A stretch of DNA of 41,293 nt from Chlorobiota bacterium (GTDB lineage: Bacteria > Bacteroidota > Bacteroidia > Bacteroidales > JAADGE01): positions 1 through 41,293 of the forward strand of contig JAADGE010000074.1 of the NCBI GenBank assembly GCA_013152535.1. The letters run 5' to 3'. Below the pieces are notes generated by a model, which made no database searches, was not told where the DNA came from, and saw only the letters and a list, made by a program, of their open reading frames with translations. The stretch's first letter is position 1; every line of letters starts with the position of its first letter. Both the position numbers and the translations under genes were made by a program. Shown piece by piece: positions 1 to 41,293 of the stretch.

Positions 1-263
1 AAAGTACCCATCCACAGCGATTTAACTTTTTCTTCACCGATTAAAGCGGCAATACGTTCCTTCATTTCTTTGGCGGCTTTGTTGGTAAAAGTCAATGCTA
101 AAATACGCCACGGTTTTACTCCGTTTTGAAGTAAATGAGCAATTCGATAGGTCAGCACGCGAGTTTTTCCCGAGCCGGCACCGGCAATTACCAATGATGG
201 ACCTTTAATATTAATAACGGCTTCTTTTTGAGCTTTATTAAGTTGATTCAGATAGTCTTGCAC
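1..263 (-). CDS. UvrD/PcrA-type 3'-5' DNA helicase, N-terminal part (cut by window edge)
   Basis: Reading the minus strand from 263 gives VQDYLNQLNKAQKEAV, then the Walker A segment IAGAGSGKTRVLTYRIAHLL and the motif Ia region LALTFTNKAAKEMKERI. This is the classic N-terminus of superfamily 1A helicases of the UvrD/PcrA/Rep group. These are ATP-driven single-strand DNA translocases acting in nucleotide excision repair, mismatch repair and removal of proteins from DNA. The start is GTG at 261-263; an in-frame stop lies two codons upstream (267-269) and no ATG is available, so GTG is the only sensible start. Only 87 codons are present and the rest lies left of the window. UvrD and PcrA cannot be told apart from this fragment. 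Confidence 0.9.
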   Translation of the reverse strand, partial: MQDYLNQLNKAQKEAVINIKGPSLVIAGAGSGKTRVLTYRIAHLLQNGVKPWRILALTFTNKAAKEMKERIAALIGEEKVKSLWMGT

Positions 264-320
264 ACACTATTTTTTTATTGAAAATTGATTTTAAATTGAA
301 AGATTCATTTAAAGAGAGGG

Positions 321-328
321 CAAAAATA
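321..328 (-). promoter_or_regulatory. -7 box of the UvrD/PcrA helicase promoter
   Basis: The minus strand reads TATTTTTG, which fits the Bacteroidota primary sigma -7 consensus TAnnTTTG. It would give a leader of about 50 nt before the GTG start at 263. No clear -33 TTTG was identified. Confidence 0.4.
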
Positions 329-403
329 AAAAGGATGTTATATTTTACGGTAAAATTCTGAAGTATTTATTAAATATTTTTCAAAATTTGCATCTTTTTA
401 ATT

Positions 404-1597
404 TTAATACAAAAATCCGAAAAGCCAAAGCGGTATTTTATTTTTAAAACCATATTCAATATCATCGGCTGCAATATAAGCATTTTTTTCTCCGGCAATT
501 TGCTTGTTTGTTTTGTCTTTTCCGCCTATTTCGAAAAGATATTTTTCATCAATAAGAAAATCGCCTTTTTTCGGGTAAGTAACAATGTGATTTTGAGATA
601 ATTGATTTAAAAAAAAAGTTTCTCGTAAGTTTCCTTTATCGGGATTAATGCCTGCAAAAGCAAATGCCGAATTTGTATTTTCAAGAAATATTTTCTCGGG
701 TTTCTGCAATAAACTTATACCCTTGGAATTTGCATATATTTTATTAATCAATTTTGTATCGGACAAATGATTTATATATTCCGTTACGGTATTGCGTGTT
801 ATGCCTGTACGCTCCGCTAATTTTGATATATTGGGTTTAAAAGGCACCGATTGAGCAATAATGTACAGGAGTTGCTTAATTTTAACAATTTTACTTGTCT
901 CAACATTTCTCAGCAAGGGTAATTCAATTTCAATAAGCATATTTGTAACAGACCTGATTTTATTGTAATATAAATCCTCATTTTCTATAAAGAAAGGATA
1001 ATATCCGGATGAAATATACTTTTTAAAGTATTTCAAAATTTTTATTTCAGAAAGTATTTTTTTACTTATTTGCTTGTGATTTTTTATTATTTCATCTAAA
1101 CCGTATGCTTCCGATTGAGTATTTAAAGTAAAATTAAGATATTCGCGAAACGATAATCCCTGCATGAAAAATACTGTTGCACGACGACTTAAATCTGCTT
1201 TCGAATTTAGTATTTCCAATAAAGATGAAGCCGTAAAAGTTATTTTTAGATTTTTATGCAAATCATAAATATTTTTTAACTCCGATGCCCAATTTTTATA
1301 TTTATGAACTTCGTCTAAAAATAGATGTTCGCCGCCGTTTGCAACAAATTCTTTTACAAAATCCGTCAATTTTTTATCGGCAAAATAAATATTGTCTAAA
1401 CTTACATACAATACATTATCGCTGTCATAATAATTTTCTTTTATGTATTGCAAAATCATTGTTGTTTTACCGACACCTCTAAATCCTTGTATTCCGAGCA
1501 AACGCTCTTGCCAAGGTATTTTATTCATTAAATAGCGTTTAAAGCTTAAATCGGTATTTTCCAATAAAATTCTTTGTTCATTATATAATTCTTCCAT
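404..1597 (-). CDS. AAA_14/DUF4143-family ATPase
   Basis: A 397-residue protein of the AAA_14/DUF4143 ATPase family, common and poorly characterised in Bacteroidota and archaea. Walker A is GFRGVGKTT (residues 38-46) and Walker B is HLFLDEVHKY (about 91-100). A sensor-like FTASSLLEI follows. The middle holds a winged-helix-like segment (AERTGITRNTVTEYINHL). The C-terminal part, around GDFLIDEKYLFEIGGKDK, resembles the restriction-endonuclease-like fold common in this family, with an acidic residue before and an E-x-G-G-K after. The native role is unknown; such ATPases are usually single, laterally mobile genes. The ATG at 1595-1597 lies 4 bp from a palindromic box that overlaps the promoter, and three such boxes precede the gene, so tight autoregulation is plausible. 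The neighbouring gene uvrD is on the same strand downstream with its own promoter. Confidence 0.8.
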   Translation of the reverse strand: MEELYNEQRILLENTDLSFKRYLMNKIPWQERLLGIQGFRGVGKTTMILQYIKENYYDSDNVLYVSLDNIYFADKKLTDFVKEFVANGGEHLFLDEVHKYKNWASELKNIYDLHKNLKITFTASSLLEILNSKADLSRRATVFFMQGLSFREYLNFTLNTQSEAYGLDEIIKNHKQISKKILSEIKILKYFKKYISSGYYPFFIENEDLYYNKIRSVTNMLIEIELPLLRNVETSKIVKIKQLLYIIAQSVPFKPNISKLAERTGITRNTVTEYINHLSDTKLINKIYANSKGISLLQKPEKIFLENTNSAFAFAGINPDKGNLRETFFLNQLSQNHIVTYPKKGDFLIDEKYLFEIGGKDKTNKQIAGEKNAYIAADDIEYGFKNKIPLWLFGFLY

Positions 1598-1601
1598 AAC
1601 A

Positions 1602-1623
1602 TTTGCTTCTTAGAAAAAGCAAA
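1602..1623. promoter_or_regulatory. Operator-like palindrome, box 1 of 3
   Basis: TTTGCTTCTTAGAAAAAGCAAA is palindromic except for one base pair and the centre, with 7-bp outer arms TTTGCTT/AAGCAAA. It starts 4 bp upstream of the ATPase ATG and overlaps the -7 box and predicted transcription start. Boxes 2 and 3 begin exactly 33 and 66 bp further upstream. Confidence 0.65.
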
Positions 1624-1627
1624 TATA
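1620..1627 (-). promoter_or_regulatory. -7 box of the DUF4143 ATPase promoter
   Basis: The minus strand reads TATATTTG, a perfect TAnnTTTG. An upstream TTTTTG inside box 2 lies 18 nt away and could be the -33 element. Transcription would start near 1613, leaving a leader of about 15 nt. Boxes 1 and 2 thus cover the -7 and -33 elements, which suits a repressor. Confidence 0.6.
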
Positions 1628-1634
1628 CAATATT

Positions 1635-1656
1635 TTTGCTTTTTACAAAAAGCATT
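1635..1656. promoter_or_regulatory. Operator-like palindrome, box 2 of 3
   Basis: TTTGCTTTTTACAAAAAGCATT has perfect 8-bp arms TGCTTTTT/AAAAAGCA around a 2-bp centre. It is the most symmetric of the three boxes and contains the putative -33 element of the ATPase promoter. Confidence 0.65.
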
Positions 1657-1667
1657 TTTAATTTAAT

Positions 1668-1689
1668 TTTGCTTTATATAAAAAGCATT
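1668..1689. promoter_or_regulatory. Operator-like palindrome, box 3 of 3
   Basis: TTTGCTTTATATAAAAAGCATT matches box 2 at all but three positions and begins 33 bp from it. It lies upstream of the core promoter of the ATPase gene, as expected for a cooperative auxiliary operator. Confidence 0.6.
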
Positions 1690-1732
1690 TTTGTAATGCC
1701 TCTCAAAAATGATTAGTATTTAATACCTTTTC

Positions 1733-1765
1733 AAACCCTACGAGTTTTGAAAACCCGCAGGGTTT
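1733..1765. repeat. 33-nt REP-like palindrome (AAACCCT...AGGGTTT)
   Basis: The arms AAACCCTACGAGTTTT and AAAACCCGCAGGGTTT pair along their whole length around a single central G, with G:T pairs replacing two Watson-Crick pairs. It sits between the ATPase operator boxes and a doubtful small reading frame, in an otherwise AT-rich gap. I interpret it as a dispersed REP-like palindrome or a transcription terminator. Without a genome search the copy number is unknown. Confidence 0.6.
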
Positions 1766-1785
1766 ATTTTTATTGTTTCGACAAT

Positions 1786-2019
1786 TTAATTACAGGCAAC
1801 ACATTCTTTCAGCATTTTTTTGCAAAAAAATTTTTTACCGAAAAGATATTCAGATTTTCTCTTGTATTTTTGTTCTTTATCTCTGTATCTTGCCGATTTC
1901 TCAAACTTTTGTTTTTCCGCATAATACAATTTTTTATAGTTCATAATTTCCGACATTGTCATATAAAATCCGTTTTTTACGATGTTAAGTATCGGATTTC
2001 TGTTTTTTAAAATATGCAT
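1786..2019 (-). CDS. Doubtful small hypothetical protein
   Basis: An ATG-started frame of 77 codons, beginning MHILKNRNPILNIVKN and ending in a lysine/cysteine-rich tail (KKFFCKKMLKECVACN). The middle is rich in K, Y and E, as in short DNA-associated proteins, but I recognise no family. There is no convincing TAnnTTTG box upstream; the palindrome at 2036-2069 lies directly in front. The opposite strand also has an open frame here, so this may be AT-rich non-coding sequence. It is kept only because the 1598-2090 gap is otherwise empty apart from operator boxes and palindromes. Confidence 0.25.
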   Translation of the reverse strand: MHILKNRNPILNIVKNGFYMTMSEIMNYKKLYYAEKQKFEKSARYRDKEQKYKRKSEYLFGKKFFCKKMLKECVACN

Positions 2020-2035
2020 CAATTAATTAAAATTA

Positions 2036-2069
2036 ATTCAACCGATGACTTTAAAGTCATCAGTTGAAT
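2036..2069. repeat. 34-nt palindrome, possible terminator of the TM2 gene
   Basis: The arms ATTCAACCGATGACTTT and AAAGTCATCAGTTGAAT are a nearly perfect inverted repeat with no loop and one C:A/G:T-type mismatch pair. It lies about 20 nt downstream of the TM2 gene stop. It could end that transcript or be a dispersed REP-like element. There is no strong T-run after it. Confidence 0.6.
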
Positions 2070-2090
2070 AACAGAAAATAGAGAAATGTT

Positions 2091-2333
2091 TTATTTTTTA
2101 TTGTCTTTAATAATTTCGGAGGTTGCTTTTCGGATTGTTTTAAGTTCCTTTTTTGTGTTTTTTTGTTCAACCATACCGCCGAGTAAAAACAAATCGACAA
2201 TCCAGCCGATTCCCGCAAGTTGAAGCGTTAACAAATAAAGAATCGCACTTCCGTATTTGCCGAGATAAAATCTGTGTGCGGAGACTATTCCCAAAAAGAA
2301 CCATAATAAATAAGCTGTTGTTTTTGATTTCAT
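2091..2333 (-). CDS. TM2 domain-containing membrane protein
   Basis: An 80-residue protein with two membrane segments: residues about 7-20 (AYLLWFFLGIVSAHRFYLG) and about 27-52 (GSAILYLLTLQLAGIGWIVD). They are joined by the TM2-family turn HRFYLGKYG, and D47/L48 closes the second helix as usual. A basic/acidic cytoplasmic tail (KKELKTIRKATSEIIKDNKK) follows. TM2 proteins are small inner-membrane proteins of unknown biochemical role, often found with stress genes. Its promoter carries the 17-bp element shared with the AAA+ gene, the small membrane protein and the WYL regulator, so it probably belongs to the same regulon. The leader is predicted to be about 27 nt. Confidence 0.85.
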   Translation of the reverse strand: MKSKTTAYLLWFFLGIVSAHRFYLGKYGSAILYLLTLQLAGIGWIVDLFLLGGMVEQKNTKKELKTIRKATSEIIKDNKK

Positions 2334-2366
2334 AATGTCTGTTTTTAATGAATAATAAATTTTCGG

Positions 2367-2402
2367 CTAAATTACGGAAGAGATATGCCGGAATACGGCG
2401 TT
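2367..2402 (-). promoter_or_regulatory. TM2 promoter: 17-bp shared element plus -7 box
   Basis: The minus strand reads AACGCCGTATTCCGGCA (2402-2386), then 11 nt, then the -7 box TAATTTAG (2374-2367). Three other promoters in this block have the same arrangement with identical 11-nt spacing. The element occupies the position of a -33 box. Confidence 0.7.
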
Positions 2403-2424
2403 GATAAATCTATTTTAAATGATT

Positions 2425-2483
2425 AGTCAGACAACAAATTTTGAGAGCAATGCTTTCTTCAAATTTCTTAAATTAGTCTGACT
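2425..2483 (-). terminator. Long hairpin at the end of the AAA+ gene
   Basis: AGTCAGAC (2425-2432) pairs with GTCTGACT (2476-2483), which touches the AAA+ stop codon. Inside are further complementary segments: AAATTT on both sides and GAGAGC against GCTTTC. The structure is interrupted, so it may be a terminator, an RNA-stabilising fold or a decayed REP element. Confidence 0.35.
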
Positions 2484-4162
2484 TAATTATTTTTAGCAAA
2501 TCCGACAGTTTTTATATTGTTATAAGCTATTTTTTCCGTGTTACAATATTCAATTATTTCTTTAAAATCAGGAAGTTTCCCTTTTATGACTTCATACATA
2601 TTTATCTTTCTGACGATATTATCAATTTGTCCGCCCGAAAAATCATATTCGGAACTTAATATTTTATAATGGTCATTTTTTAGTCCGTGTATTTTTGATT
2701 GCCAAATTTTCAGTTTGACATCTGTGCTCGGCTTATTAAATTTTATTTTAAAAAGAAACCTTCGTTCAAAAGCCGAATCGAAATTTTCGGCAAGATTTGT
2801 AGTTGCAATAAAAATACCTTCAAATTTTTCCAATTCCTGCAAAATAATGTTTTGTATTGTATTCTCAGTTTGGTCGGTGTTTCCCGTAAAATTGCTTTTG
2901 CGTTTTGAAATAATTGCATCTGCTTCATTAAATAATAAAACAGGGACACGATCACTTTCTTTCATCAGTTCATAATATTCCGTGAAAACTTTCTTAATTT
3001 TTTTCTCGCTTTCGCCGAACCACATTGATTTTGTATTACTGATATCAACCTGCATAATTTTTCGTCCCGTTTTCTTTGCCGTTTGAAATACCGTTTCGGT
3101 TTTACCGGTTCCGGGTGCACCGAAAAACAATATTGTTACACCGGAAGATAAATTCTTATTTTTCATACGTTGTTTTATTTCTTTAAAATCTTTTTCTCCC
3201 AAAATCTGATTAAGCATCGATATTTGCTCTTTTTCACTTTTATTATAAAACAATTTCTTTTCGCTGATACTTTTCGGTTCAAGAATATAATCTTTTTTTA
3301 TTTTGCTTGTGTAAATTTCAATTTTATGTTCTCTTATAATTCTGATTGCTTTATCGGATAAACTTATTTCGGTATCTTCAAGAAAACGGCTTTTGTGAAT
3401 TTCAATAAGATTAAGTTTAATAAGAGGATGGATTTCATTTATAATTTTCTGAATTTCTTTAATCTTTTGAGGTTGGTAACTGTAAATAATTTCCATAATA
3501 TCATCTAAATCTTCTTTTTCTGTTCCGTTTAACTTTTTCCACAAAAGATGCAAAAAGATATACTTTTCATAAATAGTCAGTTCTTGGTTATTCAACCAAT
3601 TTATTAAAGGATATTTTAAGTTACTTTTAATTGCTACGTAAAGCTTTTTACCAAACCGATGATAATCCAGTTGGTTATCTTCTTTTTGTTTTCCGATTTC
3701 ATAAATATGATTAAATAATTTTATTACATCATCAAATTCGTTTTTATTTAAACTCGGCAAAGGGTTTGAATTTATAAGTGCTTCGGTAACAGTTTCATTA
3801 ACGTAATACTGATTATTTGAACGATCAAGTTTACCTTTGTATGTAGATTTTATTAAATTAAAATACCCTTTTTCTGTTAAATAATCAAAATCGCTGCTTA
3901 AATACAGCAATTTTACCGAACTGCATTTAAAATATTTTATTAAGTCGGAAAAATCGACTGTTTCACCCTCGTAATTTTTTGCAAAAACAACGGCATAAAT
4001 AAATGTCTGTGTTTTATTAATTTTAAGATAATCGGAAATAACACCAAGCTCGCTGTTAACGGTATTAAAAAAACTATTTTCTAATTTGCATTTTTTTGAC
4101 TTCTCGTAAACCGTATTAATGCTTTGTAAAATCTTGTTTTTAATTTCTACACTTACATTCAT
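2483..4162 (-). CDS. AAA+ ATPase with N-terminal helical region, WYL-associated
   Basis: A 559-residue cytosolic ATPase. The N-terminal 300 residues are helical and winged-helix-like with no family I recognise. The AAA core has Walker A GAPGTGKT (348-355), a pore loop MWFGESEKK (about 380-388) like that of spastin/katanin/Vps4-type AAA proteins, Walker B VLLFNEAD (408-415), sensor 1 ATTN (453-456) and arginine fingers ERR (466-468). The usual Walker B Asp is Asn (FNEAD instead of hhDEAD), while the catalytic Glu is kept, so magnesium coordination may differ. The family role is inferred to be protein remodelling; no protease domain is fused. The promoter carries the shared 17-bp element, with a leader of about 20 nt. 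The gene lies between the small membrane protein and TM2 genes, both with the same promoter type. Confidence 0.8.
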   Translation of the reverse strand: MNVSVEIKNKILQSINTVYEKSKKCKLENSFFNTVNSELGVISDYLKINKTQTFIYAVVFAKNYEGETVDFSDLIKYFKCSSVKLLYLSSDFDYLTEKGYFNLIKSTYKGKLDRSNNQYYVNETVTEALINSNPLPSLNKNEFDDVIKLFNHIYEIGKQKEDNQLDYHRFGKKLYVAIKSNLKYPLINWLNNQELTIYEKYIFLHLLWKKLNGTEKEDLDDIMEIIYSYQPQKIKEIQKIINEIHPLIKLNLIEIHKSRFLEDTEISLSDKAIRIIREHKIEIYTSKIKKDYILEPKSISEKKLFYNKSEKEQISMLNQILGEKDFKEIKQRMKNKNLSSGVTILFFGAPGTGKTETVFQTAKKTGRKIMQVDISNTKSMWFGESEKKIKKVFTEYYELMKESDRVPVLLFNEADAIISKRKSNFTGNTDQTENTIQNIILQELEKFEGIFIATTNLAENFDSAFERRFLFKIKFNKPSTDVKLKIWQSKIHGLKNDHYKILSSEYDFSGGQIDNIVRKINMYEVIKGKLPDFKEIIEYCNTEKIAYNNIKTVGFAKNN

Positions 4163-4188
4163 TTTTATTAATTTTTTAAATTATAAAA

Positions 4189-4224
4189 CAAAGGTAAGTA
4201 AGCGGTCTGCCGAAATATGTCGTT
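4189..4224 (-). promoter_or_regulatory. AAA+ gene promoter: 17-bp shared element plus -7 box
   Basis: The minus strand reads AACGACATATTTCGGCA (4224-4208), 11 nt, then TACCTTTG (4196-4189), a perfect TAnnTTTG. Transcription would begin near 4182, 20 nt before the ATG. Confidence 0.75.
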
Positions 4225-4250
4225 GCAATATTAATTTTCTGAAATTTTTA

Positions 4251-4302
4251 CATGCTGATACCCTGAAAGTTATAAATCAGCATGCCGTATTTTAGCACGG
4301 CA
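4251..4302. repeat. Two adjacent hairpins after the small membrane protein gene
   Basis: CATGCTGAT (4251-4259) pairs perfectly with ATCAGCATG (4276-4284). TGCCGT (4283-4288) pairs with ACGGCA (4297-4302). Together they fill the gap between the stop of the small membrane protein gene and the AAA+ promoter, so they may end the upstream transcript and insulate the AAA+ promoter. Confidence 0.45.
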
Positions 4303-4316
4303 CGCAAGTATAAAAA

Positions 4317-4607
4317 CTAATATTTATCAACTTCGTGAATAATGCCTTTTTCGGTGAGCTTTCTGAAAAAAGGATCTTTTTCAATAGCAAGTTTTTCAAA
4401 AAAACTTGCATTATTATATTGCTCTACAAGTTTATCAATATCGCTTTCCGATACAAATGTGTGACTGAATGTTAATGAATTTTTCGGGAAAACTTGTAAA
4501 TGTGAAGGCACATAATGAAAAGGCAAAGTTAAACCAACAACAATAACGATTACAATAATTAATTTCTTACTTCCACTTCTTTTTTCGGGATTTTCTTTTT
4601 TTGTCAT
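4317..4607 (-). CDS. Small single-pass membrane protein of the WYL block
   Basis: A 96-residue protein: a polar basic start (MTKKENPEKRSGSKK), one membrane segment (LIIVIVIVVGLTLPFHYV, residues about 16-33), then about 60 soluble residues that are probably outside the membrane, with phenylalanine- and lysine-rich helices (NNASFFEKLAIEKDPFFRKL). I do not recognise a family. The start at 4605-4607 fits the promoter: the -7 box lies at 4635-4642 and predicts a leader of about 20 nt, whereas a longer in-frame version would start upstream of the promoter and overlap the preceding gene. It shares the 17-bp promoter element with the AAA+, TM2 and WYL genes, suggesting a membrane partner of the same system. 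Confidence 0.65.
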   Translation of the reverse strand: MTKKENPEKRSGSKKLIIVIVIVVGLTLPFHYVPSHLQVFPKNSLTFSHTFVSESDIDKLVEQYNNASFFEKLAIEKDPFFRKLTEKGIIHEVDKY

Positions 4608-4634
4608 AATTGATTTTTTTAAGATTATTCCCGG

Positions 4635-4670
4635 TAAAAATAAATCCGGCAATTGCCGGATTGTGTCGTT
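4635..4670 (-). promoter_or_regulatory. Small membrane protein promoter: 17-bp shared element plus -7 box
   Basis: The minus strand reads AACGACACAATCCGGCA (4670-4654), 11 nt, then TATTTTTA (4642-4635), matching TAnnTTTR. The spacing is identical to the other three promoters. The 11-nt spacer is part of a perfect palindrome (4643-4662). Confidence 0.65.
4643..4662. repeat. Perfect 20-bp palindrome overlapping the shared element
   Basis: AATCCGGCAATTGCCGGATT is a perfect inverted repeat. Its right half (TGCCGG) is part of the 17-bp shared element, and its left half adds an inverted copy of the same CCGGCA half-site toward the -7 box. It may be a second binding site for the same regulator. Confidence 0.6.
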
Positions 4671-4689
4671 GTGATAAAAATTACCACTT

Positions 4690-5382
4690 TTAATTATAAT
4701 TTTCAGCCCAGTCTTTTGCAGCATTAATAATACCGTCACAATACTTTTCTTTTGTTAAACCTTTTTTCATATTAGCAGGATGCCAAGCATCAATTAAAAC
4801 TCTTTCTTCTGTCGGATAATACTCAAGATATTCTATTTTTTTAACTATTTTTAAATCTTTCAATTTAAAAAAATCTGACATATATTTATAAATTGTATTA
4901 CCTCCTATAATAATATCCGGCTTAAACACTTCAATTTGTTTTTCTATTATTTCTTTAAATTTATTAAATGCTTCTTGAATTTTACTATCATTACTCGTAT
5001 TTTCTCCCGGCAATTTATTTATATTGATAAAAGCTATTTCTTGTAACACATCAATAATGTCATGATTTTCACTGATATAATCAATGTCGTCCCACAATTT
5101 AAAACCATTTAAAATACCGTAAGAAGCATAAATAATATTTGAAAAAGTTGCTCTCATATCAGGATTTAAACCATTTTCATATTTTGCATCTTTCAATAAG
5201 TTTCTTATATCCCAATTTTCATATCCTCCTTTATCATGCGGTTCTTTTAAAATCCATAAAATTTTATATTCTGCTTTTAAGTATTTATCAATATCAACTA
5301 TTCCGTCAGAGATATAATCTTTTCCGTATTTTTTTTTGATTAATTTATCAATTTCTTCAATTTGTTTTTCTATGTTTTCCAT
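4690..5382 (-). CDS. Uracil-DNA-glycosylase-like superfamily protein (tentative)
   Basis: A 230-residue cytosolic protein. Its layout resembles the uracil-DNA glycosylase fold. An early strand ends in WILKEPHD (residues about 43-50), at the place of the UDG active-site loop. A central region AFININKLPG and a strand KPDIIIGGNT follow. A late loop DAWHPANMKKG resembles the C-terminal HPS-type loop of UDGs. Residue identity to well-studied UDG families is low, so glycosylase activity is inference and a nucleotide- or base-recognising relative is equally possible. It has its own ordinary promoter (5408-5415) and lacks the 17-bp element of its neighbours, so it may be an independent insert in the block. 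Confidence 0.45.
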   Translation of the reverse strand: MENIEKQIEEIDKLIKKKYGKDYISDGIVDIDKYLKAEYKILWILKEPHDKGGYENWDIRNLLKDAKYENGLNPDMRATFSNIIYASYGILNGFKLWDDIDYISENHDIIDVLQEIAFININKLPGENTSNDSKIQEAFNKFKEIIEKQIEVFKPDIIIGGNTIYKYMSDFFKLKDLKIVKKIEYLEYYPTEERVLIDAWHPANMKKGLTKEKYCDGIINAAKDWAENYN

Positions 5383-5407
5383 AATTATATTTTTTATAAA
5401 GTTTAAG

Positions 5408-5415
5408 CAAATATA
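5408..5415 (-). promoter_or_regulatory. -7 box of the UDG-like gene
   Basis: The minus strand reads TATATTTG, a perfect TAnnTTTG. It gives a leader of about 20 nt before the ATG at 5382. No 17-bp shared element lies upstream. Confidence 0.55.
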
Positions 5416-5474
5416 ATATTTATTAAATAGAATTTAAAATTTATTTTACCCTTAAATAAAATATTAGAAAAAAA

Positions 5475-6383
5475 TTATCCGTACAACTCCAAAGCACTTT
5501 TAAGCTCGTTTTTTATCTCGTTTTTTAAACTTTCGGGTTGTAAAACTTTTACTCTGTCGCCATAGGAAAGCAGTTTTTGAATAAAGTCAAAAGTGATGTG
5601 CAGTTTCAGTTTTATTATGAGTTCGTTTTCAGTATCTTCAATTATTTCCTGACTGTGATGCAAAGGCAAAGATTTTATGTATTTTCCCTGAAAAGCGTCA
5701 AAAGATAAAATCACTTCTTCAAAAGGCGTATTTATGTCGGAAATAATGCCGTAAAAATTTTTAAAATATTCGTTTAAGTTAAAGTCGTCATGTTTGAATT
5801 TTAACCTCAAAATTTCGAGATGTTCTATGCGGTCTAAACCGTAGGTTCGCAAAACTTCATCTCCGGTTTCGTCAGTTTTGTATGTGATAAGATACCAACG
5901 TCTTTGGAATTCTTTTAAAGCCAGCGGTTTCAGTTCTTTTATTTCCGGATTTTCTTTGTAATACTTTTGGTAATACATCTTTATTTTGCATCTGTTTTTT
6001 ACGGCTTCGTTCAGTTCGTAAAAAATTCCCGGCTTACCGAAATTGTCTTTTTCCAAACTGATAAACTCCGAAAAATCGTCATAAATTTGCAAAGCGTTTG
6101 TAAGCGTATATGCATCAAGCATTTTGCGTGCCGTATCGGGCAAGTTGTTTTCGTTTATAAAATATGCTTTTTCAAAACGGTCGTAATCAATTTCGATATT
6201 AAAAATATTTTCGATATCTCGTTTATCCCGTTGAAACGTTCGTAATGAGTATTGAAAGTTTTCAAAACCGAGCAAATCGAATTTATTTATCAGATAGTCT
6301 TCAATTTTATTATAATCGGCAAATCGACTTCTTTGCAATTTTTCGATTATAAATCGGTATCGCATAAAATATTCTGCTTTCAT
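5475..6383 (-). CDS. WYL-domain transcriptional regulator
   Basis: A 302-residue regulator. The N-terminus holds a winged helix-turn-helix (YRFIIEKLQRSRFADYNKIE ... SLRTFQRDKRDIE). The central WYL domain contains the signature RRWYLITYK and a preceding YYQKYYKENPEIKELKP strand pair. The C-terminal WCX-type extension ends in a helix pair (SLKNEIKNELKSALELYG). WYL domains sense ligands such as nucleic acids, and WYL proteins activate or repress stress, DNA-damage or defence genes. The start at 6381-6383 is chosen because the -7 box lies at 6399-6406; a longer in-frame start at 6401 would fall inside it. MRYRFIIEK at 6365 is the alternative. Its promoter carries the same 17-bp element as three downstream genes, so autoregulation and control of that block are inferred. 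Confidence 0.85.
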   Translation of the reverse strand: MKAEYFMRYRFIIEKLQRSRFADYNKIEDYLINKFDLLGFENFQYSLRTFQRDKRDIENIFNIEIDYDRFEKAYFINENNLPDTARKMLDAYTLTNALQIYDDFSEFISLEKDNFGKPGIFYELNEAVKNRCKIKMYYQKYYKENPEIKELKPLALKEFQRRWYLITYKTDETGDEVLRTYGLDRIEHLEILRLKFKHDDFNLNEYFKNFYGIISDINTPFEEVILSFDAFQGKYIKSLPLHHSQEIIEDTENELIIKLKLHITFDFIQKLLSYGDRVKVLQPESLKNEIKNELKSALELYG

Positions 6384-6398
6384 ATTTTCAGTTTTTTG

Positions 6399-6434
6399 CA
6401 AATATAAGCATTGGTAACGACAAAATACGTCGTT
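6399..6434 (-). promoter_or_regulatory. WYL gene promoter: 17-bp shared element plus -7 box
   Basis: The minus strand reads AACGACGTATTTTGTCG (6434-6418), 11 nt, then TATATTTG (6406-6399). Here the element extends into a fuller inverted repeat, AACGAC-7 nt-GTCGTT (6416-6434), the most symmetric version of the four. This fits binding by a regulator dimer. Confidence 0.75.
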
Positions 6435-6458
6435 TAAAAGAAATATGTCCGAAAAATC

Positions 6459-6491
6459 AAATGCTTAGCACCTTCGAGGTGCTTAGCATTT
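6459..6491. repeat. 33-nt REP-like palindrome (TTAGCACCTTCGAGGTGC)
   Basis: The arms AAATGCTTAGCACCT and AGGTGCTTAGCATTT pair with one T:T mismatch around TCG. It lies between the divergent WYL and PKD-protein promoters, so it is not a simple terminator. I interpret it as a dispersed REP-like element. Confidence 0.6.
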
Positions 6492-6567
6492 ATTATTCTG
6501 CTCCGTAAATAATAAAAACCGAAAAAAACAGTTTAAAACATAGCTTTTTTAATTTCGATTGAATTGT

Positions 6568-6575
6568 TATTTTTG
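6568..6575 (+). promoter_or_regulatory. -7 box of the PKD/T9SS protein gene
   Basis: TATTTTTG fits TAnnTTTG and lies 18 nt before the GTG start at 6594, giving a very short leader. Confidence 0.5.
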
Positions 6576-6593
6576 CAAAAACATTTTTGACTT

Positions 6594-8399
6594 GTGAAAA
6601 AATTCTTTTTATTATTTTTTTTAACATTTCCGTTATTTGCTTTTTCGCAATTAAACATTACGATAACGAGCAAACTTGTTCCGCTTTATACTGTTGACGG
6701 CGACACATTAAGCGGGTGCAGAGATTCCGTTATATGGTTTAAAGCAACGGTAACCGACGGAGGTTCTTCGGTAACAAATGCCGAATATTATTGGGATTTT
6801 GACGACGGAACAACAACTTTCGGAACAGATAAAGACTCTGTTGTTCATCAATTTACTGACGGAGGCGGATACAGAGTAAAACTGAAAGTTATTGATGCAA
6901 GTTCGCAAACAGGATTTAAAATTTTGCCCGTAAAAATTGCAATGCCCCCGAACTATTCAAAAACAAAAGTTAACCTTCCCGAAGACCAAACAGGTATTTG
7001 CAAAGGCAGTTCTGCCGAGTTAATCGGGCAAGCATATCCCGAAGAATGGAAAGATACAACTATTTACGAAGTAACGGAAGACCCGCCTGTTGAAGTTTCG
7101 GATATAAAGCCCTATCAATCAACATTATCATTTGACGAATTTCCGGAAGGAACAACATATAATGTCGGTGATATTGATTCGATAGGCATAAGTTTAGAGC
7201 ATTCGGATATGGGAAATTTGCAAATAAAATTAACCTGCGAAAACGGAACTTCCGTGATTCTTAAAAATTTTGATGCAACAAATCATGCGTATCTCGGAGA
7301 ACCGATTGACGATGAAGCCAGTTCGGAAGCAGGCACACCTTATCAATATTATTGGTCAGATGCATCTTTATCGGGAACAATAAACAGCACAACATTAAGC
7401 CCCATACCCGAATCTGACTATTTGCCTGAACTAAGTTTTGATAATTTTTCAGGTTGCCCGATGAACGGCACTTGGACAATTGATATTACGGATAATCAAA
7501 ATACAGACAACGGATATATTTTTTCTTGGGCAATAGTTTTTAAAAAAAATATTTTACCCGAAAAATGGACTTTTAAAGACACACTTCTTCAATCTAAAAC
7601 CATTAACGGAGCTTTATACGGCACATATTGGGAAGGTAAGAACGCAAGTTTAACACAAATAATATCTCTCGGGGACACCATAAACGGCAAAGCAACTGCT
7701 GCACCTAATATATACGGAAATAACGGATATAAATTTCATATAATTAATAATTTCGGGTGTCCGCAGGATACATCCATAACCATTACAGTTGAAGAAGCAA
7801 GTGCAACAGCAAATCCCGAAAGCGGTGAAGCAAAATTAGACGTAGCATTTAAAAATACAACAAGTTGGGCAACAGAAAAAGAATGGGATTTCGGTGATAA
7901 AAGCCCGACAGAACTTATTATTGAAGAAGACACCGTTTCACACAGGTATCCGGAAAAAGGAAATTATAAAGCCGTTTTAACCGCAACAGACAAAAACGGA
8001 TGTATTGATTATGATACGCTTACAATAGTTGTTTCTGTAGAACCGTCAAAAATAGAAAGTCCTAACGTTTTTACTCCCAACGGCGACGGAATTAACGATG
8101 TATATAAATTCTCGAAAGAAAGTTTAAAGGGAATGAAAGAATTTCATTTAACCATTTACAATCGTTGGGGTGAAAAAATGTATGAAACCAAAAGTCAGGA
8201 AGATGCAATAAATATTGGGTGGGACGGCAAAAATGCCTTAGGTATAACAGCGTCTCCGGGCATATACTACTATGTTATTTACGCTGAGGGAAAAGACGGA
8301 ATTATATATAAAGGCGACAGAGGAGGCAAAAAAAATAAAAAACCTGCTGAAAACACGGTTACAACAGCATCAAAAGGAACCATTCATTTGTTCAGATAA
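6594..8399 (+). CDS. Secreted PKD/P-domain protein with T9SS type B sorting domain
   Basis: A 601-residue exported protein. It has a signal peptide (MKKFFLLFFLTFPLFAFSQ), a first PKD domain (about 45-118, with YYWDFDDGTTT) and a proprotein-convertase-P-type jelly-roll domain (about 170-318, with NLQIKLTCENGTSVIL and GTWTIDITDNQNTDNG). A second PKD domain follows (about 405-480, WDFGDKSP). The gliding-motility/CHU_C-type sorting domain (about 488-585) has SPNVFTPNGDGINDVYKF and IYNRWGEKMYE. T9SS type B cargo is carried through the outer membrane and displayed on the surface. No catalytic domain is visible, so an adhesin or surface structural role is inferred. The start is GTG; it is the only start that keeps the whole signal peptide. 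A hairpin at 8403 follows. Confidence 0.85.
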   Translation: MKKFFLLFFLTFPLFAFSQLNITITSKLVPLYTVDGDTLSGCRDSVIWFKATVTDGGSSVTNAEYYWDFDDGTTTFGTDKDSVVHQFTDGGGYRVKLKVIDASSQTGFKILPVKIAMPPNYSKTKVNLPEDQTGICKGSSAELIGQAYPEEWKDTTIYEVTEDPPVEVSDIKPYQSTLSFDEFPEGTTYNVGDIDSIGISLEHSDMGNLQIKLTCENGTSVILKNFDATNHAYLGEPIDDEASSEAGTPYQYYWSDASLSGTINSTTLSPIPESDYLPELSFDNFSGCPMNGTWTIDITDNQNTDNGYIFSWAIVFKKNILPEKWTFKDTLLQSKTINGALYGTYWEGKNASLTQIISLGDTINGKATAAPNIYGNNGYKFHIINNFGCPQDTSITITVEEASATANPESGEAKLDVAFKNTTSWATEKEWDFGDKSPTELIIEEDTVSHRYPEKGNYKAVLTATDKNGCIDYDTLTIVVSVEPSKIESPNVFTPNGDGINDVYKFSKESLKGMKEFHLTIYNRWGEKMYETKSQEDAINIGWDGKNALGITASPGIYYYVIYAEGKDGIIYKGDRGGKKNKKPAENTVTTASKGTIHLFR

Positions 8400-8402
8400 A
8401 AA

Positions 8403-8433
8403 AATCAGTCAATTTTTACAAAACTGACTGATT
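8403..8433. terminator. Bidirectional terminator between convergent genes
   Basis: AATCAGTCA (8403-8411) pairs perfectly with TGACTGATT (8425-8433). The minus strand continues into seven Ts, giving a canonical intrinsic terminator for the repeat protein gene. It also follows the PKD gene stop on the plus strand. Confidence 0.65.
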
Positions 8434-8456
8434 AAGATTTTCAGACTAAATATTTT

Positions 8457-9149
8457 TTATCTGACAAAGCCGTTTTCATAAAAATTCACGATATCACCTT
8501 TTTTAAATTGTCTTGATTTATTTCCTGCAGCATAAAAAATTTGATTCCTTGAAAGGACGGCTGTCTTAACATTTCCTGTTTCATAAAAAGAAACATTAGT
8601 TCCTTTTGTACAATATACGGAACCGTTTCTGCCGTTGTAAAATATTTGACCTCTCGAAAGTACTGCTGAATTTACTTTCCCTGTTTCATAAAAAGAAACA
8701 TTAGTTCCTTTCGTACAATATACAGAACCGTTTTTGCCGTTGTAAAATATTTGGTCTCTTGAAAGTACTGCCGTCTTTACTTTTCCTGTTTCATAAAAAG
8801 AAACTTTAGTTCCTTTTGTACAATATACAGAACCATTTTTGCCGTTATAAAATATTTGACCTCTTGAAAGTATTGCCGACTTTACTTTTCCTGTTTCATA
8901 AAAAGAAACATTAGTCCCTTTTGTGCAATATACAGAACCGTTTTTTCCGTTATAAAATATTTGGTCTCTCGATAAGGTTCCTGAAACAAGTTTTCCTGAA
9001 TTGTTCAGGGTAACAGCCGTTCCTTTCAAACAATATACCGAAGCATTATTACCGGTATAAAATATCTTGTTTGAATGAATGATGTTTTGACCAAAAATTA
9101 TTAAATTTAAGGAAATAAAAAATGCTGAAAATAAAAGTTGTTTTTTCAT
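8457..9149 (-). CDS. Exported protein of six 35-residue repeats
   Basis: A 230-residue protein with a signal peptide (MKKQLLFSAFFISLNLIIFG). The rest is six repeats of 35 residues with the pattern IFYNGKNGSVYCTKGT-x-VSFYETGKV-x-x-AxLSRxQ, at residues 29-63, 64-98, 99-133, 134-168, 169-203 and a shorter divergent sixth at 204-230. Repeats 2-5 are almost identical, while the first and last are diverged caps. Each central repeat has one cysteine. The pattern alternates short strands and turns and recalls MORN-like or beta-solenoid repeats, but I cannot assign a known family. The start is the ATG at 9147-9149, directly before the signal peptide. No partner is evident from the neighbours. Confidence 0.75.
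   Translation of the reverse strand: MKKQLLFSAFFISLNLIIFGQNIIHSNKIFYTGNNASVYCLKGTAVTLNNSGKLVSGTLSRDQIFYNGKNGSVYCTKGTNVSFYETGKVKSAILSRGQIFYNGKNGSVYCTKGTKVSFYETGKVKTAVLSRDQIFYNGKNGSVYCTKGTNVSFYETGKVNSAVLSRGQIFYNGRNGSVYCTKGTNVSFYETGNVKTAVLSRNQIFYAAGNKSRQFKKGDIVNFYENGFVR
8460..9065 (-). repeat. Tandem 105-bp coding repeats (six units)
   Basis: The region encodes six in-frame units of 105 bp, four of them (8541-8960) nearly identical at nucleotide level. High identity among the central units indicates recent duplication or gene conversion, so copy number probably varies between strains. Confidence 0.8.
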
Positions 9150-9215
9150 ATTCTTTTGATTTAAGTTAAACAAAAATCAAAGTTCGTATTTAAAAATTAA
9201 AAAATCAAATTTTAT

Positions 9216-10070
9216 TTAGTTTTTTTTAACAGAAAAACCAGTAACATCTTTTACAATTCTGAAACCGATTAAAGCATTTTGTGTTACGGGTTTCGATGCT
9301 CTGCGGTTTGTTATACGAAGCATTTCCGGCGTGTTGTACCAAGAGCCTCCCCTGTGTACTTTCATTCTGCCTGTTTCGATTCCCTGCGGATTATCTGCAG
9401 GACTTACTGAATAATACTCCGGTGAATACCAATCATTACACCACTCCTCTGCATTTCCGCTCATATCGAATGTATTTGCCTTATTTGCTTTCTTCCGGCC
9501 TACTCTGTGCGGTTTATTCTCGGAATTATCCCGATACCATGAAACAATACCCGGCTTATTACTCCCGGAATACAAATAATTCTGAAAAAGTTTAGACAAA
9601 AAAGAAATATTACCGCCTTTTGCTGCATATTCCCACTCAGCTTCGGTCAGTAATCTGCCGCCGACAAATTTACAGTATGCATCAGCACCGAACCAACTTA
9701 CAAAAATTACGGGTAAATTCTTATATCCTTGTTCTGTATAATATACAGAATCTTTTTTATAAATACGACACTTTATTTCTTTATAATGACCCTTTATATT
9801 AATATATTTTCTCTGCAAACCGGCATCCGGTTTCAAATAATTTAAAAACACACAATATTCAGCATTTGTTACTTCATATTTTCCGATAAAAAAATCATTA
9901 ATTTTAATTTTACGAACAGGTTTCTCATCGGCATCTCCGGAATTACTTCCTCTGTTAAAATACCCTCCTTTAACATAAGTAAACAAGGTATCATTTTTCT
10001 GAGCATACATCAAATTAAACTGAAAAAATAAACCCGTTACAAATAGAGATATTAATGCAAGTTTCTTCAT
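9216..10070 (-). CDS. Exported FGE-sulfatase (SUMF1-like) domain protein
   Basis: A 284-residue protein with a signal peptide (MKKLALISLFVTGLFFQFNLMYAQ). It is followed by the formylglycine-generating-enzyme-like fold: GGYFNRGSNSGDADEKP near the start, FFIGKYEVTNAEYCVFLNYL, RLLTEAEWEYAAKGG, NTFDMSGNAEEWCNDWY and the terminal KVHRGGSWYNT ... IGFRIVKD. This fold is widespread in Bacteroidota as catalytic and non-catalytic versions, including T9SS lipoprotein GldK. This one has no lipobox and is not next to gld genes, so I do not call it GldK. Catalytic activity cannot be judged. The start is the ATG at 10068-10070, before the signal peptide. It is divergent from the SDR gene. Confidence 0.75.
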   Translation of the reverse strand: MKKLALISLFVTGLFFQFNLMYAQKNDTLFTYVKGGYFNRGSNSGDADEKPVRKIKINDFFIGKYEVTNAEYCVFLNYLKPDAGLQRKYINIKGHYKEIKCRIYKKDSVYYTEQGYKNLPVIFVSWFGADAYCKFVGGRLLTEAEWEYAAKGGNISFLSKLFQNYLYSGSNKPGIVSWYRDNSENKPHRVGRKKANKANTFDMSGNAEEWCNDWYSPEYYSVSPADNPQGIETGRMKVHRGGSWYNTPEMLRITNRRASKPVTQNALIGFRIVKDVTGFSVKKN

Positions 10071-10096
10071 TTTTTTCTGAATTAAAGAGTTTTGCT

Positions 10097-10104
10097 TATG
10101 TTTG
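10097..10104 (+). promoter_or_regulatory. -7 box of the SDR/methyltransferase operon
   Basis: TATGTTTG fits TAnnTTTG, 30 nt before the ATG at 10134. A weak TTTC lies about 19 nt upstream in place of a -33 TTTG. Confidence 0.5.
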
Positions 10105-10133
10105 CACGGCAAAATTAAAGATTAAAGTTGAGA

Positions 10134-10928
10134 ATGTACTATAAAGATAAAATTATTTGGATTACCGGAGCGTCATCTGGTGTCGGAGAAGCATTGGTTT
10201 ATGCTTTTAATAATGAAAAAGCTCAGTTGATTATTTCTTCTCACGAACCTGAAGAATTGGAACGTGTAAAAAATAATTGCAAATATGAGCCTGACAAAAT
10301 ATTCGTGTTACCCTTTAACCTTCTGGAACATGATAAAATACCCAGTCTGGCAAAAATTGTAATTGACAAATTTAAGAAAATTGATTTACTTTTTAATGTC
10401 GGCGGTGTAAGCCAAAGAGCATTAGCAAAAGATACAAAAATTGAAATTGACAAAAGAATTATGGCTATAAATTATTTCGGTACTGTTATATTAACAAAAG
10501 CCGTATTGCCCGAAATGATAAAAAATAACTCAGGACATATTGCCGTAATGACCAGTTTAGCCGGGAAATTTGAAATTCCCTTACGTTCGGCTTATGCCGC
10601 ATCTAAACATGCTCTGCACGGATTTTTTGATACCTTAAGAGCTGAAATATATGACTACGGTATAAAAGTTACTTTATTTTGTCCTTCGTATATCAACACG
10701 AATATTGCCGTAAATGCTCTTACAAAAAACGGTACAGCACAAAAGCAAAACGACCCGGGTATTGAGAAAGGTATGTCTCCCGAATATTTTGCACAACGAG
10801 CATTAAAAGCATTAAAAAAAGGAAAACAAGAATCTATTGTCGGAGGGAAAGAAATTATAGGTGTATATGTGAAGCGTTTCTTTCCGAAACTTTTTTCAAA
10901 AATTATCAGAAAGAGAAATGTCAGATAA
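10134..10928 (+). CDS. Short-chain dehydrogenase/reductase (SDR)
   Basis: A 264-residue NAD(P)-dependent oxidoreductase of the classical SDR family. The cofactor-binding TGASSGVG lies near residue 11. NVGG stands at the NAG-like position after the fourth strand. The catalytic set is S (MTSLAG) and Y/K in YAASK. A C-terminal basic tail (KRFFPKLFSKIIRKRNVR) may lie along the membrane, as in DHRS7-like members. The substrate is not predictable. The ATG at 10134 is chosen; a TTG two codons upstream (10128) is possible. It overlaps the next gene by 11 bp, so the two are translated from one transcript, although a functional link is not obvious. Confidence 0.85.
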   Translation: MYYKDKIIWITGASSGVGEALVYAFNNEKAQLIISSHEPEELERVKNNCKYEPDKIFVLPFNLLEHDKIPSLAKIVIDKFKKIDLLFNVGGVSQRALAKDTKIEIDKRIMAINYFGTVILTKAVLPEMIKNNSGHIAVMTSLAGKFEIPLRSAYAASKHALHGFFDTLRAEIYDYGIKVTLFCPSYINTNIAVNALTKNGTAQKQNDPGIEKGMSPEYFAQRALKALKKGKQESIVGGKEIIGVYVKRFFPKLFSKIIRKRNVR

Positions 10929-12054
10929 AAATATCTATTTATTTACCGCAAAAACGTTTCACGGTCTTGAAAAAATTTTAGCTTCAGAACTAAAGAAGAT
11001 TGGTGCATCGGAAATAATAATTTTAAAAAGAGCCGTAAGTTTTAAAGGTAATGTTGAAGTAATGTATCGTGCAAATTATGAAGTAAGAACTGCCCTGAAT
11101 ATTTTACAAAAGATTACGGAATTTACGGCAAATTCATCAGATGAGCTGTATGAAAAAGTCAATTTACTGAATTGGAATGACTATATCGACCTTAATGAAA
11201 CTTTTTCCATTGATAAAACTATTCACTCAAATATTCATAAACACTCACAATTTGCCGCTTTAAAAACCAAAGATGCAATTGCAGATTTTTATACAAAAAA
11301 ATATGACAAACGCCCTTCGGTAAATATAAAAAACCCCGATAAAAAAATAAACCTTCACATAAACGGAAATAAATGTACCCTTTCAATTGACACTTCCGGT
11401 GATGCACTGTTTAAAAGAGGATACAGAATCGGAACAGGTCCGGCACCGTTAAATGAAGTTTTAGCTGCAGGAATTGTTATGCTGACAGATTATAAAAACA
11501 TTGATTATTTCTATGATCCTATGTGCGGTTCGGGAACTATTTTAATTGAAGCAGCACGAATTTTTATGAATATTCCGCCGGCATACAGCAGAAAATATTT
11601 TGCTTTTCAAAAATTCAAAGATTATAATTATCAATTGTGGAATAAGGTAAAACGAGAAGCAGAGAAAAAAATAAAAAAAGAAATAACAGTAAAAATAATC
11701 GGAACCGATATTGATGAAGAAATTGTGAAAATTGCGAAAAAAAACATTTCGGAAGCCCGATTAAGAAAACACATTACTGTTTTAAATAAAGATTTTTTAA
11801 ATACTAAATTCGAGAATAAAAAAGGACTGATTGTTACAAATCCACCTTATAATGAGCGTTTAAAATCATTAAATATTAATAAATTATATAAGGAAACCGG
11901 AGACACCTTAAAAAAAGGCTATAAAAATTGGTCAAGCTATATATTTTCGGGAAATCCGGATGCAGTAAAAAATATCGGTTTAAAACCTTCGCAAAAATTT
12001 CAATTATTCAACGGAAAAATAGAATGCCGACTTTTAAAGTATGATTTATATTAA
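10918..12054 (+). CDS. THUMP-domain class I rRNA (guanine-N2) methyltransferase, RlmL-N-terminal-like
   Basis: A 378-residue SAM-dependent RNA methyltransferase. The N-terminal part (about 45-155) matches the ferredoxin-like plus THUMP arrangement (YRANYEVRTALNILQKI ... SFKGNVEVMY). The UPF0020/Rossmann domain follows, with the family sequence RGYRIGTGPAPLNEVLAAG, SAM motif I FYDPMCGSGTILIEAA (about 198-213) and the catalytic NPPY (TNPPYNERL, about 303). These enzymes methylate a guanine N2 of 23S rRNA; in enterobacteria the equivalent is the N-terminal half of RlmL (G2445). It starts inside the SDR gene (11-bp overlap). A 255-bp gap with no recognisable gene follows. Confidence 0.85.
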   Translation: MSDKNIYLFTAKTFHGLEKILASELKKIGASEIIILKRAVSFKGNVEVMYRANYEVRTALNILQKITEFTANSSDELYEKVNLLNWNDYIDLNETFSIDKTIHSNIHKHSQFAALKTKDAIADFYTKKYDKRPSVNIKNPDKKINLHINGNKCTLSIDTSGDALFKRGYRIGTGPAPLNEVLAAGIVMLTDYKNIDYFYDPMCGSGTILIEAARIFMNIPPAYSRKYFAFQKFKDYNYQLWNKVKREAEKKIKKEITVKIIGTDIDEEIVKIAKKNISEARLRKHITVLNKDFLNTKFENKKGLIVTNPPYNERLKSLNINKLYKETGDTLKKGYKNWSSYIFSGNPDAVKNIGLKPSQKFQLFNGKIECRLLKYDLY

Positions 12055-12272
12055 GAAAAATTATACTACAGGGGAACGTATTTCATTTAATTTGTTTGCT
12101 TAAAACATTTTACTTTTACAGTACATCTGTTACAAGCAGATTAAACGTATTCTGTTTACTGAAAAATAAGCACTCAAATGACAGGGAATATTTATATTTC
12201 TGACATACAGCATATTACATCATTCTTAGCTTATTAATCAGACAACACTCTTAAAATATAAAAAATATTTTT

Positions 12273-12280
12273 TATATTTG
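12273..12280 (+). promoter_or_regulatory. -7 box of siaB
   Basis: TATATTTG, a perfect TAnnTTTG, 30 nt before the ATG at 12310. The rest of the 12055-12309 gap shows no gene or repeat. Confidence 0.55.
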
Positions 12281-12309
12281 CTTTCTGATATTGAAACCTA
12301 AACTGTGAT

Positions 12310-12867
12310 ATGTCTTTTGATCTTTTGAAATGGTATAAGAAAAGTACCGAAGGAAAGATATTATATTCTTTCTTAGGGTCAGTAACAGAGGATATTATTA
12401 CTTCAATTTTAGACAAAGTTGAAGTTGTATTAAAAGCAGAAAATACCGATACTAAAACTTTTAAAAAAACATATCATATTTCGGTAGAAGCTCTGCAAAA
12501 TTTATATCATCATTCTGATTCACCTAACAAAAAAGGGAATACTATAGAAAATAATGTTGTATTTATTATAAAAAAAAATGAAGACCCGGAAAAAACAAAT
12601 TATCAACTTAATATTATAACCGGTAATTTCATAAATAAATCTAACACAAGACTTTTAAAAGAACGCATTGATCAGTTGAATTTTTTAAATAAAGAGGAAA
12701 TAAAGACTTTATACAAGTTAATTTTAAATAATGACGAATTTTCCGAAAAAGGAGGCGGTGGTCTCGGAATGATTGATTTAGTAAAGCGTTCGGGAAATAA
12801 CTTAACATATAATTTCTATAATTTTAACAGTAATTACATTTTTTTTACATTAAGAATTGCAATTTAG
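12310..12867 (+). CDS. SiaB-family protein kinase (DUF6272)
   Basis: A 185-residue protein of the SiaB/DUF6272 family, GHKL-fold serine/threonine kinases. It has an N-box-like EALQN (residues 60-64), a hydrophobic strand VVFIIKK (about 83-89) and a glycine-rich ATP-lid/G-box EKGGGGLGMIDLVKRSG (about 146-162). In Pseudomonas aeruginosa SiaB phosphorylates SiaC and thereby opposes the phosphatase SiaA and turns off the diguanylate cyclase SiaD. The next gene here encodes a SiaC homologue, 17 bp downstream, which supports the call. No siaA or siaD gene is in the window. This kinase has its own TATATTTG promoter. Confidence 0.8.
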   Translation: MSFDLLKWYKKSTEGKILYSFLGSVTEDIITSILDKVEVVLKAENTDTKTFKKTYHISVEALQNLYHHSDSPNKKGNTIENNVVFIIKKNEDPEKTNYQLNIITGNFINKSNTRLLKERIDQLNFLNKEEIKTLYKLILNNDEFSEKGGGGLGMIDLVKRSGNNLTYNFYNFNSNYIFFTLRIAI

Positions 12868-12879
12868 GAAATTGATTAT

Positions 12880-12887
12880 TAAATTTG
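12880..12887 (+). promoter_or_regulatory. Possible internal -7 box for siaC
   Basis: TAAATTTG fits TAnnTTTG in the siaB-siaC gap, 27 nt before the ATG at 12915. It may allow extra expression of the phosphoprotein independent of the kinase. Confidence 0.35.
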
Positions 12888-12914
12888 TCAAATAAGAAAA
12901 ACAAAAAACACGAT

Positions 12915-13295
12915 ATGGAGTCTATAAGAATTGAAAAAACACGAAAAACCCCGGACATTACTTTTAATGCCGAAACCGGGATATTACAAATAGAAGGAAA
13001 ATCAATTCCTGAAAATTCGATTGAATTCTACAAACCGCTGGTTGATTGGCTTGAAGAATACGGAAAAACCCCAAAAGAAACTACTGAAGTAAATATTAAA
13101 CTTGAATATTTTAATACAAGTTCTTCTAAATGTATTTTAGATGTTTTTAAAAAATTAGAAACAATTTATAAAGAAAATAATAAGGTTATCATAAACTGGT
13201 ATTACGAAGAAGATGACGAAGATATGCTTGAAGCCGGAGAGGACTATCAGTCTATTTTAAAAATTCCTTTCAAAATGATTGAAATGGAAGAATAA
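12915..13295 (+). CDS. SiaC-family phosphoprotein (DUF1987)
   Basis: A 126-residue DUF1987 protein. It opens with MESIRIEKTRKTPDITFNAE, continues with FYKPLVDWLEEYGK, and holds the phosphosite region LEYFNTSSSK. With the ATG at 12915 the threonine of this segment is residue 68, the same number as the phosphorylated threonine described for P. aeruginosa SiaC. This supports both the start and the identity. A longer in-frame version begins with TTG inside a probable -7 box and is rejected. SiaC acts as a phosphorylation-controlled partner switch; in Pseudomonas its unphosphorylated form activates SiaD. The partner in this organism is unknown. A bidirectional hairpin terminator follows. Confidence 0.85.
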   Translation: MESIRIEKTRKTPDITFNAETGILQIEGKSIPENSIEFYKPLVDWLEEYGKTPKETTEVNIKLEYFNTSSSKCILDVFKKLETIYKENNKVIINWYYEEDDEDMLEAGEDYQSILKIPFKMIEMEE

Positions 13296-13324
13296 TATTC
13301 TTTCTTATATATATAATAGGCTTT

Positions 13325-13364
13325 AAAAAAACGAAAAGTAAAATATATTACTTCTCGTTTTTTT
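13325..13364. terminator. Bidirectional terminator between siaC and rodA
   Basis: AAAAAAACGAAAAGTAA pairs with TTACTTCTCGTTTTTTT with one mismatch around a short AT loop. The A-tract and T-tract provide a U-run on both strands, fitting convergent genes. Confidence 0.75.
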
Positions 13365-13368
13365 ATTT

Positions 13369-14781
13369 TTATGAAAATAACGTATTTCTTTCTGTATCTA
13401 ATCTTAAAAATAAAAATAAAAAGATTGAAAATGCAAACAGAGAAGATCCTCCGTAGCTGAAAAACGGCAGAGGTATTCCTATAACTGGTGCTAAACCGAT
13501 TGTCATAGCAATATTAACGGCATAATGAAAAAATAATATCGATGCCAAAGAATAACCGAAAATTCGGGAATAAACAGATTTCTGCCGTTCAGCAATTTTT
13601 ATTATCCTGAAAAGCAGAATTGTAAAAATTATAATAACACCGGATGCTCCGACAAATCCCCATTCTTCACCAACCGTACAAAAAATAAAATCGGTATCCT
13701 GTTCAGGTACAAAATTAAACTTTGTTTGTGTTCCTTTTAAATAACCCTTTCCGAAAAAACCTCCGGAACCTATCGCAATTTTAGATTGATGAACATTATA
13801 CCCTACACCCGTAATATCTTTTTTGATACCGAACAAAACATTAATCCGAGTTCGTTGATGTTCTTTTAAAACATGATTAAAAACGTAATCAGTAGAATAT
13901 GCAGATCCTATATAAAACAGCAAAATCAACGGTATAAATAATTGAATTATTTTCCTCTTATTGAATGTTCTTATTATTTTAAATACGGCAACAATTAAAA
14001 CTGAAAAGCTTAAAACCATATTTGCAGGAATATTTCGACGGGTAAATACCACATAAATAAATCCTAGTAAACTTATTCCGGTAATTAATAATGCAGCATT
14101 CAGCGTTTCCTTTTTGTTCCCGGTTAAAATAAAATAAACAATAAGAGCAGTTATAATTAACAGTACTATTAAAGCATTTAGGCTTATAAAAAAGAATGCA
14201 ATAAAAACCAGTATTTCAACAAAAATAATCAATAATATATAAAAAGGTAAACCCTGACGATACAAAACAAATATAAATGAAGCGAACACTAAGGCAGAAC
14301 CGGCATCACCCTGTAACAAAATTAAGAAAGCCGGAAATCCGATTATCAGAAATGAAATAATAAAATCTCTGAATCGGGACAAGAATTTAAACCCCTCTTT
14401 TCCGGCAAATTTTGCTATTGCCAATGCCGTGGCAAGTTTTGCAAATTCAGCAGGTTGCAACTTAAAACTTCCGATAATAAACCACGAACGCGAGCCTCCT
14501 GTTTTATCTCCTATAAATAAAACCAATACTAAAAGTAACACAATAAAGCCGTAGATATAGTAAGAAATTGTAGGTATAATATGAATTTCTAAAAATAAAA
14601 TACCTATTAAAAACAGGACATTAATAAATATCATAATCAATTCCTTTCCGTAGCGCGAAGAAAAACTAAAATCACTCCCGTTATATGACGAAGAATAGAT
14701 ATTCATCCACCCGGCAATAACGAGTATAAAATACAGCGATAAAGTGATTAAATCAATATTTCCTAAAACTTTTGATTTCAT
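13369..14781 (-). CDS. rodA: RodA, SEDS peptidoglycan glycosyltransferase
   Basis: A 470-residue polytopic SEDS-family protein that polymerises lipid II during cell elongation together with PBP2. It has about ten or more membrane helices. The family motifs are GGSRSWFIIGSFKLQPAEFAK (about 95-115), the long loop with GVGYNVHQSKIAIGSGGFFGKGY and GTQTKFNFVPEQDTDFIFCTVGEEWG (about 350-375), and the C-terminal GIPLPFFSYGGSS. It is somewhat longer than E. coli RodA because of extra helices in the middle (about 175-290). It is third in the mreD-mrdA-rodA operon, 45 bp after mrdA. Confidence 0.92.
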   Translation of the reverse strand: MKSKVLGNIDLITLSLYFILVIAGWMNIYSSSYNGSDFSFSSRYGKELIMIFINVLFLIGILFLEIHIIPTISYYIYGFIVLLLVLVLFIGDKTGGSRSWFIIGSFKLQPAEFAKLATALAIAKFAGKEGFKFLSRFRDFIISFLIIGFPAFLILLQGDAGSALVFASFIFVLYRQGLPFYILLIIFVEILVFIAFFFISLNALIVLLIITALIVYFILTGNKKETLNAALLITGISLLGFIYVVFTRRNIPANMVLSFSVLIVAVFKIIRTFNKRKIIQLFIPLILLFYIGSAYSTDYVFNHVLKEHQRTRINVLFGIKKDITGVGYNVHQSKIAIGSGGFFGKGYLKGTQTKFNFVPEQDTDFIFCTVGEEWGFVGASGVIIIFTILLFRIIKIAERQKSVYSRIFGYSLASILFFHYAVNIAMTIGLAPVIGIPLPFFSYGGSSLFAFSIFLFLFLRLDTERNTLFS

Positions 14782-14826
14782 ATTAATTAACTGATATACA
14801 CATTAATGTATAATTCATTTTTAATT

Positions 14827-16611
14827 TTACTTCACTAATTTTGCTTCACTGATTCTTTTTACCAGCCAAGGTCTTGAAACAGAATCTGTTAAATATTTCT
14901 CAATCATCATGCTTGCAATCGGTGCTGCCCAAGTTGAACCGAAACCTGCATTTTCGACATATACCGACACAGCAATTTTCGGATTATCTTTAGGAGCAAA
15001 AGCTATAAAAATTGAATGATCTTTACCATGCGGATTTTGTGCCGTTCCGGTTTTTCCGCAAATATCTAATCCCGGAACATAAGCCGACACACCGGTTCCT
15101 TCAGTTACAACTGCTTCCATGGCATCAATAACAGGCTTAAAATACTTTTTATCAACTTTTGAATAATGCTTTTCTTTATATTTTTCATCAATTCCTTTAT
15201 TTTCAATGTCTTTTACAATATGCGGAATAATATAATATCCCCTGTTTGCAATAACAGCCGTTGCATTTGCTGTTTGCAGAGGTGTAAATCCAAGCTCTCC
15301 CTGCCCTATTGCTAATGATATTATCGTATTATAATTCCAATGACCTTTTCCGTAATAGCGGTCAAAATATTTATGAGAATACAAAATTCCCCGTTTCTCA
15401 AAATCTAAATCTGTTCCTAATTGTGTTGCCAAACCAAAAGATTTCACATAGGTTCTCCAATCTTCATATGCATCGGCAAATGACTCAAAATTTTTATCAG
15501 CAATAATACGCTTATACACATTGCAAAAATAAGCATTACTGGATAATTGAATTGATTTCCTGAAACTTACCGCACCGCTGACATGGTCTTTAACAATATG
15601 AGTTCCGGCATCATAACCGTTTACAACAAAAACAGTTCTGTCGGTAATTAACCCTTTTTGCATAGCAATTAATGCATTAATCGGCTTAAAAGTTGAACCG
15701 GGAGGATACATTGAACGCAAAGCTCGGTTAAAAATAGGTTTATATTTTTGATGTTCAATTCTTCTGTAATTTTCGGCTAATTTTTTTCCTATAAACAAAT
15801 TCGGATCATATGTAGGACTTGTAATTAAAGCTAAAATTTCACCTGTAGACGGCTCAATTGCAACAATACTGCCAATTTTATTTTGCATCAGAAATTCACC
15901 GAACTTTTGCAAATCTATATCTAATGACGAGATAATATTTTTCCCGGCAACAGCAGATTTATTATATTTTCCGTTTTTATATGAACTTTGAATACGCCCT
16001 AAAACATCAACCATATAAATTTCAGTTCCTTTTTTCCCTCTCAAATCTTTTTCATAAATTTTTTCGATTCCGCTTTTTCCGATATAATCGCCCGATTGAT
16101 AATAAGAATCGCTTTTTAAATCATTGACATTAACTTCACCGAGATATCCGAGTACATGAGCTGCAACCGGATACGGATAAGTTCTTAACGAGCGTTTTTC
16201 AATAAAAAAGTCCGGATATTTGTATAAACTTTCGGCAATATGTGCAAATTCTTTTGCATTTATTTGCTTCTTTAACAATATGGGTTTATAAGAATATTTT
16301 TTTTTCTTAAATACTGAAATTAATTCAGATTTGGAAATACCGGTTAATTTACAGAAAGAAAGTGTATCAAAAGGTGCAACACTTCTCGGAACAACTTTTA
16401 AATCGTAGGTACTTTGATTTGAAATAATGATTTTTCCGTTTCTGTCAAAAACAGAACCTCTTGAAGGATAAATTGTTACATGCCTTAAAGTATTATTCTC
16501 CGCTGATAATTTATAGGAATCATCAATCACTTGAATATAAAATAACTTGGCAATAAAAATTAAAGCCGTTGCAGCAAAAATAAGACTTATAATTAAACGT
16601 TTTGTTTTCAA
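14827..16611 (-). CDS. mrdA: Penicillin-binding protein 2, elongation-specific transpeptidase
   Basis: A 594-residue class B PBP. An N-terminal membrane anchor (residues about 7-28) precedes the pedestal domain with YPSRGSVFDRNGKII and RTYPYPVAAHVLGYLGEV. The transpeptidase domain has STFK (S306-K309), SSN (357-359) and KTG (520-522). It cross-links side-wall peptidoglycan with RodA. It overlaps mreD by 4 bp (ATGA-type overlap), a sign of coupled translation, and is followed by rodA. Length and motif spacing are normal. Confidence 0.93.
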   Translation of the reverse strand: MKTKRLIISLIFAATALIFIAKLFYIQVIDDSYKLSAENNTLRHVTIYPSRGSVFDRNGKIIISNQSTYDLKVVPRSVAPFDTLSFCKLTGISKSELISVFKKKKYSYKPILLKKQINAKEFAHIAESLYKYPDFFIEKRSLRTYPYPVAAHVLGYLGEVNVNDLKSDSYYQSGDYIGKSGIEKIYEKDLRGKKGTEIYMVDVLGRIQSSYKNGKYNKSAVAGKNIISSLDIDLQKFGEFLMQNKIGSIVAIEPSTGEILALITSPTYDPNLFIGKKLAENYRRIEHQKYKPIFNRALRSMYPPGSTFKPINALIAMQKGLITDRTVFVVNGYDAGTHIVKDHVSGAVSFRKSIQLSSNAYFCNVYKRIIADKNFESFADAYEDWRTYVKSFGLATQLGTDLDFEKRGILYSHKYFDRYYGKGHWNYNTIISLAIGQGELGFTPLQTANATAVIANRGYYIIPHIVKDIENKGIDEKYKEKHYSKVDKKYFKPVIDAMEAVVTEGTGVSAYVPGLDICGKTGTAQNPHGKDHSIFIAFAPKDNPKIAVSVYVENAGFGSTWAAPIASMMIEKYLTDSVSRPWLVKRISEAKLVK

Positions 16612-17126
16612 TTATTTTTTTTTCCGAATAAAAATTGACTTAAAAAGATTAGAATTAACACTAAAATTGTTGATATAAAAGCTTTATATAAACTCAAAAA
16701 GAAATCTGAGAAACTGAATTTAAGGAAAAGCCGATACGTCAAACTGTGAATAAAGACCAGAATTGTACTGTATTTTAAAAACCATAAAAAACCGTAATGA
16801 TTAACTCCGGGTGCCGAATCCGGCAGATATCCGTCGCGCGGATTTAAAATTTTTAATACCAAAGGACGAAAAAATGCAACAACAAGAAGAGATGCCGCAT
16901 TTACACCGCCGGTATCGGCAAACATATCCATTGATATGCCCATAAGAAATGCACTTACAAGAAGTAACCAAGCCGGAGTTTCAAATGGTAAAACCAATAT
17001 TAATAAAACATAAAAATTTGGATTAATCCCGAATTTAGTCAACGAAATATTATTCATCAAAAAAACTTGCAAAAATATCAACAACAGGAATAATCCCGTA
17101 TTCTTTAATAAAACATTCGGTGTCAA
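16608..17126 (-). CDS. mreD: MreD, rod-shape-determining membrane protein
   Basis: A 172-residue MreD-family protein with about five membrane segments and the family-typical PNFYVLLILVLPF and GISMDMFADTGGVNAASLL. It is part of the elongasome with MreB, MreC, PBP2 and RodA. The start is TTG at 17124-17126. No in-frame ATG or GTG exists between the upstream stop and this point, and a TATCTTTG -7 box sits 24 nt upstream, so TTG fits. Bacteroidota usually have mreB and mreC directly in front; here a LytTR response-regulator gene is upstream instead. Confidence 0.85.
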   Translation of the reverse strand: MTPNVLLKNTGLFLLLIFLQVFLMNNISLTKFGINPNFYVLLILVLPFETPAWLLLVSAFLMGISMDMFADTGGVNAASLLVVAFFRPLVLKILNPRDGYLPDSAPGVNHYGFLWFLKYSTILVFIHSLTYRLFLKFSFSDFFLSLYKAFISTILVLILIFLSQFLFGKKNN

Positions 17127-17149
17127 AACAAAACTGTTAAAATGAACGT

Positions 17150-17157
17150 CAAAGATA
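17150..17157 (-). promoter_or_regulatory. -7 box of the mreD-mrdA-rodA operon
   Basis: The minus strand reads TATCTTTG (TAnnTTTG) between the response-regulator stop and the mreD TTG start, predicting a leader of about 17 nt. No clear -33 TTTG was seen. Confidence 0.45.
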
Positions 17158-17173
17158 AAGAATATTTCTCACA

Positions 17174-17935
17174 CTATTCTATCCACTTTTTAAATTTATT
17201 GACTTTTTCTCTGCTTACAATTATTTCTTCTTCGGAATAATTCTGCAAATTGATTTTTAAACGGCTGTTTGAATAAGCCGTAATGTCTTTTACAGCATTA
17301 ATATTTATAATAAATTTTCGATTTACTCTGAAAAAAATTTCCGGATTTACAAGATTCTCAATTCGATCTAAAGAAAAATCCGTCAGATAGCTTCTTTTTT
17401 CACGGGTAAAAATATAACTTGCTTTTTCCGAACTGTAAAAACATATAATATCTGTTGTTTCAATCAGTTTTATATAATTCCCTGCTTTTATCGTAAATCT
17501 TTCTTTGTATTTTTTTGTAAGCATGCTGAGAACTTCCTGAATTTGATTACTCTGAAAAACAGTACCTGCTGATGTTTCTCCGTTGTGTTTTTTAAATTTA
17601 TTTAAAGCATTTGAAAGTTCCTCAAAATCAAATGGTTTCAACAAATAATCAATACTGTTTACTTTAAAAGCTTTTATAGCATACGCATCGTAAGCCGTTG
17701 TAAAAATAATCGGACATGCCGGCTTAATTTGTTCAAAAATCTCAAAGCTCAGTCCGTCACCAAGTTGAATATCCGACAAAATTAAATCAGGTTCGGGGTT
17801 TTTGAGCAACCATTCAGTTGCATCTTTTACAGATTGAATTTTTGCCGCAATGTTAATTTTCTCATCATATTGATGAATTAAGTCTGCAAGTCTTTTTACG
17901 GCAAGCGGTTCGTCTTCTATTATTATAACGGTCAT
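17174..17935 (-). CDS. LytTR-family response regulator (system 1)
   Basis: A 253-residue regulator. The receiver domain has the acidic pair EDE (7-9), phospho-acceptor D55 (LILSDIQLG), T80 and K100 (YLLKPF). The C-terminal LytTR DNA-binding domain (about 150-253) contains FFRVNRKFIININAVKDI and the closing VSREKVNKFKKWIE. It is the partner of the LytS-like kinase encoded 24 bp upstream. LytTR proteins bind short direct repeats; targets may include the adjacent TonB-receptor operon, but no site was identified. Confidence 0.9.
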   Translation of the reverse strand: MTVIIIEDEPLAVKRLADLIHQYDEKINIAAKIQSVKDATEWLLKNPEPDLILSDIQLGDGLSFEIFEQIKPACPIIFTTAYDAYAIKAFKVNSIDYLLKPFDFEELSNALNKFKKHNGETSAGTVFQSNQIQEVLSMLTKKYKERFTIKAGNYIKLIETTDIICFYSSEKASYIFTREKRSYLTDFSLDRIENLVNPEIFFRVNRKFIININAVKDITAYSNSRLKINLQNYSEEEIIVSREKVNKFKKWIE

Positions 17936-17959
17936 TTTTTATACGGTTGTTTTAAATCT

Positions 17960-18988
17960 TTATTTTTTTATTTCCGATAAAGGCAGTTTTACAATAAAAC
18001 TTTTGCTGTTCTTTTCAACAATAACCTCTTTGTCTGTCAAATAACTGTATCTTTTTTTAATATTTTCCAGTCCGATTTGCAACGAATCTTCATTAGTTTT
18101 TTTAATTTGCAAATTATTCTTAACAATAATATAGCCGTCGGAAATTGAAATATCAATTTGTAATGGTTGTTCTTCCGAAATGATATTGTGTTTTATTGCA
18201 TTTTCTGTTAACATTTGCAAAGATAAAGGTACAATTGAATAATTATATTCGGAAACTGTAATATTTACTTTTAAATTAGTTCCGAATCTGATTTGATGCA
18301 AATAAAGATAAGCCTCAACAAATTTCAATTCTGTTTGTAAATCAACAATTTGTTTATCTTTATGTTCTAACAAGTAACGATACACCTCCGCTAAGGTTTT
18401 AATGTATTTAACCGCATCTTTATTTTCAGAAACAAGACTTGTAAGAACATTCAAACTGTTAAAAAGAAAATGCGGATTTACCTGATTTTTTAAAGTTGCA
18501 TATTCTAATTCAAGAATATTTCGTTTAAGTTCTTCTTCTCTTACAATTGCTTTCTTCAACTCCTCAAAAAAACCGATACCGTAAAACGTAAATGTAATCA
18601 GAAAAGTTATTACAAGTAATAATACAACAAATTTTACGGAAATTGTATAAGTTGCAAATGTCGCACCTTGGAAAATAACACTTAACATAAAATCTGCCGA
18701 AATAATTACAATTGAGGAATAAATCAAAGACAATAATACACCGACAATTAATCTTTTTAAAGAATTTTTTTGCCAGGGAAGTTTCTTATTCAGCACTTTT
18801 GCAATATAGCCGTTTCCTATTGCCAACGGCAGTCCGTAAGCCAACGAATACGACATACTAATCATAAAATGATTACGCAGAGTATCAAAATCCGTAAAAA
18901 ACAGCAACATAATAATAAAACCGAGTAGTAAAGTCAACAGAAAATAGAGAATTCCTTTAATAATATTTTTTTTATTTATATTTTTCAT
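17960..18988 (-). CDS. LytS/YehU-like sensor histidine kinase (system 1)
   Basis: A 342-residue membrane kinase. It has four membrane segments in the first 145 residues (about 12-32, 40-62, 80-103, 117-140), then the His_kinase (PF06580-type) dimerisation motif KNQVNPHFLFNSLN with H173. The HATPase segment follows, with the N-box-like LTENAIKHN and G-box IGLENIKKRY. No separate sensor domain is visible, so the membrane part probably senses the signal. The downstream response regulator is 24 bp away. The gene is separated from the TPR gene upstream by a hairpin terminator (19025-19050). Confidence 0.88.
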   Translation of the reverse strand: MKNINKKNIIKGILYFLLTLLLGFIIMLLFFTDFDTLRNHFMISMSYSLAYGLPLAIGNGYIAKVLNKKLPWQKNSLKRLIVGVLLSLIYSSIVIISADFMLSVIFQGATFATYTISVKFVVLLLVITFLITFTFYGIGFFEELKKAIVREEELKRNILELEYATLKNQVNPHFLFNSLNVLTSLVSENKDAVKYIKTLAEVYRYLLEHKDKQIVDLQTELKFVEAYLYLHQIRFGTNLKVNITVSEYNYSIVPLSLQMLTENAIKHNIISEEQPLQIDISISDGYIIVKNNLQIKKTNEDSLQIGLENIKKRYSYLTDKEVIVEKNSKSFIVKLPLSEIKK

Positions 18989-19024
18989 GATATTATTTTT
19001 TTTGTTTTTAATTTTAAAGAATTA

Positions 19025-19050
19025 AAGAGGCAATACCCAAATTGCCTCTT
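19025..19050 (-). terminator. Terminator after the TonB-receptor/TPR operon
   Basis: AAGAGGCAAT pairs perfectly with ATTGCCTCTT around a 6-nt loop, 13 nt after the TPR gene stop. It separates that operon from the kinase gene. Confidence 0.6.
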
Positions 19051-19062
19051 ATGGTATAATAT

Positions 19063-19704
19063 TTATTTAAGGCAATATTGAAGGTTTCGCTCATTACTTT
19101 CTTTTCCCCAATTCGGCATCAATTCATTTGAAAGCGTAAATTTATCATATTTTTCTTTTGCTTTTTGAAAATACGGTAAAGCTTTTTCTTTGCCTCCGCC
19201 GTACATTTTAGGCGTATGCAAAATATTAGTTGCCCGCAAATAATAAATTCTCGGATTATCGGGATTTAATACAGATGCTTCGTTGAAAGATTTTTCTGCC
19301 AGCATCGAATATTTTTGTCCTCGAGTCATCGGAGATACGCTTATTCTTGCCTGATGCAGCATGCCCTGTAAAACATACAGTTCATCTTCTTTATCAATGA
19401 TTTTAAAAGCTTTGTCGATTGATTTTTGAGCATCATCAAGAAAAGCATCTTTTTCAGCAGGATTTTTATCAGCATAACTCATCAATATCTTTGAAAAAGC
19501 AACGTAATACAAAGGCAACCACTTATCGTTTTCTTTAACGGCAACCATTTCAAATGAATTGGCAACTTTCTGATAATCAGCTATTTTTTTGGCTGCATAC
19601 AATGAATCGATATTTTTTTTCATTGTTTTTTCATACATAGAATCTTGTCCGAATACGCTTGTAACAATCAAGCTTAAAACTAATGTTAATGTTATTTTAT
19701 TCAT
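19063..19704 (-). CDS. Exported TPR-like protein
   Basis: A 213-residue protein with a signal peptide (MNKITLTLVLSLIVTSVFGQ). Its helical repeats recall tetratricopeptide motifs: KIADYQKVANSFEMVAVKEN, DAQKSIDKAFKIIDKEDELY, AEKSFNEASVLNPDNPRIYY and YFQKAKEKYDKF. It is probably periplasmic. It follows the TonB-dependent receptor by 33 bp and is terminated by a hairpin, so it is the second gene of that operon and may assist receptor function or substrate handling. The specific role is unknown. Confidence 0.7.
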   Translation of the reverse strand: MNKITLTLVLSLIVTSVFGQDSMYEKTMKKNIDSLYAAKKIADYQKVANSFEMVAVKENDKWLPLYYVAFSKILMSYADKNPAEKDAFLDDAQKSIDKAFKIIDKEDELYVLQGMLHQARISVSPMTRGQKYSMLAEKSFNEASVLNPDNPRIYYLRATNILHTPKMYGGGKEKALPYFQKAKEKYDKFTLSNELMPNWGKESNERNLQYCLK

Positions 19705-19737
19705 CTTTTAAAATTTAAATGTTTATAAAAATTATAT

Positions 19738-21882
19738 TTATTTATTGAATTTTATAATTATTGCAATTACGGCAAAACGTTTAGCTGCCGGTTTTATCGG
19801 ATACCCTTCATAATAATTATTGTCATTCGGTTTAATATCATATCGATATCCGTAGATTTTATCGGATCCGAGAATATTATTTACAGAAAAATGAATAACA
19901 ATTGAACTTCCGAACCATTCGGTTAAATAACTGGCATTACAACTCAGGTCATTAATTGCCTTTGTTCTGTCTGAAAGAAATACGGAATTATTCGGATTAT
20001 AATATGGTCTGCCGCTTGAATACGAATAGGTAAAACCGATATAAGTCGTTAGTTTTTCAAGCCATCGATTATACACACATACAAAATTATGCTTCGAGCT
20101 GAAAATCGGTGCCGCAGCATCTTTATAATTTAAATAATCTCTTTGGGTGTCTGAATAGGAATATGAAATTCGATACACTGTTTTTCTGAATGTTTTTTTA
20201 TCTTGCCAGAAAACATCTAATCCTTGAGCATACCCGTACCCTTTATTATTGTATGATGATTTTATCGGTGAATTTAAAATGGTGTATTTAACCAAATCTT
20301 TATAATTTTTATAGTAGGCTTCAAGCCTGAAAGTTCTGTTATGTGCGGCATATTGCCAATTTGCAATGTAGTGAACTGCTTTTTCGGGTTTCAGATTATG
20401 ATTAAACTTTAAAAAGTCATTTTGTGCTGTTTGAAAAAAAGTTCCGTAAGCCACGGAAAACTGACTGAACGTGCCGGTTTTTAAAGCCAAAGAAACACGC
20501 GGAGACATATTTCCGTTTTTTGAAATTGTTGAATATTCACAGCGTCCGCCTATGCGTGCAGCAAATTTACTTGTCAGTTTCAATTCTGTTTCTGCAAACG
20601 ATGCGTAAATTGTATTTTTAAAATTTGAATTAAATATATTGTTCAACTGTGCTTCAAAATAATTTTGATTATAATCAGATGCAAAAACTTCAGATCCGAA
20701 CTTTATGTCAATATGCTCATTCAAAAAATATTTAAAATCTAATTTTGATTGCCAAAGGTTTTCTTTTGTTTTCACATTATTCTTATTTAAATCTATGTCG
20801 TCAAAATTTGTGTTAAAGGCAATTCCTAATTTCATTTTCAAATGAGGTGAAAACATATCGGTATAAACCGTATTAACATAGGCGTTTTTAATATTCAAAT
20901 TTATAAGTTGTTTCGTTCCGACCTCATAATTATGATAGGCAAGTCGGCTTTCGGAAGCAGTTCCGGAAACGAAGGTTTTAAGCATTCCGGTTTTACCTGT
21001 TTTTTGTTTAAAAATAAGATTTCCGTTGTAACTTTCAGGTGGTTTTTTCCAATCAACGTCTTGCTTTATAATGTTATAATAAGGTGCAAGATTTTGATAA
21101 TCAAATGATAATGAAAGTGATGCGTCATTCCGTACATTGGTATGAGAAACACCGGCTCCGACAGAAAGTAAAGTAATTTCTGTTTTATCCTGATTAGCAA
21201 TTCCTTTGGTATTAAGGAGTAAAATTGAAGATAATACCTGCCCGTATTCTGCTGAATAACCGCCGGTACTAAAAACTGTTTCGCCGAACAGAAAAGGTGA
21301 AAAGCGACTTCGTGAAGGTAAATTCGGCATACTTGCGGAATAAGGATTTTGCACAAGCATTCCGTCAATAAAAGTTTTTGTTTCGTAACCGTCACCGCCT
21401 CTAACAAATAAACCGCCTTTTTCACCTACTTTTTGCGTTCCGGGCATGGTATTGTACGCACCGTACAAATCTGCCTCTCCGCTTGCCGTTGTAACAATAT
21501 CCAATGAAGTCATTGTTGCAGATTTTTTCTCATCACTTGCTTCGAATGCACCTGCGGTAATCACAACTGCATTTATATTATTAATGCTTTCGGTAAGTTT
21601 AATATTGAGCTTTGCAGTATTTGAAATTGTACCGACTATCTTTTCAAATGTATTATAACCGATATATTTTGCAACGAGTGTATCGACATTTGATTCATTA
21701 TAATTAAGCGTGAAATTTCCGGCAGTATCAGTTGTTGTTCCCGAATAGGTATTTTTAATATACACATTTGCTCCGGGTATTGCGTTACCCTTCATATCGG
21801 TAACTTTACCTTTTAAAGTTTGTTGAGCACCTGCAAAATTGAAACTTGCAAAACTTAAAATAATAAACAGGATTATTTTCAT
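19738..21882 (-). CDS. TonB-dependent outer-membrane receptor
   Basis: A 714-residue outer-membrane receptor. A signal peptide (MKIILFIILSFASFNFAGAQ) is followed by a carboxypeptidase-regulatory-like domain (LKGKVTDMKGNAIPGANVYI, about 22-105). The plug domain (about 110-215) has GGLFVRGGDGYETKTFIDGM, and the beta-barrel ends in the aromatic/hydrophobic AVIAIIIKFNK. No SusD partner is next to it, which argues against a typical polysaccharide locus. Import of iron chelates, cobalamin or peptides is possible but the substrate cannot be read from the sequence. The start is the ATG at 21880-21882, before the signal peptide; an in-frame ATG 39 bp upstream would add a non-signal extension. Confidence 0.85.
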   Translation of the reverse strand: MKIILFIILSFASFNFAGAQQTLKGKVTDMKGNAIPGANVYIKNTYSGTTTDTAGNFTLNYNESNVDTLVAKYIGYNTFEKIVGTISNTAKLNIKLTESINNINAVVITAGAFEASDEKKSATMTSLDIVTTASGEADLYGAYNTMPGTQKVGEKGGLFVRGGDGYETKTFIDGMLVQNPYSASMPNLPSRSRFSPFLFGETVFSTGGYSAEYGQVLSSILLLNTKGIANQDKTEITLLSVGAGVSHTNVRNDASLSLSFDYQNLAPYYNIIKQDVDWKKPPESYNGNLIFKQKTGKTGMLKTFVSGTASESRLAYHNYEVGTKQLINLNIKNAYVNTVYTDMFSPHLKMKLGIAFNTNFDDIDLNKNNVKTKENLWQSKLDFKYFLNEHIDIKFGSEVFASDYNQNYFEAQLNNIFNSNFKNTIYASFAETELKLTSKFAARIGGRCEYSTISKNGNMSPRVSLALKTGTFSQFSVAYGTFFQTAQNDFLKFNHNLKPEKAVHYIANWQYAAHNRTFRLEAYYKNYKDLVKYTILNSPIKSSYNNKGYGYAQGLDVFWQDKKTFRKTVYRISYSYSDTQRDYLNYKDAAAPIFSSKHNFVCVYNRWLEKLTTYIGFTYSYSSGRPYYNPNNSVFLSDRTKAINDLSCNASYLTEWFGSSIVIHFSVNNILGSDKIYGYRYDIKPNDNNYYEGYPIKPAAKRFAVIAIIIKFNK

Positions 21883-22012
21883 AATTGATTTCTTTGTAAT
21901 TTTGATACAAATATCAATCACAATGAAATCCTGAGAAAAAGAAACTTACTGAATTGTTGAATTATCCGGATGAAACGAAGAATATCCGAACGAATGGTTT
22001 CTTAATCGGAAA

Positions 22013-23140
22013 TTATGCGTAGTTTTTAATTATATTATACAAGGTATCACGTTCAATCGGAGTTCTTTTTACGTCTTTTATTAATTTTACTAAATCCTGA
22101 GTAGTCATCTTCGGGTTTTGGTCCTCGGCACCCGCCATTGAATAAATTTTTGTTGAATCATCAATGGTGCCGTCAATATCGTCAACACCGAAAGAAAGAG
22201 ATAATTGAGCGATGTCTTTCCCGATGCTAGGCCAGTAGGCTTTAATATGCGGAAAATTATCGAGATAAATTCTGGAAACGGCATAATTTCTCAAATCTTC
22301 GATTGAAGTAACTTCGCCGATATAGGATAAACTGTTATTTTCTTTTCTGAATTTAAGCGGAATATAAGTATTAAAACCGCCTGTTTTATCCTGTAATTCT
22401 CTTAATTTTGACATATGATGTACGCGATGCTCATATTTCTCAACATGACCGTATAAAATGGTTGCATTTGAAGGAATTCCAACTTTATGTGCCGTTTCGT
22501 GTATTGTAAGCCACATATCTGTTGATGCTTTTTCGTCACAAATTTCTTTGCGAATATCGGAGTGAAAAATCTCAGCCCCGCCGCCGGGAATAGAGTCCAG
22601 TCCGTACTCTTTTAACTTTTTCAAACCTTCTTCTAAAGATAATTTTGCTTTTTTTATCATATATTCCAGTTCAACAGCCGTAAATGCTTTAATATGAATA
22701 TCAGGAATAATTTCTTTTATTTTTTGCATCATTTCGCCGTAATAGTGCAAATCTCTTTTCGGATGCACCCCGCCGACTATATGCACTTCGGTAACGCCGG
22801 TATTTTTATACGATTTAACTGTTTCTAAAATTTCATCTACACTATACTCCCAAGCTCCCTCCTGCCCTATTTTTCTTACGTAAGAGCAAAACTTACAGTT
22901 ATAAATACATATATTTGTGGGTTCGATATGAAAATTTTTATTAAAATATGTTTTATCTCCGTGTTTTTCTTCTCGAATATGGTTTGCTAAAATTCCCAAA
23001 AAACCGAGTTCTGCTTTTTTATACAATATTAAAGCATCTTCATCGCTTATTCGGTCTTTATCAATAACTTTTTGTGCTATTTTCTGTAAATCAATATCGA
23101 TTGTACTGTTTTTTATTAAAGTTTGTATATTTTCAGTCAT
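22013..23140 (-). CDS. mqnE: Aminofutalosine synthase MqnE (radical SAM)
   Basis: A 375-residue radical SAM enzyme. The cluster motif is CIYNCKFC (C78, C82, C85; CxxxCxxC). Family-typical segments are HIVGGVHPKRDLHYY, DSIPGGGAEIF, ATILYGHVE and YIPLKFRKENN. MqnE joins 3-[(1-carboxyvinyl)oxy]benzoate to SAM-derived adenosyl radical to make aminofutalosine, an early step of the futalosine route to menaquinone. MqnC is the close relative; the GGGAEIF and GHVE context and length favour MqnE. No other mqn gene is in the window. rpmH with its terminator lies upstream, so mqnE is probably transcribed separately. Confidence 0.85.
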   Translation of the reverse strand: MTENIQTLIKNSTIDIDLQKIAQKVIDKDRISDEDALILYKKAELGFLGILANHIREEKHGDKTYFNKNFHIEPTNICIYNCKFCSYVRKIGQEGAWEYSVDEILETVKSYKNTGVTEVHIVGGVHPKRDLHYYGEMMQKIKEIIPDIHIKAFTAVELEYMIKKAKLSLEEGLKKLKEYGLDSIPGGGAEIFHSDIRKEICDEKASTDMWLTIHETAHKVGIPSNATILYGHVEKYEHRVHHMSKLRELQDKTGGFNTYIPLKFRKENNSLSYIGEVTSIEDLRNYAVSRIYLDNFPHIKAYWPSIGKDIAQLSLSFGVDDIDGTIDDSTKIYSMAGAEDQNPKMTTQDLVKLIKDVKRTPIERDTLYNIIKNYA

Positions 23141-23193
23141 TTTTTTATTCTTATTTATACTAATTAAAAATTAGCGGCAATTATAAACAAAAA

Positions 23194-23219
23194 ACCCCTG
23201 ATATAAGAATATCAAGGGT
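23194..23219 (-). terminator. Intrinsic terminator after rpmH
   Basis: ACCCCTGATAT pairs with ATATCAAGGGT (one C:A mismatch) around a 4-nt loop. The minus strand runs from the GGGG arm straight into six Ts, the typical intrinsic terminator form. Confidence 0.75.
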
Positions 23220-23265
23220 ATAAATTATATTTTTGTTCAAAATATTTTTAAAAAGAAAATAACTC

Positions 23266-23421
23266 TTATTTATGAGGTATTTCACTGGAAACTGACAATT
23301 TTTTTCTTCCTTTTCTGCGTCTTGCATTTATTATATTCTGTCCGCTTGCAGAAGCCATACGTTCTCTGAATCCGTGTTTATTTTTTCTTTTTCTGTTCGA
23401 AGGTTGAAACGTTCTTTTCAT
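23266..23421 (-). CDS. rpmH: 50S ribosomal protein L34
   Basis: A 51-residue, strongly basic protein: [20 protein letters not shown], then [20 protein letters not shown] and a short tail [11 protein letters not shown]. The [19 protein letters not shown] core is diagnostic for L34, a component of the large ribosomal subunit. The C-terminal tail is a few residues longer than in E. coli. The gene is short and easily missed. It has a TACCTTTG -7 box with TTTG 18 nt upstream (23465-23472) and an intrinsic terminator downstream, so it is monocistronic. It is not next to dnaA or rnpA here, unlike in many bacteria. Confidence 0.97.
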
Positions 23422-23464
23422 TACTCTGTATTTTCTAAATTATCCTATCTGATTTTCAGGGATG

Positions 23465-23472
23465 CAAAGGTA
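23465..23472 (-). promoter_or_regulatory. rpmH promoter, -7 box with matching -33
   Basis: The minus strand reads TTTG, 18 nt, then TACCTTTG. Both elements of the Bacteroidota primary promoter are present. The leader to the ATG at 23421 is about 37 nt. Confidence 0.65.
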
Positions 23473-23502
23473 TTATTTTTTTATTTATCACAAAAAAATT
23501 AG

Positions 23503-24270
23503 TTATTTTTTAATTTCATTCTTCAACTTTTCTTTTAATAATTTTGATTTTTCACGAGAAATCGATATTTCGAAAACAGAGTTTTCCGCTTGCAAAAAAC
23601 ATTTTCCGCTAAGCCGATTTACTTTTTTAACATAATTCAAATTCAAAATATACGAACGGTGTATTCTGAAAAAAATACTCTCCGGCAACATCTTTGTAAC
23701 TTCTCCGATATTTTTGGTAATAACAATATTGTCTCCGTTTTTCAAGTAAACTTCAGCATAACTTTGACCTTTTACACTTGAAATATAAACAATATCTTCA
23801 GGATTAACAACCTCAAAACCCTCTGCTGTACCGAAAATTATTTTTCTCATAATCGATTTCAGCATTTCATAGCTCCGAGAAAATTCATACTGCTTATAAC
23901 TTGCTGTAAACCTCCGAATTGTTTCTTTAAGTTCGTTTCGGTCAACAGGTTTCAGCAAATAGTCAAAAGCAGCATATTTAAATGCCCTGTTCATATAATT
24001 ATTATATGCCGTTGTAAATACAATTTTCGGACGGAGTTTATATTTATTGACGGCATCTAAAATTTCAAAAGAGAGACGACCGTATATATTGATATCTAAA
24101 AAAATCAAATCCGGTTTATGAAATATAATTGCGGCAATTCCTGATTCTATTTCTCTTTCGGCAGCAACAATATCAATTGCTTCATATTCTTCAAGTAAGT
24201 TAATCATCAAGTCTGAATCGCTCTGTTCATCCTCAACAATTACGGTTTTAATCATATTTATTTTCATCAT
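23503..24270 (-). CDS. LytTR-family response regulator (system 2)
   Basis: A 255-residue regulator with receiver residues VEDE (12-15), D59 (LIFLDINIYG), T87 and K107 (YLLKPV). The LytTR DNA-binding domain (about 155-255) has ESIFFRIHRSYILNLNYVKKV. The ATG at 24270 overlaps the kinase stop (ATGA), so it is translationally coupled to the upstream kinase. It is a paralogue of the 17174-17935 regulator, with clearly different sequence. Confidence 0.9.
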   Translation of the reverse strand: MMKINMIKTVIVEDEQSDSDLMINLLEEYEAIDIVAAEREIESGIAAIIFHKPDLIFLDINIYGRLSFEILDAVNKYKLRPKIVFTTAYNNYMNRAFKYAAFDYLLKPVDRNELKETIRRFTASYKQYEFSRSYEMLKSIMRKIIFGTAEGFEVVNPEDIVYISSVKGQSYAEVYLKNGDNIVITKNIGEVTKMLPESIFFRIHRSYILNLNYVKKVNRLSGKCFLQAENSVFEISISREKSKLLKEKLKNEIKK

Positions 24271-26213
24271 TGTTTAATTTGAATACGAGACAGAGTTCCT
24301 TTTTTACCGTCTCCGTATAAATCTATTAAATTAAAAACAATTTGGTTTTTGTTTTTTTTATTATGAACAGCATAAATTTCGTTCATAATTTTTAATCCGT
24401 TTCCCGTGCCGCTTCGAGAAAGTTTTTTTGCTGCTTCTATTCCGATACCGTTATCTTCAACAGAAATTGTAATCGAATTAAGTTCGTTACTTATTTTAAT
24501 TCTTAAGATACCGCCTTTTTTTAACGGTTCCAAACCATATTTTACGGCATTCTCAACATACGTCTGAATAATCATTTGCGGAACTTGTATTGACAAATCA
24601 ACAGTTTTGTCAATATATATATGATATATAAACCGTTCCGGAAATCTTATTTTTTGAATTTCTAAATAATTTTTTACAAATTCAATTTCTTGTTCTAAAG
24701 TTTTATACAGTTTTTTTGAATCTTCGAGTGCTTTTCGCATCAGTTGAGACATTTTTACCAGAAAATCATAAGCAACTTCTCTTTTTTCTTTAAAAATAAC
24801 CGAACCGGCTGCAGATATAATGTTAAATAATAAATGCGGATATAACTGTGCCTGAACTGACTGCATGTGAAGGCGTTGAAGTTTCTCATTTAATTTTGCT
24901 TCTTTTTTCTTACGAAAAAATTGAAATATTGCAATTGAAAGTATAAAAATTAAGAATACGATACCGGAAATTACTATTGTCAAATTCAATCGGTTAGTTT
25001 GCTTTTTATTTACAAGCTGTAAATTAGTATTTTTTTCTTTCAATTTTTGTGATTGAAAATATTCCTGATAAAAAAAAATCATATTACTCTGCTGTTCTTC
25101 TTTCATTTTATCACTCAAAATAATATATTCGTTAAATAAATTTGTAACATTTTTCTGTTCTTTTTCAAGAATATTTTTTTTGAGCAAATAAGATTTCAGC
25201 AAGAGTGTATTATTTGCAGTTTCGACAGCCGAATAAATTGCTGAGTCGATAAATAATTCAGCAACAGAAAATTTTATTCTTTTGTAATTCAACTCTGATA
25301 AATTGTAATAGCTCACTTGCAAATTCTTTACGTTCCTAATTTTTTTATAGCGTTTAATTGCTTTCATAAAATATCTGTTTGCAAGCGAAAGTTTATTTTC
25401 TTTCATAAATATTTCTCCGAAATTATTTAATGATATTGCGATAAGTTCTTTATTCCGCATTTTTTTTGCTGAAACGAAACAAGAGTCCTGATAGCGTAGG
25501 GCTGTTTTAGTTTTATTTTGAGAGGTATAGAAATCACTGAGAACCAAATACATCCATGCGACCTCATCATCTTTTCTTAAAGATTTAAATCCTTTTAAGG
25601 CAATTTTATAATTTTCTTCTGCAAAAGCATTTATATGTTTGTTGTTAACATTATTTTTTTGGTAAACTCTTCCGATAAATTTATAATTCTCATAGATCTT
25701 ACTTTTACTGTCGAAATCATTAAAATAAATATTTGATGTAAGATAGCTGTTTACAGCAGAAGAAAAAAAACCCATATCGGATAGATTACGCCCTTTAAAC
25801 TGATAAAATAATGCCAACGAAAATACTTTAATAAATGTTTTTTTTTGAGTATTGAAAAAATTGATTGATTTATTCAACAATTTTAAAGATTTTTTATAAT
25901 TATCCTTTCTGTAAAAAATAATACCTTTCAAGCCCAAATTTAAATAACGCAACAAAGTGTCATTGCTGTTAAGTTGTTCGGATTCATTTATAAAATGTAA
26001 GGCATTATTTGTATTATTTTCCAACACGTATAAAACAGCAGAATCATTTTTTTTCCATGCCGATTCGGATTTTTCAAAGATATATTTATTAAGCGGATTT
26101 TTTCTGTCTGTTGTATATTTCAGGAAACACTCATTTACAGAAGATTGCCCACTTAAAAGATAGGATATAAGCAAGAAAATAAAAGAAAATATTATTCGTA
26201 AAAAAGCATTCAT
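24267..26213 (-). CDS. TPR-containing LytS-like sensor histidine kinase (system 2)
   Basis: A 648-residue membrane kinase. A signal peptide (MNAFLRIIFSFIFLLISYLL) precedes a periplasmic part of about 380 residues made of TPR-like helical repeats (for example AEENYKIALKGFKSL and ANRYFMKAIKRYKKIRN). One membrane segment (LTIVISGIVFLIFILSIAIF) and a coiled region follow. The His_kinase motif is AQLYPHLLFNIISAAG, with the catalytic His in LYPHLLFN. The HATPase domain has IQTYVENAVKYGLEPL and VEDNGIGIEAAKK. The start at 26211-26213 precedes the signal peptide. It is paired with the overlapping LytTR regulator. Confidence 0.88.
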   Translation of the reverse strand: MNAFLRIIFSFIFLLISYLLSGQSSVNECFLKYTTDRKNPLNKYIFEKSESAWKKNDSAVLYVLENNTNNALHFINESEQLNSNDTLLRYLNLGLKGIIFYRKDNYKKSLKLLNKSINFFNTQKKTFIKVFSLALFYQFKGRNLSDMGFFSSAVNSYLTSNIYFNDFDSKSKIYENYKFIGRVYQKNNVNNKHINAFAEENYKIALKGFKSLRKDDEVAWMYLVLSDFYTSQNKTKTALRYQDSCFVSAKKMRNKELIAISLNNFGEIFMKENKLSLANRYFMKAIKRYKKIRNVKNLQVSYYNLSELNYKRIKFSVAELFIDSAIYSAVETANNTLLLKSYLLKKNILEKEQKNVTNLFNEYIILSDKMKEEQQSNMIFFYQEYFQSQKLKEKNTNLQLVNKKQTNRLNLTIVISGIVFLIFILSIAIFQFFRKKKEAKLNEKLQRLHMQSVQAQLYPHLLFNIISAAGSVIFKEKREVAYDFLVKMSQLMRKALEDSKKLYKTLEQEIEFVKNYLEIQKIRFPERFIYHIYIDKTVDLSIQVPQMIIQTYVENAVKYGLEPLKKGGILRIKISNELNSITISVEDNGIGIEAAKKLSRSGTGNGLKIMNEIYAVHNKKNKNQIVFNLIDLYGDGKKGTLSRIQIKQ

Positions 26214-26305
26214 AATTTGCACAAATATCAACAAATTATTTTAATCATTAAATCAGGAAAAGAAATTTATTACAAACGGGAATGATTAAAGAGATAAATT
26301 GCAAA

Positions 26306-26692
26306 TCAGCTTGCAACTTCTTGTTTAGATAAAATCCGTTCCACAAGTTCTACAAAGTCTTCTTTCTTATATGGTTTTAAAATTACGGCATTAAAGCCGG
26401 CACTAATTATTTCATCAATTTTTTCTTGAGTTGCAAAAGCCGTTTGTGCAATAAACTTAACTGTATTGTTTTCTTTTCTAATCTTGTTTATTACTGATAT
26501 ACCGTCCATTACAGGCATCAAAATATCTGAGATTATTAAATCAGTTTTATTATTGTTTTTCCAGAAATCAACGGCTTCTTTACCGTTTTTTACCGCATGT
26601 ATAACAACATTCATATTTTTTAAATATTCTTTCAAAAGAATAATCGAAAAAAAATCGTCATCAACCAATAATATATTTTTCCTTTCGGACAT
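26306..26692 (-). CDS. Single-domain response regulator (CheY-like)
   Basis: A 128-residue receiver domain without an output domain: DDD (11-13), phospho-acceptor D56 (LIISDILMPVMDG), T84 (AQTAFA) and K106 (VILKPYKKED). It probably acts by protein contact in a phosphorelay. The start at 26690-26692 gives a normal receiver N-terminus (MSERKNILLVDDD). It follows the mobile-free gap upstream of the TPR kinase gene but is about 90 bp from it, so shared signalling is only a guess. Confidence 0.85.
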   Translation of the reverse strand: MSERKNILLVDDDFFSIILLKEYLKNMNVVIHAVKNGKEAVDFWKNNNKTDLIISDILMPVMDGISVINKIRKENNTVKFIAQTAFATQEKIDEIISAGFNAVILKPYKKEDFVELVERILSKQEVAS

Positions 26693-26859
26693 TAATCTAC
26701 ATTTAAAACCGGTGTTAAAGTTTATCAATATTTTAAAAAAAAGCAAGAAAAAATAAGGGAAATAAATAAACGGTGTATTTTTAACCGTGAAAGTATCATT
26801 ACAGCCGAGGAATGAAACTTAATAATTTCAGATTATCAGCTAACGAAAACATTTTTTAA

Positions 26860-27495
26860 TTAAAACAGCACCTCGGACGATAAATAAATTATTTTTTTGG
26901 TCTCAAAAAAAGTATCTTTATAAAACTCTTTCAGAGAATAAATTTTAACAGATTTAAAATTTTTCAGTTCGGTTTCAAACTCCCCTCCTTTCAGATACAA
27001 AATACCGTTTTGTTTTTCTTTTCGATTCAACAGATGTTTCACGGAATTATAAAAAACCGGAAATGCTGTTACGGCTCTGCCGGTTATAAAGTCATAAGAA
27101 CCTTTAAATTGCGTACTTTTAATTTGAATCGTATCAATATTTTTCAATCCGACGGCATCTGTAATTTCTCTGCTTACTCTTATTTTTTTGGCAATTGAAT
27201 CAATCAAAGTAAAATGTACATCGGGAAACATAATTGCCAGCGGTATTCCGGGAAATCCGCCTCCGGTACCCACATCTAAAACTGTTTTATTTTCAGGAAA
27301 AGAAATAACTTTAGAGATTGACAGAGAATGTAAAATATGCCTGATAAATAAGTTTTCAACATCTTTTCTGGAAATGACATTTATTTTAGTATTCCAAAAC
27401 TTATACAAATCAAAAATTTCAGTAAATGAATTAATTTGTTTTTCCGAAATAGTCGGAAAATATTTTTTTAGCAGAAGAATATCAGCTTTTTCCAT
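26860..27495 (-). CDS. rsmG: 16S rRNA m7G527 methyltransferase RsmG
   Basis: A 211-residue SAM-dependent methyltransferase that makes N7-methylguanosine at position 527 (E. coli numbering) of 16S rRNA. The SAM-binding loop is VLDVGTGGGFPGIPLAIMFP (about 71-90). FTLIDSIAKKI follows, then GRAVTAFPVF, and the N-terminal segment FWNTKINVISRKD is typical. Length is normal. It starts 14 bp inside the upstream sigma-factor gene, so the two are co-transcribed. Confidence 0.92.
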   Translation of the reverse strand: MEKADILLLKKYFPTISEKQINSFTEIFDLYKFWNTKINVISRKDVENLFIRHILHSLSISKVISFPENKTVLDVGTGGGFPGIPLAIMFPDVHFTLIDSIAKKIRVSREITDAVGLKNIDTIQIKSTQFKGSYDFITGRAVTAFPVFYNSVKHLLNRKEKQNGILYLKGGEFETELKNFKSVKIYSLKEFYKDTFFETKKIIYLSSEVLF

Positions 27496-28102
27496 ATTTT
27501 ATATTATGTTTTGCCAAAATACTTTGCAATAATTCCCTTGATCTAAAAAGGCGTGCTTTTACAGTACCAATCGGTAAATCTAATTTTTCGGCAATTTCAT
27601 TATACGAATAATCTTCAAAATACCGCAAAATAACAATCCGACGGTAATCCGGCGGTAACTTCTGAACCACATCTTTAATTATTTTTTTTTCTTGCACGGA
27701 AACAATTGATTCCTCCGGATTTAATGATTCTTCTTTTATTATAAAAGATTTTTGAAAATCATTATCATAGTCGAATACTTTATCAATATAGACATTGTCG
27801 TATTTATTTTGTGCAGTTCTTAAATAATCAATCCCGTGATTTGTTGCAATACGAAAAAGCCATGTACTGAAAGCATATTCTGTTTTATAGGAACTAATTT
27901 TACGGAATGCTTTTTCAAATGTTTCAATCATTAAATCTTCGGCATCTTCTTTAGAGTTAACCATTTTCAACAATAAACGGAAAAGTGATTCTCTGTAATA
28001 ACCTAACAATTCGGCAAAAGCATGTTCATCACCTTTTTTTGCTTTTTTAATAAGGTGAAAATCTCTGATTGCTTTATCCGAAAAATTTCGGTTTATTTCC
28101 AT
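27482..28102 (-). CDS. ECF-type RNA polymerase sigma factor
   Basis: A 206-residue sigma-70-family ECF factor. The region 2 sequence includes EDAEDLMIETFEKAFRKI and the tail TWLFRIATNHGIDYLR. Region 4 has LPPDYRRIVILRYFEDYSYNEIAEKLDLP followed by GTVKARLFRSRELL. No anti-sigma gene lies next to it; a glycosyltransferase precedes it (10-bp overlap) and rsmG follows. This is the usual Bacteroidota arrangement for a housekeeping-type ECF factor without a cognate membrane anti-sigma. Confidence 0.88.
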   Translation of the reverse strand: MEINRNFSDKAIRDFHLIKKAKKGDEHAFAELLGYYRESLFRLLLKMVNSKEDAEDLMIETFEKAFRKISSYKTEYAFSTWLFRIATNHGIDYLRTAQNKYDNVYIDKVFDYDNDFQKSFIIKEESLNPEESIVSVQEKKIIKDVVQKLPPDYRRIVILRYFEDYSYNEIAEKLDLPIGTVKARLFRSRELLQSILAKHNIKYGKS

Positions 28103-29193
28103 ACAATTTTTTTATCAAAAAGTGTTCCCGTAAAAACAAATAAATTAAGCATAGGAATCAAAATGTCAAATATAGAAATAAAAAATAAATTTTGCTTATC
28201 ATTTATTTTATCGGAAAATTTTTTCAAGAAAATAAAAATTATCATAATCCTCATTAAATACAGCAATATTACCGTTAATACAAGTTTTTGAATACATAAT
28301 AAGATAATCACTCCGACATAGAATAAAAATCTTGAGAATACTTCGGTTCCTAATAATAATTTATAAATTTGTTTGTAATAATTACCTGTTGAAAGGTGTC
28401 TTTTTTTCTGTTTTAAATAATCTTTGAACTTATTTTTCGGTATTGAAACTGTTTTACTGCCTGCATCCGTCAAAATTTTAATATTTTTTTTAGTTGCCGC
28501 AGCATTCACAAACAAATCATCATCACCGGATAAAATATTTTTATGTTTTAAGAATCCTCCGTTCTTAATCCAGACAGATTTTTTATACGACAAGTTGCGT
28601 CCCACACCCATATACGGAAATCCGGAAATTGCAAAAGACATATATTGCATTGCATTAAATAAGGTTTCAAATCGTATTAATTTATTTAAAAAACCTTTTT
28701 GTTTTTTATAAGCTCCGTATCCGAGTACAATTTCAATATTTTCGGAATAAAGTCGGGCTATTGTTTTTAACCAATTTTCAGAAACAGGATAACAATCGGC
28801 ATCTGTAAAAACAAGATATTCATATTTTGCTGCTGCAACAGCTTTTGTTAAAGCATTTTTTTTTCCTTTTGAATATTCTTCTTTAATTTCAATAACTTGC
28901 AAATTATTATAAGATGACTGAAATTCTGAAAGAATATTTTTTGTTCCGTCGGTTGAAGCATCATTTACAACAATAAGTTCAAATTCAGAATAACTCTGGT
29001 TTAAAATTAAAGGTAAAAAATTTCGTAAATTTTCAGCTTCGTTCTTTGCACTTATTATTACAGTCAAAGGCGGCAGTAATCCTGTATTTTCGTGTTCTTC
29101 ATCTCTTCTCAATACGTTTCTGTATATTAAAAAATAATATAGCAGTTGAATTATAAAAGATACTAAGAATAAATATGTTACTGCTTGTTCCAA
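28093..29193 (-). CDS. Family 2 glycosyltransferase, membrane bound
   Basis: A 366-residue enzyme. An N-terminal membrane helix (about 5-22) is followed by a GT-A domain: VIISAKNEAENLRNFLP, ELIVVNDASTDGTKN, the DxD-type FTDADCYPVS (about 131) and the acceptor-site GDDDLFVNAAA. Two or three membrane helices end the protein (FYVGVIILLCIQKLVLTVIL and FISIFDILIPMLNLFVFTG). It resembles the processive or lipid-linked glycosyltransferases of cell-envelope synthesis. The donor and acceptor are unknown. It sits 4 bp from pdxA and overlaps the sigma-factor gene. Confidence 0.85.
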   Translation of the reverse strand: MEQAVTYLFLVSFIIQLLYYFLIYRNVLRRDEEHENTGLLPPLTVIISAKNEAENLRNFLPLILNQSYSEFELIVVNDASTDGTKNILSEFQSSYNNLQVIEIKEEYSKGKKNALTKAVAAAKYEYLVFTDADCYPVSENWLKTIARLYSENIEIVLGYGAYKKQKGFLNKLIRFETLFNAMQYMSFAISGFPYMGVGRNLSYKKSVWIKNGGFLKHKNILSGDDDLFVNAAATKKNIKILTDAGSKTVSIPKNKFKDYLKQKKRHLSTGNYYKQIYKLLLGTEVFSRFLFYVGVIILLCIQKLVLTVILLYLMRIMIIFIFLKKFSDKINDKQNLFFISIFDILIPMLNLFVFTGTLFDKKIVWK

Positions 29194-29197
29194 TTAA

Positions 29198-30244
29198 TTA
29201 ATTTGTATTAATTAAGGGGTTTTCTGAAATTTCTTTATAATGTTTCCGATTCCTGTAAATCTCCAATGCCGTAAAAAGTGCTTGTCTGAAAGAACCCGGA
29301 GATGCTTTACCTTTACCGGCAATTTCAAAAGCAGTTCCGTGTCCGGGAGAAGTTCTGATAATCGGTAATCCGGCAGTGAAATTAACAGATGTTTCAAACT
29401 CTGCAGTTTTGAATGGTGCCAAACCCTGATCGTGATACATAGCCATAACAGCATCAAATTTTAAATATGCCTGCGAACCGAAAAAACCGTCTGCAGCATA
29501 CGGCCCAATAGCCATTATTCCTTCTTCTCTGGCTTTATTTAAAGCAGGAATAATTATTTCTTCTTCCTCTGTCCCGATAACCCCGTTATCACCTGCATGC
29601 GGGTTTAACCCCAAAACAGCTATTTTCGGATTTCTGACAGTAAAATCTTTCATAAGTGAATCGTGTAAAATGCGTAATTTCTGTAAAATACGGTCTTCGG
29701 TGATTAAATCAGCAACATCTTTAATCGGAACATGCCCTGTTACAACACCGAGTTTCATATATTCGCCAAGCATCAACATCAAAACACTTTCCGAATTAGT
29801 TTTATTTTGTAAATATTCTGTATGTCCGGGAAATTGAAATTCTTCAGACTGAATACTGTTTTTATTTATCGGTGCAGTGAGCAAAATATCTATTTTTCCG
29901 TCAAGTAAATCATTCGTTGCAGCTTCCAAAGATGCAAAAGCTGCAGTGCCGGATTCTTTTGAAATTTTTCCGAGCTCTATACGTGTATTTTCCGATACGC
30001 AATTTATTACATTCGGTCTTTTCGGATTTGCATTTTCAGGACTTTTAATAATATTCAAACTGAAATTTTCAATATTCAAGGATTTTCGATGATATGCCGA
30101 TAATTTCGGCGAACCGTAAACAATCGGCGTGCATAAATCCATAATACGCTTATCCATAAGTGTTTTAATAATTATCTCATAACCGATACCGTTAATATCA
30201 CCATGAGTAATTCCTACTTTTACTTTTTTTCCAATATTTTCCAT
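29198..30244 (-). CDS. pdxA: 4-hydroxythreonine-4-phosphate dehydrogenase PdxA
   Basis: A 348-residue NAD-dependent dehydrogenase of the DXP-dependent pyridoxal phosphate route. It begins KVKVGITHGDINGIGYEIII. Metal-binding and active-site residues are visible in FPGHTEYLQ, LGLNPHAGDNG and AMYHDQGLAPFK, and the C-terminal substrate loop is RTSPGHGTAFEIAGKG. Length is normal. It follows the leucyl aminopeptidase gene by 9 bp, so they are probably co-transcribed. Confidence 0.93.
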   Translation of the reverse strand: MENIGKKVKVGITHGDINGIGYEIIIKTLMDKRIMDLCTPIVYGSPKLSAYHRKSLNIENFSLNIIKSPENANPKRPNVINCVSENTRIELGKISKESGTAAFASLEAATNDLLDGKIDILLTAPINKNSIQSEEFQFPGHTEYLQNKTNSESVLMLMLGEYMKLGVVTGHVPIKDVADLITEDRILQKLRILHDSLMKDFTVRNPKIAVLGLNPHAGDNGVIGTEEEEIIIPALNKAREEGIMAIGPYAADGFFGSQAYLKFDAVMAMYHDQGLAPFKTAEFETSVNFTAGLPIIRTSPGHGTAFEIAGKGKASPGSFRQALFTALEIYRNRKHYKEISENPLINTN

Positions 30245-30253
30245 ATCATTTTT

Positions 30254-31684
30254 CTAAATCATATTTTTGAAAAATTCATATAATAATCTGACACCGTATG
30301 CACTTCCGCCTTCGGTTCTGTATGCACTTTTTTTGCTTAAAATTGACGGTCCTGCAATATCAATATGAATCCACGGATATTCCGTAAAACGTTCTAAAAA
30401 TTTACCTGCCGTAATTGCTCCGGCTTCGCTGCCTCCGATATTTTTTAAATCGGCAATACCGGACTTCAACATTTCATTATATTCATCCCAAAACGGAAAT
30501 CGCACAATTCTTTCATAAACAGTTTCTCCGCTTTTTTCTAACTTTTCGAATACTTTATTCCCGGCTGTTCCCATAACCACCGAACCGTGAATCCCTATAC
30601 AATATGCAGCAGCACCGGTTAATGTTGCCAAATCCAAAACCAATTCAGGATTATATTTTTGTGCATAACTTAAAGCATCAGCAAGAATTAAACGTCCTTC
30701 GGCATCGGTATTTAAAACTTCGACAAACAAACCGTTGTGCATTTTTATAACATCTCCGGGTACATAAGATTTTGCATCTACGGCATTATCGGTAGCCGGA
30801 ATTAATGCGATAATATGAATCGGCAGATTATTATCCGCAATTGCCGACATTGCACCGGCAACAACAGCTGCACCGGCCATATCAAATTTCATCAAGTCCA
30901 TTGAATTTTTTGTAGGCTTTATACTGTATCCGCCGGAATCAAATACAATACCCTTTCCTACAAGCATATATGGCTTTTTATTAACAGGATTTTTCGGTTT
31001 CCACTCTAAGATATTAAAAGTCGGAGGCAATTCGCTTCCTTTATTTACGGCAAGCAAACCTCCCATTCCATTTTCTTCGATTTCTTGTTTCGACAAAACC
31101 GTAACTGTAATATTTTTTCTTTTTCCAGTCTCTTTCAATTTTTTCGATAACTGAAGTGCATTTAAACCGGATAAAGGTTCGTTTGCCAAATTTCGAGCAA
31201 AATAAACGGCATTCGCCACATTCAAAAGTTCATTGAGTTCTTCTTTTTTTAACGAATCAGAATAAATGTTTAAACTATCAAAAGTCGGTTTTTTCTTTTC
31301 TTCGTCTTTGTAATATTTTGTAAAAGAATAATTTGCCAAATACATTCCTTCGACAAAATATTTAACTGTTTCTGAATTATTTCCGGCATCAACTAAATGT
31401 ACTTTTTGTATTTTCTCCGAATTTAAAAGTCCTGTAATCTTACTTCCGACAGCACGTATTTTTTCATTTTCATTTGATATTTTATCATTCTTAAACTGAA
31501 CAAAGTACATTTGAGAATTATACAAATTAATTTCAACGATATTTTTATCTTTTTCAAATTGACTATTCAAATAATTAATTTGTTTTTCATCGGAAAGAAA
31601 TTTAATATAATCAGTTTTATTTCCTATAAAGACAGTTACTCCTTCCGGTATATCCGTCTTTTTATTATATAATTTTACAGTCAT
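30254..31684 (-). CDS. Leucyl aminopeptidase, M17 family
   Basis: A 476-residue cytosolic metallopeptidase. The C-terminal catalytic domain has VGKGIVFDSGGYSIKPTKNS (metal- and bicarbonate-site Lys/Asp), MKFDMAGAA and the family signature NTDAEGRLILADAL. The N-terminal domain is the weakly conserved M17 cap. It removes N-terminal residues from peptides, with two divalent metal ions. The start is the ATG at 31682-31684, because the in-frame ATG at 31711 would overlap the -7 box at 31709-31716. It is the first gene of the run pepA-like, pdxA, glycosyltransferase, sigma, rsmG, with overlaps or gaps of 10 bp or less. Confidence 0.92.
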   Translation of the reverse strand: MTVKLYNKKTDIPEGVTVFIGNKTDYIKFLSDEKQINYLNSQFEKDKNIVEINLYNSQMYFVQFKNDKISNENEKIRAVGSKITGLLNSEKIQKVHLVDAGNNSETVKYFVEGMYLANYSFTKYYKDEEKKKPTFDSLNIYSDSLKKEELNELLNVANAVYFARNLANEPLSGLNALQLSKKLKETGKRKNITVTVLSKQEIEENGMGGLLAVNKGSELPPTFNILEWKPKNPVNKKPYMLVGKGIVFDSGGYSIKPTKNSMDLMKFDMAGAAVVAGAMSAIADNNLPIHIIALIPATDNAVDAKSYVPGDVIKMHNGLFVEVLNTDAEGRLILADALSYAQKYNPELVLDLATLTGAAAYCIGIHGSVVMGTAGNKVFEKLEKSGETVYERIVRFPFWDEYNEMLKSGIADLKNIGGSEAGAITAGKFLERFTEYPWIHIDIAGPSILSKKSAYRTEGGSAYGVRLLYEFFKNMI

Positions 31685-31708
31685 AATTTCACAGTTAAAT
31701 ATGAAATA

Positions 31709-31716
31709 CAAAAATA
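31709..31716 (-). promoter_or_regulatory. -7 box of the leucyl aminopeptidase operon
   Basis: The minus strand reads TATTTTTG (TAnnTTTG), giving a leader of about 18 nt to the ATG at 31684. It decides between two candidate starts. Confidence 0.5.
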
Positions 31717-31789
31717 GATAAAAATTTCAAGGATAAAATAATAATATTAGCACGCATTTTGCAGTTCTTAATAAATAAAACAAAACAGA

Positions 31790-32416
31790 TTGAAAAAAAC
31801 ATTGCTTATATTTCTGTTATCATTTTTATTTATTGACAGTTATTCTCAAATAAATACTTTCGGCAATACTACCGAAATAAAAAAAGACTGGTTTTTTGCA
31901 CTTCGCTTAATACCGGATTTAAACGGCGGATTAATACAAACTGCAATTGTAAAAGAAAAAGATGACGGCAAATACGAAATATTATATACCCCAACTAATC
32001 AATGGTTAAGAGAAATTGTAGGGTTAGAAACATCAAAAGCGAATCCCGATAAAGAAAATCTTATAAAAAAATATAATGTTTTTGAAATTCCCGGAAATGT
32101 TAATAACGAATTTATTAATGATTATACAACAGACAAGTTAAAAGTAATAATTAATAATCTGTGGCGAATAAAATATTCAGAATATCCTTTTTATAATCCG
32201 GCTTTAAATCAAGAAAAAGGATGGGCAAAAAATCCTGATGATAAAATTACTTGGATGCCGTCAGAAAGTCAACTTCAACTCTTAAAACCATACGGAATAG
32301 AAAACCTAAGTGATTTTTTTATCGGTGAACATCTTTTTGATTTTTTAAAAGACGTTACAAACAGAGATTGGCAAAACAGATATATACAAAGTGCCGGCGT
32401 ATATCATCAAAATTAA
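31790..32416 (+). CDS. Exported hypothetical protein
   Basis: A 208-residue protein with a signal peptide (MKKTLLIFLLSFLFIDSYSQ) whose first codon is TTG (31790-31792), the only start that keeps the signal. The mature part is polar and rich in N, K and W, with segments DWFFALRLIPDLNGGLIQTA, VNNEFINDYTTDKLKVIINN and LWRIKYSEYPFYN. I do not recognise a family. It has no cysteine and no lipobox, so it is probably periplasmic or secreted. It lies between the divergent aminopeptidase operon and parA. No clear -7 box precedes it. Confidence 0.7.
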   Translation: MKKTLLIFLLSFLFIDSYSQINTFGNTTEIKKDWFFALRLIPDLNGGLIQTAIVKEKDDGKYEILYTPTNQWLREIVGLETSKANPDKENLIKKYNVFEIPGNVNNEFINDYTTDKLKVIINNLWRIKYSEYPFYNPALNQEKGWAKNPDDKITWMPSESQLQLLKPYGIENLSDFFIGEHLFDFLKDVTNRDWQNRYIQSAGVYHQN

Positions 32417-32490
32417 ATTTTTGTTCTTCCGCACAGAAAAATCATCAAAAAAAGATATTAACAAAAAAAGAATTATATCAATAAAAGTTA

Positions 32491-32498
32491 TATTTTTG
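32491..32498 (+). promoter_or_regulatory. -7 box of the parA operon
   Basis: TATTTTTG (TAnnTTTG), about 30 nt before the parA ATG at 32529. It lies downstream of the hypothetical gene's stop, so parA has its own promoter. Confidence 0.5.
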
Positions 32499-32528
32499 CG
32501 ACAATACCAAATTTTAAATTTTAAAATA

Positions 32529-33296
32529 ATGTCAAAAGTCATTGCAATAGCAAATCAAAAAGGCGGAGTCGGAAAAACCACCACAGCTATAAATTTAGCA
32601 GCCAGTCTTGCTGTTCTTGAAAAAAAAGTTTTAATTGTTGATTTTGACCCGCAAGCAAATGCAACTTCAGGAATCGGGTTCGATTTAAAAGATATTGAAC
32701 ACAGCATATACGATTGTTTCATAGACGGAACTAAGCCCGAAGACGTCATTTTAAAAACAGAAACTCCCGGAATGGAAATAATTCCTTCTCATATTGATTT
32801 GGTAGGAGCAGAAATTGAAATGCTGGAAGAAGAAAACAGAGAATATATTTTAGATACTGTTGTAAAGAAAGTGAAAGACAAGTATGATTATGTTTTAATT
32901 GATTGTTCTCCTTCATTAGGACTTTTAACTCTGAATGCCTTAGCTGCTGCTGATTCTGTTATTATTCCGGTTCAATGTGAATATTTTGCATTGGAAGGTT
33001 TGGGAAAACTACTGAATACAATACAAATGATTCAAAAAAACATCAATAAAGAACTTGAAATTGAAGGATTCTTATTAACGATGTACGATGCTCGTGTTCG
33101 TTTATCAAATCACGTTGCAGCCGAAGTCAGAAAGCATTTTGAAAGTATGGTTTTTGATACCATTATACAACGAAATATTAAGCTGAGCGAAGCACCAAGT
33201 TACGGAATGCCCGCCATAATATATGATGCAAATTCAAAAGGCAGCATTAACTATTTAAATTTAGCAAGAGAACTTATTGAAAGGAACAAAAATTAG
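32529..33296 (+). CDS. parA: ParA/Soj chromosome-partitioning ATPase
   Basis: A 255-residue deviant-Walker ATPase: ANQKGGVGKTTTAINLAASL (K of KGGVGKTT), IVDFDPQANATSG and the Walker B region YVLIDCSPSLGLLTLNAL. It moves ParB-parS complexes during chromosome segregation. The ATG at 32529 is chosen; upstream in-frame sequence to 32391 overlaps the preceding gene and contains the promoter. parB follows after 6 bp. Confidence 0.95.
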   Translation: MSKVIAIANQKGGVGKTTTAINLAASLAVLEKKVLIVDFDPQANATSGIGFDLKDIEHSIYDCFIDGTKPEDVILKTETPGMEIIPSHIDLVGAEIEMLEEENREYILDTVVKKVKDKYDYVLIDCSPSLGLLTLNALAAADSVIIPVQCEYFALEGLGKLLNTIQMIQKNINKELEIEGFLLTMYDARVRLSNHVAAEVRKHFESMVFDTIIQRNIKLSEAPSYGMPAIIYDANSKGSINYLNLARELIERNKN

Positions 33297-33302
33297 AATA
33301 AT

Positions 33303-34196
33303 ATGGCAAAAAAAAGCCCTTTAGGAAAAGGTTTAGGAGCCTTAATTGATAATTCAAAATTTGAAACAAAACCCGTTGAAGAAGCAATATCCACAGGAGC
33401 TGTTGCTGAGATTGACATTGAAAATATCGAACTCAATCCGTTTCAACCGCGTGAGGATTTTAATACAGAATCGTTAAAAGAACTTACGGAATCTATAAAA
33501 CAACACGGTATTATTCAGCCGATTACAGTAAGAAAATTAAAAAACGGTAAGTTCCAGTTAATTTCCGGCGAACGACGATTAAGAGCTGTAAAAGACGCAG
33601 GATTAAAAAAAGTTATTGCCTTTGTAAGAAAAGCTGATGATACTGCCATGCTTGAAATGGCATTAATTGAAAATATCCAACGCGAAGATTTAAATGCCGT
33701 TGAAATTGCTGTTTCGTATCAACGTCTTATTGATGAATGTAATATTACACAAGACCAATTAGCAACCAAAGTATCAAAAAACAGAACAACAGTAACCAAT
33801 TATTTGCGACTCTTAAAACTTCCGGCTGAAATACAATCCGGTATTCAAAATAAGTTAATCACACAAGGACATGCAAAAGCATTAATAACTATTGAAGATG
33901 CAAAAAAGCAGGTTTCCGTTTATGAAAAAATTATTTCTGAAAAATTATCGGTAAGAGAAACAGAAAATATCATACGAGAAATTAATTTTCCCGTAAAAAA
34001 AGATATTAAAAAACCGGCAAAAAATAAGTTACCCGAAACTTACCTTACTCTTAAAAAAGATTTATCCGAAGTTTTAAACAGTAATGTAAACATCAAGAGA
34101 AATAATGCAGGAAGAGGAAGTATTTCCATTTCTTTTACATCAGACGAAGAATTTAATAAAATAAAAGAACTTCTTTCTCATATTAAACAGAAATAG
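33303..34196 (+). CDS. parB: ParB/Spo0J chromosome-partitioning protein
   Basis: A 297-residue parS-binding CTPase. The N-terminal KKSPLGKGLGALI is the ParA-stimulating peptide. The CTP-binding core has NPFQPREDF and GERRLRAVKDAG. ENIQREDLNAVEIAVSYQRL and the helix-turn-helix TKVSKNRTTVTNYLRLLKLP follow, then the C-terminal dimerisation domain. It is co-transcribed with parA. I found no convincing parS site in the window. Confidence 0.95.
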   Translation: MAKKSPLGKGLGALIDNSKFETKPVEEAISTGAVAEIDIENIELNPFQPREDFNTESLKELTESIKQHGIIQPITVRKLKNGKFQLISGERRLRAVKDAGLKKVIAFVRKADDTAMLEMALIENIQREDLNAVEIAVSYQRLIDECNITQDQLATKVSKNRTTVTNYLRLLKLPAEIQSGIQNKLITQGHAKALITIEDAKKQVSVYEKIISEKLSVRETENIIREINFPVKKDIKKPAKNKLPETYLTLKKDLSEVLNSNVNIKRNNAGRGSISISFTSDEEFNKIKELLSHIKQK

Positions 34197-34221
34197 TATT
34201 TTTTCTCAAATAAAATTAAAG

Positions 34222-34830
34222 ATGAAACAATTTGTTTTCATAAGTATTATTATTATTTCCTTTAACGGTACCGGATACAGTCAAAACGACTCGCTTAAAA
34301 CAAATAAGGATACTCTGATAATCAAAGGTGTAAAAGAAGTTGAAATAAATTCATCAATAAAAAAGAAGAAATCCGGAAGAGCAGCATTATTTTCAGCAAT
34401 TTTACCCGGAGCAGGGCAAGTTTATAACGGAAAATACTGGAAAGTGCCTATCGTTTATTCGGCTTTGGGTTCTGCCGCATTCTTTTTTCAATATAATAAT
34501 AAACTATACAAAAAATATCTTACCGGCTACCAACAAAGAATAGAACATGAAGCAGATTCGACTGTAGATGAAACGATTTTCAGCAAAGATATCGGTACTG
34601 ATGTTTTATTACAATATAAAAATTCTTCTCGCAGAAACCGAGATTTATCAGCTGTTATTATGTTAGCTGTTTACGGTTTAAATATTATTGACGCCGTTGT
34701 AGATGCAGAACTTTCTGATTTTGATGTAAGTGACGATTTATCATTAAAAATATCACCCGAAATAATTCCGCTTCACGGAAAAATAAAAAAAAACACAATA
34801 GGTCTTACTTTTTGTTTCAATTTTAAATAA
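34222..34830 (+). CDS. DUF5683 membrane protein
   Basis: A 202-residue protein with an N-terminal signal or anchor (MKQFVFISIIIISFNGTGYS). The DUF5683 core is GRAALFSAILPGAGQVYNGK followed by YWKVPIVYSALGSAAFFFQY, and a second hydrophobic stretch is SAVIMLAVYGLNIIDAVVDAELSDF. The family recurs between parB and mltD-like genes in Bacteroidota, but its function is unknown. It is 25 bp from parB and 1 bp from the next gene, so it belongs to one operon. The GAGQVYNG motif resembles TM2-like glycine hairpins that sit in membranes. Confidence 0.8.
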   Translation: MKQFVFISIIIISFNGTGYSQNDSLKTNKDTLIIKGVKEVEINSSIKKKKSGRAALFSAILPGAGQVYNGKYWKVPIVYSALGSAAFFFQYNNKLYKKYLTGYQQRIEHEADSTVDETIFSKDIGTDVLLQYKNSSRRNRDLSAVIMLAVYGLNIIDAVVDAELSDFDVSDDLSLKISPEIIPLHGKIKKNTIGLTFCFNFK

Positions 34831-34831
34831 T

Positions 34832-36388
34832 ATGAAAAATTTCTTTTTTACGATTATATTTTTATTTACTGCCTGTTTTATCGGACAAGCTCAAAAGACA
34901 AAAGATACAACCGATGAAAAGCTTGATGCTTTAACACAACAAAATCAATATTTAGATGAACTTGTTAATAACTGGTATGTTAAACAAAGTTTAACCGAGA
35001 ATGATCATACAAGCGTAAATACGTTTACAGATAAAACTCCGAAAATAATACCTGATTCTGTTTATATTAAACGATTATATAAGCTGCCGACTGTTGTTCC
35101 GATGACTTATAATAAAGTAGTTAAACAATGGATTCAATTTTACACTAAAAATACAGCCTCAAGAAGATATTTACTCGGAATTTCACAATATTATATGCCG
35201 ATTATCGAACAAATATTAGACAAATATAATTTGCCTTTAGAACTCGGTTATCTGCCGATTATCGAATCCGCACTAAATCCTCGTGCACGTTCACATTCAG
35301 GAGCAGTAGGTCTGTGGCAGTTTATGTACCCTACCGGAAAAATGTACGGCTTGGAAATTAATTCCTATGTTGATGAACGAATGGATGTTTTAAAATCTAC
35401 CGAAGCTGCAGCAAAATATCTGCGTGATATGTATAAAATTTTCGGGAACTGGACCTTATCTATTGCTGCGTATAACAGCGGTGCCGGAAATGTGAAGAAA
35501 GCAATTAAACGTTCCGGCGGAAAAACAAATTTCTGGGATATTTATCCCTATCTCCCTCGTGAAACAAGAGGTTATATTCCGGCATACATTGCAGCATTAT
35601 ATTCTATGAATTATTATAAAGAGCATAACATAATTCCGAAAAAAATTGATATGGATATGCTTACCGATACGGTAATGATTAAAAAGAAATTAAATCTTAA
35701 ACAAGTCGCCGAATATTTAAAAATAGATTTTGATAAACTTGCAACATTAAATCCTCAATACAAACGTAATATAATTCCCGGAAACGTAAAACCCTATCCT
35801 TTAAGATTACCTTTTGATAAAGTCAGTGATTTTTTAAATTCGGAAAATGAAATTTATAAATACAAAGACAGTATTTATTTAAACGACCAAGTTTCATTAA
35901 TTTCTCCGGCAAAAAGTAACCGTCCGTATAACAATTATAACTATTCGCCGCCGAGTACAAAACACAGAAAAAAATTATACTATACCGTAAAATCAGATGA
36001 TACATACAGTAATATTGCCGAATGGTACGATTGCTCCGTTAATGATTTAAAATATTGGAACAAAACTCGCAGCACACGATTACAAATAGGGCAAAAAATT
36101 GCCGTTTGGATTCCTGCAAAAAAATATGCTCACTACCAAAAAATAAACAAAATGACAATTGAGCAAAAAACAAACACAAATATTCCGACAATACACAAAA
36201 AACCTGTCGTAAAACCTGATAAGAATAAATATGTTGTTTACAAAATCAAATCCGGAGATAATCTTTGGACAGTTGCCAAAAAATTTGACGGAATTTCAGC
36301 AAATGACATTCAAAAAATCAACGGTTTCTCGGACGAAGATGTCAGAGACTTAAAAATAGGTCAGGAAATTATTGTAAAGAAAAAATAA
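34832..36388 (+). CDS. MltD-like lytic transglycosylase with two LysM domains
   Basis: A 518-residue exported muramidase. A signal peptide (MKNFFFTIIFLFTACFIGQA) precedes the SLT domain (about 110-260), with catalytic Glu145 in LPIIESALNP, SGAVGLWQFMYPTG and the substrate-cleft AAYNSGAGNVKKAI. Two LysM peptidoglycan-binding domains follow: about 382-428 (YYTVKSDDTYSNIAEWYDC) and about 467-516 (VYKIKSGDNLWTVAKKFDG). It cleaves glycan strands with formation of 1,6-anhydro-MurNAc. A cysteine in the signal region (TACF) suggests a lipoprotein is possible. It sits 1 bp after the DUF5683 gene and 18 bp before an SGNH hydrolase gene. Confidence 0.9.
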   Translation: MKNFFFTIIFLFTACFIGQAQKTKDTTDEKLDALTQQNQYLDELVNNWYVKQSLTENDHTSVNTFTDKTPKIIPDSVYIKRLYKLPTVVPMTYNKVVKQWIQFYTKNTASRRYLLGISQYYMPIIEQILDKYNLPLELGYLPIIESALNPRARSHSGAVGLWQFMYPTGKMYGLEINSYVDERMDVLKSTEAAAKYLRDMYKIFGNWTLSIAAYNSGAGNVKKAIKRSGGKTNFWDIYPYLPRETRGYIPAYIAALYSMNYYKEHNIIPKKIDMDMLTDTVMIKKKLNLKQVAEYLKIDFDKLATLNPQYKRNIIPGNVKPYPLRLPFDKVSDFLNSENEIYKYKDSIYLNDQVSLISPAKSNRPYNNYNYSPPSTKHRKKLYYTVKSDDTYSNIAEWYDCSVNDLKYWNKTRSTRLQIGQKIAVWIPAKKYAHYQKINKMTIEQKTNTNIPTIHKKPVVKPDKNKYVVYKIKSGDNLWTVAKKFDGISANDIQKINGFSDEDVRDLKIGQEIIVKKK

Positions 36389-36406
36389 CAGGGATATTTT
36401 ACTGCT

Positions 36407-37939
36407 ATGACTCCGAAAAAAGTTCTGATTTTTGTATTTTCCGCTCTTTTTATTCTGTTATTATTGTCTGTAGTTTTTCCTTCCGAAGGAATTAAAATAA
36501 CAGATAAATTTACCTTAAAATTTATAACTGTAGAAGACATTATAAATCCGCCGAAACAAGCAGAACCGGACATTTCAAACATTATAAACGGAACCGATAT
36601 TCAAGACGAAACAGATACTATTGTTTTTATTAAGGAAAACAAGAAAAAAAATCTTGATTCAGTTATGATTGACTCTCAATATGTTTATTACAAACCCATT
36701 CCGGTTAAAATTGATTCTGTTGTAAGACATATTGAATTTCCCGACAAAACACATTCAAGTTTAGATAAATTCTTTGCAATTCTTTCAAATATTAAAAATC
36801 AAAAAAGAATTGTACGAATAATGCACTATGGTGATTCTCAGATAGAAACAGACAGAATTACCGATTATTTTCGTTACAAATTACAATCCCGATTCGGCGG
36901 TGTCGGTCCCGGGCTTATTCCTGCAGTAAAAGCTTTCGATTTTAAATCACCTATGGTACAATCCGTTTCCGGAAACTGGAAACGTTACACGGTTTACGGA
37001 AGACGCGACACAATTGTAAAACACAATCACTATGGTATGTTGGGTAACTTCGCAAGATTTACTCCTATTATTAACGACACACTTCCGGATTCCTTACAAG
37101 TTTTTAATCAGGAAGAATTAATGCCGCATAAATTAATGAGTTATGCAAGCATTTCCGTTTCGCAATCTCCCTACTCTTTCAGACCTACCAAACATTTTAA
37201 AAGATGCAAAATGTTTTACGGTTACAATAAAACCGAGGTTAAACTAAAAACTTTTGCCGACGAACAACTAATTGATGAAAGCATACTGCCCCCTTCAAAC
37301 GATTATAAAACAAAAACTTGGAACTTTGAAACAACACCGCAAAACATAAGATTTGAATTTGAAGCCGAAGACAGTCCCGATATTTACGGCTTTTCACTTG
37401 AAGGATATTCCGGAATTAATGTTGATAACATTGCAATGCGAGGCAGCGGCGGCTTGTTTTTCACAAAAATGGACTTAAATATGCTCAGCAGTATGTACCG
37501 GCAATTAAATACCAAACTTCTGATTCTGCAATTCGGAGGGAATACGGTACCTAACGTCCGAAAAAGTTATAACTATTACAGAAAAGCATTTTCAAGACAA
37601 CTTCGCACACTTAAAAGAATTGCACCCGATCTTACTATAATGGTTATAGGATTGGCTGATATGTCGAAAAAAGAAGGCGACACATACATTACCTATCCGA
37701 ATGTTCCGTTGATACGTGATGCTTTAAAACAAGCAAGTTTTGAAAACAACTGTGCTTATTGGGATATGTATGAAGCTATGGGCGGTGAAAATTCAATGCC
37801 GAGTTGGGTTTTTTACAATCCGCCGTTGGGAGAAAAAGATTTTACGCATTTCACACCGCAAGGTGCCAGATACATTGCAAAAATGTTTTATAATGCTTTT
37901 ATGTATGAATATAACCGCTATTTGAGAAAGAAAAAGTAA
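36407..37939 (+). CDS. SGNH/GDSL-hydrolase-like protein 1, membrane anchored
   Basis: A 510-residue protein. A single N-terminal membrane helix (about 5-24) leaves the rest outside the membrane. The SGNH fold starts with RIMHYGDSQIETDR (nucleophile S144). The block III region is LLILQFGGNTVPN, where the usual GxND is GGN without the Asp. The last block is KDFTHFTPQGARY, with D478 and H481 as the catalytic pair. A beta-rich insert (about 200-330) may be a carbohydrate-binding or AlgX/AlgJ-like accessory region. It probably transfers or removes acetyl groups on a glycan, with the MBOAT protein encoded downstream as acetyl exporter. It is 18 bp after the transglycosylase gene. Confidence 0.75.
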   Translation: MTPKKVLIFVFSALFILLLLSVVFPSEGIKITDKFTLKFITVEDIINPPKQAEPDISNIINGTDIQDETDTIVFIKENKKKNLDSVMIDSQYVYYKPIPVKIDSVVRHIEFPDKTHSSLDKFFAILSNIKNQKRIVRIMHYGDSQIETDRITDYFRYKLQSRFGGVGPGLIPAVKAFDFKSPMVQSVSGNWKRYTVYGRRDTIVKHNHYGMLGNFARFTPIINDTLPDSLQVFNQEELMPHKLMSYASISVSQSPYSFRPTKHFKRCKMFYGYNKTEVKLKTFADEQLIDESILPPSNDYKTKTWNFETTPQNIRFEFEAEDSPDIYGFSLEGYSGINVDNIAMRGSGGLFFTKMDLNMLSSMYRQLNTKLLILQFGGNTVPNVRKSYNYYRKAFSRQLRTLKRIAPDLTIMVIGLADMSKKEGDTYITYPNVPLIRDALKQASFENNCAYWDMYEAMGGENSMPSWVFYNPPLGEKDFTHFTPQGARYIAKMFYNAFMYEYNRYLRKKK

Positions 37940-37985
37940 AAAACATACAAAATCCAATAGTGTTTAAAAATAGCAATTTAATTTT

Positions 37986-39224
37986 ATGCAAAAAATACGA
38001 CTCATAATATTTTTAACAATATTTTCTCAAAACCTGTTTGCACAAGATTACCCTTATACCGAATATCCTTATTATCATTATATCAGGTATGATAAAAATA
38101 AAATTTATTTCCCCGGCGACAGTTTGGCTTTTGATAATTTCAATAATAAACTTGATACATTAATATTAAAAGGCGAAGGGAAAATTAACATTGTACATTT
38201 CGGAGGTTCGCATATTCAGGCAGGCATTTATTCCGGAGTTGCAAGAAAAAAACTCCAAAACTTCTTTCCCGGACTAAACGGCGGAAGAGGAATGATTTTT
38301 CCCTACGGAATGTCAAAAACCTACACTCCGAAAAATTTTCGCATAAAATGGACCGGCAATTGGGAAACTTGTCGAAATGTCGAACATAAAAATTGCGAAC
38401 TCGGAATGCTCGGTATTGAAGCAACAACACACGACAGCATAGCAACAATTACGGTCATTCTAAACCCGAAATATCAAAAATACGAAACCGATATTATCAA
38501 AATTTTTCACGATACAGGCAAAAATTCATATAAAATAAAACTTTCTGCCGACAGCACAACTTATGACCTCACAGAATTCCCGGAAGACGGATACACCTTA
38601 ATTAAAACAAATGATTTTGTCTCAAACATAAAATTAGAACTTGTAAAAACTGATACAGTACAAAACCGATTTACCCTTTACGGTATTGATTTGGAAAACT
38701 CATTTTCCGGAATTGTTTATACCGATGCCGGAATTTCGGGAGCAAGTTTACCTTCATTTTTAAAATGCAATTTACTGGAAAAACAAATGTCTGTCGTCAA
38801 ACCCGACTTGGTAATTATTTCGTTGGGAACAAACGATACTTACGGTAAATCCTTTTCACCCGAAAGGTTCAAACTTCATTACATTAATTTTCTCAATAAA
38901 ATAAAAAAAGCAAACCCCGGTGTCGCAATCATTATGACCGTTCCGAACGATTGTTATTACCGACGAAGAGATCCGCTGCCGTTTACAAAAGATGCCGAAA
39001 AGGTAATTTTTGAACTCGCAAAAGAATACAACTGCGGAGTTTGGGATTTGTATGCCGTTATGGGCGGTTACAATTCCTCTTATTTATGGCACAAAGACAA
39101 ACTTATGCAAAACGACCTCATCCATTTCACAAAAAAAGGATACATTATAAAAGGAAACTTATTTTTTAACGCATTGATAAAAATTTATGACAATCATTTA
39201 TCTGAAAATATTTTAAACTTTTGA
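37986..39224 (+). CDS. SGNH/GDSL-hydrolase-like protein 2, secreted
   Basis: A 412-residue protein with a signal peptide (MQKIRLIIFLTIFSQNLFAQ). The SGNH motifs are INIVHFGGSHIQAG (nucleophile S75), the full block III VIISLGTNDTYG and the terminal NDLIHFTKKGY with D377 and H380. It shares architecture and spacing with the preceding gene (including a CGVWDLYAVMGG versus CAYWDMYEAMGG segment), so the two arose by duplication. This copy keeps the complete catalytic set. It is probably a periplasmic acetylesterase or acetyltransferase working with the MBOAT protein encoded 38 bp downstream. Confidence 0.8.
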   Translation: MQKIRLIIFLTIFSQNLFAQDYPYTEYPYYHYIRYDKNKIYFPGDSLAFDNFNNKLDTLILKGEGKINIVHFGGSHIQAGIYSGVARKKLQNFFPGLNGGRGMIFPYGMSKTYTPKNFRIKWTGNWETCRNVEHKNCELGMLGIEATTHDSIATITVILNPKYQKYETDIIKIFHDTGKNSYKIKLSADSTTYDLTEFPEDGYTLIKTNDFVSNIKLELVKTDTVQNRFTLYGIDLENSFSGIVYTDAGISGASLPSFLKCNLLEKQMSVVKPDLVIISLGTNDTYGKSFSPERFKLHYINFLNKIKKANPGVAIIMTVPNDCYYRRRDPLPFTKDAEKVIFELAKEYNCGVWDLYAVMGGYNSSYLWHKDKLMQNDLIHFTKKGYIIKGNLFFNALIKIYDNHLSENILNF

Positions 39225-39262
39225 ATTTAACCAACTATTTTTATTTTCGCTGACGTATATTT

Positions 39263-40780
39263 ATGCAAGACTTTATTAAAAATATATTTTTATTCAATAA
39301 AGAACACCCGCTTATTTTTACGCGATTGTGGTTTTGGTTGTTTTTTGCCGTAATTTATGCCCTTTATACAATAATTTACAAAAAAGAAAAACCCAGAAAC
39401 GCATACCTTTTTCTTATAAGCGTTTTCTTCTACTATAAAACAAGCGGAATTTTCTTTTTGCTTCTTTTATTTTCGATTGCGGTGGGTTACCTTACCGGAA
39501 AAATTATTTATAAATCGAAAAACGAACTTAAACGCAAACTTTTTGTTGCATTGAGTGTTTCAATAAATTTATCAGTTTTAGTTTACTACAAATATTCGGT
39601 TTTTTTTACCGAAAGTTTTAATTATCTTTTCGGAATTCATCTCCAACCGGTTGATTTACTTGCAAAATGGACAAACCAATTTGCCGGAACACATTTTACC
39701 ATCGATAAAATTATTCTGCCGGTAGGAATTTCTTTTTTTACTTTTCAAACCATCAGTTATACAATTGATATTTACAGAAAAAAAGTAGAACCCGTAAAAA
39801 ACATAATAGATTTCGGCTTTTTTGTATCTTTTTTCCCGCAATTGGTTGCAGGTCCGATTGTTCGTGCTTCCGATTTTATTCCGCAACTTTACAAAAAATT
39901 TAATATTACAAAAGCCGAATTTGGTTTTGCCGTATTTATGATACTAAACGGATTAATCAAGAAACTTGTAATTGCCGATTACATTGCCGTAAATTTTGTC
40001 GATCGTGTTTTCAGTAATCCTACAACCTACGGTGGTTTTGAGAACTTAATGGCACTTTACGGATATTCGATACAAGTTTATTCCGATTTTTCCGGTTACA
40101 CCGATGTTGCCATAGGAGTTGCACTTTTAATGGGTTTCAGATTACCCGTAAATTTCAACTCGCCGTATAAAGCCCTGCATACCGGCGAATTTTGGAAACG
40201 CTGGCATATTTCTCTTTCATCTTGGCTGAAAGATTATTTATATATACCGCTCGGAGGAAACAGAAAAGGCAAAACCCGAACCAACATAAATCTTATGCTC
40301 ACAATGTTACTCGGCGGATTATGGCACGGTGCAAGCTGGCAATTTGTTATTTGGGGCGGATTAAACGGAATAGGCTTGGTTGTTTATAAATACTGGCGAA
40401 AAATAAGTCCTTTTAAAGACAGTAAACATTGGGCTGTGCGTTTTTATGCAATTTTTCTTACGTTTAATTTTATTACAGCAACCAGAATTTGGTTTCGCAG
40501 CGAAAGTATGGAAGCCGCAAACGGAATTATGCACCAAATAACAAGTGCTTTTGATTTTTCTAAAATCGGAGAAATAATTATTGCTTACAAAAATATTTTT
40601 GCTTTAATGTTATTGGCAATGATAATTCATTGGTTGCCCGTAAAAATTAAAGATGCTTATAAACAAGCATTTATAAACTTTCCTCAATGGGCTAAACTTG
40701 CAACAGTTGCTGTTGCCGTTATTGTGATATGGCAAGCAAGAACTGCCGATTTACAACCGTTTATTTATTTTCAGTTTTAA
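39263..40780 (+). CDS. MBOAT-family O-acyltransferase (AlgI/PatA-like)
   Basis: A 505-residue polytopic membrane protein with about 11-12 membrane segments. Family motifs are PVGISFFTFQTISYTIDIYR (about 153-172), PQLVAGPIVRASDF, YSDFSGYTDVAIGVA, FWKRWHISLSSWL with H315, and GGLWHGASWQFVIWGG with the invariant H355. Relatives (AlgI, DltB, PatA) move an acyl group across the inner membrane so that a periplasmic SGNH protein can transfer it to alginate, teichoic acid or peptidoglycan. The two SGNH genes upstream fit this two-component scheme. The glycan acceptor is not stated by the sequence; the MltD gene in the same run makes peptidoglycan a reasonable guess. Confidence 0.9.
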   Translation: MQDFIKNIFLFNKEHPLIFTRLWFWLFFAVIYALYTIIYKKEKPRNAYLFLISVFFYYKTSGIFFLLLLFSIAVGYLTGKIIYKSKNELKRKLFVALSVSINLSVLVYYKYSVFFTESFNYLFGIHLQPVDLLAKWTNQFAGTHFTIDKIILPVGISFFTFQTISYTIDIYRKKVEPVKNIIDFGFFVSFFPQLVAGPIVRASDFIPQLYKKFNITKAEFGFAVFMILNGLIKKLVIADYIAVNFVDRVFSNPTTYGGFENLMALYGYSIQVYSDFSGYTDVAIGVALLMGFRLPVNFNSPYKALHTGEFWKRWHISLSSWLKDYLYIPLGGNRKGKTRTNINLMLTMLLGGLWHGASWQFVIWGGLNGIGLVVYKYWRKISPFKDSKHWAVRFYAIFLTFNFITATRIWFRSESMEAANGIMHQITSAFDFSKIGEIIIAYKNIFALMLLAMIIHWLPVKIKDAYKQAFINFPQWAKLATVAVAVIVIWQARTADLQPFIYFQF

Positions 40781-40814
40781 AAAAATCAAAATTGACCCTG
40801 AAAATATTTTTTTA

Positions 40815-40822
40815 TAACTTTG
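40815..40822 (+). promoter_or_regulatory. -7 box of clpS
   Basis: TAACTTTG (TAnnTTTG), about 26 nt before the ATG at 40848. It shows clpS is transcribed separately from the acyltransferase run. Confidence 0.55.
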
Positions 40823-40847
40823 CAAAAGAAAAGCATATAAAAAGAAA

Positions 40848-41129
40848 ATGAGTAACAAAGAAAAAATACAAAATAAAGAAAACGAAACAACCGATGTTTT
40901 AAATTCTAAGAATAAGTTTTTGATTCTTTATAATGATGATTACCATACTTTCGATTATGTTATTGATGCCTTAATGGACATTTGCAAGCACCAAGAAGAA
41001 CAAGCAGTTCAATGCACATATTTAATCCATTACAAAGGAAAAGCCGATGTAAAAAAAGGCAGCTACGGTTTTCTTAAACCAATGATGACACAGCTTCGCA
41101 AAAAAGATTTAAAAGCAGCTATTGAATAA
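40848..41129 (+). CDS. clpS: ClpS, Clp protease adaptor
   Basis: A 93-residue N-end-rule adaptor that delivers substrates with bulky N-terminal residues to ClpAP/ClpCP. The core has FLILYNDDYHTFDYVIDAL (N of NDDYHTF), HQEEQAVQCTYLIHYKG and the closing GSYGFLKPMMTQLRKKDLKA. It keeps the histidine (YLIHYKG) where the E. coli substrate pocket has His66. Length is slightly shorter than E. coli ClpS at the N-terminus. The last codons and stop lie in a 44-bp palindrome that acts as terminator. Confidence 0.92.
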   Translation: MSNKEKIQNKENETTDVLNSKNKFLILYNDDYHTFDYVIDALMDICKHQEEQAVQCTYLIHYKGKADVKKGSYGFLKPMMTQLRKKDLKAAIE

Positions 41130-41167
41130 ACAAAACGGACGGGTTAACCCGTCCGTTTTGTTTATTC
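41124..41167. terminator. 44-bp perfect palindrome overlapping the clpS stop
   Basis: The two 22-bp halves are exact reverse complements; the core is AAAACGGACGGGTT/AACCCGTCCGTTTT and the stop TAA at 41127-41129 is in the left arm. The right arm ends in TTTTGTTTATTC. It is a strong intrinsic terminator on both strands. Confidence 0.85.
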
Positions 41168-41293
41168 TCATTTTTAATTTTAAAAACTCCGTTTACTATT
41201 TCGGGACTTTCAGGAAATGCAGCTTTTGAAATATTCGGTTATTTTGCAAGTTGCAATTTTCGACCTCAAAGAAATTTATTTGCAGTCTTGACT

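Follow-up and report, generated by a model that had tools for sequence, protein, structure and literature searches.

A putative peptidoglycan O-acetylation cluster beside a lytic transglycosylase gene and parAB in a member of the Bacteroidota

Introduction

Why would genes for an MBOAT acyltransferase and two SGNH proteins lie directly behind a lytic transglycosylase (LT) gene, in line with the chromosome partition genes parA and parB? The locus that raises this question lies in a 41,293-nucleotide stretch of DNA, hereafter called the window. The original prediction for this DNA was that the MBOAT and SGNH genes serve O-acetylation, that peptidoglycan is their target, and that their position could link wall turnover to the cell cycle. 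Here we examined the sequences, predicted folds and gene order of the locus. The genes probably add acetyl to the cell wall and remove it again, and we consider it likely that they form a peptidoglycan O-acetylation/de-O-acetylation (O-acetylpeptidoglycan, OAP) cluster joined to an LT gene, in line with parAB-DUF5683-mltD.

Results

In the ORF list the genes parA-parB-DUF5683-LT-SGNH1-SGNH2-MBOAT form a row on the + strand (32529-40780; Table 1), with gaps of 18 bp between LT and SGNH1, 46 bp between SGNH1 and SGNH2, and 38 bp between SGNH2 and MBOAT. This one-strand layout, its gaps and the parAB-DUF5683-mltD genes upstream had been described from the outset and are confirmed by the ORFs and Pfam matches. 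The row is more than chance, as its order recurs in distant genomes. The best NCBIfam match of the LT was murein transglycosylase D (1.7e-60, under that model's cut-off). As in known OAP clusters, a pat gene adjoins at least one ape gene. A GDSL lipase family search of the genome returned three proteins, two of them being the SGNH1 and SGNH2 of the cluster.

Table 1. Positions of genes and candidate signals in the window.
Feature	Coordinates	Strand	Evidence
TAnnTTTG, candidate promoter	32491..32498	+	30 nt before parA start
parA, partition ATPase	32529..33296	+	ATG read at 32529; Pfam AAA_31/ParA 1.2e-72
parB	33303..34196	+	Pfam HTH_ParB 4e-36, ParB_N 4.4e-34
DUF5683 protein	34222..34830	+	Pfam 6.1e-49
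MltD-type LT, 518 aa	34832..36388	+	Pfam SLT 2.1e-27, two LysM 5.4e-22
SGNH1, 510 aa	36407..37939	+	Pfam Lipase_GDSL_2 below Pfam cut-off; Ape1-fold model
SGNH2, 412 aa	37986..39224	+	Pfam Lipase_GDSL_2 above cut-off; Ape1-fold model
MBOAT, predicted PatA type, 505 aa	39263..40780	+	Pfam 3.5e-30
Candidate terminator after clpS	41124..41167	+	20-pair hairpin and T-rich tail in hairpin scan

The MBOAT ends in FIYFQF, which fits FxYxxF, the acyl-shuttle motif demonstrated in PatA (PMC12148441, PMC5077204). The C-terminus QPFIYFQF is invariant in all 14 aligned MBOATs, as are His315 and His355 in an MBOAT core with the catalytic His, and FxYxxF occurs in 124 of the 129 MBOAT entries of at least 500 bits near SGNH genes, some of which share a genome. 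Judged by its sequence the protein is an MBOAT of the PatA type, for which acetyl-CoA-dependent acetylation of the motif Tyr is predicted. Together with the Ape1-fold SGNH pair described next, this motif upholds the idea of an MBOAT plus SGNH layout for O-acetylation.

Predicted models of both SGNH proteins matched the Ape1 structures 4k3u (Neisseria) and 8gld and 8gkd (Campylobacter) with Z scores of 34.6-39.7 over 343-362 residues, whereas their best match to a structure other than Ape1 reached only Z ∼17. For 4k3u the values were Z 38.9 (345 residues, rmsd 2.7) with SGNH1 and Z 39.7 (343 residues, rmsd 2.2) with SGNH2, whose SGNH domain contains the inserted beta-rich domain of the Ape1 fold. 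On these models both proteins carry the Ape1 fold, and esterase action on O-acetyl peptidoglycan would be the activity expected of an Ape1 enzyme. The catalytic set is retained in each: Ser144, Gly346, Asn379, Asp478 and His481 of SGNH1 are invariant in 39 aligned sequences, and so are Ser75, Asn283, Asp377 and His380 of SGNH2, with Gly252 nearly so in its 39 and invariant in a set of 14. By profile SGNH2 is the closer of the two to Ape1, at 1.3e-38 (profile positions 39-402) versus 7.2e-29 for SGNH1 (best stretch 284-478); nearly all of Ape1 is matched by SGNH2, which has ∼200 residues from Ser75 to Asn283 and has in common with Ape1 the Ser-His start of block I. That block reads GxSH(I/V/L)Q in 80 of 127 SGNH2 entries and GDSQ(I/L)E in 137 of 170 SGNH1 entries, counts that used the first GDS or GGS per frame and in which some SGNH2 rows are misplaced.

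The two proteins differ at their N-termini. The start of SGNH2 resembles a signal peptide, and the SGNH1 model has an N-terminal helix (residues 3-23), a low-confidence linker and an SGNH domain from residue ∼118. PatB proteins are laid out with an N-terminal membrane helix and a long linker (PMC12148441, PMC5077204), and SGNH1 likewise has a predicted anchor and linker ahead of its SGNH domain. A hydrophobic 19-mer near the N-terminus was found in 168 of 170 SGNH1 and 70 of 127 SGNH2 entries, a measure that does not separate membrane anchors from signal peptides. In its fold SGNH1 is Ape1 rather than PatB, since PatB structures matched it with Z 14.8 (8tlb) and 14.2 (7trr) over 188-196 residues, the level of generic SGNH esterases, against Z 34.6-38.9 for its matches to Ape1. 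PatB has Ser or Asn in place of the block II Gly (PMC12148441, PMC5077204); SGNH1 retains Gly346, and because of this its active site looks esterase-like. We propose that SGNH1 does PatB's job as the acetyltransferase and that SGNH2 is probably the peptidoglycan O-acetylesterase. The original prediction did not tell the SGNH roles apart; one of the two is probably an acetyl-removing esterase. We also record two features at odds with our preferred explanation, namely that no PatB-type protein is found within the cluster and that the active site of SGNH1 is esterase-like.

Because both SGNH models have the Ape1 fold and the trio resembles a published OAP cluster, peptidoglycan appears to be the best-supported substrate, in keeping with the target named originally. 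The published cluster is ape1b-ape1c-pat, described in B. thetaiotaomicron, B. fragilis and P. gingivalis; for O-acetylated peptidoglycan, values of 27.0% and 69.4% were measured in the two Bacteroides (Weadge et al. 2005, PMC1199599). It is quite improbable, in our estimate, that MBOAT and SGNH proteins instead acetylate an exopolysaccharide or other secreted glycan and adjoin the LT for historical reasons only. MBOAT-SGNH pairs do act on many glycans (2025 PatAB mechanism paper), the closest PDB sequence relatives of the MBOAT are DltB with no PatA among the matches, the genome holds a second MBOAT besides that of the cluster, and LT and parB are both missing from the vicinity of many SGNH1 loci elsewhere (41 of 76, see below). 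Yet the Ape1 match of both SGNH proteins lies far above that to other SGNH esterases, more than one LT subgroup stands before SGNH1, the acetate was measured on the peptidoglycan of Bacteroides with the described cluster (PMC1199599), and the region from 32.5 to 41.1 kb contains, by the ORF list and Pfam, no genes for glycan synthesis. Fold and gene order nevertheless leave the substrate unproven.

For the distribution of this gene order we used a sample of 149 genomes of the order, the window included. Eighty had a match, and omission of the window and of G036, G146 and G156 (no SGNH1 by score) left 76, G110 being counted once by its C122 locus with its second locus, L093, dropped. In the sample, SGNH1 occurs together with a strong match to the MBOAT (best E ≤1e-90): by counts made by eye, 73 genomes have both, 4 SGNH1 only, 6 the MBOAT only and 66 neither, and a Fisher test on these numbers treats genomes as independent though relatives are not. 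The order SGNH1, SGNH2, MBOAT was present in 46 of the 76 loci; four of the 76 are cut within 1.5 kb downstream. In ten of the 76 genomes SGNH1 adjoins MBOAT and SGNH2 was not found in the genome by a single-sequence search, which distant SGNH2 proteins may escape; G050, scored as having no SGNH2, has a partial match of ∼104 residues on another contig. Because of these ten, SGNH1 looks like the partner that MBOAT needs.

The same survey bears on a reversal of roles, in which SGNH2 would be the acetyltransferase working with MBOAT and the anchored SGNH1 the esterase working with the LT. Such a reversal would suit the usual order, with SGNH2 next to MBOAT and, in 30 of 76 other genomes, an LT directly 5' of SGNH1. 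It would also suit G029, G035, G038 and G151, which place SGNH2 on the MBOAT contig and SGNH1 on a different one, adjoining an LT in G029 and G038; this is the opposite of what our role split predicts. Against it stand the ten genomes just described, the closer match of SGNH2 to Ape1 by profile and by its Ser-His block I, and the PatB-like helix and linker that only SGNH1 has. On balance we regard the reversal as unlikely, and keep SGNH1 as the proposed acetyltransferase and SGNH2 as the probable esterase. Other loci that do not fit this explanation are those of G146 and G036, which have SGNH2 and MBOAT with no SGNH1 found, the 41 without LT or parB, and that of G015, from the window's own family, in which SGNH1 and SGNH2 occupy different contigs and neither has an LT, parB or MBOAT in its vicinity.

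Conservation of the gene order in related genomes, a check named in the original prediction, was found in part. While 30 of the 76 loci have a direct LT, 21 of the 76, representing 18 families, have parB no more than 9 kb 5' of SGNH1, and 41 have neither a direct upstream LT nor parB at that distance. In these counts G046 and G047, with an LT ∼1.1 kb upstream and one gene between, were scored as lacking the LT, G075, with parB ∼15 kb off, was scored as lacking parB, and at five of the 76 loci parB was not assessable, with no LT in view. The parAB-LT-OAP neighbourhood is thus neither local nor universal, and recurs in many related families. A single common upstream gene in the LT-less loci was considered and rejected: Pfam analysis of 16 of 44 neighbours gave unrelated families, two having no match at E 0.01 and three only matches below cut-off, and DUF4837 alone recurred, in two.

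Among 80 named loci (the best 80 of 474), 22 had an upstream LT of less than 400 bits before SGNH1, and such LTs mostly fall outside the par-linked LTs in a tree that was built by a quick method, is unrooted and has long branches. The tree skipped 13 loci that were near copies or broken, excluded LT rows under 350 aa, and includes some rows labelled as LT without parB that merely end at a contig edge. For the two main labels, a value as low as that observed was reached in 0 of 500 shuffles, and our claim from the tree is limited to this clustering of contexts and does not extend to the number of LT-OAP joinings.

Whether ParAB and wall acetylation are co-regulated, such that wall cutting follows chromosome segregation, is a separate matter, and we judge it very improbable. 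The shared strand and tight gaps, the 21 loci with parB and the lack of any + strand TAnnTTTG between 32499 and 40593 would agree with it. Set against this, at 50 of the 76 loci such a parB neighbour was either not seen or not assessable, the LT being absent, cut off or on its own (41 with neither gene, six with LT and no parB, three with no LT and parB not assessable), three genomes have their OAP genes behind another LT and parAB-DUF5683-LT elsewhere, and a shared transcript alone is no proof of regulation. Of ten genomes looked up, four (Draconibacterium aestuarii, Maribellus luteus, Tangfeifania and UBA5219) have the whole parAB-DUF5683-LT block at a place away from SGNH1. D. aestuarii and M. 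luteus have the row LT-SGNH1-SGNH2-MBOAT, with no parAB beside it. The proposed cell-cycle link is therefore not supported, and since 41 of 76 loci have no LT or parB close by we set cell-cycle control aside as unproven.

A single transcript from parA to MBOAT is plausible. TAnnTTTG, which we take to be the Bacteroidota-type -7 promoter motif, precedes parA and next occurs on the + strand at 40594 (inside MBOAT) and 40815 (25 nt before clpS). The window holds about as many copies of it as shuffled sequence does (76 versus 74.5), which speaks against a promoter, and a sigma-70 scan gave no signal (35 found versus 40.7 in shuffles). A complete Bacteroides-type promoter (TTTG plus TAnnTTTG) before parA was rejected, there being no TTTG 18-22 nt upstream of the motif. 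The hairpin after clpS is the sole 20-pair terminator-like hairpin on the + strand from 31.7 to 41.3 kb; the remaining + strand hairpins have 5-8 pairs and lie within genes or within that hairpin.

Discussion

We suggest the following mechanism. With acetyl-CoA as donor, the MBOAT would load acetyl onto the Tyr in its C-terminal FIYFQF on the periplasmic side, from which the membrane-anchored, Ape1-fold SGNH1 would take it and place it on O6 of MurNAc. Soluble SGNH2 would strip acetyl off, and the MltD-type LT would cut solely where acetyl is absent; if it does, the cluster would therefore set where and when glycan strands are cut. SGNH1 and SGNH2 are thus candidates for acetyl transfer, and it is the access of the LT that they would control.

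The position of the LT beside O-acetylation genes, already remarked on in the original prediction, fits published work in which O-acetylation blocks LTs and in which Ape1 and an LT are mutually stimulating (PMC7083599). As with LtgA-Ape1 of Neisseria meningitidis, an LT accompanies an Ape1-type esterase; there, however, the LT is of the Slt70 type and the interplay was demonstrated with purified proteins, whereas here it is of the MltD type and linked by gene order (PMC7083599). We see the repeated LT-OAP order as genetic support for the notion of O-acetylation gating lytic transglycosylases.

The acetylation trio resembles the cluster known since 2005, and the probable acetyl-transferring protein is of an unexpected type. 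Like the Bacteroides/Porphyromonas cluster, from the same phylum, ours has two Ape1-type SGNH genes and then pat; it stands behind parAB-DUF5683-mltD, unlike that of both Bacteroides, which has a putative cation-efflux gene upstream, and SGNH2 possesses the ∼100-residue segment after motif I that Ape1c lacks (PMC1199599). The MBOAT FxYxxF, an Ape1-fold protein and the PatB-like membrane helix and long linker of SGNH1 are shared with patA-patB-ape1 of Neisseria and Campylobacter (PMC12148441, PMC5077204). The cluster differs from that system in lacking a PatB-type protein, in having its SGNH genes precede MBOAT, and in that the anchored SGNH1 has the Ape1 fold with its inserted domain. A broader reading, which we advance tentatively and rate somewhat below even, is that the Bacteroidota acetyltransferase is an anchored Ape1-fold protein and not PatB, so that writer and eraser are sisters, and that the pair plus LT is a transferable wall-turnover module which joined the partition operon in many families.

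In the portions of the open-access literature covered, we found no statement as to which Bacteroides Ape1-type protein, if either, transfers acetyl. By title and start of abstract, open-access searches for Bacteroidetes, Bacteroidota, Bacteroides or Porphyromonas gave no paper on these genes besides that of 2005, and words in "Bacteroid-" are absent from the main text of the 2018 review and of the 2025 PatAB mechanism paper. No open-access paper was found that combines O-acetylation, peptidoglycan, parB and lytic transglycosylase, and the one found for DUF5683 concerns nematode receptors.

The MBOAT fold and the shuttle Tyr are also common to DltB/DltX/DltD D-alanylation, from which the present system differs in that the shuttle motif lies inside the MBOAT itself and the MBOAT scores 159 bits with the DltB model, under its cut-off of 375 bits.

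Gene order and transcript signals

The arrangement is real, partly conserved and built of known parts. Open reading frames place an MltD-type lytic transglycosylase (LT), two SGNH proteins (SGNH1 and SGNH2) and an MBOAT acyltransferase in one plus-strand row with spacers of 18, 46 and 38 bp, downstream of parA, parB and a DUF5683 gene, and every coordinate of the original prediction matches this reading. The gene names are consistent with Pfam domain matches, the LT having a single SLT domain and LysM repeats, and the top NCBIfam matches of LT (murein transglycosylase D) and MBOAT (DltB) both fall below cut-offs. The source genome (3.3 Mb, 92 contigs) is 98% complete. Its second MBOAT adjoins an OmpA/PD40/TPR protein, and none of the three neighbors scanned there has a GDSL family match. 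Directly upstream of parA, same-genus genomes carry a 208-aa protein for which a profile finds 9 ORFs and Pfam gives no family above cut-off.

Coordinates of features in the window and in related loci
Feature	Contig or locus	Position	Strand
208-aa protein	window	31790-32416	
parA	window	32529-33296	+
parB	window	33303-34196	+
DUF5683	window	34222-34830	+
LT	window	34832-36388	+
SGNH1	window	36407-37939	+
SGNH2	window	37986-39224	+
MBOAT	window	39263-40780	+
clpS	window	40848-41129	
Second-MBOAT locus, source genome	L055	2271-5672	
DUF4837 gene between LT and SGNH1	L061	7712-8800	
DUF4837 gene between LT and SGNH1	L062	10524-11552	
Insertion between SGNH1 and SGNH2	L025	7436-8791	
Insertion between SGNH1 and SGNH2	L033	5667-6989	
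Two small ORFs	L033	8362-8966	

The promoter-motif consensus TAnnTTTG occurs 30 nt before parA and again 25 nt before clpS, which lies 67 bp after MBOAT and has a strong terminator-like hairpin 3' of it; the plus strand holds no copy across 32499-40593. Across the window the motif shows no enrichment, and the copy at parA lacks the upstream TTTG. The proposed single message running from parA is a plausible candidate only. Among the relatives' loci examined, clpS follows MBOAT only in L025.

Predicted fold and catalytic residues

Both SGNH proteins matched the peptidoglycan O-acetylesterase Ape1 in PDB sequence searches and in profiles. AlphaFold models (39 input sequences per protein; pLDDT 85.6 for SGNH1, 93.0 for SGNH2) found Neisseria and Campylobacter Ape1 as best structural matches, far ahead of others: against 4k3u (Ape1) Z was 38.9 for SGNH1 and 39.7 for SGNH2, with the next entries at about 17, and SGNH1 matched the acetyltransferase PatB at 14.8 and 14.2, amid many esterases. 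The catalytic Ser, Asn and Asp-x-x-His are kept in both. MBOAT ends in FIYFQF; in PatA, according to the 2025 PatAB mechanism paper, the Tyr of the FxYxxF motif carries acetyl. All 14 aligned homologues have the same final eight residues, and FxYxxF was found in 124 of 129 MBOAT entries of at least 500 bits near SGNH genes, some genomes being entered twice. Wall O-acetylation by MBOAT and SGNH proteins, as originally predicted, is well supported by the Ape1 fold of both SGNH proteins and by this C-terminal motif.

Weadge et al. 2005 (PMC1199599) describe an O-acetylpeptidoglycan cluster of B. thetaiotaomicron, B. fragilis and P. gingivalis in which pat comes after ape1b and ape1c, with peptidoglycan O-acetylation measured in both Bacteroides. 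From order, fold and phylum we infer that the window's SGNH1-SGNH2-MBOAT trio is orthologous to it, although Ape1c is said there to lack a segment that SGNH2 has. No word beginning 'Bacteroid' occurs in the main text of the 2018 review or the 2025 PatAB mechanism paper.

Conservation of order in related genomes

The sample comprised 149 genomes of the order, counting the window's own; SGNH1 was matched in 80, and neighborhood counts rest on the 76 others with SGNH1 surroundings at hand. Order is conserved in part: of the 76 loci, 30 have LT as the gene immediately before SGNH1 and 21, which the sample's labels assign to 18 families, have parB no more than 9 kb upstream, but 41 have neither, and 5 showed no LT and could not be assessed for parB. 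Downstream come SGNH2 then MBOAT (46 loci), MBOAT alone (11), SGNH2 alone (7) or neither (12), with four of the 76 loci cut off close by. SGNH1 and a strong MBOAT match co-occur (both in 73 genomes, one only in 10, neither in 66, as read from listed rows; the test treats genomes as independent).

Within the genus, LT precedes SGNH1 in all 12 genomes where SGNH1 was seen; SGNH2 was unmatched in a thirteenth, 77% complete. Elsewhere in the family, order is kept in one genome (G020) and from LT on in another (G018); in a third (G015) SGNH1 and SGNH2 stand apart without these neighbors, and four more gave no SGNH2 match. A tandem LT pair lies between DUF5683 and SGNH1 in three loci (L038, L065, L108), and a DUF4837 gene separates LT from SGNH1 in two genomes. 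In two same-genus loci unrelated genes, by eye a 451-aa protein and an ATPase-like protein, split SGNH1 from SGNH2; one also has two small ORFs resembling, by eye, a toxin-antitoxin pair.

The complete order from parAB to MBOAT is found again among named loci (the best 80 of 474). Others of these loci, including Draconibacterium, Maribellus and several Flavobacteriales records, have the trio behind a lower-scoring LT (below 400 bits in 22 of the 80). We searched ten of these genomes for LT and parB and examined eight parB regions. Four genomes (Draconibacterium aestuarii, Maribellus luteus, Tangfeifania and UBA5219) carry a complete parAB-DUF5683-LT block at a separate site; a different LT precedes the trio in all but Tangfeifania, whose SGNH1 has no LT before it. 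The other four regions have parA, parB and DUF5683 without LT. In two sampled genomes (G071, G106) LT goes with the trio and the parA-parB-DUF5683 block lacks it. Given these separate parAB blocks, LT and the acetylation genes therefore occur together with or without parAB, which, with the 41 loci that have neither neighbor, leaves the suggested link to the cell cycle unsupported.

Proposed transfer and removal of acetyl

No PatB-type protein is present in the cluster; therefore, if MBOAT works like PatA, its partner should be one of the Ape1-fold proteins, and an Ape1-fold protein as acetyltransferase is the point worth testing. Provided that the peptidoglycan reading is right, we lean slightly towards SGNH1 transferring acetyl and SGNH2 removing it. 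In favor of this split, SGNH1 is modelled with an N-terminal helix (residues 3-23) followed by about 95 residues of poorly ordered linker, an arrangement also described for PatB; SGNH2 begins with a signal-peptide-like stretch, judged by eye. Block I of SGNH1, GDSQIE, departs from the Ser-His of Ape1 and SGNH2, but its block II Gly is kept, which argues against transfer. Also in favor of SGNH1 as the transferase, in ten genomes (G023, G027, G050, G058, G109, G127, G132, G144, G155, G163) SGNH1 adjoins MBOAT and no SGNH2 was found, though a distant SGNH2 may escape the search. Against SGNH1 as the transferase, four genomes (G029, G035, G038, G151) have SGNH2 but not SGNH1 on the MBOAT contig, and G036 and G146 hold SGNH2 and MBOAT with no SGNH1 found.
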